Shown here piece after piece: positions 1 to 42,566 of a stretch of DNA of 42,566 nucleotides. Positions within the stretch are counted from its first letter, which is position 1. Each line of letters starts with the position of its first letter. This DNA comes from an uncultured Collinsella sp. (GTDB lineage: Bacteria > Actinomycetota > Coriobacteriia > Coriobacteriales > Coriobacteriaceae): the NCBI GenBank assembly GCA_902465105.1, contig CABQLM010000007.1:1-42566 (forward strand), given 5' to 3'. The notes below the pieces were generated by a model. That model had not been told where the DNA came from, did not search any database, and saw only the letters and a list, made by a program, of their open reading frames with translations. The position numbers and the translations under genes are program-made.

Positions 1-65
1 GCTGGCAAACGCTCACGCGTTTACTCAGCTCCGCGCCCTTTCGGGTTCGAACCCGTGCGCCGACA

Positions 66-105
66 ACAAAAAAGCGGCCGGCATCCGCCAGTCGCTTTTC
101 TTTTC
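66..105 (-). terminator. Rho-independent terminator downstream of tRNA-Lys
   Basis: On the minus strand an AAAAGCG...CGCTTTT stem with a GC-rich inner part is followed by a T-rich run (CTTTTTTGTTG). It lies a few bases beyond the CCA end of tRNA-Lys. The plus strand also carries a T-rich run, so it may act in both directions. Confidence 0.7.
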
Positions 106-107
106 TA

Positions 108-183
108 TGGTGGGCCGTCAGGGGTTCGAACCCTGGACCTTGGGATTAAAAGTCCCCTGCTCTGCCAGCTGAGCTAACGGCCC
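108..183 (-). tRNA. tRNA-Lys (anticodon TTT)
   Basis: The minus strand folds as a full cloverleaf. The acceptor GGGCCGT pairs with ACGGCCC, the D arm carries AGCTCAGCTGGCAGAGC, the anticodon loop is CTTTTAA with TTT in the centre, and the T arm reads GGGTTCGAACCC. The 3' CCA is encoded (108-110). It lies about 30 bp downstream of the aminopeptidase stop codon on the same strand. Confidence 0.95.
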
Positions 184-211
184 GCGGGTGGCATTGTACC
201 ACGGTCTGAGA

Positions 212-1492
212 CTATTCCCAACTCCATTGGCCGTTCTGGAAAATCACAACTTCACGTCCATCGGGCGTAATGCCCGCAATGTCAATGTCGTCCGTACCGA
301 TCATAAAGTCGACATGCGTGCTCGAAACGTTAACGCCATGCTCCAGGAGCTCCTCTTTGGACATATCGTACCCGCCTTCGATACACTCGGGGAAACCAAC
401 ACCCAACGCAAGGTGACAGCTGGCGTTCTCGTCATAGAGTGTGTCATAGAACAGAACACCGCTTTCGCGAATCGGCGTATTCTTGGAGATAAGCGCGACC
501 TCACCCAGATGAGCAGCACCTTCATCGGTGTCAACAATGCTCGCAAGTGTTGCCTTGCCCACGCGAGCGTCGTAGTCCACCACGCGGCCGCCCTCGAACT
601 TAATCCAAAAATCGTCGACCTTATTGCCGTGGTGGATGAGCGGCATAGCCGAGTACACGATGCCGTCGGCACGCATACGATCAGGCGAGGTAAAGACCTC
701 CTCGGTGGGAATGTTCGGGAAGAAGGGGTGCCCGTCGGGCGTCTTGCCCTTGCCGCCGGCCCACTCATGGCCCTTCGTCATACCAATCGTCAGATCAGTT
801 CCGTTCGAAGCGGTGTAGTGCAGGCAGTCAAATTGATTATCGTTTAGGAAACGAAGGTTCTTTTCGAATGCGGCATCATGGAGCTCCCAGTCACTCTCCG
901 GGTCCTGACCATCAGCGCGAGCGGTGTGCAGAATCGCATTCCACAGCTTATAGACTGCAACCTCATCGGCGTCTCCCGGGAATACCTCGCGCGCCCAAGC
1001 AGCGACCGGAGCGCCGGCGATGCACCACGGGTTAATGTTGTAGTCCAGTCCACGGCGGAAGACCTTGCATTGCGTGTTCCTCGCCTTAGAAGCTGCTGCA
1101 GGCTTAGCGGGGTCAATACCCTTCAGAGCAGCGGGGTCAGCACCCTCAATAAAGATAAAGCAGGCACCGTCCTGGGCCAACGAGTCCAGCTGCATGCGTT
1201 TCCACTCGGGAGTCTGCTCAAAATAGCTTTTCTCGACACACTCGTACGTAAGCCTCGTCACGGCATCGTCAGCCCAGATGACCGTTACGTGACCGGCACC
1301 GGCGTCATAAGCCTCCGCAACCACCACGCGCGCAAATGACGCGCACTCGACGGGAGACTGAACGACGACCTCCTGGCCGGGCTTAACGTTTACGCCCTTG
1401 CGGACAACGAGACGCGCATAATTTTTAATCTTGGGCTCCAGGGACTTCATACCCTCCAGAGCCTCTTCGACCGTCAGGGCAGCTCGAATCAT
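212..1492 (-). CDS. M29-family metallo-aminopeptidase (PepS/AmpS-like)
   Basis: A cytosolic M29 aminopeptidase removes N-terminal residues from peptides using a two-metal centre. The 426-residue product has the family length. Candidate metal ligands are visible in family order: Glu in NIPTEEVFTSPD, the His pair in LIHHGNK, HLGEVALI, the Glu/Asp and His in DTLYDENASCHLALG, and His/Asp in STHVDFMIGTDD. An in-frame ATG lies 12 bp further upstream at 1504, but GGAG sits six bases before the ATG at 1492, so I chose that start. The gene appears to be transcribed alone: a terminator separates it from the upstream membrane-protein gene. The M29 assignment is firm; substrate preference cannot be read from the sequence. 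Confidence 0.93.
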   Translation of the reverse strand: MIRAALTVEEALEGMKSLEPKIKNYARLVVRKGVNVKPGQEVVVQSPVECASFARVVVAEAYDAGAGHVTVIWADDAVTRLTYECVEKSYFEQTPEWKRMQLDSLAQDGACFIFIEGADPAALKGIDPAKPAAASKARNTQCKVFRRGLDYNINPWCIAGAPVAAWAREVFPGDADEVAVYKLWNAILHTARADGQDPESDWELHDAAFEKNLRFLNDNQFDCLHYTASNGTDLTIGMTKGHEWAGGKGKTPDGHPFFPNIPTEEVFTSPDRMRADGIVYSAMPLIHHGNKVDDFWIKFEGGRVVDYDARVGKATLASIVDTDEGAAHLGEVALISKNTPIRESGVLFYDTLYDENASCHLALGVGFPECIEGGYDMSKEELLEHGVNVSSTHVDFMIGTDDIDIAGITPDGREVVIFQNGQWSWE

Positions 1493-1520
1493 GTGCCACT
1501 CCATCTATTTATAGGACCGT

Positions 1521-1552
1521 AAAAAAGCGCGCCGCACATAACGACGCGCCTT
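1521..1552 (-). terminator. Rho-independent terminator after the purC / membrane-protein pair
   Basis: Minus-strand stem GCGCGTCG / TGCGGCGCGC around a TTATGTG loop (one G-T wobble), followed directly by CTTTTTTA. It separates the purC transcript from the M29 aminopeptidase gene. Confidence 0.75.
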
Positions 1553-1585
1553 ATATCTTAGCGATATCTGTAGGTTGTAACGCTA

Positions 1586-2158
1586 CTACTTCTTGGAGGC
1601 CTTCTTGTCCTCTTCGGCAGCCGAGCGCTCGATAACAGCGTTGAGCTTGTTGTCGGACATGCCCTCGGCCTGTGTACGATACATATTGCGCAGGGGGCGA
1701 ATACGCACGAAATCATAAATGAAGTCGCCCAGAATGATGGCGTAGGACAAAACGATGCCGACCATCTGGACAGGGCTAGACACCGTGCCACCGGGGGCAA
1801 AATACAGCGAAGCCCAAATCGCCACAACAAGCACCATGCCTACGATAAGCACGGCCCACCAGATGCGACGGCGCTTGGCGTAGTCCTCATCCTGCTTGAG
1901 GAGGATATTCGACACCGTATAGATGCGGTCCTCCTTGGCGCGCTGCTTAGCCTTGCGGGCGCGCTTCTCCTCTTTAGAGAGGCCCTCGAGGCTCTCGCCT
2001 TTCTCGAGTTCCTTGCGACGTGCCTTGGATGATGCCGGCACGACGCGAACAGAACTCGCCGCCTGACGAGCGGGCTTTGCGGATGCGGCGGACTTGCGCG
2101 CAACCCCGGTAACCTCATGGGATTGCGTGCGCTTGTTCGTGGCGCTGCGGGTACTCAC
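1586..2158 (-). CDS. Hypothetical two-TM membrane protein with basic N-terminus
   Basis: This 190-residue protein is not recognised. Residues 1-98 are very rich in Lys, Arg, Ala and Ser, and a charged likely helical stretch covers about 45-78. Two hydrophobic segments follow at about 99-120 and 129-150, then a short charged tail ending DKKASKK. The GTG start directly follows the purC stop (TAAGTG), indicating translational coupling and one transcript. The N-terminal half looks disordered and could contact nucleic acid or ribosomes through its charge, but that is only a guess. Nothing in it indicates an enzymatic function. Confidence 0.75.
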   Translation of the reverse strand: MSTRSATNKRTQSHEVTGVARKSAASAKPARQAASSVRVVPASSKARRKELEKGESLEGLSKEEKRARKAKQRAKEDRIYTVSNILLKQDEDYAKRRRIWWAVLIVGMVLVVAIWASLYFAPGGTVSSPVQMVGIVLSYAIILGDFIYDFVRIRPLRNMYRTQAEGMSDNKLNAVIERSAAEEDKKASKK

Positions 2159-3046
2159 TTACGCGTTCTCCTTCATGCTTGTGAACTGGGAGCCCGTGAT
2201 GATCTGGAAGGCCTCGCGATAGCGCTCGGACGTGCCATCGATGACCTCGGCGGGCAGATGCGGGGTCTCCCCCGTCATATCCCAGTTGGCCTTGAGCCAA
2301 TTGCGGACGAATTGCTTGTCGTAGCTAGGCTGGATCTTGCCCTCCTCGTAGCTGGCGGCAGGCCAGAAACGACTGGAGTCGGGCGTGAGGCACTCGTCGA
2401 TCAGCGTGACCTTGCCATCGATGACACCAAACTCAAACTTGGTGTCGGCAATGATGATGCCACGGGTCGCTGCATACTCGGCGGCAGCCTTGTAGATCTT
2501 AAGAGACAGATCGCGAATCTGCGTGGCGATGTCCTCGCCCACGATCTCGCAGCAACGCTCGAACGAGATGTTCTCGTCGTGGTCGCCGATCTCGGCCTTC
2601 GTGGACGGAGTGAACAGCGGCTCGGGGAGCTTGGAAGCCTCGGTTAGGCCCTCAGGCAGCTGAATGCCGCAAACGGTACCGTTCTCATCGTAGGTCTTCT
2701 TGCCCGAACCGGTCAGATAACCGCGGACGATGCACTCGATGGGAATCGTCTGGGCCTTCTTAACCAGCATGGCGCGGCCGGCGAGGTAGTCACGATACTC
2801 GGCAAACTCCTCGGGGAAATCCGCCGGGTCGATGGAGACAAGGTGGTTGGGAACAATGTCGGCAAACTTGTCGAACCAGAACGCCGAGATGCGGTTGAGG
2901 ACCTCTCCCTTAAACGGAATCTCATCGGGAAGAATAAAGTCGAACGCAGAAATGCGGTCGGTTGCCACCATCAACAGGTTTTCTCCGGCATCGTAGATGT
3001 CACGAACCTTGCCACGAGAATCCGGACGACGCTCCATCGTTGTCAC
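2159..3046 (-). CDS. purC: Phosphoribosylaminoimidazole-succinocarboxamide synthase (SAICAR synthetase)
   Basis: PurC condenses CAIR with aspartate using ATP in de novo purine synthesis. Family segments are clear: RDIYDAGENLLMVATDRISA and the phosphate loop region near the N-terminus, then IPIECIVRGYLTGSGKK, ILIDE-type motif LIDECLTPDSSRFW, and PSYDKQFVRNWL near the C-terminus. The length (295 residues) matches the longer, eukaryote/actinobacterial-type PurC. The upstream-most GTG at 3055 overlaps the AAGGAG ribosome site, so the GTG at 3046, eight bases after AAGGAG, is the more likely start (ATG at 3037 is an alternative). It is coupled to the downstream membrane-protein gene; purB lies separately at 7.2-8.6 kb. 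Confidence 0.96.
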   Translation of the reverse strand: MTTMERRPDSRGKVRDIYDAGENLLMVATDRISAFDFILPDEIPFKGEVLNRISAFWFDKFADIVPNHLVSIDPADFPEEFAEYRDYLAGRAMLVKKAQTIPIECIVRGYLTGSGKKTYDENGTVCGIQLPEGLTEASKLPEPLFTPSTKAEIGDHDENISFERCCEIVGEDIATQIRDLSLKIYKAAAEYAATRGIIIADTKFEFGVIDGKVTLIDECLTPDSSRFWPAASYEEGKIQPSYDKQFVRNWLKANWDMTGETPHLPAEVIDGTSERYREAFQIITGSQFTSMKENA

Positions 3047-3075
3047 GTGAGTCACTCCTTACCTAAATACGACAG

Positions 3076-3097
3076 AAATGCGGGTTCTTTCCCGCAC
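3076..3097 (-). terminator. Probable terminator of the two-component operon
   Basis: Minus-strand stem TGCGGG / CCCGCA with a six-base AAAGAA loop followed by TTTCTGT. It sits between the histidine kinase stop and the purC start. The T-tract is short, so efficiency is uncertain. Confidence 0.5.
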
Positions 3098-3155
3098 GTT
3101 TTCGCAAACTCGGAGCGGCAGGGACAAGACCTCTCCTTCACCGAATAGCGAAAAG

Positions 3156-4721
3156 CTAGTGCTCCATTGTAGTAGATGCCACGTCCGCCGTGTGCTCACG
3201 GGGCAGATGAATCGTAAAAGTCGTACCCTTTCCAAGCTCCGACTCCACAGATATGTATCCATGGTGTCGCTCGACGATTTGCTTGGTCACGGCAAGACCG
3301 ACGCCCAGACCACCCGCTTCACGAGCTCGGCTGGCATCGGCACGCCAAAAACGCCCAAAGATGCGCGACAGATCGTCCTTAGCAATACCGATGCCGGTAT
3401 CAGATACCGCAATATTCACGTGCTTGCGGTCACCATAGACCGATACAACTACCCAACCGCCCTCGGGGGTATATCGCATGGCGTTGCTCATGAGGTTGAT
3501 GACGCATTGCGTGATCATATCGGGATCCGCCTCTACGACGACATCGTGACCCTGGGTCTCATCCGCAAAGCGTAAGCGTAGATCGCGGTCGACAAACAGT
3601 CTCTCCTGCGCGTTGACAATAGAGCGTACAAAGGGGACTACGTCAACCGGTTCCAAGCTAAGGGGCGCAGTACTGTTTTCCATACGCGAAAGATCGAGCA
3701 TCTGCTGCACCAGGCGAGCCAGGCGTCGCGTTTCTGAGGCAACCGTCTCCAGATGCTCATCGTCGGTGGGATACACCCCATCCTGCATGGCCTCGACTGT
3801 CGCGAGCATGGCCATAAGCGGCGTACGAAGTTCGTGAGCCACGTCAGAGGTCAAACGTTTCTCGTGCTTCATATCTTTTTCGAGTGAGGTGGCCATCTCA
3901 TCGAAGGTCTCGCCCAGCTGATCGATTTCATCGTCGCCACGCAAGCCCGTGCGGGCAGACAGGTCACCGTCGCGAATCTGCTTGGCCGTGCTGGTAATAC
4001 GGTGAATTGGCTTGGTGAGCATGCGCGACACGAGCGATCCAATAACAACCGAAATGCAGACCGCAACAATCGCGGCAAGGGCCATGGCGTTAAAGGTCTT
4101 CTCCCTAAACGCAGAATCCGCCTTGGTGAGCAAGGCATCGGAGCCGATGGCCCACAGCTTGACCTGGCCAACGTGTTCTCCGGCAGAAGTCACAATTTCG
4201 ACATTGGCAACGCTATCAGACTCGGTGGGGGCTGACGAGACCGGGCTGTGGGATGCTTTTTTACCGCTGGGGCCATCGGATGCCGGGCCGTTTTCGCGCA
4301 CGTCGGCAGTAGCACTCGCCGAAGGCCATGAATCATCGTATACGATGACGCCTTTCCTATTGACGACTTGCATGCCGAGGTCATCGGACACCAGACTAGA
4401 CGTCGCGATAGCACGCAGCTCTCCTGCGGTCCAGCTCCTATTCTCCTCATACGACGTCGCCAACTTTTCGGCAGCAGAATTTGCAATCTCGACGATATTG
4501 GAGCGCGTGTAATCCGAAAACACTGTGCCCCATACAACCGAAACCACGCCCACCAACACCAATACCGTCATAAGGGACGTGAGGGCAAAAGCCAACGCCA
4601 TACGCGAGGGGTAGCTCATTGTTGGGCGCGAATCGGAACGAGGCGTGTTCCAACTTGCCTTGGAACCCGCCTCGTTCTCCTGCCTGTGCTTTTGTCCGAT
4701 TTCAAAGCGCGCAGGTGTCAT
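3156..4721 (-). CDS. Membrane sensor histidine kinase (HAMP, HisKA, HATPase_c)
   Basis: This is the sensor of a two-component system. The 521-residue protein has a TM helix at about 41-69, an extracytoplasmic region, a second TM near 213-233 and a HAMP linker around RMLTKPIHRITSTAKQI. The HisKA domain contains the phospho-acceptor His in SDVAHELRTPLMAM. The ATPase domain shows an N box (QCVINLMSNAMRYTPEGGW), a G1 box (DTGIGIA) and a G2 box (GGLGVGLAVTKQI). The extracytoplasmic part has a Ser/Pro/Asp-rich low-complexity loop. It starts 11 bp after the response-regulator stop, so the pair is co-transcribed. The signal sensed cannot be inferred. Confidence 0.95.
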   Translation of the reverse strand: MTPARFEIGQKHRQENEAGSKASWNTPRSDSRPTMSYPSRMALAFALTSLMTVLVLVGVVSVVWGTVFSDYTRSNIVEIANSAAEKLATSYEENRSWTAGELRAIATSSLVSDDLGMQVVNRKGVIVYDDSWPSASATADVRENGPASDGPSGKKASHSPVSSAPTESDSVANVEIVTSAGEHVGQVKLWAIGSDALLTKADSAFREKTFNAMALAAIVAVCISVVIGSLVSRMLTKPIHRITSTAKQIRDGDLSARTGLRGDDEIDQLGETFDEMATSLEKDMKHEKRLTSDVAHELRTPLMAMLATVEAMQDGVYPTDDEHLETVASETRRLARLVQQMLDLSRMENSTAPLSLEPVDVVPFVRSIVNAQERLFVDRDLRLRFADETQGHDVVVEADPDMITQCVINLMSNAMRYTPEGGWVVVSVYGDRKHVNIAVSDTGIGIAKDDLSRIFGRFWRADASRAREAGGLGVGLAVTKQIVERHHGYISVESELGKGTTFTIHLPREHTADVASTTMEH

Positions 4722-4732
4722 ATGTGATTTCC

Positions 4733-5455
4733 CTATTTCTCGTCCGACTTATCGGTCTTGGCTGGAGCCTCGAAGCGATAGCCGACACCGTGAACGGTGT
4801 AGAGCCACTTAGGCTTCTTGGGGTCATCACCCAGCTTGGCGCGAAGGTTCTTGACGTGGCTATCAATGGTGCGCTCGTAGCCCTCGAAATCGTAACCGAG
4901 CACCTTCTCGACCAGCTCCATGCGGTTATAGACACGACCAGGATGACGGGCGAGAGTGGTGAGCAGCTTGAACTCGGAAGCAGTCAGATCGACTTCCTTG
5001 TCCTCGACCAAGATCTTGTGACCAGAGATGTCGATGACCAGATCGCCAAAGTCAAGCACCTCGACGGCGGGCTCATCGGCCTGGTGAGCACGACGGAACA
5101 GGGCACGTACGCGGGCGACGAGCTCACGCGGCGAGAACGGCTTAATCAGGTAGTCGTCGGCACCGAGCTCAAGTCCGATAATACGATCCTCGATCTCGCC
5201 CTTAGCAGTAAGCATGATGATGGGCACGTCAGAGGTGTCGCGAATGGTGCGGCAAACGCGCTCGCCGGGAATCTTGGGGAGCATAAGGTCGAGCACGACC
5301 AAGTCAAACTGATGCTTCTCAAACTCCTCGATAGCAGACTGTCCGTCGCCGACACCCACAACCCAATAGCCTTCGCGCTCGAGATAGGCAGCGACGGCGT
5401 CACGGATTGCCTTCTCATCCTCGACCAACAGAATCTTTTTTGCATCTGAAGCCAT
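4733..5455 (-). CDS. OmpR/PhoB-family response regulator
   Basis: The 240-residue protein has a receiver domain followed by a winged-helix DNA-binding domain. The receiver shows the acidic pair in ILLVEDEKAIRD, the phospho-acceptor Asp in DLVVLDLMLPKIPGE, the Thr/Ala of IIMLTAKGE and the conserved Lys in DYLIKPFSPRELVARVRA. The C-terminal domain carries DLTASEFKLLTTLARHPG and the recognition segment GYERTIDSHVKNLRAKLGDD. A seven-codon longer frame starts at 5476, but its GGGGGG tract lies just before the ATG at 5455 and serves as the ribosome site, which decides the start. It is the first gene of the pair with the kinase. Confidence 0.95.
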   Translation of the reverse strand: MASDAKKILLVEDEKAIRDAVAAYLEREGYWVVGVGDGQSAIEEFEKHQFDLVVLDLMLPKIPGERVCRTIRDTSDVPIIMLTAKGEIEDRIIGLELGADDYLIKPFSPRELVARVRALFRRAHQADEPAVEVLDFGDLVIDISGHKILVEDKEVDLTASEFKLLTTLARHPGRVYNRMELVEKVLGYDFEGYERTIDSHVKNLRAKLGDDPKKPKWLYTVHGVGYRFEAPAKTDKSDEK

Positions 5456-5510
5456 AACACGGCCCCCCTGTCTCAATTAGCTAAGAACAAGCTCATTTTA
5501 ACGCACCTGA

Positions 5511-5549
5511 GCCCACCGGGCATCGCATGGGTGCGATAGCTCGGCGGGC
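5511..5549 (-). promoter_or_regulatory. Nested hairpin in the leader of the two-component operon
   Basis: An inner perfect stem ATCGCA / TGCGAT (loop TGGG) is enclosed by an outer imperfect stem GCCCaCCG / CGGcGGGC. It lies about 55 bp upstream of the response-regulator start and 60 bp downstream of the lipoprotein gene stop. No T-run follows on the minus strand, so it is either a weak or factor-dependent terminator of the lipoprotein gene or a 5' leader structure. Confidence 0.35.
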
Positions 5550-5608
5550 GGTACTTAAGGTTACAACGGGCTTATTCCCCTGTTGGCGCCTTTTTATCCC
5601 CTCGAAGC

Positions 5609-6820
5609 CTAAAGAGAGAACAGCCTGGCAGTGACGGCCTCGGGTATTCCCTGGCTGTTGCGGACCGTGGCATAGGTCAGAAACGCATCAGATTTACCAG
5701 CCGTAGCAGGATAATCGCCATATTCCAAGGCACGGTCGGGCGACAGCAGCGAGCCATAGGTTTTTGCCGAAGTGTCAATCAAAAAATGAGACGCTTGGAC
5801 CTTGACCAGATATTTGTTCTTCCTGCCCGCGGCGCATGCAAGCGGTTCGCGCGACAGAAATAGATACGGGCCGCCCTCGTTACCAATGTAGGTACCCATA
5901 TTGCCCAGGCCGCCCACGCCGGCATAGGTCGCCTCAATGGAGAACACAAACGTATCGCCCATATATACGGCCTCGAAAGGTGACACCGACGAAGGAAGGA
6001 CCAGCTGCGCCCTCTTGGTATTGCGACCATCGGTCAGATCGATTGCCGTCATGCCGTAGTAGACGCCCTCGTCATTGTGCACGCGAGGCGAGATGGTCAG
6101 GATGCCATCGCTCACGCGCGGTGCAGACGCAAAGCGGCCTGTCGACTTCCAGATTGCCTCCGCTTTAGATTCATCGAGCGAACGGCGGTAGCAATATGAG
6201 TCGCTGCCGGTCTTATTGCCACCGGTCGAAGGCATCTTGTACCAGATGACCGACGAGTCAAAGGCAGTAAACAGCGGAGGGTCGTAATCCTCACCGCCGC
6301 GATCAAGCTCAACGACATCACCAGTAAGCGCCGCGCCCGACAGGGTTTGCGCATAGAGCTTCCATGATGAATTCGCGTAGTTCATCTCAACCCATGCAAA
6401 CACGCTATCGGTGGCGCGAACATCGTAAAACGCATAACCGGAACCCTCGATAGGATCGTCAATCAACGTGGTGAGTGAGCCGTCCCCCAAGTTGAGCACG
6501 CCGAGCGTGTTGGCATGCAACGCAGAGGCGGGCGCCATCATCGCCGCAGCGTAGCCGCCATCGCAGTAGTACAGGAGCGTCCCCAACGGCAACGTCCACG
6601 ACGACATCGGCTTAAGATCAATGTCGACGGCCTCATACTCTTCGGTAATCGAGACGATCTTTGAATCATCCTTGATAACCTGCGGTTCACCGGCAGCATC
6701 ATCGCTGGTGCCCGTTTTTTTCGAGCAACCCGCAAGCAGCGTGGCGGCACTCGCGGCAGCACCACCCAACACAAATCCTCGGCGCGTTATCCCATTCTTA
6801 ACGCGATCAGAAATACTCAT
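5609..6820 (-). CDS. Tat-type lipoprotein of unknown function
   Basis: The 403-residue product starts with a twin-arginine signal (TRRGFVLGG, Arg13-Arg14) followed by a hydrophobic stretch and a lipobox LLAGC with Cys32. It is therefore probably exported folded and lipid-anchored on the outer face of the membrane. The mature part is Gly/Asp/Tyr-rich with recurring strand-turn patterns (for example VLNLGDGSLTTLIDD and DGILTISPRV), suggestive of a beta-propeller, though repeats are not clean enough to claim one. The ATG at 6820 overlaps the TSCPD-gene stop by one base (TAATG), so a longer frame reaching 6895 is rejected and the two genes are coupled. Confidence 0.85.
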   Translation of the reverse strand: MSISDRVKNGITRRGFVLGGAAASAATLLAGCSKKTGTSDDAAGEPQVIKDDSKIVSITEEYEAVDIDLKPMSSWTLPLGTLLYYCDGGYAAAMMAPASALHANTLGVLNLGDGSLTTLIDDPIEGSGYAFYDVRATDSVFAWVEMNYANSSWKLYAQTLSGAALTGDVVELDRGGEDYDPPLFTAFDSSVIWYKMPSTGGNKTGSDSYCYRRSLDESKAEAIWKSTGRFASAPRVSDGILTISPRVHNDEGVYYGMTAIDLTDGRNTKRAQLVLPSSVSPFEAVYMGDTFVFSIEATYAGVGGLGNMGTYIGNEGGPYLFLSREPLACAAGRKNKYLVKVQASHFLIDTSAKTYGSLLSPDRALEYGDYPATAGKSDAFLTYATVRNSQGIPEAVTARLFSL

Positions 6821-7083
6821 TAGGCAATCTCGGCACGCGCGGCCTCGATGGCACGCGTAAGCTGGTCGGCACAGGAGGTCTTTTTCATACCGCACGTATT
6901 GCCGGCCAACACCTCAATCACGCGATCGGAAGGAGCACCCTCGACCAACTTGGAGATGGCCTTGAGGTTGCCGTCACAGCCGCCGGTAAACTCAACGCCC
7001 AGCACCTTGCTGCCGTCATCAGAAAGATTGAGGTGAATATTGCGAGCACACACGCCCTGAGGCTTGTAATCAAACGAAATCAT
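6820..7083 (-). CDS. TSCPD domain protein (TIGR03905-like)
   Basis: A small 87-residue protein with conserved Cys/Gly pattern: VCARNIHLNLSDD, FTGGCDGNLKAISKLVEG, LAGNTCGMKKTSCADQL. This matches the stand-alone TSCPD family, named for a domain also found at the C-terminus of some ribonucleotide reductases; Cys12, Cys35, Cys64 and Cys71 could bind a metal. Its biochemical role is unknown. AGAGGAG lies six bases before the ATG. It is the first gene of a two-gene unit with the Tat lipoprotein. Confidence 0.85.
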   Translation of the reverse strand: MISFDYKPQGVCARNIHLNLSDDGSKVLGVEFTGGCDGNLKAISKLVEGAPSDRVIEVLAGNTCGMKKTSCADQLTRAIEAARAEIA

Positions 7084-7211
7084 GCGATCTCCTCTCAGAA
7101 TGTCATTCGAGACGACTATTATCCCCGTCTTTCCCTAAATGCAACGAGGCGCTTTACCGGCAACACACATTACCAGCAAAGCGCCCTAAAAAGCTAACGT
7201 TATGCCCGAAC

Positions 7212-8558
7212 CTACTCGAAGCTCAGCTGCTCCAGACGATCGAAGACCGTATCGATGCGGGTGAGGAAGTCCCACGGATCAAAGATCTCGTCAAGCTTTT
7301 CCTGGCTGACGGTGCAACGCGGATCGCCCTCGAGACGCTCTTTGAAAGTGGGGCCGGAAACGCAGTCCTGAACCTCATGCCAGGTTGCCATGGCGTTTTC
7401 CTGCACGATTGCGTAGGCGTCCTCACGGGTAATGCCCGTATCGATGAGGGCCAGCAGAACCTTGGAGGAGAAGATGAGGCCGCGGGTCTTGTTGAGGTTG
7501 GCCATCATACGCGCCGGATACAGTTGGAGGCCATCGATAACGCGGATAAGGCACTGGAACATGTGGTCAAGCGCGATAAAGCTATCAGCCTGGGCGACGC
7601 GCTCGGCAGAAGAGTGCGAAATGTCGCGCTCATGCCACAGGGCGACGTTGTCGAAGGCGACCTGGGCATTGGACTTCACGACGCGCGACAAGCCGCAGAC
7701 CTTCTCCATGGTGATGGGGTTGCGCTTGTGCGGCATGGCGGAACTGCCCTTTTGACCCTTGCGGAACGGCTCCTCGGCTTCAAGCGTATCGGTCTTCTGC
7801 AGATTGCGGACCTCGGTTGCGATACGCTCGCAGGTAGCTGCCGTGGTAGCGAGAACACCGGCAAGATAGGCGTGGTGGTCACGGCTGATGACCTGCGTGG
7901 ACAGCGGGTCATGAACCAGGCCCAGGTGCTCACAGACATACTCCTCGACAAACGGCTCGATAGAGCTGTACGTACCGACAGCGCCCGAGATGGCGCCGAA
8001 AGCGACGTTCTTGCGGGCATCCTCAAGGCGATCAAGATCGCGCTTGAGCTCCCAAGCCCAAGAACCAAACTTCATACCGAAGGTCATCGGCTCGGCATGG
8101 ATACCGTGAGTACGGCCGGCGCAGAGCGTATTGCGTTCTTCGAATGCGCGACGCTTGCAGATCTCACCGAGCTTCTTGACATCCTCGATGATGAGGTCAC
8201 AGGCCTGGGTGAGCTGATAGCACAGGGCCGTGTCACCCAAGTCAGAGCTGGTCATACCGTAGTGAACCCAACGGCTGGGCTTAGGCTCGCCCTCGGGAAC
8301 ATCGGCGTCGATGTACTCTTTCATGTTGGTCAGGAAGGCGATGACGTCGTGACGCGTGACTTCCTCGATTTCGTCAACCTTTGCCTTCTCAAAGTTGGCG
8401 TGGTCGCGGATCCACTGAGCTTCATCTTTAGAAATGCCGATCTTGCCGAGCTCCGCCTGGGCCTCGCAGGCCAGAACCTCGATCTCTTGCCAAATGGCGT
8501 ACTTGTTCTCGAGGGAGAAGATGTGTCCCATCTCCGGGCGGGTATAGCGATCGATCAT
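7212..8558 (-). CDS. purB: Adenylosuccinate lyase
   Basis: PurB catalyses fumarate release from SAICAR and from adenylosuccinate in purine synthesis. The 448-residue protein has the fumarase/aspartase superfamily signature GSSAMPHKRNPI, the upstream TMTSSDLGDTALCYQL-type motif with HYGMTSSD, and the GRTHGIHAEPMTFG catalytic-His motif. The frame is open to 8624, but AAAAAGGAG lies six bases before the ATG at 8558 giving MIDRYTRPEMGHIFS, the canonical N-terminus, so I use it. It is monocistronic here; a TACAAT -10-like box lies about 50 bp upstream of the start. Confidence 0.97.
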   Translation of the reverse strand: MIDRYTRPEMGHIFSLENKYAIWQEIEVLACEAQAELGKIGISKDEAQWIRDHANFEKAKVDEIEEVTRHDVIAFLTNMKEYIDADVPEGEPKPSRWVHYGMTSSDLGDTALCYQLTQACDLIIEDVKKLGEICKRRAFEERNTLCAGRTHGIHAEPMTFGMKFGSWAWELKRDLDRLEDARKNVAFGAISGAVGTYSSIEPFVEEYVCEHLGLVHDPLSTQVISRDHHAYLAGVLATTAATCERIATEVRNLQKTDTLEAEEPFRKGQKGSSAMPHKRNPITMEKVCGLSRVVKSNAQVAFDNVALWHERDISHSSAERVAQADSFIALDHMFQCLIRVIDGLQLYPARMMANLNKTRGLIFSSKVLLALIDTGITREDAYAIVQENAMATWHEVQDCVSGPTFKERLEGDPRCTVSQEKLDEIFDPWDFLTRIDTVFDRLEQLSFE

Positions 8559-8721
8559 AGCGGCTCCTTTTTGGTTATTGGCACGTTGGTCGTAACTTAA
8601 CCATTGTACCGTGCGCAGGTGCAAGTATGGGCAGCGGGCATTAACCTAACATTTTGCAGATGGAGCGGGCAACGAAAATGGGTTGCAGCGTCACCGCAGC
8701 AAGCGGCAATAGCTCCGTGAA

Positions 8722-8945
8722 CTAATGTAATTTCAGTCGCTATCTGCGAAGCTACATGCAAAATTACATTAGAAGGAGACGTACTGTTTGCCGTTTCCCC
8801 TGGCAGCTGACCTGCAATGTCAATGGAAAGCGCAAACATTATATGTATTGAAATATATGAGTCCACAGCTGGCCTACAGTCTTATGTGCGACTGACTAAT
8901 GTAACGAGAGATATAATTACATTAGTTGCGGATTAAATTACATTA
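8722..8945. promoter_or_regulatory. Array of five TAATGTAA/TTACATTA half-sites upstream of the AlbA_2 gene
   Basis: Copies are at 8722-8733 (CTAATGTAATTT, forward), 8760-8772 (AAAATTACATTAG, reverse), 8896-8905 (CTAATGTAAC, forward), 8915-8925 (AATTACATTAG, reverse) and 8935-8945 (AAATTACATTA, reverse). The first four form two convergent inverted pairs; the last ends four bases before the likely GGAG ribosome site of the gene at 8957. The 8559-8956 stretch otherwise holds only the purB promoter region; I see no gene in it. The arrangement is typical of operators for an autoregulated gene, which is an inference. Confidence 0.7.
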
Positions 8946-8956
8946 TATGGAGCGCC

Positions 8957-10630
8957 ATGATACGAAAAACGAGCGAAATGCCCTCCCTGCTTCTGCGCAT
9001 CATTGGCGACGTCGAGACCGAGGTCGTCGAATACAAGGCAGCAAAGCAGAACTATGATTTCGAGGACATTGGCAAGTATTTCTCCGCCCTCAGCAATGAG
9101 GCCAATTTGCGCAAGGCAGAGTGCGGATGGCTTTTCTTCGGCATTTCAGACAACCGTCAGATAAAGGGAACTGCCTACCGCAAAGAATCCCAAACGCCAA
9201 GCGTCGGCCTGCGACGTCTAAAACACGAGATCGCCCAATACACAAATAACGGCATGACTTTCGAAGAGATTTACGAGTTTGAGGTTGATGGCAAGAGAGT
9301 CATTGCTTTCCAGATACCGGCTGGCAGCTTCGCAACGCCAACGACTTGGCACGGAATCCCCTGGTCACGTGAGAATGAATCCCTCGTAGAGATGCCCAAG
9401 TTCAAACTCGACGCCATCTACGGGCAGAGTCGACCCGACTGGTCGCGTCAGATTGCCTACGAGGCAAACCTCGATGACCTTGATCCAGAGGCAGTTAGCT
9501 TTGCATGCTCCAAATTCGTCGAAAAGTTCGGAGAAAGCCAGCCCGCCGTTCGTAGCCTCGATGAAGAATCCATCCTCAGCAAAATGGCGCTTGTAATCCA
9601 CGGTCACGTGAGCAATGCGGCGCTCGTTCTTCTGGGCAAACCGGAGTCGAGTGTCTTTCTGGGTGGCATCGAGCCACGCATTACTTGGACACTCTACGCA
9701 AGTGACGGCTCCACTATGGCCTATGAACATTTTGAACCGCCGTTCATTCTGCAGGTCGATCGTGTTCTGGGAAAGATAAGAAACGAAAAATACCGGTTCT
9801 TCGACCGTGAAGAGACACTGTTCCCCACCGAAGCGCATCGCTACAGCCCCGAAGTCATCCGAGAGCTTCTTCACAACGCCATAGCTCACCAAGATTTTAG
9901 AATGTCGGGAAAAATTAACGTTCTTGAATATGAGGACAGGCTTGTATTCAAGAACGAGGGCGCTTTTATCCCCGGGACGATAGAGAATGCGCTCGCGAGC
10001 GGTTACAAGCCGCCGTACTATCGTAACCCTCTGCTTTCAAGTGCCATGAACAAGACGGGCATGATGGACCGCAACGCCATAGGCATTCGCAACGTCTTCG
10101 ATATTCAGCGTAACCGCCTGCTACCAATGCCCACCTACGATCTATCTGAGGTTGGACGCGTTGCCGTGACACTGTACGGTACGGTACTCAACGAGGACTA
10201 TTCTCGACTTCTCGCAAGCAATCGAAATCTTGATTTGGCGACAGTGTTGCTGTTAGACCTCGTTCAAAAGGGACTACCCGTCACAAAGGAACAGTCACGC
10301 CTGCTTCACGAACAGGGCCTTGTTAGAGGTCGTTACCCCAAGCTGACGGTCTCAGCCGAGGTGGCAGCGGCCACCGGTGCCCACAGCGAGTATGTGCGAA
10401 ACAAAGGCGTAGACAACAGTGTCTTCAAGGAACTGATTTTGGAACTCCTGCGCGTGCGCCCATGTTCAAGAGCGGAGATTATCGCAGGGCTGGATCATGC
10501 CTTGCCGGCAGACCTTACGGCAAAGCAAAAAGGCGACCATGTAAGCTATCTGCTCCAAAGCCTACGGAAAGCTGGTCGCATCACCAACGCTGGAAGCACT
10601 TCGGCTGCTGAGTGGCACATAGTCGAGTGA
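8957..10630 (+). CDS. AlbA_2 (Schlafen-type) / HATPase_c_4 domain protein, putative regulator
   Basis: The 557-residue protein begins with an AlbA_2 domain (about 10-135), with the characteristic TEVVEYKAAKQNYD and ECGWLFFGISDNRQIKGT segments. The middle contains a GHKL-like ATPase module of the HATPase_c_4 type: an N-box-like HRYSPEVIRELLHNAIAHQD, an INVLEYEDRLVFKNEG strand, and YRNPLLSSAMNKTGMMDRN with IGIRNVF. The C-terminus (about 430-557) looks like a winged helix with helices around FKELILELLRVRPCSRAEI. Such proteins are often labelled transcriptional regulators or RecG-like, but no helicase motifs are present. GGAG precedes the ATG. Five repeated half-sites upstream suggest autoregulation. 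A defence-associated role is possible because it abuts a restriction-modification operon. Confidence 0.85.
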   Translation: MIRKTSEMPSLLLRIIGDVETEVVEYKAAKQNYDFEDIGKYFSALSNEANLRKAECGWLFFGISDNRQIKGTAYRKESQTPSVGLRRLKHEIAQYTNNGMTFEEIYEFEVDGKRVIAFQIPAGSFATPTTWHGIPWSRENESLVEMPKFKLDAIYGQSRPDWSRQIAYEANLDDLDPEAVSFACSKFVEKFGESQPAVRSLDEESILSKMALVIHGHVSNAALVLLGKPESSVFLGGIEPRITWTLYASDGSTMAYEHFEPPFILQVDRVLGKIRNEKYRFFDREETLFPTEAHRYSPEVIRELLHNAIAHQDFRMSGKINVLEYEDRLVFKNEGAFIPGTIENALASGYKPPYYRNPLLSSAMNKTGMMDRNAIGIRNVFDIQRNRLLPMPTYDLSEVGRVAVTLYGTVLNEDYSRLLASNRNLDLATVLLLDLVQKGLPVTKEQSRLLHEQGLVRGRYPKLTVSAEVAAATGAHSEYVRNKGVDNSVFKELILELLRVRPCSRAEIIAGLDHALPADLTAKQKGDHVSYLLQSLRKAGRITNAGSTSAAEWHIVE

Positions 10631-10921
10631 TATGGCTCGCGATTTCGATTCTGCCAAACAAGTACATTCCAAGCCAAGTGCGCAACTAGCCAAGAATGTG
10701 CCTGACTGCCAGTCGTGATAGGACACATCCTTCGTCGCCTAGCATCGCACAGCGTCAGGCAACAGCGCATATGGTTGATCCAACTGAAGTCGACACCCAA
10801 TCGGGCATTGCAACCTTGAGAGACGGCAGTCTCATACAACAGAAATAGCTCCCTGCCACTCCATGCATGAGCGGCAGGGAGCGCTCATGGCGGACCATTT
10901 CTCAAGTTCCACCTTCCTCAA

Positions 10922-10965
10922 CCGTAAAAACGCCCAACGTCTTAGAGGCCGTTTTTACGGTTGTT
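10922..10965 (+). terminator. Likely terminator between the AlbA_2 gene and the R-M operon
   Basis: An 11-bp perfect stem CCGTAAAAACG / CGTTTTTACGG with a 17-base loop. The T5 tract lies inside the downstream arm rather than after it, and the loop is long, so it could instead be a recombination or protein-binding inverted repeat. Confidence 0.5.
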
Positions 10966-11022
10966 GGCTTCTGTTTCTTTAATTAAAAATCATCCTTTAC
11001 CTGCTGATTCGCGATATTTCGC

Positions 11023-11051
11023 TTGTCTATATCTAGGTATAGACCTATACT
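11023..11051 (+). promoter_or_regulatory. Promoter of the R-M operon with a palindromic operator in the spacer
   Basis: TTGTCT (11023-11028) and TATACT (11046-11051) are 17 bases apart, a good sigma-70-like pair. A 20-bp near-perfect palindrome, GTCTATA-TCTAGG-TATAGAC (11025-11044), fills the spacer. A second possible -10, TATTAT, is at 11058-11063. Occupancy of the palindrome would occlude polymerase; the 75-residue protein encoded next is the natural candidate to bind it. Confidence 0.6.
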
Positions 11052-11090
11052 AATTCCTATTATGACTAAGCCATGTCCTTGGGAGGTGTC

Positions 11091-11318
11091 ATGCCGTCAG
11101 AAGCTCAAAAGCGGGCCGATCGTAAGTACAAGCACGACAAGACCCAGCAGTTCTGTCTGCGGTTCTATCCCGCCGAAGAGGAGATCTGGTCATTCCTCTC
11201 TGCGCAGGAGAACAAACAGGGGTTTCTTAAAGATTTGATTAGCCGCGAGATGGGCGGCGCATCGGACGGCCCCGTGCACGTTGGCAGCAACACCAAGGTT
11301 GGAAGGACGGAATCGTAA
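11091..11318 (+). CDS. Small putative ribbon-helix-helix protein heading the R-M operon
   Basis: A 75-residue basic protein. The pattern SEAQKRADRKYKHDKTQQF, then a short strand FCLRFYP, then two predicted helices (EEEIWSFLSAQ and QGFLKDLISREM) resembles small Arc/MetJ-type ribbon-helix-helix proteins of mobile elements. The family is inferred from pattern only. GGGAGG sits four bases before the ATG at 11091; a frame from 11073 has no ribosome site. Its stop overlaps the next start by one base (TAATG), so it is co-translated with the methyltransferase gene. It could be a controller of the operon, or an unrelated small protein. Confidence 0.7.
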   Translation: MPSEAQKRADRKYKHDKTQQFCLRFYPAEEEIWSFLSAQENKQGFLKDLISREMGGASDGPVHVGSNTKVGRTES

Positions 11319-13297
11319 TGTCGCAAGTGAGCAAGGCTTCGATCATCCAGCCGGAGACCATACTGGACTTCATCGACGGCGTGACGCAGCGCAGGGACAC
11401 CCCCGAGGAGCGAGTGCGCCAGGAAATCCTAAAGTCCCTCGTGCGTGAGTACGGTTACAAGAAGGAGCAAATCGGGGTCGAGGAGTCGATCAAGTTCGGC
11501 AGCAACCGAAAAGCGGTCGACGTCGCCATCTGGGAGCCGGGAAAAGCGCACACCCAAGAGAACATCTACATCATCGTCGAGTGTAAAGACCCCAAGACCA
11601 AGGCAAAGGGCAAGAAAGACGGCGTGAACCAGATGCACTCCTATGCGTCTGCCTGCATGAATTCTACCTACGGCATGTGGACCAACGGCGACGAGCTGCT
11701 CACCTTCCGTTACGTGGTGGACGATGCTGGCAAGCGCGGCCCCGAAGCTGTGCCCGACCTGCCGCATGCCGGCGGCGAGGTACCCGACGACGCGCCGCGC
11801 TTCGACCAACTGCGCCCCGCCGCCAGCGACTCACTGCTGTACTCGTTCCGCCGCTGCCACAACTACATCGCCGGAAACCAAGGCATCCAAAAGGCCGAGG
11901 CATTCCTTGAACTGCTCAAAATCATATTCTGCAAAATTCAGGACAAGCGCGACTCCGAGACGCCGACGTTCTACATCACGCCGACCGAACGCCAGGGCGC
12001 CGCGGGCAAGAAGAAGTGCCGCAAGCGCATCGAGGCACTTTTTGGAAGCGTCAAGCAGTCGTACGAGACAATCTTCAAGGCCGATGAGCACATCGCGCTA
12101 ACCGACGACGTGCTTGCCTACATCGTGGCGCAGCTGCAAATGTATTCCCTGCTCGAGAGCGACGTGGACGTTAAGGGCCACGCGTACGAGACAATCGTTG
12201 GTTCCAACCTGCGCGGCGACAAAGGTCAATTCTTCACACCACGCAACATGTGTCACATGATGGTGCGGATGGTCGACCCATCCGAAAACGACGTCATCCT
12301 TGACCCCGCCATGGGCACCTGCGGGTTTTTGGTCACGGCCATGAACTATGTGCTCGAGAAAATCGGCAACTCCGTCGACGCGAGCGGACGCAGCAAGACC
12401 GCCAAGCAAGAGGCGCTGATCGCGCGCAAACGCGAGTTCCTATCCAAGCACATCGTGGGCATCGATTTTGATCCCATCTTGGTGCGCGCTTCCAAGATGA
12501 ACATGGTCATGAACAACGACGGCACAGGGCAGCTGTTCCACGCAAACTCGCTCGAGCCGTTCTCGGGCTTTGAGCCCAAGCTGCAGAAGGCGCTGCGCCT
12601 GGACGCCGCCGACGTCGCGGCAAATAAGGCACTGCAGCCGGGACACGGCGTTACGGCGATTATGACCAACCCGCCTTTTGGCTCCAAGATTCCCATCGAA
12701 GACCCAGCGATTCTGGAATCCTTCGACCTTGGACACACCTGGTCGTGGTTCGAGGAGGATGCCGAGTGGAGGATGGAACCTAAGCTCTTCTCATCCCAGC
12801 CGCCCAAGATCCTCTTCATCGAGCGATGCGTCCGCCTGCTTGAGCCCGGCGTGGGCGTAGCAGCGCTCGTCATTCCCAATGGCATCCTGGGCAATCCGGG
12901 TCTGGGCTACGTGCGCCAGTGGATTTTGCGCCATGCACAGATTCTGGGCTCGGTGGACATGCACCCGGACGCCTTCCAGCCCAACGTGGGCGTGCAGACA
13001 TCTGTCCTTGTGCTGCGGCGCTGGGACAGCGAGGAAGAGGCGTACTGCAAGGACGGCACCTTCCAGGATTACAAGATGTTCATGGCCATCTGCGACCACG
13101 TGGGGCACGACAAGCGCGGACAGACCGCCTACGTGCGCGACGACGACGGCTACCCCATCGTGCGGGAGCAGACCACCGCGGTGACAGGCAAGGTGGGATC
13201 CGAGGAGGAGAGCGGTCACACTTCGACGGAGCGTGTGGTGGATGACGAGACGATGGCAATAGCCGATGCCTTCCTTGAATGGAGGCGCGACCAATGA
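11318..13297 (+). CDS. Fused restriction nuclease / N6-adenine DNA methyltransferase subunit
   Basis: The 659-residue protein joins two activities. Residues 1-140 form a type I HsdR_N-like PD-(D/E)XK nuclease: Asp68 in KAVDVAIW, Glu88-Cys-Lys90 in IIVECKDPK, and Gln105 in QMHSY. The remainder is an HsdM-like gamma-class N6-adenine methyltransferase, with a helical N-domain, the SAM motif DPAMGTCGFLV (about 329) and the catalytic motif NPPF (about 450). No ATP-dependent translocase domain is present or encoded nearby. This architecture resembles BcgI-like type IIB enzymes (a fused A subunit plus a B specificity subunit) rather than classical type I systems. The specificity gene follows with a 4-base overlap. 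Confidence 0.88.
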   Translation: MSQVSKASIIQPETILDFIDGVTQRRDTPEERVRQEILKSLVREYGYKKEQIGVEESIKFGSNRKAVDVAIWEPGKAHTQENIYIIVECKDPKTKAKGKKDGVNQMHSYASACMNSTYGMWTNGDELLTFRYVVDDAGKRGPEAVPDLPHAGGEVPDDAPRFDQLRPAASDSLLYSFRRCHNYIAGNQGIQKAEAFLELLKIIFCKIQDKRDSETPTFYITPTERQGAAGKKKCRKRIEALFGSVKQSYETIFKADEHIALTDDVLAYIVAQLQMYSLLESDVDVKGHAYETIVGSNLRGDKGQFFTPRNMCHMMVRMVDPSENDVILDPAMGTCGFLVTAMNYVLEKIGNSVDASGRSKTAKQEALIARKREFLSKHIVGIDFDPILVRASKMNMVMNNDGTGQLFHANSLEPFSGFEPKLQKALRLDAADVAANKALQPGHGVTAIMTNPPFGSKIPIEDPAILESFDLGHTWSWFEEDAEWRMEPKLFSSQPPKILFIERCVRLLEPGVGVAALVIPNGILGNPGLGYVRQWILRHAQILGSVDMHPDAFQPNVGVQTSVLVLRRWDSEEEAYCKDGTFQDYKMFMAICDHVGHDKRGQTAYVRDDDGYPIVREQTTAVTGKVGSEEESGHTSTERVVDDETMAIADAFLEWRRDQ

Positions 13298-14697
13298 CGA
13301 ACGCACCTTTGGTGAAGAGCATCCGGCTTTCCACCGTGCTGGGCGGCGACGTGCGGCTCGAAGCCTCGACCTACCTGCGCGACGGGTATGGCTTCGTGAG
13401 CCTCGCCAACCAGTGCGACAACCATAAGAGGCTTGGCGACCTTGCCGACATCTGGCAGCCGAACAGACTGACGGGGTACACCGTGCCGAAAGGCAAGGGG
13501 TTGCCCTTCTTTACCGCCGGCCAGGTGTTCGAGGACTTCCCCCGTGTGAGAAAGTGGCTCGCAGCGCCCTTCGTGCCCCAGGCTGATTCTAGATACGTCA
13601 AGCAGGATTGGCTGCTACTTTCGTGCTCGGGCGTGGTAGGCAACGTTACCGCCGTGTACCCACATCACGTGAACAAGATCATCACGCACGACCTGCTGCG
13701 TATCGAGCCGAAGGACCAGGCCGAGTACGGCTGGCTCTACGCGTACATGAAGACGGACTTCTTCAAGCAGATCGCGCGGGCGGCTCAGTACGGCCACATG
13801 ATCAAGCATATCGAGGTGGCCCACGCCAACGAGTTTCCGGTCATCATGCCCGATGCGGCCACGCGCAAAGCCATCGGCGACAAAGCCACCGAGGCAGTAC
13901 GCCTGCGCGGCGAAGCATGGAGGCTACGGGGCGAGGCGTTTAAGGCCATCGAGCGGGCAATCGGATACGAAGGCGAGGATACCGATACAAGCAAGAACCA
14001 AGGCGAAGTGCGTTTGTCTCAAATTCTTGAGAGACGCTCTCGTTTGGACGCGGATTCGTATTGCGGTCAAATCAATGCCGTTGATGCGCTTCTCAAACGG
14101 TGCGCTACCGATAATCTAAGAGACCTTGCATCTGACATATATCTACTTCCAAGAGTCGCAAGAACGTTTGGGGCTGGCGGAGTTCCGTTTGCTACCCCAA
14201 GCGATTTGTTTGACGTGAATGCCAAACCAGCCAAACACATTTATGCGAAGTTGATTCCAAATCATGAAGCGTTCATGCTCAAGCCCGGAGAGCTCTTGAT
14301 GGTGAGATCAGGTCAAAAATATGGTTTGCTGGGTCGAGTGATGAAAATCACCGAAAATCATCGAGGCGTGTTTGGCAGCGACGACCCTATTCACATCAAA
14401 CCTGATGAAAGCAAAATCAGGACAGGATATCTATTGGCCTATCTGAACGACCCTGCCCTCGGCAGGCCCTCGATAGTCAGAAACGCATACGGCACATCTA
14501 TCCCACATTTAGATGTTAAAGACATCAAGAAGGTCCGCGTCCCCCGCTTCGCCGCAGACATCGAATCCGCCATCGCCGACCTTATGGACAGGAGCGTGAG
14601 AACCTCGGCCAAGGCTGACCGGCTTGAGAACGAGGCTACCAAGCTGGCGCAGGAGCAGATCGATATCGCCATCGAGAAGGTTGTCTCCAACACCTAG
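13294..14697 (+). CDS. HsdS-like DNA specificity subunit with two target-recognition domains
   Basis: The 467-residue protein selects the DNA target of the fused nuclease-methyltransferase. Two repeated units are visible. The first TRD (about 10-185) ends in EFPVIMPDAATRKAIGDKA with a helical spacer (LRGEAWRLRGEAFKAIERA). The second (about 240-425) ends in KVRVPRFAADIESAIADLMDR and a second helix (KADRLENEATKLAQEQ). Both halves contain related landmarks (PFFTAGQVF with SGVVGNV; PFATPSDLF with GLLGRV). The start ATG overlaps the upstream stop (ATGA), with GGAGG before it. DNA for the second TRD, about 14020-14520, is visibly more AT-rich than the rest, suggesting exchange. Confidence 0.88.
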   Translation: MTNAPLVKSIRLSTVLGGDVRLEASTYLRDGYGFVSLANQCDNHKRLGDLADIWQPNRLTGYTVPKGKGLPFFTAGQVFEDFPRVRKWLAAPFVPQADSRYVKQDWLLLSCSGVVGNVTAVYPHHVNKIITHDLLRIEPKDQAEYGWLYAYMKTDFFKQIARAAQYGHMIKHIEVAHANEFPVIMPDAATRKAIGDKATEAVRLRGEAWRLRGEAFKAIERAIGYEGEDTDTSKNQGEVRLSQILERRSRLDADSYCGQINAVDALLKRCATDNLRDLASDIYLLPRVARTFGAGGVPFATPSDLFDVNAKPAKHIYAKLIPNHEAFMLKPGELLMVRSGQKYGLLGRVMKITENHRGVFGSDDPIHIKPDESKIRTGYLLAYLNDPALGRPSIVRNAYGTSIPHLDVKDIKKVRVPRFAADIESAIADLMDRSVRTSAKADRLENEATKLAQEQIDIAIEKVVSNT

Positions 14698-14754
14698 TGA
14701 GGCGGCCTTTTAACCGCCGTTAAACCCATAGCCTCAACGCAAACAGAATGCAAA

Positions 14755-14853
14755 CGTACCGTAGTGAGTTGGTTAACGGCATAGTGTGAGAATTCACACT
14801 TGCTCATTTGCTTTACGCTCGCACCCTGGCGGGTTCGAGTCCCGGCACTTTAT
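14755..14853 (+). pseudogene. tRNA-like remnant
   Basis: It contains a D-arm-like GAGTTGGTTAACGGC, an anticodon-arm-like inverted repeat AGTGTGA-GAAT-TCACACT (14783-14800), and a T-arm-like GGCGGGTTCGAGTCCCGG (14828-14845). No matching acceptor stem is found and the anticodon loop is not seven bases, so it is not a working tRNA. Sixteen bases (GCGGGTTCGAGTCCCG) are identical, in inverted orientation, to the tRNA-Gly T arm 70 bp away. It may be a left-over from integration at a tRNA. The rest of 14698-14899 shows no gene. Confidence 0.35.
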
Positions 14854-14858
14854 TGAAA

Positions 14859-14889
14859 AAAGCACGGCACCGTAATGGTGCCGTGCTTG
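14859..14889 (-). terminator. Bidirectional terminator between the R-M operon and tRNA-Gly
   Basis: A 12-bp perfect stem AAGCACGGCACC / GGTGCCGTGCTT with a five-base loop. On the minus strand it is followed by TTTTTTCAA just after tRNA-Gly; on plus it is followed by GTGCTTTTT, so it can stop transcription from both sides. Confidence 0.85.
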
Positions 14890-14899
14890 TGCTTTTTAC

Positions 14900-14974
14900 T
14901 GGAGCGGGCAACGGGACTCGAACCCGCGAGTGTCAGCTTGGGAAGCTGATGCCTTACCACTTGGCGATGCCCGC
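14900..14974 (-). tRNA. tRNA-Gly (anticodon CCC)
   Basis: The minus strand folds as a cloverleaf. The acceptor is GCGGGCA/TGCCCGC, the D arm contains AAGTGGTAAGGC, the anticodon stem TCAGC/GCTGA encloses loop TTCCCAA (CCC), and the T arm is GCGGGTTCGAGTCCCGT. CCA is encoded at 14900-14902. It reads GGG codons and sits at the right edge of the restriction-modification island. Confidence 0.95.
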
Positions 14975-15195
14975 ATATGTGGGGGATAGTATAACGCGGG
15001 CATCTTGTTGGACACAAGGGTGGCAATTCATGTTTTCCTTGCAGGGAATCGTCAGATAGTCCTCCCATTTATGGAGACTCGAGTCTTTGGGGACCTTTCT
15101 TTAACCCCATTGAGCTGCACTCTTTATCAATTGTTTTTACACGGCCGTTAATTGTCGGCCATTGGGCAAGCTATTGGACAGGCTGCGGTACTTAC

Positions 15196-15248
15196 CCGCA
15201 CGAATCGCGGCGTTAGCCTCACCCCACACGCCGCGATGTACCCGTGCG
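15196..15248 (+). promoter_or_regulatory. Long stem-loop in the adhesin leader
   Basis: An inner stem TCGCGGCGT / ACGCCGCGA (15205-15213 and 15228-15236) is enclosed by an outer stem CCGCACG / CGTGCGG. It ends about 24 bp before the adhesin start, just ahead of the AAGGAG ribosome site. The flanking 14975-15195 has only a short GGCCG/CGGCC hairpin and no gene. It may be a leader RNA structure affecting translation; this is inference. Confidence 0.5.
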
Positions 15249-15272
15249 GCGCTCAAGGGATAAGGAGCAGTC

Positions 15273-18200
15273 ATGTCCAACACACCCACGCACTCTGTCC
15301 ACAGCGCAATCGCAGCAGGTCCGCTGCTCCTTCTCCTTCTTCTATTTTTCGGTGTCATGACTCCAGTCTCTGCATTTGCTGTTGACGGTCATGGAGCGCT
15401 CGGTTTTCGCACCATCAGCAAAGAGTGTGGGCCATTCCTGGTCGGTAAATACGAGGCGCAGGATTCGTCGGTCGCCTATTGTATGGATCAAGAGCGGGAC
15501 TGGCCCACAGACCCGGGAAACCCTTGGCTTACCTACACTCAGGGTTGGGCATGGCTTGATAACGAATTCGCCGCCATCATCTGCCACGGATACCCATCTT
15601 CATCGTCGTTCAACGGGCACAAGCTCTCACCCGACCGCGCTCGGGCGGCTACCCAAATTGCCATCTGGATGCTCAAGGGCACCACGCACACCGATGGCGC
15701 TTTTTCATATACAACTGCACGAGGCCATACCGTAAGCGGCAATTTCACCAATATAGACAGCGAAGTCGTGGCGGCAGCACGCTGGCTCCACGACGGCGCA
15801 AAGTCAGGAGCTCTCAAAGCAGCGCCCCATCGCGTGCGGCGCTACCTAGGAGCCGTCTCGGGAGGTAACCTTCGCCAGGATATGCTCCACGTGCTCCCCA
15901 CCGTCTCCGTATCATTCCAAAAAACCTCGGCAAACGCCACGATTACGAGCGGAAACAGTTCATATCGTCTGGACGGAGCAGTGTTTGATATTTTTGAAGC
16001 CGCTAGCGGCGCGCTCATCGGCAGCATCAAGATGGACGGTAAAGGGCGAGCTCGGGCAACGCTTTTGCCCAATACGGCATACTACTTGGTTGAGGCAAAA
16101 GCGCCGGCAGGCTATGTCCCCCGAAGCGACCGCATAGCCTTTACCACGGGCAGCAGCGGAGGAAACGTTGTCATCGAAGAGCAGCCAGGAGCTATTTCCC
16201 TGAGTATCGTGAAATTCGATGCCGCAACGGGAGCTTCTCCCCAAATTGGAGCCTCTCTTGCAGGCGCGGAATTTACCTGCGTCTCACAATCGACCCCCGG
16301 TTGGTCGCGAACCGTCACGACCGATGAAGACGGGCGGGCAGCACTCGATAATATCCCATTGGGCACTTTCACTATCTATGAGTCAGTCGCGCCCGAAGGC
16401 TATCTGCCCTGTGAAGACACCTGGACCTACACCGTCGGTCCAGATCAGATGAACAGCACGGGTATCGTTGAGCTCGAGAGTCTCATTCCCAACACCCCCA
16501 TCGCATTTGATATTGAAGTTTCGAAATTCAAAGACAGCGCCAACGACGATGAATCCGGGCTGGAGCAGCCAGCAGAGGGCGTTGTCTTTGAGGTTATTAG
16601 CAATAGTTCCGGACAGATCGTGGGCAAGCTGACCACAAATAGCCACGGATTCGCATCGACCGAAGATCAGGGGGAATCATGGTTTGGAGAAGGAGAACGT
16701 CCCGACGGTGCCCGTGGCGCCATCCCCTATGACCGCGCAGGATACACCATTCACGAGGTTGAGGACACTGTTCCCGAAGGCTTCAAACGAGCAGGAGACT
16801 GGACTATCTCCGCCGAGCAAATCACCAATGGTGCCAAACTCCAATTCATTGTCGACAACCACGCCATATCGACCCATCTTCAGATCGTAAAGCGAGATGC
16901 TCGGACGGGCAAAGCCGTTCCGCTTGCGGGATTTGCCTTTCAGCTGCTCAATAGCGAACATAAACCCGTCTCTCAAACATGTTGGTATCCCTCCCATTCC
17001 GTTATGAGCACCTTTGTAACCGACCGGACGGGATCCGTCACGCTGCCCGAGCCGCTCAATCCCGGCACCTATTACATCCGCGAAACCAAGGCCATGGCCC
17101 CTTATCTCAACGCCGAAGACCTCGAGCTGAAGATTCCCGCGAACGCAGACCTGGCACCTGTCGCAATCGCCTCTTTTTATGATCACGCCGCAACGGGTCG
17201 CATCGAAATTGTTAAAACAGACGCTGTGGACGGCAGGGTTCTCGCGGGAGCGGTGTTTGAGATACGGGCCGCCGAAGACATCATCGGTCCCGATGGCAGC
17301 GTAGAAGCCTTGGCAAAGGAGACAGTTGCCACCATCAAAACCGACGAAACGGGAGAGGCATGTGCAGACCAGCTCCCATTAGGATGTGGCACTGCGCACT
17401 ACGAAGTTGTTGAAACTCATTCTCCCGAGGGATACTTGCTTGATTCGACGCCGCGCCCCGTGGAGCTGGCATACACTGACCAAGAAACGCCTGTGGTCTG
17501 CGCCCAAATCGGCGCCGTCAACGAGTACACCAAAGTCGATCTCTCCAAAATTGACCTAACCGGTAAAAAGGAAATTGAAGGCGCGCGCCTTGTGCTATTA
17601 AATGCGGAAAACGAGCAAATCGACGCGTGGACCTCGACGGATACGCCGCATCGCATCGAGCACCTTAAACCCGGCACCTATACCCTCCGCGAAATAATGT
17701 CGCCACGAACCTACGACCTAGCTGAAGATGTGACCTTTGAAATTAGGGAAACGGGGAAGATCCAGACGGCAGCAATAAAAGACGCGCCCATCGAAATCAA
17801 AGGAAGTGTTGACAAGCGTCAGGAGATCGCACAGCCACCCACAAAGGGATTCACGGTTAACGGCGACGGCAAAAATCGTGCTGTGGCGCAAACCGACAAA
17901 AACGGTTCCTATACCTATACCGTCGATGCCAAAAATGAATCAAATACCTGGGTTGATGAATTCACGCTTACAGACGCTCTCGAGTGTGCGAAAGCCGGAA
18001 CGGCTCAGCTCGCGTCCATAGAGACGCCAATAGCGGTTGGCGATCTTAACGGACTTTGCAACGTTTGGTATCGGACCACCCCAACGGAAACGCTCGACAC
18101 CGACGAAGAGCCCAATGCAACCCTCGATGACGGGCATTCCAACCCCTGGTTACAGACCGATGAAGCCAGGGAGCGCTTGGGGCAAGACGCACGCCTGGTC

Positions 18201-18707
18201 GACTACGATGACTGGCACCTGTGGAAAGCCGATGTTCCGACCACGGAATCCATCACTCTCAAGGTTGAGGACCTCAATCTGCCACAATCTTCTGTCGTTA
18301 CGGGCGTCCGCTTTGAATACGGCGCTGTATCCGCCGACTTCACAACTAGGTATGACGAGAAATCATGGCAGCGCGACGACCTTAAAAGCGAACACGACGA
18401 TCTAGACGACGCGACGGCATCGCTCGACCCAAATGTACACGGCGCGCGCATCCATATGCACGCAACTTCGTCCTACAACCCCCAGACGGCAATTGTCAAC
18501 AGCGCCCATGTTGATCTCTGCCGAAACGGAGGCGGCGACAAGCTCGAATCGCATGACGAGGACCGTGTCGTTCAGCTCTGCGCCCGCGAACGTGATCTGC
18601 CGAGCACGGGCAGCACTCCCATCGCCGCGACGCTCACCGCCCTCTTGACCGCTGGCGGTGCGGCAATTTGGATGTCGTGCGGAAGGCGAATGCTCAAGAA
18701 ACATTAG
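15273..18707 (+). CDS. LPXTG-anchored thioester-domain / Cna-B repeat surface adhesin
   Basis: A 1144-residue cell-wall protein. A signal peptide covers about 1-36 (ending SAFA). Residues 38-200 are a thioester domain: Cys70 (AYCMDQ) and Gln128 (ATQIAIWML) are positioned to form the Cys-Gln thioester used for covalent attachment to host ligands. Six SpaA/Cna-B prealbumin-like repeats follow. Each has a strand Lys (SFQKTS, SIVKFD, EVSKFK, QIVKRD, EIVKTD, LSKIDL) and a Glu in the partner strand (VEAKAPAGY, YESVAPEGY, HEVEDTVPEG, RETKAM, VETHSPEGY, REIMSP), as needed for internal isopeptide bonds. A further domain (about 860-1090) precedes LPSTG (1109-1113), a hydrophobic segment and a basic tail. 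AAGGAG precedes the ATG. No sortase gene is in the window. Confidence 0.93.
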   Translation: MSNTPTHSVHSAIAAGPLLLLLLLFFGVMTPVSAFAVDGHGALGFRTISKECGPFLVGKYEAQDSSVAYCMDQERDWPTDPGNPWLTYTQGWAWLDNEFAAIICHGYPSSSSFNGHKLSPDRARAATQIAIWMLKGTTHTDGAFSYTTARGHTVSGNFTNIDSEVVAAARWLHDGAKSGALKAAPHRVRRYLGAVSGGNLRQDMLHVLPTVSVSFQKTSANATITSGNSSYRLDGAVFDIFEAASGALIGSIKMDGKGRARATLLPNTAYYLVEAKAPAGYVPRSDRIAFTTGSSGGNVVIEEQPGAISLSIVKFDAATGASPQIGASLAGAEFTCVSQSTPGWSRTVTTDEDGRAALDNIPLGTFTIYESVAPEGYLPCEDTWTYTVGPDQMNSTGIVELESLIPNTPIAFDIEVSKFKDSANDDESGLEQPAEGVVFEVISNSSGQIVGKLTTNSHGFASTEDQGESWFGEGERPDGARGAIPYDRAGYTIHEVEDTVPEGFKRAGDWTISAEQITNGAKLQFIVDNHAISTHLQIVKRDARTGKAVPLAGFAFQLLNSEHKPVSQTCWYPSHSVMSTFVTDRTGSVTLPEPLNPGTYYIRETKAMAPYLNAEDLELKIPANADLAPVAIASFYDHAATGRIEIVKTDAVDGRVLAGAVFEIRAAEDIIGPDGSVEALAKETVATIKTDETGEACADQLPLGCGTAHYEVVETHSPEGYLLDSTPRPVELAYTDQETPVVCAQIGAVNEYTKVDLSKIDLTGKKEIEGARLVLLNAENEQIDAWTSTDTPHRIEHLKPGTYTLREIMSPRTYDLAEDVTFEIRETGKIQTAAIKDAPIEIKGSVDKRQEIAQPPTKGFTVNGDGKNRAVAQTDKNGSYTYTVDAKNESNTWVDEFTLTDALECAKAGTAQLASIETPIAVGDLNGLCNVWYRTTPTETLDTDEEPNATLDDGHSNPWLQTDEARERLGQDARLVDYDDWHLWKADVPTTESITLKVEDLNLPQSSVVTGVRFEYGAVSADFTTRYDEKSWQRDDLKSEHDDLDDATASLDPNVHGARIHMHATSSYNPQTAIVNSAHVDLCRNGGGDKLESHDEDRVVQLCARERDLPSTGSTPIAATLTALLTAGGAAIWMSCGRRMLKKH

Positions 18708-18720
18708 AGCGAGTACGCAA

Positions 18721-18758
18721 AAATGCGGGCGAGCCGATACATCGGCTCGCCCGCATAC
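18721..18758. terminator. Bidirectional terminator-like palindrome after the adhesin gene
   Basis: ATGCGGGCGAGCCGAT and ATCGGCTCGCCCGCAT form a perfect 16-bp stem with two central bases, between the convergent adhesin and small membrane-protein genes. No strong T-run follows, but the stem is exceptionally stable. Confidence 0.7.
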
Positions 18759-18778
18759 CACTATTCAACACACCGTTT

Positions 18779-18997
18779 CTATTCTGCAGAAGCAGAGCCT
18801 TCGCCGGCAAGCGACTGATCAGTGTCAGAAATACCGTCGGCACCCAAGTTTTGCTCGTGCCGCACTTCCTCGCTGATCGTAGACTCGGGCGTGGAACCCT
18901 TGACGCCCACAACATAGGCAGCGCCAAACCCCAAGGCAATGGCAATTAAGACCAAAATGAGATAGATAGGCCAATGCCGCTTAATGTACGAAAACAC
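18779..18997 (-). CDS. Small single-pass membrane protein, unknown function
   Basis: A 72-residue protein with a basic start (MFSYIKRHW), one TM helix at about 10-32 (PIYLILVLIAIALGFGAAYV) and a short acidic, Ser/Glu-rich extracytoplasmic tail. The GTG start is preceded by AAAGGAG. It begins 20 bp after the stop of the large M28-like membrane protein, so the two are probably co-transcribed. No family is recognised. Confidence 0.75.
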   Translation of the reverse strand: MFSYIKRHWPIYLILVLIAIALGFGAAYVVGVKGSTPESTISEEVRHEQNLGADGISDTDQSLAGEGSASAE

Positions 18998-19017
18998 GCT
19001 GACTCCTTTTAACCCAG

Positions 19018-22000
19018 CTACGAGCGACGGATGACTTCGGTCACAACCTCGGACACCGTAGCGATATTCGAGGCGTTGACGTTGTAGGGCAAATCGTCTT
19101 CAGTGCGAGCACACGCTAGACGCGGTCCATCCACACCGGCAATAGTAAGGGCACGGCGGCTCGCCTCAAGGGCGGCGTAGGAGTCCGTCTGAGCGTAGGG
19201 TATCTCAAACGCGCCGCAATCAACGTGGAACGATTTGCAAACCTTTCCAACCAAGTTCATGATGCGTCGATCGCCCTTAAGCAGTCGCTGCTCGCCCTCA
19301 ACGGTGACCATCGAAAGCCTGCCGGCACCAACGGACTCAAGATTGATAAAGAACACGCCGCGGAGCTTATCGCGATGCGAGGCCAAAAACGCCTTCATGC
19401 CGGCGCCGTCGCAGTCCGAAGCGCCCGTTGCAACAAACCAGATATCGTGACCAAGCAGCTCATCGTCGCCCATAGAGGCAACAGCCGAAAGCATGTCTTC
19501 GTCCGAGGCACCGTCAGAAGACGCGGCGCCGCCCTTCCAACCGCTATCGTCATCCTCGAAGTTATCCCACGAGCCTATGCCGCGGCCTGATTTTTTAGCA
19601 TCGTAATCGTCGTCGACTCCGAGCCAATCGCTCATGCTGTCCTGTTCATTCTTTTTCTTGCGGCCAAACAGCCCGCCTAGACCACGCTTCTGAGGCTTTG
19701 AACCCACAGACGAGGGAGCCGAGATGGTCTCGAGCGACTGGACCGCCGGCGAAGCGGGCACAGAGGGAGCAACGGGAGCTGCCGTAGGCTCAGGACTCTG
19801 AGTCGAGGCAAAGGGGTCATCGGTCTGGGCAGAGGGGTCGGGAAGATCGAACAAAGATGTGCGAGACGCTACATTAGCCTGCTGCATCGAAGGCAGCGAC
19901 GGATCGGGGACCGAGGCCAGCGGCGACGAAGAAGGTACAGGCGCGGAGGCCGGATCGGGGATATTCATTTGCTGGCGCGGGGGCACCTGAGACGAAATCT
20001 GCGCCATGAGGGAGTCAACTGTCTCGTCCTGCGTGGGAGCGACATTTGCCACCGTGGCACCGGGGTCGCTCGGCGCGGGCATGGTAAAGATCTGCGTAGA
20101 ATAAGGCCTGGACTCATCCGTCTTGGGAGCCTCGTCAATCGCAGGGGACTCCTGCTCCATAGCAGAAGCCTCGACCTGCTCGGGTGCGCTGGCCTCAACG
20201 GAATCGGCCTCGTCGACAACCGAATCATCGGCGGCGTCCTGGGCATCACCGGAGATGGGAAGGGGCTCGGCAATTGCGGTGCCCTGCTTCTCAAACGTCA
20301 TCGTGGCATCAAATGACATGGTGCTATCGACCGGCTGCTGCGCCTCAAAGGATGTCGTGGCCTTGGCAACGTCAGCGGATGTCGGCTGCGGAGCCTCGAA
20401 GGACGTCGTGGCGTCGGCGACATCGACAGGCTCCGGCTGTTCGGCCTCGCCCTGCTCGAACTCCTGTGCCGCACGCTCACGCTCGGCCTCGGCGGCCTGC
20501 TGCTGGGCGATGGCCTCCCGCTCGGCGGCCTCGCGGGCAGCGGCGCGCTTTTCCTCAAAGTCGTCGACGAACTTCTTGCCCTTCGCAAGGGCGCCCTTAA
20601 AGAAGCTAGAAGCGCTGGCACCAATCGAGGAGAATGCGGAAGCGATATCGGCATGGGGCGTTGTCGAGGGAAGCTCGGCCGAGAAATCGGTGTCACTCTC
20701 ATAGGACACGCGTTGCGGATACTCGTCATAGTCTTCGTCGACGGTCTCGTCTTCAACCTGTGCCGGAGCGGCAGGCGCCAGAATATCCAGACCGGCTGCA
20801 GGATCGAGCGCGGGCTTTTCGTCAGACTCCGCGGCAGCAACAGGGGCAGCGACCGGCTCGGCGGGAGCAACAGCCGCGTTGGCCGCGGGCGCAGGCTCCT
20901 GTGCAACGGGAGCAGGCTCCGGCTCAAACGTCGGCTCCTCGCCCTCTTCGTAATCGAGCGTGCAGGACTCGGGAAGCATGCCGAGCGCACGGATGGCATC
21001 CGAACCAAAGCGGATATTGCCGGCGGCATTGCGATAGAGCTTGGGCTTGGGCTCGGCGACTTCGACCACCGCGGGCTCCTCCGCCGGCTCGGCGTTGGAC
21101 TTTTCTTCGGTGGACACTTCGGCCTGGGCAGTCTGGTCTTGAGCCTCGGGGGCGATTACGCCGATCAGCGTCTCGTCGGCAGAGGCACCCTCAAAACCAT
21201 CGACCTGCCCATCGAAAGCCTCGTCCTGCTCGGGTATATCGACAGACGCCTCCGACTGGCCAAACTCGTCCTCGTCGTAGGAAGGTTCCTCATATTCAAT
21301 GGTGTTGCCGTAGTCGTTTTGTTGCTGGGCCGCGGCATACTCGGCCGCCGCGCGCGCCATTTCCTCGGCGCGACGCTTCTGCTCGCCAAAATAGGTATCG
21401 AATGGAATGTCGTCGGGGAACTCGTTTTCGCCCTGATAGGGGGCAACGTTGTCCATGACACCGAGCATGGCGGCAACAGAGGACTTGTTGCACACCGCGC
21501 CAGACGTGTAGGGAAGCACAAAACGGTTGGAGATGATATTGGCGGCGTTGGCCAGTGCCACAAGGGAGGCCAGAATCGCGACAACCCACAGCAGCACCTT
21601 GAGCACGCCGGGAAGCGGCAGGATACGCAGGATGGCGACGGCCGCGGGCGCGATCGTGGCGACAGGCAGGAGCTTGGCGATGAGCGCGCGATACGGAGCG
21701 TAGGGCTCGCGAGCAAGGAGCTCGGCACGGGGGGAATCATAGTGCGCCACCACGACGACCGGGCGGTTGCGCGGAGACGCAAGCGGGCCCGAGGCCTTGT
21801 GATAGGCGATGACATTTTGGCTCACACCGGTCTTTCCCAGGCGCGAAACAACGGGATGCCCCGTACGCTCGAGCACGTAGAGTACGGCACCGACAATGGC
21901 CAGCAAGGTGCCGACCAAGCCGATACCGCCGCCGATGCCCATCAGCAGGGCGCCGGCAAACGCCAGAATACCGGTAACGGCAAACGCCAACCTGCTGGGC

Positions 22001-22155
22001 GCGGGAGCATTAAATTCCTGCACCTCGGGGTCAAATCCGTGGTTGCGGAAAATCTGGGCGATATCCTCAGCAGCCAGGCGCTCTTCTTCGCTGCACGCCG
22101 GCGTAATGCCGGTGTTCTGCAGCAGGTGGTTAATATAGTTCTGGGTGTTCGCCAT
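19018..22155 (-). CDS. Membrane protein with an M28-peptidase-like fold split by a long disordered insert
   Basis: The 1045-residue protein begins with an M28 cap region (NYINHLLQNTGITPACSEEE), two TM segments near 57-92, the M28 His-x-Asp motif as His138-Tyr-Asp140 (VVVVAHYDSP), and a further membrane region at about 158-215. After VMDNVAPY (about 240) comes roughly 650 residues of Ala/Pro/Glu/Asp/Ser-rich low complexity with repeats of the type DVAxATTSFEA. The M28 C-terminal half resumes near 899 (DIWFVATGASDCDGAGMKAF). There the usual Glu-Glu is Ser-Asp and the final ligand His is not apparent, so peptidase activity is doubtful. The frame extends to 22305, but GGAG precedes the ATG at 22155, which gives the expected M28-like N-terminus. 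Confidence 0.8.
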   Translation of the reverse strand: MANTQNYINHLLQNTGITPACSEEERLAAEDIAQIFRNHGFDPEVQEFNAPAPSRLAFAVTGILAFAGALLMGIGGGIGLVGTLLAIVGAVLYVLERTGHPVVSRLGKTGVSQNVIAYHKASGPLASPRNRPVVVVAHYDSPRAELLAREPYAPYRALIAKLLPVATIAPAAVAILRILPLPGVLKVLLWVVAILASLVALANAANIISNRFVLPYTSGAVCNKSSVAAMLGVMDNVAPYQGENEFPDDIPFDTYFGEQKRRAEEMARAAAEYAAAQQQNDYGNTIEYEEPSYDEDEFGQSEASVDIPEQDEAFDGQVDGFEGASADETLIGVIAPEAQDQTAQAEVSTEEKSNAEPAEEPAVVEVAEPKPKLYRNAAGNIRFGSDAIRALGMLPESCTLDYEEGEEPTFEPEPAPVAQEPAPAANAAVAPAEPVAAPVAAAESDEKPALDPAAGLDILAPAAPAQVEDETVDEDYDEYPQRVSYESDTDFSAELPSTTPHADIASAFSSIGASASSFFKGALAKGKKFVDDFEEKRAAAREAAEREAIAQQQAAEAERERAAQEFEQGEAEQPEPVDVADATTSFEAPQPTSADVAKATTSFEAQQPVDSTMSFDATMTFEKQGTAIAEPLPISGDAQDAADDSVVDEADSVEASAPEQVEASAMEQESPAIDEAPKTDESRPYSTQIFTMPAPSDPGATVANVAPTQDETVDSLMAQISSQVPPRQQMNIPDPASAPVPSSSPLASVPDPSLPSMQQANVASRTSLFDLPDPSAQTDDPFASTQSPEPTAAPVAPSVPASPAVQSLETISAPSSVGSKPQKRGLGGLFGRKKKNEQDSMSDWLGVDDDYDAKKSGRGIGSWDNFEDDDSGWKGGAASSDGASDEDMLSAVASMGDDELLGHDIWFVATGASDCDGAGMKAFLASHRDKLRGVFFINLESVGAGRLSMVTVEGEQRLLKGDRRIMNLVGKVCKSFHVDCGAFEIPYAQTDSYAALEASRRALTIAGVDGPRLACARTEDDLPYNVNASNIATVSEVVTEVIRRS

Positions 22156-22353
22156 GTGCGCTCCACATCCATAATCCGACAAATAGGCCCAATGCATGCA
22201 CATTAGAACCGTATATAGTCGAAAGTATACCCCGAGCGAGCGCAAACGACCGAATTCTGGGCATCTTAACGCCCCACACGGACATGGATATAGCCTAATC
22301 TCCATATCGGACTAAAATCATGACATCAAACACTCTTCTCATGCGAGGATCCT

Positions 22354-23376
22354 ATGATGGCTAGCGCATCGACCGTGACAAATAAAAAATCCGCACCGGG
22401 ACCGGTCTTCGACAAGGCGGCTCAGCGCATCCTCAACCTCTTTTTTGTACTCAACAGCTCCCCTGAGCCTTTGACCACCGAGCAGATCGTCTTGGACTCT
22501 GACTTGGGATACGGCTCGGGGAATATCGATTCAGACAAACGCAAGTTTCGGCGCGACCGAGATAAACTTCTCGAACGAGGCATCATAATCAAAGAAGTTC
22601 GTGAAGCGGGAGCCCAAGAAACCGAAGAGAGCGCATGGACGGTCGACCGCGACCACACATTCGCCGCCGGCGGCCTGATTACCGCCGACGATGCCGACCT
22701 TTTAATGGTTGCCATCGACCAGGCGCTCGCCTCGGGATCTACTGCTTTCGCCACCCCGCTTGCCGATATCCGATCCAAAATCGCTTACCTTACCGATAGG
22801 GCAGATGTTGGCGATCCGATGATTCGCCACTCCCCTATGGCCGATGCCGTATGGAGCGCCTTTGCCGAGCGCTGTGCGCTACGTTTTTTATATCGAAACG
22901 GACGAGGTGAACAACGAATGCGCACCGTGTGTGTCTACGGCATATTCGAGCACGAAGGCATCGCATATTTCTGCGGCTTAGACAACACCACTAATGCGGT
23001 TAGGACGTTTCGCTGCGATCGCATCGTTCGAGCATGGCGTCCGTCGGGCTCCTACACCATACCCGATGGTTTCAATCTAAGCGATTATTTGTTCTTTGAA
23101 TTTGACTTTGCCGACCGCGAACCAGTTGCGGCAACTTTTTCCTTTGAACCCGAGTCTCCGTCGGACCTGGTGTTCGGACTCACCCATGGACGCGGAAAAC
23201 TTGACCGCACCGGTGAAGGTTGGCGCTGGACCGTCGGCATACGCGATATCGACGCCGCGGCCACATTCTGCATGGAGCACAGCATGGATGGTATGAGGCC
23301 AGTGTCGCCCGACGCCCTCAAGCAAGCATGGAACAATTTGATCGAAAGGACGGTGACCGCTCATGCCTGCGCATAA
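22354..23376 (+). CDS. WYL-domain transcriptional regulator (PafB/PafC-like), first of a pair
   Basis: The 340-residue protein has an N-terminal winged-helix region (RILNLFFVLNSSPEPLTTEQIV... KFRRDRDKLLERGI) and a C-terminal WYL domain (ALRFLYRNGRGEQRMRTV, then GIAYFCGLDNTTNAVRTFR). WYL domains bind nucleic-acid or nucleotide ligands, and PafBC of actinobacteria activates DNA-damage genes. AGGA precedes the ATG. The last 14 bases overlap the second WYL gene, indicating coupled translation and perhaps a heterodimer. Confidence 0.87.
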   Translation: MMASASTVTNKKSAPGPVFDKAAQRILNLFFVLNSSPEPLTTEQIVLDSDLGYGSGNIDSDKRKFRRDRDKLLERGIIIKEVREAGAQETEESAWTVDRDHTFAAGGLITADDADLLMVAIDQALASGSTAFATPLADIRSKIAYLTDRADVGDPMIRHSPMADAVWSAFAERCALRFLYRNGRGEQRMRTVCVYGIFEHEGIAYFCGLDNTTNAVRTFRCDRIVRAWRPSGSYTIPDGFNLSDYLFFEFDFADREPVAATFSFEPESPSDLVFGLTHGRGKLDRTGEGWRWTVGIRDIDAAATFCMEHSMDGMRPVSPDALKQAWNNLIERTVTAHACA

Positions 23377-24280
23377 ACTCACTAGCGAGCAAAGACTCTC
23401 CCGATCCATCGACATCATGGAGGCCCTCTATGCTGCCGGCGAAAAAGGTATGGGCCGAGAGGAGATATGTAGCCGTTTTAATATTTCCGGCGCGGCGCTC
23501 GACGAGATCATTGAAATCATCTCGACTCTGGCTGACCGCGAATCGGGCGCCCGCATCATCTTCGCATGTCACAACGGGCGCGTTTACCTTACTGGCGATG
23601 CGGGGCGCGTGTTACCGTTGCGTCTAAGTGCAGCCGAAGGTGCCGTACTCAACCACGAGCTCGAATCGCTCGGAATCGAATCTCGAGCTGCCGCGAGGAT
23701 TCGCCGCGCCCTCTTGCCCGAAGAACTGGGTTACAACCAACATGTTTATGACACCGTGACTCACGGATCTTATTGGCAGGAGATTAGCTGCGCGATTCAG
23801 GATGGCGTACGCTGTCTCATTTCCTACCGCTCAATGGACGACCCGCGCCCCCGCGAACGTACTATCGACCCTTTGCGTGTCGAAACAAACGGCGACAGCA
23901 CCTATCTGGTTGCCTGGGACATCGAGGTCGACCAGGAGCGCAGATATCGCATGGATAAAATTGAGGACCTCGTCCTCACTGACGATTCCGTGATGCGGCA
24001 CGAGATGCAAAACAGCTCCCTGCAAGACTCCCTCGCTCATTCAAACCGGAGCGCAAGACTCTTGATGCCGAACGCTCTGGCACAACGTCTGAACTGGGCC
24101 GGCATCGCGTCGATCGATGTCGATGAGACGGAAACGGCAGCCGTAACCATACGCTACGGATCCGAACGTTGGCTGTTCAGCCAGATTATTGCGGCCGGCG
24201 GAGCCATCCGCATAGCAGATGACCCCGCTCTCGCAAAACGTTTATGCGATGCCGCAAAAGCTATGGCCTGCCCACTTTAG
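23363..24280 (+). CDS. WYL-domain transcriptional regulator (PafB/PafC-like), second of a pair
   Basis: The 305-residue protein shows the same architecture: helix-turn-helix (QRLSRSIDIMEALYAAGEKGMGREEICSRF in sequence region 9-40), a central linker, and a WYL domain with VRCLISYRSMDDPRPRERTI, LRVETNGDSTYLVAWDIEVDQ and RRYRMDKIEDLVLTDD. In actinobacteria such paired genes form the PafBC complex, usually beside the proteasome cluster. Here they instead converge on the dinG-like gene, whose stop overlaps this stop by four bases. Targets are unknown. Confidence 0.87.
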   Translation: MPAHKLTSEQRLSRSIDIMEALYAAGEKGMGREEICSRFNISGAALDEIIEIISTLADRESGARIIFACHNGRVYLTGDAGRVLPLRLSAAEGAVLNHELESLGIESRAAARIRRALLPEELGYNQHVYDTVTHGSYWQEISCAIQDGVRCLISYRSMDDPRPRERTIDPLRVETNGDSTYLVAWDIEVDQERRYRMDKIEDLVLTDDSVMRHEMQNSSLQDSLAHSNRSARLLMPNALAQRLNWAGIASIDVDETETAAVTIRYGSERWLFSQIIAAGGAIRIADDPALAKRLCDAAKAMACPL

Positions 24281-27171
24281 CGATGACGCTCATGCGCCTG
24301 CCGCCACAGCTGCAGGTAATGGCCAATTTGCGCCGTTTCGATACGCTGATAGGAGCTCGTCGGCAGCGAGGTTAAGAACTTCTTACCGTAGCCCTTCGTC
24401 ACCAGCCGCGGGTCGGCCAGAATCAGCACACCGCTATCGGTCGACGAGCGAATCAAACGCCCCGCGGCCTGCTTGACCTCGAGCACCGCCTCGGGTAGCG
24501 AATAGCGCGCCCAGGCACGGTCCTCGCGCAGGTTACGCTCGCAGGAGAGCGGATCGGTAGGGCTGGAGAACGGCAGCTTGGGAATGATGACGCATCGCAG
24601 CGTCTCACCGCTGGCGTCAAAGCCCTCCCAAAAGGCCTTGAGAGCGAAGAGCGACGAAGCCGGCTCGTTGATAAACCGGTCGCGTAGGCGACGAGGAGAT
24701 GAGTTGCGCTGTTGGCAGTTGAGTTCCAGACCCGCACGGACAAGCTTGGGCTCAACGCGAGCGTACAGGTCTTCCATGTCGCGCCGGTTGGTGAACAGCG
24801 TGAGCACCGATCCGCCCATGGCGAGGTGCGCATCGACCAGAACGCGCTCGAGCGCCGTAAGATAGCTCTCACGATCGCGCGGATCGGGGATATCGCCCGC
24901 AACGACTACAGCCATGTTCGAATCGAAGTCGTAGCTCGAGTCCAAGTGCAGCGATGAGGATGTTGAAGCACCGATGCGATCGAGCCCGACAGCATGGTTG
25001 AAGTGCTCAAAGCTTTTGGACACCGTCATGGTCGCTGAGGCAAAGATAGCCGTGTGAACCTCGGGCAGCCACTCGGTTGCCAAGGCCTCTCCAATGTCGA
25101 TGCGCTCTGCGGTCATCGACTCTCCGCCGGCACGCAGCCTGCGATTGACCTGCAGCGAATACACGTAGTGCTCATCGGTGCCATCAATGATGAGCTTGAG
25201 GTTCTCGGCCAGCTCGTGCAGGCGGCGCGAGATATCACCCAAGTCGACAACAACCTCGGGCTTGTCGGCGGCGACAGCTTGCACCAGCGCGTCGACGCTC
25301 TTGTCGGCTTGCTCCAGCGCGTCAATGGCAGCGCAGGCCGACTGCAGGAAATCATGCCAGTCGTCCGACTCGCGCAGCTCCGGACCTATCCAAAGGTTCG
25401 CGTTGTCATAGCCACCACGAGCGCGTCGGCCAAGCTCGCGGACACCATCAAACACGTCGGCGATCGCCATGCTCGCACGCGCAACCGCCGACGTCGCCTT
25501 GGCAGTAAGGCCCAGATAGAGCGTAGAGCCCTCGGAGGTTGCTAAATCACGGGAAACCTGGCTCAACGCACCGGTGCTCGAACCGCCCAGACGCTCAAAC
25601 AGAACGCGCGATTCGTCCGCCGAGACCACGCGCGCCCACTGACGACGCGCCTCGCGCTCGATAGAATGGGCCTCGTCGATTACCCAATGGCGAATCGGAG
25701 GCAAAATCCTCCCCTCAGCCGCAACATTACGGAACAGCAGGGAATGGTTCGTAACAACCACATCGGCATGCGCCGCGCGACGACGTGCGCCGTGGACGAG
25801 GCATTTATCAGGGAAAAACGGGCAAAGGCGACGAGCGCACTCGCGCGAGGCCGTTGTAAAGTCGGGACGGTTGACGCTGCGCCAGCGAATGCCAAGCGAA
25901 TCAAGGTCGCCGTCGGCAGACTGGCAGACATACGCCATGATCACGGCAACCGCCGTAAGCGTGTCGGCGGGATCACGTTTGGTTGTAATTTCGACTTGGC
26001 TGCGGCTCATACGCTCAAGTTTGCGCAAACACGGATAGTGGTCGTACCCCTTCAATGCGCAAAACGACAAGCCGCCGGGCAGTTGCTCGGCAAGTTTTGG
26101 CAGCTCATGGTACATGAGCTGGTCGGCGAGGTTATTCGATTTGGTCGCAATGCCGACGGTGATGTTATTACGTCGCGCCGCCTCGGCAAAAGGCACCAGA
26201 TAGGCCATCGATTTACCGACGCCCGTACCCGCCTCAATCACGCGATGGGTACCCGTGACCAGCGCGTCGCGCACCTCAACCGCCATCGCGATCTGCTCGT
26301 CGCGCGACTCGTAGGTGGGGTACATACGATTGACCAGGCCACCCGGGGCATAGTCCGCCTCAATCTCTTCGCGACTCGGCATCTTGAGAACCGGCAGTTC
26401 GTCCGCATCAACGCGATCGTCTGCGCGATCGGCTTTGAGAACGTCAGCGCGAGCTGCACTGAGAGAGAAGATGGACCCGGGGTTCTGCCCCGCCAAGAAC
26501 GAGAAGATAGGACGATAGGACCAGGGCACATCGGGGTGCATGTCGGCCAGGCGCGCCATGAGGCCCTGGGGTAAGTCGGTGAGTGCCACGAGTAGCACGC
26601 GCCACACGCCGCACAGAGCATCGACATCGGCGTTGGCGCGGTGCGACACCGAATCGCAGCCGAACAGGTCGGCCATAAAAGACAGTTTGTGCGAAGCCAA
26701 GCGCGGAAGTGCGATGCGCGATAGTGCCAGCGAATCGATCCAGATATCGCTCACGTTGACACCGCCCTTAACCGACTCAATAAACGACCGATCGAAGGTA
26801 GCGTTATGCGCAATCACCGGGCATCCGCCGACAAAATCGGCGAGAGCAGACACAGCTTCAACGGCTGACGGAGCATCGGCCACGTCAGCGTTCGTGATGC
26901 TTGTGAGCTCGGTAATCTCGGCGGGAATTAGCTGCTTGGGATGCACAAAAGTATCAAAACGCTCTACGACCTCGCGGCCCGAAAGACGGGCCGCGGAGAT
27001 CTCGATAAGCTCGTTGTCTTGCACCGACAAACCTGTGGTCTCGGTATCGAGGACGATGACGTCCTCCTCGATAAGACCGAACGACTGCGTCTTGGCGCGC
27101 TCGGCGAGCGTGGCATAGGCATCGATGACAAATTTCGGCGTTCCAGGAGATACAGCGTCCTCGATTAGCAT
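24277..27171 (-). CDS. dinG: DinG-family DNA helicase with N-terminal DnaQ-like 3'-5' exonuclease
   Basis: The 964-residue protein fuses two repair activities. The N-terminus is a DEDDh exonuclease: DTETTGLSVQDNELIEISA, then IAHNATFDRSFIE, then HRANADVDAL. The helicase has Walker A EAGTGVGKSMAYLVPF, cysteines suited to an iron-sulphur cluster (FCALKGYDHYPC ... CPFFPDKC), the DEAH box WVIDEAHSIE, and C-terminal motifs ALKAFWEGFDASGE and QAAGRLIRSSTDSGV. Such proteins unwind 5'-3' and process damage or R-loop structures. The ATG overlaps the ddl stop by seven bases (ATGCTAA), so it is translationally coupled to ddl. The gene symbol is by family; exonuclease-fused forms are typical of Gram-positives. 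Confidence 0.94.
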   Translation of the reverse strand: MLIEDAVSPGTPKFVIDAYATLAERAKTQSFGLIEEDVIVLDTETTGLSVQDNELIEISAARLSGREVVERFDTFVHPKQLIPAEITELTSITNADVADAPSAVEAVSALADFVGGCPVIAHNATFDRSFIESVKGGVNVSDIWIDSLALSRIALPRLASHKLSFMADLFGCDSVSHRANADVDALCGVWRVLLVALTDLPQGLMARLADMHPDVPWSYRPIFSFLAGQNPGSIFSLSAARADVLKADRADDRVDADELPVLKMPSREEIEADYAPGGLVNRMYPTYESRDEQIAMAVEVRDALVTGTHRVIEAGTGVGKSMAYLVPFAEAARRNNITVGIATKSNNLADQLMYHELPKLAEQLPGGLSFCALKGYDHYPCLRKLERMSRSQVEITTKRDPADTLTAVAVIMAYVCQSADGDLDSLGIRWRSVNRPDFTTASRECARRLCPFFPDKCLVHGARRRAAHADVVVTNHSLLFRNVAAEGRILPPIRHWVIDEAHSIEREARRQWARVVSADESRVLFERLGGSSTGALSQVSRDLATSEGSTLYLGLTAKATSAVARASMAIADVFDGVRELGRRARGGYDNANLWIGPELRESDDWHDFLQSACAAIDALEQADKSVDALVQAVAADKPEVVVDLGDISRRLHELAENLKLIIDGTDEHYVYSLQVNRRLRAGGESMTAERIDIGEALATEWLPEVHTAIFASATMTVSKSFEHFNHAVGLDRIGASTSSSLHLDSSYDFDSNMAVVVAGDIPDPRDRESYLTALERVLVDAHLAMGGSVLTLFTNRRDMEDLYARVEPKLVRAGLELNCQQRNSSPRRLRDRFINEPASSLFALKAFWEGFDASGETLRCVIIPKLPFSSPTDPLSCERNLREDRAWARYSLPEAVLEVKQAAGRLIRSSTDSGVLILADPRLVTKGYGKKFLTSLPTSSYQRIETAQIGHYLQLWRQAHERHR

Positions 27172-28130
27172 GCAACGCCCGCTCGACGAAGGCCCATGCG
27201 AATCAGGCTGTCACAGACCTGAGGGAACGTCATATCGTCGGTGTGGCGAATCTCGTCCGGATACAGCGACGTATCCGTCATGCCGGGAATGGTGTTGGTC
27301 TCGAGAATGACGGGGCCGTCTTCACTCACGATAAAATCACTGCGTGAAATGCCCAGACAGCCGAGGGCCTTGTGGGCAGCGCAAGCAAGCTCCTGGGCGC
27401 GGGCGTAGTTTTCAGGCGAAATCTGCGCCGGAATACGGTGGATATCCGTAGGGTCGATGTACTTAACGTCCAAGTCGTAGAACTCACAGTCCTCAGGCTT
27501 GCGAATCTCGACGATGGGCAGGGCGCGCACATCGTCCTCACCGTAAACGCCTACCGTGATCTCGGTTCCCTCGATGCACTTCTCGACGAGCACTTTGTCA
27601 CCATACTCGAATGCCTTCTTGATGGCAGCCGGCAGCTCGGAGGGCTCATGCACCAGCGAAATGCCGTAGCTCGAACCATTGACAGCAGGCTTCACGAAGC
27701 AGCGTTCGCCACAGACTTCGACGATACGGTCGATATCGACCTCGTCACCCGTCTCGAGCGCCAGGCCGGGGGCGATGGGAATCCCCGCCTTGGCGTACAG
27801 GAGCTTGGACACCTCTTTGTCCGCACCGCAAGCGCTGGCAAGAACGCCCGATGCCGTATAGGGGATACCCAAGGTCTCCATGGCGCCCTGCATGGCGCCA
27901 TCCTCGCCGCCGGCACCGTGCATGGCGATAAACGCCACATCGAAGCCGCCGGTCGCCATAGTCACCATAAAGTCATCGGCGGCCGTATCGAGCAGCTCCA
28001 CCGAAGTGTAGCCAGCCTCCTTCAAGGCCGCCACGACGTTTTTTCCCGAATTAAGCGAGATCTCGCGCTCAGCGGAATGACCGCCCGCCAAGACCGCTAC
28101 GTGCATGTTCTCTAGGCTTTTACCCGCCAT
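27165..28130 (-). CDS. ddl: D-alanine--D-alanine ligase
   Basis: Ddl joins two D-alanines for peptidoglycan precursor synthesis, using ATP. The 321-residue ATP-grasp enzyme shows AVLAGGHSAEREISLNSG, MHGAGGEDGAMQG, the loop CFVKPAVNGSSYGISLV, and VILETNTIPGMTDTSLYP with the magnesium-binding Glu and Asn. GAGGAGG lies ahead of the ATG. A TACAAT box about 50 bp upstream may be its -10. The dinG-like gene follows in an overlapping arrangement. The divergent neighbour is rlmN. Confidence 0.95.
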   Translation of the reverse strand: MAGKSLENMHVAVLAGGHSAEREISLNSGKNVVAALKEAGYTSVELLDTAADDFMVTMATGGFDVAFIAMHGAGGEDGAMQGAMETLGIPYTASGVLASACGADKEVSKLLYAKAGIPIAPGLALETGDEVDIDRIVEVCGERCFVKPAVNGSSYGISLVHEPSELPAAIKKAFEYGDKVLVEKCIEGTEITVGVYGEDDVRALPIVEIRKPEDCEFYDLDVKYIDPTDIHRIPAQISPENYARAQELACAAHKALGCLGISRSDFIVSEDGPVILETNTIPGMTDTSLYPDEIRHTDDMTFPQVCDSLIRMGLRRAGVAC

Positions 28131-28215
28131 GGGCAGACTCCTCCTCTATAATTTCTGCAGCTGATACCATATTGTAGCGATACCGTCTACGTTTCCCCAA
28201 AATCGAAAGGCTTCC

Positions 28216-29268
28216 ATGAATCCCAGGACTAAATCTCAGGACATTCGCGACTTGAGCCAAAACGATATTCGCGAGCTCGTTGCCGAACTCGGTCAGCCCA
28301 CCTTCCGCGCCAAACAGCTCATTGAATGGGTTTTTGAGAAGAACGTTTGTTCGTTTGACGATATGACCAACCTTCCCAAGGCTTTCCGCGAGCAGCTCAA
28401 AGAGGCATTTGCTTTTGACACGCCGACCGAGCTCACCAAGCAGGTTTCCAAGGACGGCTCCCGTAAATACCTGCTCGAGTATCACGACGGCATTTCCGTC
28501 GAGACCGTCGGCATGCCCCGTCGCAACAAGCTCTCCGTTTGCGTATCCACCCAGGCCGGCTGCGGTATGGGATGTGCATTTTGCGCTACCGGCCTGAACG
28601 GCCTTAAGCGTTCGTTGACCGCACAAGAGATCGTTGATCAGGTACTCCATGTCTCCAACGACTTTGGCGAGCGTGCAACGAGTGTCGTGTTCATGGGCCA
28701 GGGCGAGCCGTTTGCCAACTACGTCGAGGTCCTCAAGGCGCTGCGCATCCTCAACGACCCCGACGGCATCGGCATTGGAGCACGTCACCTTACCGTTTCC
28801 ACCAGCGGCGTTATCCCTGGAATTCGCAAATTTGCAGATATTCCCGAGCAGTTCACGCTCGCCGTCTCGCTGCACTCCGCTATCCAGTCGACGCGCAACA
28901 AGCTCATGCCGGGCGTTAAGAAGTACACGCTGCTTCGACTTCACGAGGCGCTCCAGCTCTATACCGAAAAGACCGGCCGCCGACCGACGTACGAATATGC
29001 CATGATCGAGGGTGTCAACGATACGAACCCCGAGATGCAGGCGCTCTGCGACTTCTGCGAGGGTACGCTGTGCCACGTCAACCTGATTCAGCTTAACGAT
29101 ATCGAGGGCAGTCCGCTCAAGCCGTCGCCGATCCATAAGGTTGAAGACCTTCAGCGCCGTCTTGAGTCTCGCGGCATCGAGACTACGATCCGTAATTCCC
29201 GCGGCAACGATATCGACGCGGCCTGCGGTCAGTTAAAGCAGCGCTTCAAGGTTCAAAAGAACGCATAG
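28216..29268 (+). CDS. rlmN: 23S rRNA (adenine2503-C2)-methyltransferase, radical SAM
   Basis: RlmN methylates A2503 of 23S rRNA and A37 of some tRNAs. The 350-residue protein has the radical-SAM cluster motif CGMGCAFCATG, the N-terminal QPTFRAKQLIEWVF segment, VVFMGQGEPFANYVEVLKA, and the C-terminal Cys-containing segment (SRGIETTIRNSRGNDIDAAC) providing the second catalytic Cys. AAAGG precedes the ATG. Transcription ends at the strong hairpin after 29300; a near-parS site lies between stop and hairpin. Confidence 0.97.
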   Translation: MNPRTKSQDIRDLSQNDIRELVAELGQPTFRAKQLIEWVFEKNVCSFDDMTNLPKAFREQLKEAFAFDTPTELTKQVSKDGSRKYLLEYHDGISVETVGMPRRNKLSVCVSTQAGCGMGCAFCATGLNGLKRSLTAQEIVDQVLHVSNDFGERATSVVFMGQGEPFANYVEVLKALRILNDPDGIGIGARHLTVSTSGVIPGIRKFADIPEQFTLAVSLHSAIQSTRNKLMPGVKKYTLLRLHEALQLYTEKTGRRPTYEYAMIEGVNDTNPEMQALCDFCEGTLCHVNLIQLNDIEGSPLKPSPIHKVEDLQRRLESRGIETTIRNSRGNDIDAACGQLKQRFKVQKNA

Positions 29269-29286
29269 GGGAGACACGCCCCCAAA

Positions 29287-29302
29287 CGTTTCATGTGAAA
29301 CA
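29287..29302. other. Near-match parS site downstream of rlmN
   Basis: CGTTTCATGTGAAACA matches the parS consensus TGTTTCACGTGAAACA except at the first base and one central base; the 14-base core has one mismatch. It lies 150 bp beyond the small gene at the end of the parAB operon. Confidence 0.6.
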
Positions 29303-29305
29303 TCG

Positions 29306-29343
29306 AACGGCCTCGGTTGTTTAATTGCAACCGAGGCCGTTTC
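29306..29343. terminator. Terminator of rlmN (bidirectional)
   Basis: A 14-bp perfect stem AACGGCCTCGGTTG / CAACCGAGGCCGTT with an eight-base loop; TTCAT follows on plus, and the mirror strand also ends in TT-rich sequence. Genes on both sides converge on it. Confidence 0.8.
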
Positions 29344-29455
29344 ATATCAATCGGCTATCCGCATCACACGATTGTTCTACGACTATTTCGGAAGAAATAA
29401 GGGGTCCATGTTCCGGTATTCAGACAAGGACCCCTTTAAAATGGGCGAGTAATTG

Positions 29456-29467
29456 TTAGGTACCTAA
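29456..29467. repeat. Palindrome TTAGGTACCTAA, copy 1
   Basis: A 12-bp perfect palindrome at the stop codon end of the parB-adjacent small gene. A second identical copy (13 bp with the leading G) lies upstream of jag at 32951-32962. Function unknown. Confidence 0.5.
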
Positions 29468-29718
29468 AAACCCACATTTTCCCATTGATGATTTACCCAG
29501 TCTTGATTGATCTTGGGATTCTTTGTTACCTGGGCCGTTCGCATGGCGACATCTTCCGTCATAACATCCATTTTCTTCTTAGATGTATCAACGATATCCT
29601 GGGCACTACGGAGTAAACGGCCACGAAGTTCTTCATCCGTCGCAATCTTATATCCAGCAAATGCACCAGCAACCACCGTTGCTGCCAAAGCAACAGCCGT
29701 CAAAAATTTATTCTTCAT
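29464..29718 (-). CDS. Small membrane-anchored protein downstream of parB
   Basis: An 84-residue protein with an N-terminal hydrophobic helix (FLTAVALAATVVAGAFAGYKI) followed by a charged, likely helical region (EELRGRLLRSAQDIVDTSKKKMD), reminiscent of YtxH-type small proteins but too divergent to assign. AGGGTGG lies five bases before the ATG at 29718; a six-codon longer frame exists from 29736. The start overlaps the parB end by 11 bp, so it is the last gene of the parA-parB operon. Its function is unknown. Confidence 0.72.
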   Translation of the reverse strand: MKNKFLTAVALAATVVAGAFAGYKIATDEELRGRLLRSAQDIVDTSKKKMDVMTEDVAMRTAQVTKNPKINQDWVNHQWENVGF

Positions 29719-30604
29719 TCTGGCCACCCTGTTCAAATTGAATCATTTCACCCAGAATACGTGAGAGCTCTTCCTCGTCTTTGAACTCAATCTCAATCTT
29801 GTTCTTCCCGCGTGAGCTCTTCACGCGTACGTTGGTATTAAATACCTGACGAAGAACGCGCGCAGCCTTCTTGAACGACTGAGGTGTTGCAGGCCTAGGA
29901 GTCTTTGGTGTCTCTCCGGCAGAAAATAACGGAGCAAGATTTTCTGTCGCACGGACCGAAAGACCTTCCGCAACAACCTTCTCCGCAAGCCTAATTCTGG
30001 CATCCTCATATGGAACGGCAAGAATCGCCCTAGCGTGACCTGCTGTGAGTTTTCCTTCAAATATCATCTGCTGTACGACTTCAGGAAGATCAAGAAGACG
30101 AAGTGAATTTGTAATTGCAGAACGTGACTTGCTGACAGCCTTTGATAGGGTCTCCTGTGTCATCCCGCTTGCATCAATAAGCTGACGATAGCCTTTTGCC
30201 TCTTCGACTGGATTGAGGTCAGAACGCTGAAGGTTTTCAATAAGCGCAAGAGCAAGCATTTCTTCATCATTAACTTCCTTAATGATGACCGGTAGCTCTT
30301 CAAGGCCAGCCAGTTTGGATGCCTGATAACGACGCTCGCCAGCAATGATTTCATAGCCGTTGCCACGCTTACGAACCAAGAGCGGCTGTAAAACACCATG
30401 TTCCTGGATAGACTCACTTAGTTCGCGAAGTTCAGTTTCATTGAAATGAATTCGCGGCTGATTCGGGTTGGGAACAATATCTTCGATAGGCAGCTTGGTT
30501 TCGGAAGTCGATGCAGAAGACGAACCACCGGTTTCATATTCTGCTTCGGATACTAGTGCGCTCAATCCACGACCCAATCCGCCGCGTTTTTTGGGGCTAG
30601 GCAC
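29708..30604 (-). CDS. parB: Chromosome-partitioning protein ParB (Spo0J family)
   Basis: ParB binds parS, uses CTP to slide and load SMC, and stimulates ParA. The 298-residue protein shows KLPIEDIVPNPNQPR, the CTP-binding motifs GERRYQASKLAGL and LALIENLQRSDLNP, and the parS-reading helix-turn-helix around TQETLSKAVSKSRSAITNSLRLLDLP, then KLTAGHARAIL. A GTG start overlaps the parA end by 8 bp, with AGAGGTG before it. Three perfect parS sites lie upstream of parA. Its DNA is clearly less GC-rich than flanking operons. Confidence 0.96.
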   Translation of the reverse strand: MPSPKKRGGLGRGLSALVSEAEYETGGSSSASTSETKLPIEDIVPNPNQPRIHFNETELRELSESIQEHGVLQPLLVRKRGNGYEIIAGERRYQASKLAGLEELPVIIKEVNDEEMLALALIENLQRSDLNPVEEAKGYRQLIDASGMTQETLSKAVSKSRSAITNSLRLLDLPEVVQQMIFEGKLTAGHARAILAVPYEDARIRLAEKVVAEGLSVRATENLAPLFSAGETPKTPRPATPQSFKKAARVLRQVFNTNVRVKSSRGKNKIEIEFKDEEELSRILGEMIQFEQGGQNEE

Positions 30605-31397
30605 GCTTGATCACCTCTTTTGCAAGGTTCATATACGCTTTTGCACCCTTATTTTGAGGTGCATAGGTAATTACCGGTTCTCCAAAAGACGGAGCTTCAG
30701 AGATTTTTACCGTACGGGGGATTAACGTCTTAAACGCCTTATCACCAAAGTACGATTGAACCTCCTCAACAACCTGATTCGATAGCGAAGTACGCGAGTC
30801 ATACATGGTCATAAGTACGCCATAGGTGTCTAAGCCCTTGTTCAGACGCGATTTGACCATCTTCATTGACTCAAGCAGCTTCGTAACGCCCTCGAGTGCG
30901 TAATACTCGCACTGAATCGGAATAAGAACGCTGTCTGCTGCTGTCAATGCGTTGATTGTAAGCAGGCCGAGTGAAGGGGGGCAGTCAATGAAAATAAAAT
31001 CGAACTCGTCCTGAATCGGCTCAAGCAAATCTTTGAGGCGGGTTTCACGAGCAATTGCGCTTACGAGCTCAATTTCGGCGCCTGCAAGCTGAATTGTAGC
31101 CGGAATTACGAATACCTTTTTGCAATTTGTATCAAGAACAAGCGATTCTGCCGGCACATCATTCAACAATGCATCATAGATGCAGCGATCAAGGTCTTCT
31201 TTTTCAATTCCGAATCCACTAGTGCTGTTTCCCTGCGGGTCAAAATCGACAATCAGCGTCTTACGACCTTGCTCACCCAGTGCTGCTGCAAGGTTTACAG
31301 CCGTCGTTGACTTACCGACGCCGCCTTTTTGATTGATGATTGCAATGATACGCGTGTCTTTTGCGCTCTTAGAACGCTTAACGTCGCGAAATCCCAC
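30597..31397 (-). CDS. parA: Chromosome-partitioning ATPase ParA (Soj family)
   Basis: A 266-residue ParA/MinD-type ATPase that binds the nucleoid as an ATP dimer and moves ParB-parS complexes. It has the deviant Walker A INQKGGVGKSTTAVNLAAAL, the Walker A' region LIVDFDPQGNSTSG, and Walker B FIFIDCPPSLGLLT. A GTG start follows AAGGAGG by five bases. A short basic extension (MGFRDVKRSKSAK) precedes the ATPase core and could contribute to DNA binding. It heads the parA-parB-small-gene operon. Confidence 0.96.
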   Translation of the reverse strand: MGFRDVKRSKSAKDTRIIAIINQKGGVGKSTTAVNLAAALGEQGRKTLIVDFDPQGNSTSGFGIEKEDLDRCIYDALLNDVPAESLVLDTNCKKVFVIPATIQLAGAEIELVSAIARETRLKDLLEPIQDEFDFIFIDCPPSLGLLTINALTAADSVLIPIQCEYYALEGVTKLLESMKMVKSRLNKGLDTYGVLMTMYDSRTSLSNQVVEEVQSYFGDKAFKTLIPRTVKISEAPSFGEPVITYAPQNKGAKAYMNLAKEVIKRA

Positions 31398-31436
31398 GGT
31401 CCCTCCTTGTGTGTATTAAAGCTGTCAAACGGAGGA

Positions 31437-31452
31437 TGTTTCACGTGAAACA
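31437..31452. other. parS site 1 (perfect)
   Basis: TGTTTCACGTGAAACA, exact parS consensus palindrome, 40 bp upstream of the parA start. ParB bound here could also affect parAB transcription. Confidence 0.97.
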
Positions 31453-31475
31453 TTCCGATTCGATATCAACCGCCA

Positions 31476-31491
31476 TGTTTCACGTGAAACA
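31476..31491. other. parS site 2 (perfect)
   Basis: TGTTTCACGTGAAACA, exact consensus, 39 bp (start to start) from site 1, in the parA-rsmG gap. Confidence 0.97.
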
Positions 31492-31514
31492 TTGAGGGCT
31501 GTTAGTATCCATTA

Positions 31515-31530
31515 TGTTTCACGTGAAACA
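31515..31530. other. parS site 3 (perfect)
   Basis: TGTTTCACGTGAAACA, exact consensus, 39 bp from site 2 and adjacent to the rsmG stop codon. The regular 39-bp spacing puts the sites at nearly integral helical turns. Confidence 0.97.
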
Positions 31531-31531
31531 T

Positions 31532-32269
31532 CTAGGCAAGCGGATTCTTCTTTGCCATGCCATTTGCACGAGGCAATGAAACAGAAGCCGGATGACTCTT
31601 CTTTAGAACAATGAACTCCCTATGGCCTAAACCGCTCGGCAAATCAATTGCATCGTTCTGGAGCAATGTAAAGCCACAGATCTTTGCTGCAGACATGCCC
31701 GAAGCAAGCTCCTCATCCGAAGGATTGCCCTTGGTGATAACAAATAGCCCCCCATCCTTGAGGTACGGAGCCGCATACTCAACAAGAATCGGTAGAGGTG
31801 CCAGTGCGCGGGCAGTTACGACAGAGAACTGCTTCTTATGGCTTCGAGCATATTCTTCAAGACGATCATGGACCGCATGAGCATGTTTCAATCCCAGAGC
31901 ATGAACAAAAGAATTGACAGCATCAACCTTCTTGCCAACAGAGTCAATATAAGTGGCTTTACGATGCGTGGTTATCGTTAATGGAATGCCGGGGAAGCCT
32001 GCACCTGTTCCCATATCAAGCAAAGCGCCCTCAGGAGCCTTATTGATATAAGGAAGCAAAACAAGTGAGTCGAGGATATGAAGTACCGCAGCATCCTCTA
32101 TGTTAAGAATACGGGTGAGATTGGTTGTCTTATTTGTTTCCAAAACCAAATCCAAATGCTGAATACATTTCCTCAGCTCAGCATCAGTTACGCTCAAGGA
32201 ATACTCTTTGCAATAGGAAGTTAGACGACTCAGCATCTCGTCAGCCTGCTGATCAGTAAGTACTAACAA
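31532..32269 (-). CDS. rsmG: 16S rRNA (guanine527-N7)-methyltransferase
   Basis: RsmG (GidB) methylates G527 of 16S rRNA. The protein shows KTTNLTRILNIEDAAVLHILDS, the SAM-binding motif LLDMGTGAGFPGIPLTI, VGKKVDAVNSFVHALGL, and VVTARALAPLPILVEYAAPYL. The frame is open to 32317, but that TTG lies inside the jag terminator T-run with no ribosome site. AAAGGAG lies six bases before a TTG at 32269, which gives a 245-residue protein and is my chosen start. Like parAB, its DNA is relatively AT-rich. Transcription is apparently independent of jag. Confidence 0.93.
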   Translation of the reverse strand: MLVLTDQQADEMLSRLTSYCKEYSLSVTDAELRKCIQHLDLVLETNKTTNLTRILNIEDAAVLHILDSLVLLPYINKAPEGALLDMGTGAGFPGIPLTITTHRKATYIDSVGKKVDAVNSFVHALGLKHAHAVHDRLEEYARSHKKQFSVVTARALAPLPILVEYAAPYLKDGGLFVITKGNPSDEELASGMSAAKICGFTLLQNDAIDLPSGLGHREFIVLKKSHPASVSLPRANGMAKKNPLA

Positions 32270-32313
32270 CGAAAGCTCCTTTGTGACAAAAATCAGTGAA
32301 TCGAGAACTTTTG

Positions 32314-32347
32314 ACAAAAAAAGGGGACGTGGAAACCACGTCCCCTT
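32314..32347 (-). terminator. Strong terminator between jag and rsmG
   Basis: Perfect 12-bp stem AAGGGGACGTGG / CCACGTCCCCTT with a three-base loop; on minus it is followed by TTTTTTTGTC. It ends the rpmH-to-jag transcript. Confidence 0.92.
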
Positions 32348-32365
32348 AGCATAAGCTCGAGTAGA

Positions 32366-32935
32366 TTATCGAGCAACAATTACCACATGGCGATCAGGGT
32401 CAGAACCTTCGGAATGAGTGTCGACAGCATCGTTACCACGAAGTGCAATGTGGACCAGACGACGCTCGTAGGCATTCATGGGCGGAAGCGAAACACTCTT
32501 GTGAGTGCGAACTGCTCGCTCGGCAGCTGACTGTGCCATAGAGGCAACTTTGTTCTGGCGGCGGCTCTTATATCCCTCGACGTCGACGACGACGGGATAC
32601 CTAAAGCCAAGTTTGCGGCTCACCAACAACGAGAACATAACCTGAAGGGCATCAAGAGTACGACCATGACGCCCAATGAGAACAGCAAGATCGGGAGCCG
32701 TTACATCAAGAATAAGTTCGCCCTCGTCGCCCTCATACTCATCGATAGGAGAGTTGGCGGCGTCGAAGTGCGAAAGGATGGAACGAAGAATAGAAATCGC
32801 AACATCGGCAATGGTGTCGAGCTCTTCATCGGTCAGCTCTTCACCAGCCTTGTAGCGCTGTGCAATCTCGGGATAATCGCCCGCGACCTGCGGGGCAACC
32901 TCCTCAAGCATATCCTCGACGATCTCTTCAGACAT
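32366..32935 (-). CDS. jag: KhpB/Jag-type RNA-binding protein (KH and R3H domains)
   Basis: A 189-residue RNA-binding protein. The KH domain has the GxxG loop as LIGRHGRTLDALQ, and the R3H domain is ERRLVHIALRGNDAVDTHSEG. Jag/KhpB acts with KhpA in RNA binding and division/cell-wall control. The N-terminal Jag_N domain found in Firmicutes is absent and replaced by an acidic helical stretch. GGAG precedes the ATG at 32935 with normal spacing; a four-codon longer frame from 32947 overlaps the ribosome site. It lies 45 bp after yidC, the conserved position. Confidence 0.93.
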   Translation of the reverse strand: MSEEIVEDMLEEVAPQVAGDYPEIAQRYKAGEELTDEELDTIADVAISILRSILSHFDAANSPIDEYEGDEGELILDVTAPDLAVLIGRHGRTLDALQVMFSLLVSRKLGFRYPVVVDVEGYKSRRQNKVASMAQSAAERAVRTHKSVSLPPMNAYERRLVHIALRGNDAVDTHSEGSDPDRHVVIVAR

Positions 32936-32950
32936 AACGTACTCCAAAAG

Positions 32951-32962
32951 TTAGGTACCTAA
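32951..32962. repeat. Palindrome TTAGGTACCTAA, copy 2
   Basis: Second copy of the 12-bp perfect palindrome (GTTAGGTACCTAA identical over 13 bp to 29455-29467), located 15 bp upstream of the jag start. The two copies bracket jag-rsmG-parA-parB. Confidence 0.5.
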
Positions 32963-32979
32963 ATAAGATTACTATCCCG

Positions 32980-33750
32980 TTACTTCTTCTTGTGCGGGCG
33001 CGGCTTCTTCTCGCGACGCGTGACCTCAACCTGCAGCGGGGCGTTCTTAAGACGCTCCTCCTCTTCGGCCTTAGCCTTCTCGATAACCTTCTGCGTCACA
33101 AAGATCTGCTGGATGACCTGCCAGGCAGAAGACACGTCGTAGTACAACAGAACACCAACGGGCAGGCTCCAACCCATCCAGAGCATCATAACGGTCATGA
33201 CGACGGCCATCATGCGCATGCTCTGGGCCTGCTGACCAGTCTGATTGCGCGACATATAGAGCTGCGGAATCAAGGTCAGGACAGCAAACAGAATCAGGCA
33301 AATCAGTGCGGGCAGTGCGACCATAAAGCCATCGGCAAAAGAGGCGCTCGGCGTGGTAGTCAGGTCGGGCAGGATGCTGAAGAACGAGAACGTACCCTCG
33401 TTAAAGTACTGCGGCAGATTGCGCAGAAGCGTAAACAGGGCAATAAGAACAGGCATCTGAATCAGAAGCGGCAAGCAGCCGGACAGCGGATTGAACTTGT
33501 TCTCGCTGTAGAACTTCTGCATTTCCTCGGCCTGACGCTGGGGATCGTCGGCGTAGCGCTCCTGGATCTCGAGCATCTTGGGCTGCAGCACCTGCATACG
33601 GGCCGTCGACTTGGTCGACTTGAGCATGAGCGGCGTCAGCAGCAGACGGATGATGACCACCAAGATAATGATGGACAGGCCCCAGTCGACCGCAAAGGTC
33701 TGGATGAGCTTGAGCAGCTCGAAAAGGATGTTAACAATCCAATCCCACAT
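32980..33750 (-). CDS. yidC: Membrane protein insertase YidC/OxaA
   Basis: The 256-residue protein inserts membrane proteins, alone or with Sec. It is the short Gram-positive type. TM1 region is near the N-terminus (WGLSIIILVVIIRLLLTPLM) and includes the conserved hydrophilic-groove Arg in IIRLLLTPL. A cytoplasmic amphipathic hairpin follows (LEIQERYADDPQRQAEEM), then PLSGCLPLLIQMPVLIALF and three more TM segments, ending in a basic tail (REKKPRPHKKK) suited to ribosome contact. No lipoprotein signal is seen. It is flanked by yidD and jag in the standard order. Confidence 0.96.
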   Translation of the reverse strand: MWDWIVNILFELLKLIQTFAVDWGLSIIILVVIIRLLLTPLMLKSTKSTARMQVLQPKMLEIQERYADDPQRQAEEMQKFYSENKFNPLSGCLPLLIQMPVLIALFTLLRNLPQYFNEGTFSFFSILPDLTTTPSASFADGFMVALPALICLILFAVLTLIPQLYMSRNQTGQQAQSMRMMAVVMTVMMLWMGWSLPVGVLLYYDVSSAWQVIQQIFVTQKVIEKAKAEEEERLKNAPLQVEVTRREKKPRPHKKK

Positions 33751-33779
33751 GTAAATTTTCCTCCGATAGCGAGTGCCCG

Positions 33780-34004
33780 CTAGGGCACAGGGTCATAACC
33801 GCCGACGTGCAGGGGATTGCAGCGAGCGATGCGCCTCACGGCAAGCCAGCAGCCTCTACAAACACCGTATTTCTCGATAGCCTGGACGGCGTAATGAGAA
33901 CACGTTGGATAATAAATGCAGGCGTCAGGCAATAAGGGCGAAATAACCTGTTGATATATGCGAATAGGAGCGATGGCAACACGTCGCAAAACGTGATTGC
34001 TCAT
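33780..34004 (-). CDS. yidD: Membrane protein insertion efficiency factor YidD
   Basis: A 74-residue protein with the family pattern IYQQVISPLLPDACIYYPTCSHYAVQAI and a C-terminal RCNPLHVGGYDPVP. It assists YidC-dependent insertion at the membrane. Its ATG overlaps the rnpA stop (ATGA) with GGGGAGGAG upstream. Confidence 0.96.
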   Translation of the reverse strand: MSNHVLRRVAIAPIRIYQQVISPLLPDACIYYPTCSHYAVQAIEKYGVCRGCWLAVRRIARCNPLHVGGYDPVP

Positions 34005-34339
34005 CGCTCCTCCCCGGCAACGCCGGCGCGTTTCACAAGCGAACGCAATGCCATGTTCATTTCCTCCGGCGACGAGATCCTCGTCTTGGGGGTCGCGAAC
34101 AAGATGATGTCATATCCCGCAACGGGAAATCCACAGCTGCGGGCGGCCTCGCGCATCACACGCTTAGATCGGTTGCGCACGACAGCACAACCGAGTCGTT
34201 TAGCACCAACGAAGGCGACCCTTCCGGAGTCGCCTTCGCCAACCGATTCACATATGGTCATTCGAATCAGAGGGTGATTGAAACGACGCCCCTGACTGAA
34301 CACATGCTCGAAATCTTGCCGAGACTTAATAGTCTTCAT
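34001..34339 (-). CDS. rnpA: Ribonuclease P protein component
   Basis: A 112-residue basic protein that binds RNase P RNA for 5' maturation of tRNAs. Typical segments are the N-terminal SRQDFEHVFSQGRRFNHPLIRM, the RNR-type motif AVVRNRSKRVMREAAR, and DIILFATPKT. It lies 20 bp downstream of rpmH and overlaps yidD by four bases. No strong ribosome site is visible, so translation may be coupled to rpmH. Confidence 0.96.
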   Translation of the reverse strand: MKTIKSRQDFEHVFSQGRRFNHPLIRMTICESVGEGDSGRVAFVGAKRLGCAVVRNRSKRVMREAARSCGFPVAGYDIILFATPKTRISSPEEMNMALRSLVKRAGVAGEER

Positions 34340-34359
34340 GCGAGATGTGTGTATCGCTG

Positions 34360-34494
34360 CTAGACAGTGAGACGCTTGCGGCCCTTGGCGCGACGACGGG
34401 CGAGCACGGCACGACCACCCTTGGTGGCCATACGGGCACGGAAGCCATGGGTCTTGGCACGCTTACGCTTATTAGGCTGATACGTACGCTTCAT
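34360..34494 (-). CDS. rpmH: 50S ribosomal protein L34
   Basis: Canonical 44-residue L34: [18 protein letters not shown] and the basic tail with [12 protein letters not shown]. The frame is open 20 codons further, but AGGAGG lies eight bases before the ATG at 34494 and decides the start. It heads the rpmH-rnpA-yidD-yidC-jag operon, transcribed away from the origin. Confidence 0.98.
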
Positions 34495-34619
34495 CTTAAG
34501 TTCCTCCTGCTGCATTTCGAGTGTCCGCGGGGGCGCGGACGCAGATATAGACACGTGAGCTTGAAGATTGTAGGGAAATCAATGTTCAAATGTCAAGAAA
34601 TCAAAGGTAAAAGGTTGCG

Positions 34620-34839
34620 TAGTTCACACGGTTCCGCCATAAGCCGGATGAGTTTTTGAGTATGTCGCCAACTTTTCACGATATTTCACCGAGTTTTCAA
34701 CAGGTCATGTTGGCAATGTTGAGAACTTTTCGCCCGTTTTCCAAAGTTTTCAACAGGTTTTGAAAACTTGTCGAAAGATGAGAAACATTGCGCGGTGAGC
34801 TACTATTTATCCGAAACCTTTTGAAAGATTGCGAGCGGC
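34620..34839. other. oriC: oriC, left part (DnaA-box-like cluster)
   Basis: The gap between the divergent rpmH and ATPase-gene starts has no gene. It carries two exact copies of AGTTTTCAACAGGT (34692-34705, 34745-34758), each containing the DnaA-box-like TTTTCAACA. There are also degenerate versions TTTTCCAAA (34737-34745), TTTTCACGA near 34673 and TTATCCGAA (34807-34815), and GAAAACTTGTCGAAA (34762-34776), which recurs after dnaA. A TACTAT box at 34801-34806 may be the -10 of the downstream gene. The origin role is inferred from position and sites. Confidence 0.7.
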
Positions 34840-36216
34840 ATGTCTGACGACTTTTACACCATGGTCGATTCCGGTGACCCGGCACCCGACAACGAGCATA
34901 TCAACGGCGTGCGCGAAGAGCGCAAAGAGGGCGAGCTGGCATCAAAACGGGCACCGAAAACCATGTACGCGGCGCGCATCGCCGTCTATGACGACATGCT
35001 TTCGACCCCGCGCGTGATCGTCATCGAGCCGCAGGACATCCGCACGTATCTGGAAGAAACGACCAACACCGTCTATCAGTGTATGAAAGAGCAGGGCGGA
35101 CACATCTCGCTCATGGTTATCCGCGAGATAGTCGAAAACTTTATCCATGCCCACTTTGCCGAGCCCATCATCTCGATCCTGGACGGCGGCGATACCATAC
35201 GATTCGCAGACCAGGGGCCGGGAATCGACGACAAGGAGCGCGCCTTCGACTTTGGCGTGACCAGCGCAAACAGCAAGATGAAGCGGTACATACGCGGCAC
35301 CGGGGCAGGCTTTCCCATGGTGCAGGAATACTTGGAAAACGCCGGAGGCGCGGTGTCCATCGAAGACAACATGGGCAACGGCACCGTCGTCACGGTGAGC
35401 CTCGACCCCAAGCGCGTGCAGGAAATTGAGCACGCGGGCGGGCGCGGGGCGGCCGTGCGCCCCGAGGCCGAGCAGCCGGAATACCCCCTGCCGGGTGCAT
35501 TTCCACAGCAAGCAATGCTGGCTCCGCAACAATCCATGGCCGCGCCCCCGCTGCAGCAGCCTATGGTATCGCAGCAGATACAGCAACCCGGCATGCCGCC
35601 TATGCAAGACCCCCAGCCCACGGGACAGACGACAACTCAAGGCTCGGCCGAGTCCATGCTCTCGGCCGATCCGGATGCAGCCGCGATGCAGCAGGTAACA
35701 GGCATGCAAGGCGCTCAACAGATGGGCTTCCAGCCATACCCGCAGGGATATCCGGGACAATACATGCCGCAGCAGGGATATCCCCAGCAATACATGCAGC
35801 AGTATCCCCAGGGTTATCAGCAGCCGTATCAGCAGATGCTGCAGCCGTACAATCCCTGGCCCCAGCAGATGCCGCCGCAGCCATACCAACAGTGGCCGCA
35901 AAGTTTTCAACAACAGATGCCGCCCATGCAGAGTTCTCAACAACCAGCAGCTCAAATGATGTATCCTAATGCGGCAAATCAATACGCACAGCCGCAACCG
36001 GACGTTTTTGTGAGCGAGCGCGGCAACGCGGCGCTTGGATATCTGGCTCAAAACCAAGAGTGTGGCGCCACCGACCTGGCGCGAGCATTTGGAAACTCCG
36101 CACCCACGTGGTCACGCACGCTCAATGACTTGGCGCAGGCCGGCTTGGTAATCAAACACGGTCAGAAATACCATCTGACCGAACTCGGCAGCGCTCGCGT
36201 GCGTGCCCAAAGTTAA
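34840..36216 (+). CDS. Origin-located GHKL-ATPase / Gln-Pro-Met-rich / winged-helix protein of unknown function
   Basis: A 458-residue protein directly upstream of dnaA. Residues about 60-190 form a GHKL (histidine-kinase-like) ATPase: N box REIVENFIHAHF (Asn100), G1 box DQGPGID (from 124), G2 box RGTGAGFPMVQEYLENAGG (from 152) and GNGTVVTVSL. No HisKA domain or receiver is present. Residues about 215-385 are a low-complexity Gln/Pro/Met/Tyr-rich segment with PQGYPxQYMPQQGYPQQ-type repeats. Residues about 386-458 look like a winged helix (NAALGYLAQNQECGATDLARAF, then TWSRTLNDLAQAGLVIKHG). dnaA starts 15 bp later, so the two are co-transcribed. The role is unknown; its place suggests control of initiation or dnaA expression. 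The ribosome site is weak (GAGCGG). Confidence 0.85.
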   Translation: MSDDFYTMVDSGDPAPDNEHINGVREERKEGELASKRAPKTMYAARIAVYDDMLSTPRVIVIEPQDIRTYLEETTNTVYQCMKEQGGHISLMVIREIVENFIHAHFAEPIISILDGGDTIRFADQGPGIDDKERAFDFGVTSANSKMKRYIRGTGAGFPMVQEYLENAGGAVSIEDNMGNGTVVTVSLDPKRVQEIEHAGGRGAAVRPEAEQPEYPLPGAFPQQAMLAPQQSMAAPPLQQPMVSQQIQQPGMPPMQDPQPTGQTTTQGSAESMLSADPDAAAMQQVTGMQGAQQMGFQPYPQGYPGQYMPQQGYPQQYMQQYPQGYQQPYQQMLQPYNPWPQQMPPQPYQQWPQSFQQQMPPMQSSQQPAAQMMYPNAANQYAQPQPDVFVSERGNAALGYLAQNQECGATDLARAFGNSAPTWSRTLNDLAQAGLVIKHGQKYHLTELGSARVRAQS

Positions 36217-36231
36217 GGAACGGGAGAGACA

Positions 36232-37938
36232 GTGGACGAGGAAGCAAGCATCATCCTGGAGGATGCCATCGCCTTTTGCCAGCGCGACGGCCAAGATGCA
36301 CGCCTCATCAACATGCTGGGGCAATCGCGAGCCATAAGCTTGACCGAGGACACCTTGACCATCGAGGCACCGTCGCGCTTTGCCATTGCGCAGCTCAAAA
36401 AGCATCAGCCGACTATCGAGCACTATCTAGAAGAGATTGCCTTTGCGCCGATCGCACTCAACATCGTGGCACCGCAGGGCTCCGCGGCAGATAATGCCGC
36501 GCCCGCAGCGCCCGTCGTCTCCCCGACGGCGCACGTCGCCGCCCCCATGCCGGCCCCCGAGCCCCAAATTGGCGATGTTTCCCGTGAAACCATGCCCACC
36601 GCCCCCACATCGGTGGCCCCCTCGCCCGGCGCCACGCATATGCCCATCGCGCATGACATAACGCCGGGCGAGGATTCGGGCATCGCAATCAAAAACACAC
36701 TTTCGGCCGATGATTTCCGCCGCATGATGAACCGGATGAAAGGCGGGGCGTCTGCAAAGAGCGCAAAACCCGCCTCGGCACCGCCTACGAGCACTCCGAC
36801 GGCGACGGCTCCGATCGAGCAGAACACCGATGGCGCGCCCCTCGCGGCCAACTCGAAATTCACCTTTGAAAACTTTGTCTATGGCCCCGAAAACAGTCAC
36901 GCCTATCGTTCGGCGCTCAAGTTCGCCGCGCTCGCGGACGAACGCGGTACGTGCACGTCTCTATTCATCTATGGCAAATCGGGGCTGGGCAAAACCCACC
37001 TGCTGCTCGCCATCAAAAACGAGCTCGCCGAAAAGTCGCCCGAGATCAAAGTGAAGTACGCCAATTCTCAAGCATACCTCGATGACCTGATGACGGAGTT
37101 TGACCGCCAAAAGAAGAGCAACGCCCCCATCATGCAGTCATACCACGGCGTGGACGTGCTCATCATCGATGACATCCAAAACATCATCGGCAAGCGCGCG
37201 AGCGTAGATTACTTCTTCCAACTCATGGACGAGTTTATCCGCAACAACAAAAAAGTCGTCATCGCAGCCGATCGCGCGCCCAAAGACCTAAACATGGACG
37301 AGCGCCTGACCAGCCGCTTTAACGCCGGCATGCTCTGCTTGGTGGCAGAACCCAGCTACGAGATGAAATACAAGATCTTGCAGCGCTACTACGAGAACAC
37401 GATAGCCGCCGCGCCCGAGGCGGGTAATGACTCGCTGCTGTCAGCCTACGGCGGTGACGGCGGACATCTGACCGACGAACACTTTAAGCACATGGCGGAG
37501 GTGTCAGGCACCAACATCCGTGAGCTCGAGAGCTTCTGCGAACGTTGCGCCGGCGAGGCGGGAGACCGTGAGCGTGAGGGTGGCGAGCTCAGTTTCGACG
37601 ATATCGACACCATCGCAAGCCAGTACTTCGACACGTCGGCCAAAAAGATCAACGTGCAGACGGTCCAGTCCGTCATCGAGGAGCAGTACGGCGTGACACA
37701 CGAGGAGCTCATCGGACCGCGCCGCAATGCCAATATAGCCAAAGCGCGCCATATCGCCATCTATCTGGCCATCGAGATGTGCGAGATGACAACCACGGCC
37801 GTGGGTGCGGAGTTTGGCAACCGCAACCACTCAACCGTCAGCACGAGCTACAAAAAGGTCCAGAAAATGATTCAGGAAGATCGCACCGTAACCGAGGATC
37901 TCAAATCGCTGCGAGATAAAATTACACTGCGCTCGTAG
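36232..37938 (+). CDS. dnaA: Chromosomal replication initiator protein DnaA
   Basis: The 568-residue initiator has all four domains. Domain I (1-80) is divergent and has no Trp, but the LTIEAPSRFAIAQLKKHQPTI segment is recognisable. Domain II (about 80-205) is a long Pro/Ala-rich linker. Domain III has FTFENFVYG, Walker A GKSGLGKTH (about 248), Walker B DVLIIDDIQNI and the sensor ERLTSRFNAGM. Domain IV has IGPRRNANIAKARHIAIYLA and the DNA-binding signature GAEFGNRNHSTVSTSYKKV. A GTG start follows GGGAGAG. A parS-like 16-mer lies in the domain II codons (DVSRETMP). The ATPase gene precedes it and dnaN follows after the oriC gap. Confidence 0.97.
   Translation: MDEEASIILEDAIAFCQRDGQDARLINMLGQSRAISLTEDTLTIEAPSRFAIAQLKKHQPTIEHYLEEIAFAPIALNIVAPQGSAADNAAPAAPVVSPTAHVAAPMPAPEPQIGDVSRETMPTAPTSVAPSPGATHMPIAHDITPGEDSGIAIKNTLSADDFRRMMNRMKGGASAKSAKPASAPPTSTPTATAPIEQNTDGAPLAANSKFTFENFVYGPENSHAYRSALKFAALADERGTCTSLFIYGKSGLGKTHLLLAIKNELAEKSPEIKVKYANSQAYLDDLMTEFDRQKKSNAPIMQSYHGVDVLIIDDIQNIIGKRASVDYFFQLMDEFIRNNKKVVIAADRAPKDLNMDERLTSRFNAGMLCLVAEPSYEMKYKILQRYYENTIAAAPEAGNDSLLSAYGGDGGHLTDEHFKHMAEVSGTNIRELESFCERCAGEAGDREREGGELSFDDIDTIASQYFDTSAKKINVQTVQSVIEEQYGVTHEELIGPRRNANIAKARHIAIYLAIEMCEMTTTAVGAEFGNRNHSTVSTSYKKVQKMIQEDRTVTEDLKSLRDKITLRS
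36576..36591. other. parS-like site within dnaA
   Basis: TGTTTCCCGTGAAACC differs from the parS consensus at two of 16 bases (one within the 14-base core). It is read in frame as Val-Ser-Arg-Glu-Thr in the linker domain, where protein constraint is low. Confidence 0.55.
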
Positions 37939-38176
37939 GGAAATAGAGACATCTGTTGAAAACTTGTCGAAACACAGGACATAACATGTCTAAAACTCGC
38001 CCCTCGACGATGAAAAGTTTTCCGCAGGTTTTGAACGTGGAAAACACAACCGGTTGCGCACAGGGTGCTGTCGATTCTCTTTTTAGGCTTGACCAGCGGC
38101 TTTTGAAGTAATCAACAGTTTCGTCAGTACTATTACTATTATTAAGATATTTATATCTAAGGAAAGGTATTAAAAG
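37939..38176. other. oriC: oriC, right part (DnaA boxes, AT-rich unwinding region)
   Basis: The dnaA-dnaN gap holds a reverse TTTTCAACA (37954-37962), GAAAACTTGTCGAAA (37958-37972, identical to 34762-34776), TTTTCCGCA (38018-38026) and reverse TTTTCCACG (38036-38044). TAATCAACA is at 38109-38117, followed by an A/T-rich stretch 38120-38160. The latter contains five consecutive TAA/TAG triplets on the minus strand (38130-38144). This box-then-trio order with an AT-rich tail is what is known for the B. subtilis dnaA-dnaN unwinding region. Confidence 0.78.
38130..38144 (-). other. DnaA-trio array (putative unwinding element)
   Basis: The minus strand reads TAATAATAGTAATAG, five uninterrupted TAA/TAG triplets, equal to 3'-[A/G]AT-5' repeats. 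A degenerate sixth (TAC) follows. A DnaA-box-like sequence (TAATCAACA) lies 12 bp away on the expected side. Confidence 0.65.
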
Positions 38177-39280
38177 ATGAAGTTCACCGTCAGCCAAAGC
38201 TCGCTCACGCAAGCCATCGGCGTCGTTATGAAAGGCGTCGCTTCGGCATCCACCCTTCCCATCCTGTCGGGCGTGCTCGTTAAGGCGCAGGACGGCATCT
38301 TGGAATTCCAAACCTCAAATTACACCATCTCGATTCGCCATCGCATTGCCGCGCACGTCGAGGAAGAGGGCGAGATGGTGATCCCTTGCAAGATGCTCTC
38401 CAACATCACCAAGACCCTTCCCGATGCCCCGGTTTCCTTTGAGCTGTCGGAACGCCAGGTACTGATTGGATGCGAGAAGAGTTCCTTCCGTCTCAACACG
38501 CTCGACGCCAACGACTTCCCCGAGTTTCCGGCCTATGCTATCGAGAGTGCCGTGGAGCTTCCGACCGACATCCTGTCCGAGATGGTCGGCCGCGTGTGGC
38601 GCGTCACGTCGACCGATAAGGCTCGCCCCATCCTGGGCGGCGTGCATATGAAAGTCGAGAACAACACCGTGCGCCTGGTGGCAACCGATTCCTTCCGCCT
38701 CGCCGTGTGCGACACCCAGGTCGAGACCTCGACGCTCGAGGGCTCTTTTGAGCTCAACGTTCCGGCCGATGCCTTCAACGACGCCCTGAGCATCATGGCC
38801 AGCCAGGCGACTATCATGATCGGCGCTACCGACACTCAGGTTGTCTTTGAGGCCGGCAACACCACTTACGTGTCGCGCCGCATCGAGGGCGTGTATCCCA
38901 ACTACAAGCAGCTCATTCCCGATTCATGTGTGACGAGCGTCAAGATCGACGTGGCGGCTTTCAATGCCGCTCTCAAGCGCGTGGCGGTCATCGCAAGTGC
39001 CAACCCCGCCGTCAAGTTCGAGATCGATGTCGAGAACGGCCAGATGGGCCTGTCCTCCATCTCCAACGACCAGGACCTGGCACAGGAGACGATCGATGTC
39101 GAGGCCGAGGGCGAGTCGGGCACTATCGCCTTTAACTACCACTACATCTTTGGCTGTCTCAACGCCCTGTCCAAGGAGAAGGAGATCACGCTGGAGCTCA
39201 AGAGCTACTCACGGGCCGGCATCTTTAAGTCCTACGACAAAATCAACTATCTGTACCTAGTCATGCCGGTGCGCATCTAG
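38177..39280 (+). CDS. dnaN: DNA polymerase III beta sliding clamp
   Basis: The 367-residue clamp tethers polymerase to DNA. Three similar domains are visible, with MKFTVSQSSLTQAIGVVMKGV at the start, LPILSGVLVKAQDG, the central PILGGVHMKVENNTVRLVATDSFRLAV, and the C-terminal ALSKEKEITLELKS ... YLYLVMPVRI. AAGGAAAGG precedes the ATG. recF starts ten bases after the stop. Confidence 0.98.
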   Translation: MKFTVSQSSLTQAIGVVMKGVASASTLPILSGVLVKAQDGILEFQTSNYTISIRHRIAAHVEEEGEMVIPCKMLSNITKTLPDAPVSFELSERQVLIGCEKSSFRLNTLDANDFPEFPAYAIESAVELPTDILSEMVGRVWRVTSTDKARPILGGVHMKVENNTVRLVATDSFRLAVCDTQVETSTLEGSFELNVPADAFNDALSIMASQATIMIGATDTQVVFEAGNTTYVSRRIEGVYPNYKQLIPDSCVTSVKIDVAAFNAALKRVAVIASANPAVKFEIDVENGQMGLSSISNDQDLAQETIDVEAEGESGTIAFNYHYIFGCLNALSKEKEITLELKSYSRAGIFKSYDKINYLYLVMPVRI

Positions 39281-39289
39281 CGGCGCCCT

Positions 39290-40396
39290 ATGGCCATGTT
39301 CGCCCGCGATCTTTCCGTCGCGCGCTACCGTAGTTTCGATAACTACCGTCTTGCCTTGGACAAGGGCGTGACGGTGCTCGCGGGGCCCAACGCGGCGGGA
39401 AAGACCAACCTCATAGAGGCGCTGCAGCTGCTAACGAGTGGAGCCTCGTTTAGGCACCCCACTGCCGTCGAGCTTGTGCACGACGGCACAGGTTTGTGCA
39501 AGGCCGAGCTTAGGCTCGAGGGCGATGGCCGCGTGCTAGACATGGGTCTACGCGTGGAGGACGGCAAGCGTTCGTTTAGCCGCAACGGCAAGCGGTGTGC
39601 CGCCTCTGGCGTGCGCGGCGTGCTGCCGAGTGTTTTGTTCTGCCCCGATCATCTGGATATGGTCAAGCGCGGTGCCAGCGTGCGTCGCACCGCACTCGAC
39701 GACTTTGGCGTGCAGCTGAGCGCCCGCTATGCCGATCTGGCAAGCGCCTATGGCCGCTGCGTGACGCAGCGCAACGCTCTGCTCAAAGAGACGTGGTGCT
39801 GTCGCGAGATGCTCGGTGCGTGGAATGAGTCGATTGCCCGCGCCGGATCGGCCCTGCTGGTGCACCGCTTGGCCTTGCTCGATCGCTTGGCCGCCCACGT
39901 GCGCGATGCCTACGGACTGGTTGCGTCCGGGGAGGCGGCCGATGTGGCCTATGCGTCCACACTGGGGGAGCTGCCCCAGACCGATGACCGCGAGGAGCTG
40001 AGGGGTTGGGCATACGAGCGCATGCTCACGGCGCTCGATGAGCGCGCCGATGAGGAGATACGCCGCGGCGTGACGCTCGTCGGCCCGCATCGCGATGAGA
40101 TTGAGTTTTCGGTCGCCGGCCGCTCGGCCCGCTCTTTCGCCAGCCAGGGTCAGCAGCGTACGCTGGTGCTGGCTTGGAAAGTGGCCGAGGTGGCCGTCGC
40201 CCGCGATATTCTGGGTACCGCCCCACTGTTGCTTTTGGATGACGTGATGAGCGAGCTCGACGGCGATCGCCGCGGAGCCTTTCTGCAATTGATCGGCGAT
40301 GACATCCAGACGGTCATAACCACCACCAACCTGGGGTACTTTACTGATGACCTGCTTGATCGAGCCAAGGTGGTGAGCATGGGTGAGGCGTGCTAA
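39290..40396 (+). CDS. recF: DNA replication and repair protein RecF
   Basis: RecF, an SMC-like ATPase, loads RecA at gaps with RecOR. The 368-residue protein shows Walker A AGPNAAGKTNLIEALQLL, the signature region RSFASQGQQRTLVLAWKVAE, and Walker B/D-loop LLLLDDVMSELDGDRR. VTLVGPHRDEIEF is also typical. An alternative ATG lies two codons downstream at 39296; no clear ribosome site is visible, which suggests coupling to dnaN. It overlaps the next gene by 14 bp. Confidence 0.96.
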   Translation: MAMFARDLSVARYRSFDNYRLALDKGVTVLAGPNAAGKTNLIEALQLLTSGASFRHPTAVELVHDGTGLCKAELRLEGDGRVLDMGLRVEDGKRSFSRNGKRCAASGVRGVLPSVLFCPDHLDMVKRGASVRRTALDDFGVQLSARYADLASAYGRCVTQRNALLKETWCCREMLGAWNESIARAGSALLVHRLALLDRLAAHVRDAYGLVASGEAADVAYASTLGELPQTDDREELRGWAYERMLTALDERADEEIRRGVTLVGPHRDEIEFSVAGRSARSFASQGQQRTLVLAWKVAEVAVARDILGTAPLLLLDDVMSELDGDRRGAFLQLIGDDIQTVITTTNLGYFTDDLLDRAKVVSMGEAC

Positions 40397-40946
40397 TTAC
40401 GAACGCGAGCACGAGACGGTCGCGTTCAGCGGCTTTTTGAATGCGGAGCGCCAGCGCATTCTGGCTGCCGCGACGCCCGAGCGTCGCGCGCAGATGGAGG
40501 CTGCCGAGGAATCGCGTGCGGTCTATCGCGCCTGGAACGCGGTATGCTCGGGCACGCGTGAGGGGCGCCACGTGACGGGCCTGCGCTACCTGCCCGAGTC
40601 CAACGAGCTGCTGGTGTATCTTGATTCGCCCTCGTGGACGCAGGAGATGACGCTGCTGCGCGAGATCATCCGCGCGCGCATGGAGCGGGCCGGGGCACAT
40701 GTGGACGGCTTGGTGTTCAAAACGACCGCGCCCGGTCACACGCCGTCTGCCGCCAAGGAGCGTCTGCGCCCGGCTGTGACCGAGCGCCCGCCGGCTCCGC
40801 ACGCCGATCTTAGCGAAGCTGAGCGCATCGAGATTGAGCGCCAAGTGGCGCCCATCGAAGACCAAAAGCTCCGCGAGGCCCTCCAGAACGCCATGAGGGC
40901 CAGTGCCGAGTGGGCCAAGGGCGCACATGATAGGAAAGAGCCTTAA
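40383..40946 (+). CDS. DUF721 / DciA-like protein
   Basis: A 187-residue protein in the conserved slot between recF and gyrB. The DUF721 core (about 45-105) includes YRAWNAVCSGTREGRHVTGL, ELLVYLDSPSWTQEMTLLRE and a KH-like fold end (GLVFKT). DUF721 proteins include DciA, which helps load the replicative helicase in bacteria lacking DnaC/DnaI; the equivalent role here is inferred. The C-terminal extension is rich in Arg, Glu and Pro. It starts with GTG inside recF, after AAGGTGG. Confidence 0.88.
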   Translation: MRRANYEREHETVAFSGFLNAERQRILAAATPERRAQMEAAEESRAVYRAWNAVCSGTREGRHVTGLRYLPESNELLVYLDSPSWTQEMTLLREIIRARMERAGAHVDGLVFKTTAPGHTPSAAKERLRPAVTERPPAPHADLSEAERIEIERQVAPIEDQKLREALQNAMRASAEWAKGAHDRKEP

Positions 40947-40972
40947 AACGCATCTGGTGGCCTTGTAGAGCC

Positions 40973-41000
40973 AAATGCCCCCGACATCGGGGGCATTTTT
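40973..41000 (+). terminator. Terminator before gyrB
   Basis: Stem AATGCCCCCGA / TCGGGGGCATT with a two-base apex, followed by TTTTTTA. It separates the dnaN-recF-DUF721 transcript from gyrB. Confidence 0.92.
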
Positions 41001-41035
41001 TACGATAAAATAGAAAGGCTATACACATTTTCTGA

Positions 41036-42566
<1,531 letters not shown>

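Follow-up and report, generated by a model that had tools for sequence, protein, structure and literature searches.

The control of DnaA is poorly known outside a few model bacteria, and the locus considered here raises the question of what a protein-coding gene is doing between rpmH and dnaA in Collinsella. The window, a stretch of 42,566 nucleotides (42.6 kb) from an uncultured Collinsella sp. analysed as a whole, encodes at this place a protein of 458 residues, here called X, whose frame opens with ATG and closes with a stop codon at 36214-36216, leaving 15 bp before the GTG start of dnaA at 36232. These open reading frame coordinates agree with the first-pass annotation, which had placed the gene in the rpmH-dnaA gap at that distance from dnaA. 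X comprises a short N-terminal motif, a GHKL/Bergerat ATPase, a linker and a C-terminal winged helix (Table 1).

Table 1. Features of the X-dnaA region, with positions in the window and the basis of each assignment
Feature	Position	Strand	Basis or remark
rpmH	34360..34554	-	ORF; query in synteny search
rpmH-X gap, 285 bp, upstream part of presumed origin	34555..34839	.	4 box-like sites
DnaA-box-like site AGTTTTCAAC	34692..34701	+	window scan
DnaA-box-like site AGTTCTCAAC	34718..34727	-	window scan
DnaA-box-like site AGTTTTCAAC	34745..34754	+	window scan
DnaA-box-like site AGTTTTCAAA	34759..34768	-	window scan
Gene X, GHKL ATPase / linker / winged helix, 458 aa	34840..36216	+	ORF; conserved before dnaA
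N-terminal motif MSDDFYTMV (F-Y-P-F-V in most of class)	34840..34866	+	class alignment
GHKL ATPase domain, residues 42-190	34963..35409	+	PF02518; model pLDDT 65-97 per block
N box, residues 96-103 (E96, E99, N100, H103)	35125..35148	+	all 61/61
DnaA-box-like site within ATPase coding sequence, N-box codons	35131..35140	-	window scan
G1 box D124-Q-G-P-G-I129	35209..35226	+	D124, G126, P127, G128, I129 61/61
G2 box R152-G-T-G-A-G157	35293..35310	+	R152, G153, G155, G157 61/61
Disordered Q/P/M/Y-rich linker, about residues 205-388	35452..36003	+	fold model, linker statistics
DnaA-box-like site in linker codons (SFQQ)	35902..35911	+	21/21 Collinsella
DnaA-box-like site in linker codons (SSQQ)	35932..35941	+	21/21 Collinsella
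C-terminal winged helix, residues 390-458	36007..36213	+	61/61 residues; MarR-like fold
dnaA, GTG start 15 bp after X	36232..37938	+	Bac_DnaA PF00308, E 4.9e-42
DnaA-box-like site inside dnaA, AGTTTTCAAA	36865..36874	-	site there in only 2/21 Collinsella
DnaA-box-like site in dnaA-dnaN gap	37955..37964	-	window scan
dnaN	38177..39280	+	ORF; query in synteny search
DciA match, after recF	40383..40946		PF05258, E 2.5e-6

On comparison with Pfam, residues 93-190 of X matched HATPase_c (PF02518) at an E-value of 5.3e-11, above the family cut-off, and all 26 members compared combine intact N, G1 and G2 boxes with a PF02518 match, as expected for the GHKL/Bergerat superfamily. The winged-helix matches at residues 398-452 (PF25213 and MarR_2) lie below both cut-offs and are in agreement with the AlphaFold2 model, in which residues 391-458 reach pLDDT 93-98, match MarR-type structures and adopt a MarR/TrmB-type wHTH fold. 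In the same model the ATPase (residues 41-200) scores 65-97 per block of ten and the linker mostly below 50, giving a mean of 67.4 for the whole chain; for a short form of X (L172) the mean is 84.8. A winged-helix match is present in 60 of 60 loci of the window's class, and the class model of this domain missed seven of nine loci among L201-L205 and L208-L211, the winged helix being divergent in one group. No HisKA or receiver domain was matched in the window's X at E≤1, and no HisKA-type or receiver domain occurs in the 26 members among the best 25 of 31 families at E≤0.01. Pfam and the fold model are thus at one with the earlier description of a complete GHKL ATPase lacking HisKA and receiver and ending in a winged helix. 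X as a two-component sensor kinase was set aside on the missing HisKA and receiver matches.

Linkage to dnaA is a consistent property of the family. The next recognised gene after X is dnaA, on the same strand, in 130 of 141 loci (57 + 53 + 20), and the remaining 11 contigs break off immediately behind X (L072, L104, L110, L123, L155, L183, L184, L187, L197, L207 and L211); X therefore precedes dnaA in all 130 fetched relatives with downstream sequence. The 141 loci comprise 60 of the window's class, picked by hand among the matches listed (to about E 1e-54) with Collinsella left out, 60 from other genomes of the phylum, likewise picked by hand, and 21 further genomes, some with weaker matches, taken from 30 profile-search loci of which the other nine repeated genomes already used. 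Upstream, rpmH lies on the opposite strand in 60/60 loci of the class and 57/60 of the others, three being cut. In locus L142 (genome G038) the search upstream gave no rpmH and a dnaN match on the opposite strand; this is a rearranged origin region in which the X-dnaA pair is intact. The coupling to dnaA that had been claimed from the window is thereby upheld, and scattered positions in relatives, named in advance as the contrary finding, were not encountered, L142 included. An origin of X as a chance open reading frame is ruled out by the same order. The earliest in-frame codon at which dnaA could start, a predicted position, falls within 25 nt after the X stop in 42 of 46 placeable loci outside the class. 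L163 has a short dnaA frame, probably an interrupted one, which opens some 490 bp beyond X; in L077-L112 the X-dnaA gap is longer.

Among 61 class sequences E96, E99, N100, H103, D124, G126-G128, I129, K132, G139, R152, G153, G155, G157, P159, N177 and G181 never vary, leaving the nucleotide-binding residues intact, and the same holds for the winged-helix residues G409, L413, S420, W424, G435 and K439 (61/61). The N-terminal motif is nearly as constant (F5 61/61, Y6 57/61, proline at position 7 58/61, V9 60/61). All of 26 sequences drawn from across the phylum share the N-box Glu and Asn (E97 and N101 of A3, 26/26), D-x-G-P-G and the G2 glycines. Between the two main Coriobacteriia groups (the window with L053-L072, and L077-L112) the trimmed columns of X, DnaA and DnaN have mean identities of 0.52, 0.35 and 0.53, respectively; within these groups X exceeds DnaA (0.71 vs 0.68 and 0.64 vs 0.58), whereas among loci from other classes DnaA exceeds X (0.54 vs 0.44). 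X thus surpasses DnaA in conservation within Coriobacteriia only. The figures derive from 106 of 121 loci; in the remainder the fetched sequence contained no dnaA or no dnaN. Pairwise identities of X follow those of DnaN (Spearman 0.75) and DnaA (0.60), a correlation that would be expected from shared descent and is not proof of it.

The family is not confined to Collinsella. A scan of genome contigs returned 20 loci that are all Collinsella by title. In a search of the class, 376 of 396 genomes of the window's class (that of the Collinsella genome G001) match X at E≤1e-3; counted by eye from the match table, 341 do so at E<1e-20 and 35 weakly (E 1e-6 to 1e-3), with 20 giving no match. A Collinsella-only gene is ruled out by these and by the phylum-wide matches, a profile search having found the family in 156 of 396 sampled genomes of the phylum at E≤1e-12. 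X occurs in 30 of 36 genomes of the class of G708, in 30 of 39 of the class of G576 and patchily, in 60 of 149, in the class of G672, the remaining 89 being without it. Genomes from G397 upwards were taken as outside the window's class; most of those fetched are in the lists of these three classes, and L155, L159, L163-L167 and others are in none. Positive genomes of the three classes hold one match each, except for a second, weak one in G758, while many genomes of the window's class give two to five matches to the single-sequence query; the two extra matches inspected in G001 (L023 and L024) have no dnaA alongside. A database entry under the name Ca. Oleimmundimicrobium has exactly the X sequence of L172, from the class of G708, and some loci outside the window's class are taken as Rubrobacter-, Thermoleophilia- or Aquicultoria-like by resemblance. 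A few database entries of the family bear Firmicutes, Clostridia or Cyanobacteriota names and may be misbinned.

Absence of X was followed to the dnaA locus: genomes without a clear match gave 54 such loci, some of them cut by contig ends, and no X was seen in any. In the window's class, 30 of 55 genomes with no or weak matches were checked; nine match the window's DnaA, with no X profile match at those dnaA loci, and the lack of dnaA in the other 21 may partly reflect missed matches, the query being the divergent DnaA of the window. Among 35 X-less genomes of the three other classes (all nine, all six and 20 listed of 89) dnaA was found in 26, namely 1/9 for the class of G576, 5/6 for G708 and 20/20 for G672, and none of 27 dnaA loci in X-less genomes of these classes gave an X profile match, again with some cut by contig ends. 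Eighteen of 240 X-less genomes of the phylum (18 of 20 listed, two of which already belonged to the preceding set) were also checked, and all 18 have a canonical dnaA with no X beside it. Missing assembly therefore explains most of the absences in the class of G576, whereas those in the class of G672 and elsewhere are genuine. Since canonical dnaA stands without X in the class of G672 (20/20 checked) and in the phylum sample (18/18), X is not needed for initiation generally.

The surroundings of X are those of a presumed origin. Allowing one mismatch, AGTTTTCAAC occurs nine times in the whole window, always between 34692 and 37964: four sites lie in the rpmH-X gap, three in X (two of them in the linker), one in dnaA and one in the dnaA-dnaN gap. 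The DnaA-box-like repeats reported directly upstream of the gene are hence confirmed, but further sites lie inside X and after dnaA, and the array is not only an upstream one. Site density over 21 Collinsella loci is 10.5/kb in the 300 bp preceding X vs 0.01/kb further upstream. The exact 11-mer AGTTTTCAACA has nine copies in genome G001 and five in G002, and in each genome four copies fall in the 3.3 kb at X-dnaA; its reversed control has 0 and 1 copies, respectively. The 11-mer is absent at X in G020 (none in the genome) and G231 (two, elsewhere). Box-like sites lie in the X-dnaA gap in L077-L112. Of 17 loci fetched for the class of G576, 16 have exact TTATCCACA in the 350 bp preceding X or the 300 bp following it (three or four copies in 14), its array standing just before the gene. 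We take these sites to be DnaA boxes that would follow the DnaA of each group, and they might instead bind X. The cumulative GC-skew minimum at 36-40.5 kb of the window supports an origin weakly, the window being short and the skew wavering earlier too. Some 5 kb beyond X, an additional AGTTTTCAAC-like site was seen in 19 of 19 Collinsella loci reaching that far (L001-L007 and L009-L020); it was not found in the window itself, and L008 is too short to show one.

The sites within the gene deserve separate consideration. The one in the N-box codons may reflect protein constraint. The two linker sites are present in every one of the 21 Collinsella loci and both use the serine codon AGT in 21/21, a codon that accounts for 7 of 340 serine codons elsewhere in the gene; in synonymous codon shuffles for Collinsella, at least two sites arose in only 0-2 of 300 shuffles per sequence, these sequences being related and not independent. 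In L053-L076, 11 of 24 loci have linker sites, in two frames (SFQQ/SFPQ/GFQQ and xFST), and 13 have none; for L053, L060, L061 and L063 a lone site is unremarkable, arising in 41-142 of 300 shuffles. This pattern suggests that DNA sites rather than peptides have been kept in the linker of Collinsella and some relatives, making the locus a case of protein-coding sequence apparently shaped by replication-origin sites.

Judged from sequence, X is a real, deeply conserved and dnaA-linked family and a strong candidate for a part in controlling the time of chromosome copying. Its place beside dnaA across several classes and its conservation above DnaA in Coriobacteriia point to a core, undescribed step of origin control. 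The explanation that we favour, while remaining evenly poised on it as a whole, is a nucleotide-controlled, DNA-binding partner of the dnaA/oriC system. As the product of the leading gene in the dnaA operon, X would be made together with DnaA. ATP binding, which closes the dimer in other GHKL proteins, would close that of X and thereby determine where its two C-terminal winged helices sit on DNA of the origin or operon promoter; hydrolysis or ADP would release it, and the switch would adjust what DnaA does at the origin, how X-dnaA-dnaN is transcribed, or both. Co-transcription, ATP-dependent dimerisation and DNA binding, as well as the target and the sign of the effect, are what we infer. Against such a partner, every strong repeat near X can be accounted for as a DnaA box. 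X is a concrete, small protein accessible in vitro.

A possible but rather unlikely alternative is that X is a mere transcriptional autoregulator of X-dnaA-dnaN, with the winged helix on a promoter in the rpmH-X gap and the ATPase sensing ATP/ADP, and with no direct part in initiation. Its position as first of the co-oriented genes, close to dnaA, and its MarR/TrmB-like winged helix suit this reading, as does a second conserved element, CTGCAAA, found beside the DnaA boxes in one class. Within 320 bp upstream of X it is present in 15 of 16 loci (L184-L195, L197-L199 and L207) with 32 occurrences, vs 0.044 of background windows, and in the alignment it flanks the TTATCCACA array, which makes it a candidate site for X or another origin protein. 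However, CTGCAAA was not among the enriched words upstream of X in other groups, a consensus scan recognised no promoter for X and gave its sole hit on the rpmH strand, and one would not ordinarily expect a regulator to be better conserved than its target gene.

A bolder reading, speculative and in our opinion unlikely, would make X a second origin factor beside DnaA. Archaeal Orc1/Cdc6 likewise combines an ATPase with a winged helix and is encoded at the origin, although its ATPase is AAA+ and not GHKL, and no homology with X is claimed. X would then be an ORC-like origin binder with a GHKL switch, old in the phylum and lost in some lineages; in Collinsella and its relatives the origin would have grown into the gene, with the linker serving both as flexible arm and as carrier of DnaA boxes.

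We consider it improbable that X works as an RsbW/SpoIIAB-type protein kinase, a GHKL protein with no phospho-His domain, which would act on DnaA or another initiation protein and use the winged helix for targeting only. SpoIIAB does appear in the fold search with X, but tied with histidine kinases, and HATPase_c_2 (PF13581), the domain of the RsbW type, matches only two of 26 members, with a best E-value of 0.0038. The SpoIIAB/RsbW anti-sigma kinases have, to our knowledge, no winged helix.

Distinctly improbable is a structural origin or nucleoid factor in the style of MutL, MORC or Hsp90, bridging or clamping origin DNA on ATP binding, with condensation by the Coriobacteriia linker. The GHKL fold with a winged helix and the disordered linker of 34-212 residues in the class are compatible with it: the Collinsella linker has a median of 194 residues (range 182-206 in 21 sequences; 26% Q and 17% P), and lengths elsewhere are 125-212 in L053-L072, 106-144 in L073-L076 and 34-143 in L077-L112. 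Outside the class, however, the linker is of 15-69 residues, charged (31% DEKR) and Q-poor (6%); these figures omit three of 36 and 13 of 60 sequences in which the domain end was not recognised. With both domains kept beside a short, charged linker in other classes, the Q/P-rich low-complexity arm is best read as a derived trait outside the conserved core, and a prion-like linker was rejected as a conserved feature. The central role given to such a linker in the first-pass annotation is accordingly not supported, while the core idea of that annotation emerges strengthened.

That X is an orphan fragment of a sensor histidine kinase kept by chance is hardly credible; some database entries label such proteins histidine kinase or ATP-binding protein, but HisKA and receiver matches are lacking, place and residues are conserved across classes, and synteny contradicts it.

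The domains of X are known, and the dnaA-linked family appears undescribed: literature searches (titles and abstract starts, among the matches listed) found no paper on it, in keeping with its earlier designation as uncharacterised. Sensor histidine kinases such as CpxA and HK853 differ from X, which has a winged helix in place of a HisKA or receiver match. The function of DIP2311 of Corynebacterium diphtheriae is called unknown in one study (PMC8780604). Unlike X, its chains (PDB 3lmm) have about 555 residues and a further N-terminal part. DIP2311 is presumably of AlbA_2/COG2865 type, and no AlbA_2-type N-terminal domain is seen in X, where the roughly 40 residues before the ATPase gave no Pfam match at E≤1. 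A defence gene was rejected, PADLOC hits of the three X sequences tried falling in the winged-helix part only.

Known regulators of DnaA offer a further comparison. According to PMC13270200, Actinomycetes have a conserved DnaA domain I dimer, which the rest of the phylum does not conserve, and DiaA, HobA and SirA are taxon-specific regulators that bind domain I. Like X they are lineage-restricted, and they act on DnaA. We know of no GHKL-winged-helix protein among these three. Since the named bearers of X (Collinsella and Aquicultor- and Oleimmundimicrobium-type entries) are, as we take it, not Actinomycetes, X may be one of the missing taxon-specific regulators. The window's DnaA falls below the TIGR00362 cut-off (307.6 vs 343.9 bits). 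In a comparison of 20 DnaAs picked by hand, DnaA_N (domain I) gave no match in four of four Coriobacteriia proteins with X (the window, L055, L076 and L097), and matched six of six from other X-bearing loci and nine of ten without X, two of the latter below the cut-off; a tie between X and loss of domain I was rejected on these counts. X as a stand-in for the loader DciA was likewise rejected on the DciA match in the window, where a gene for a helicase-loading factor is present after recF. As a minor observation on upstream sequences, ACACCTGT/ACAGGTGT was seen upstream of X in eight of 13 loci between L155 and L179, with a background of 0.0 in 373 windows.
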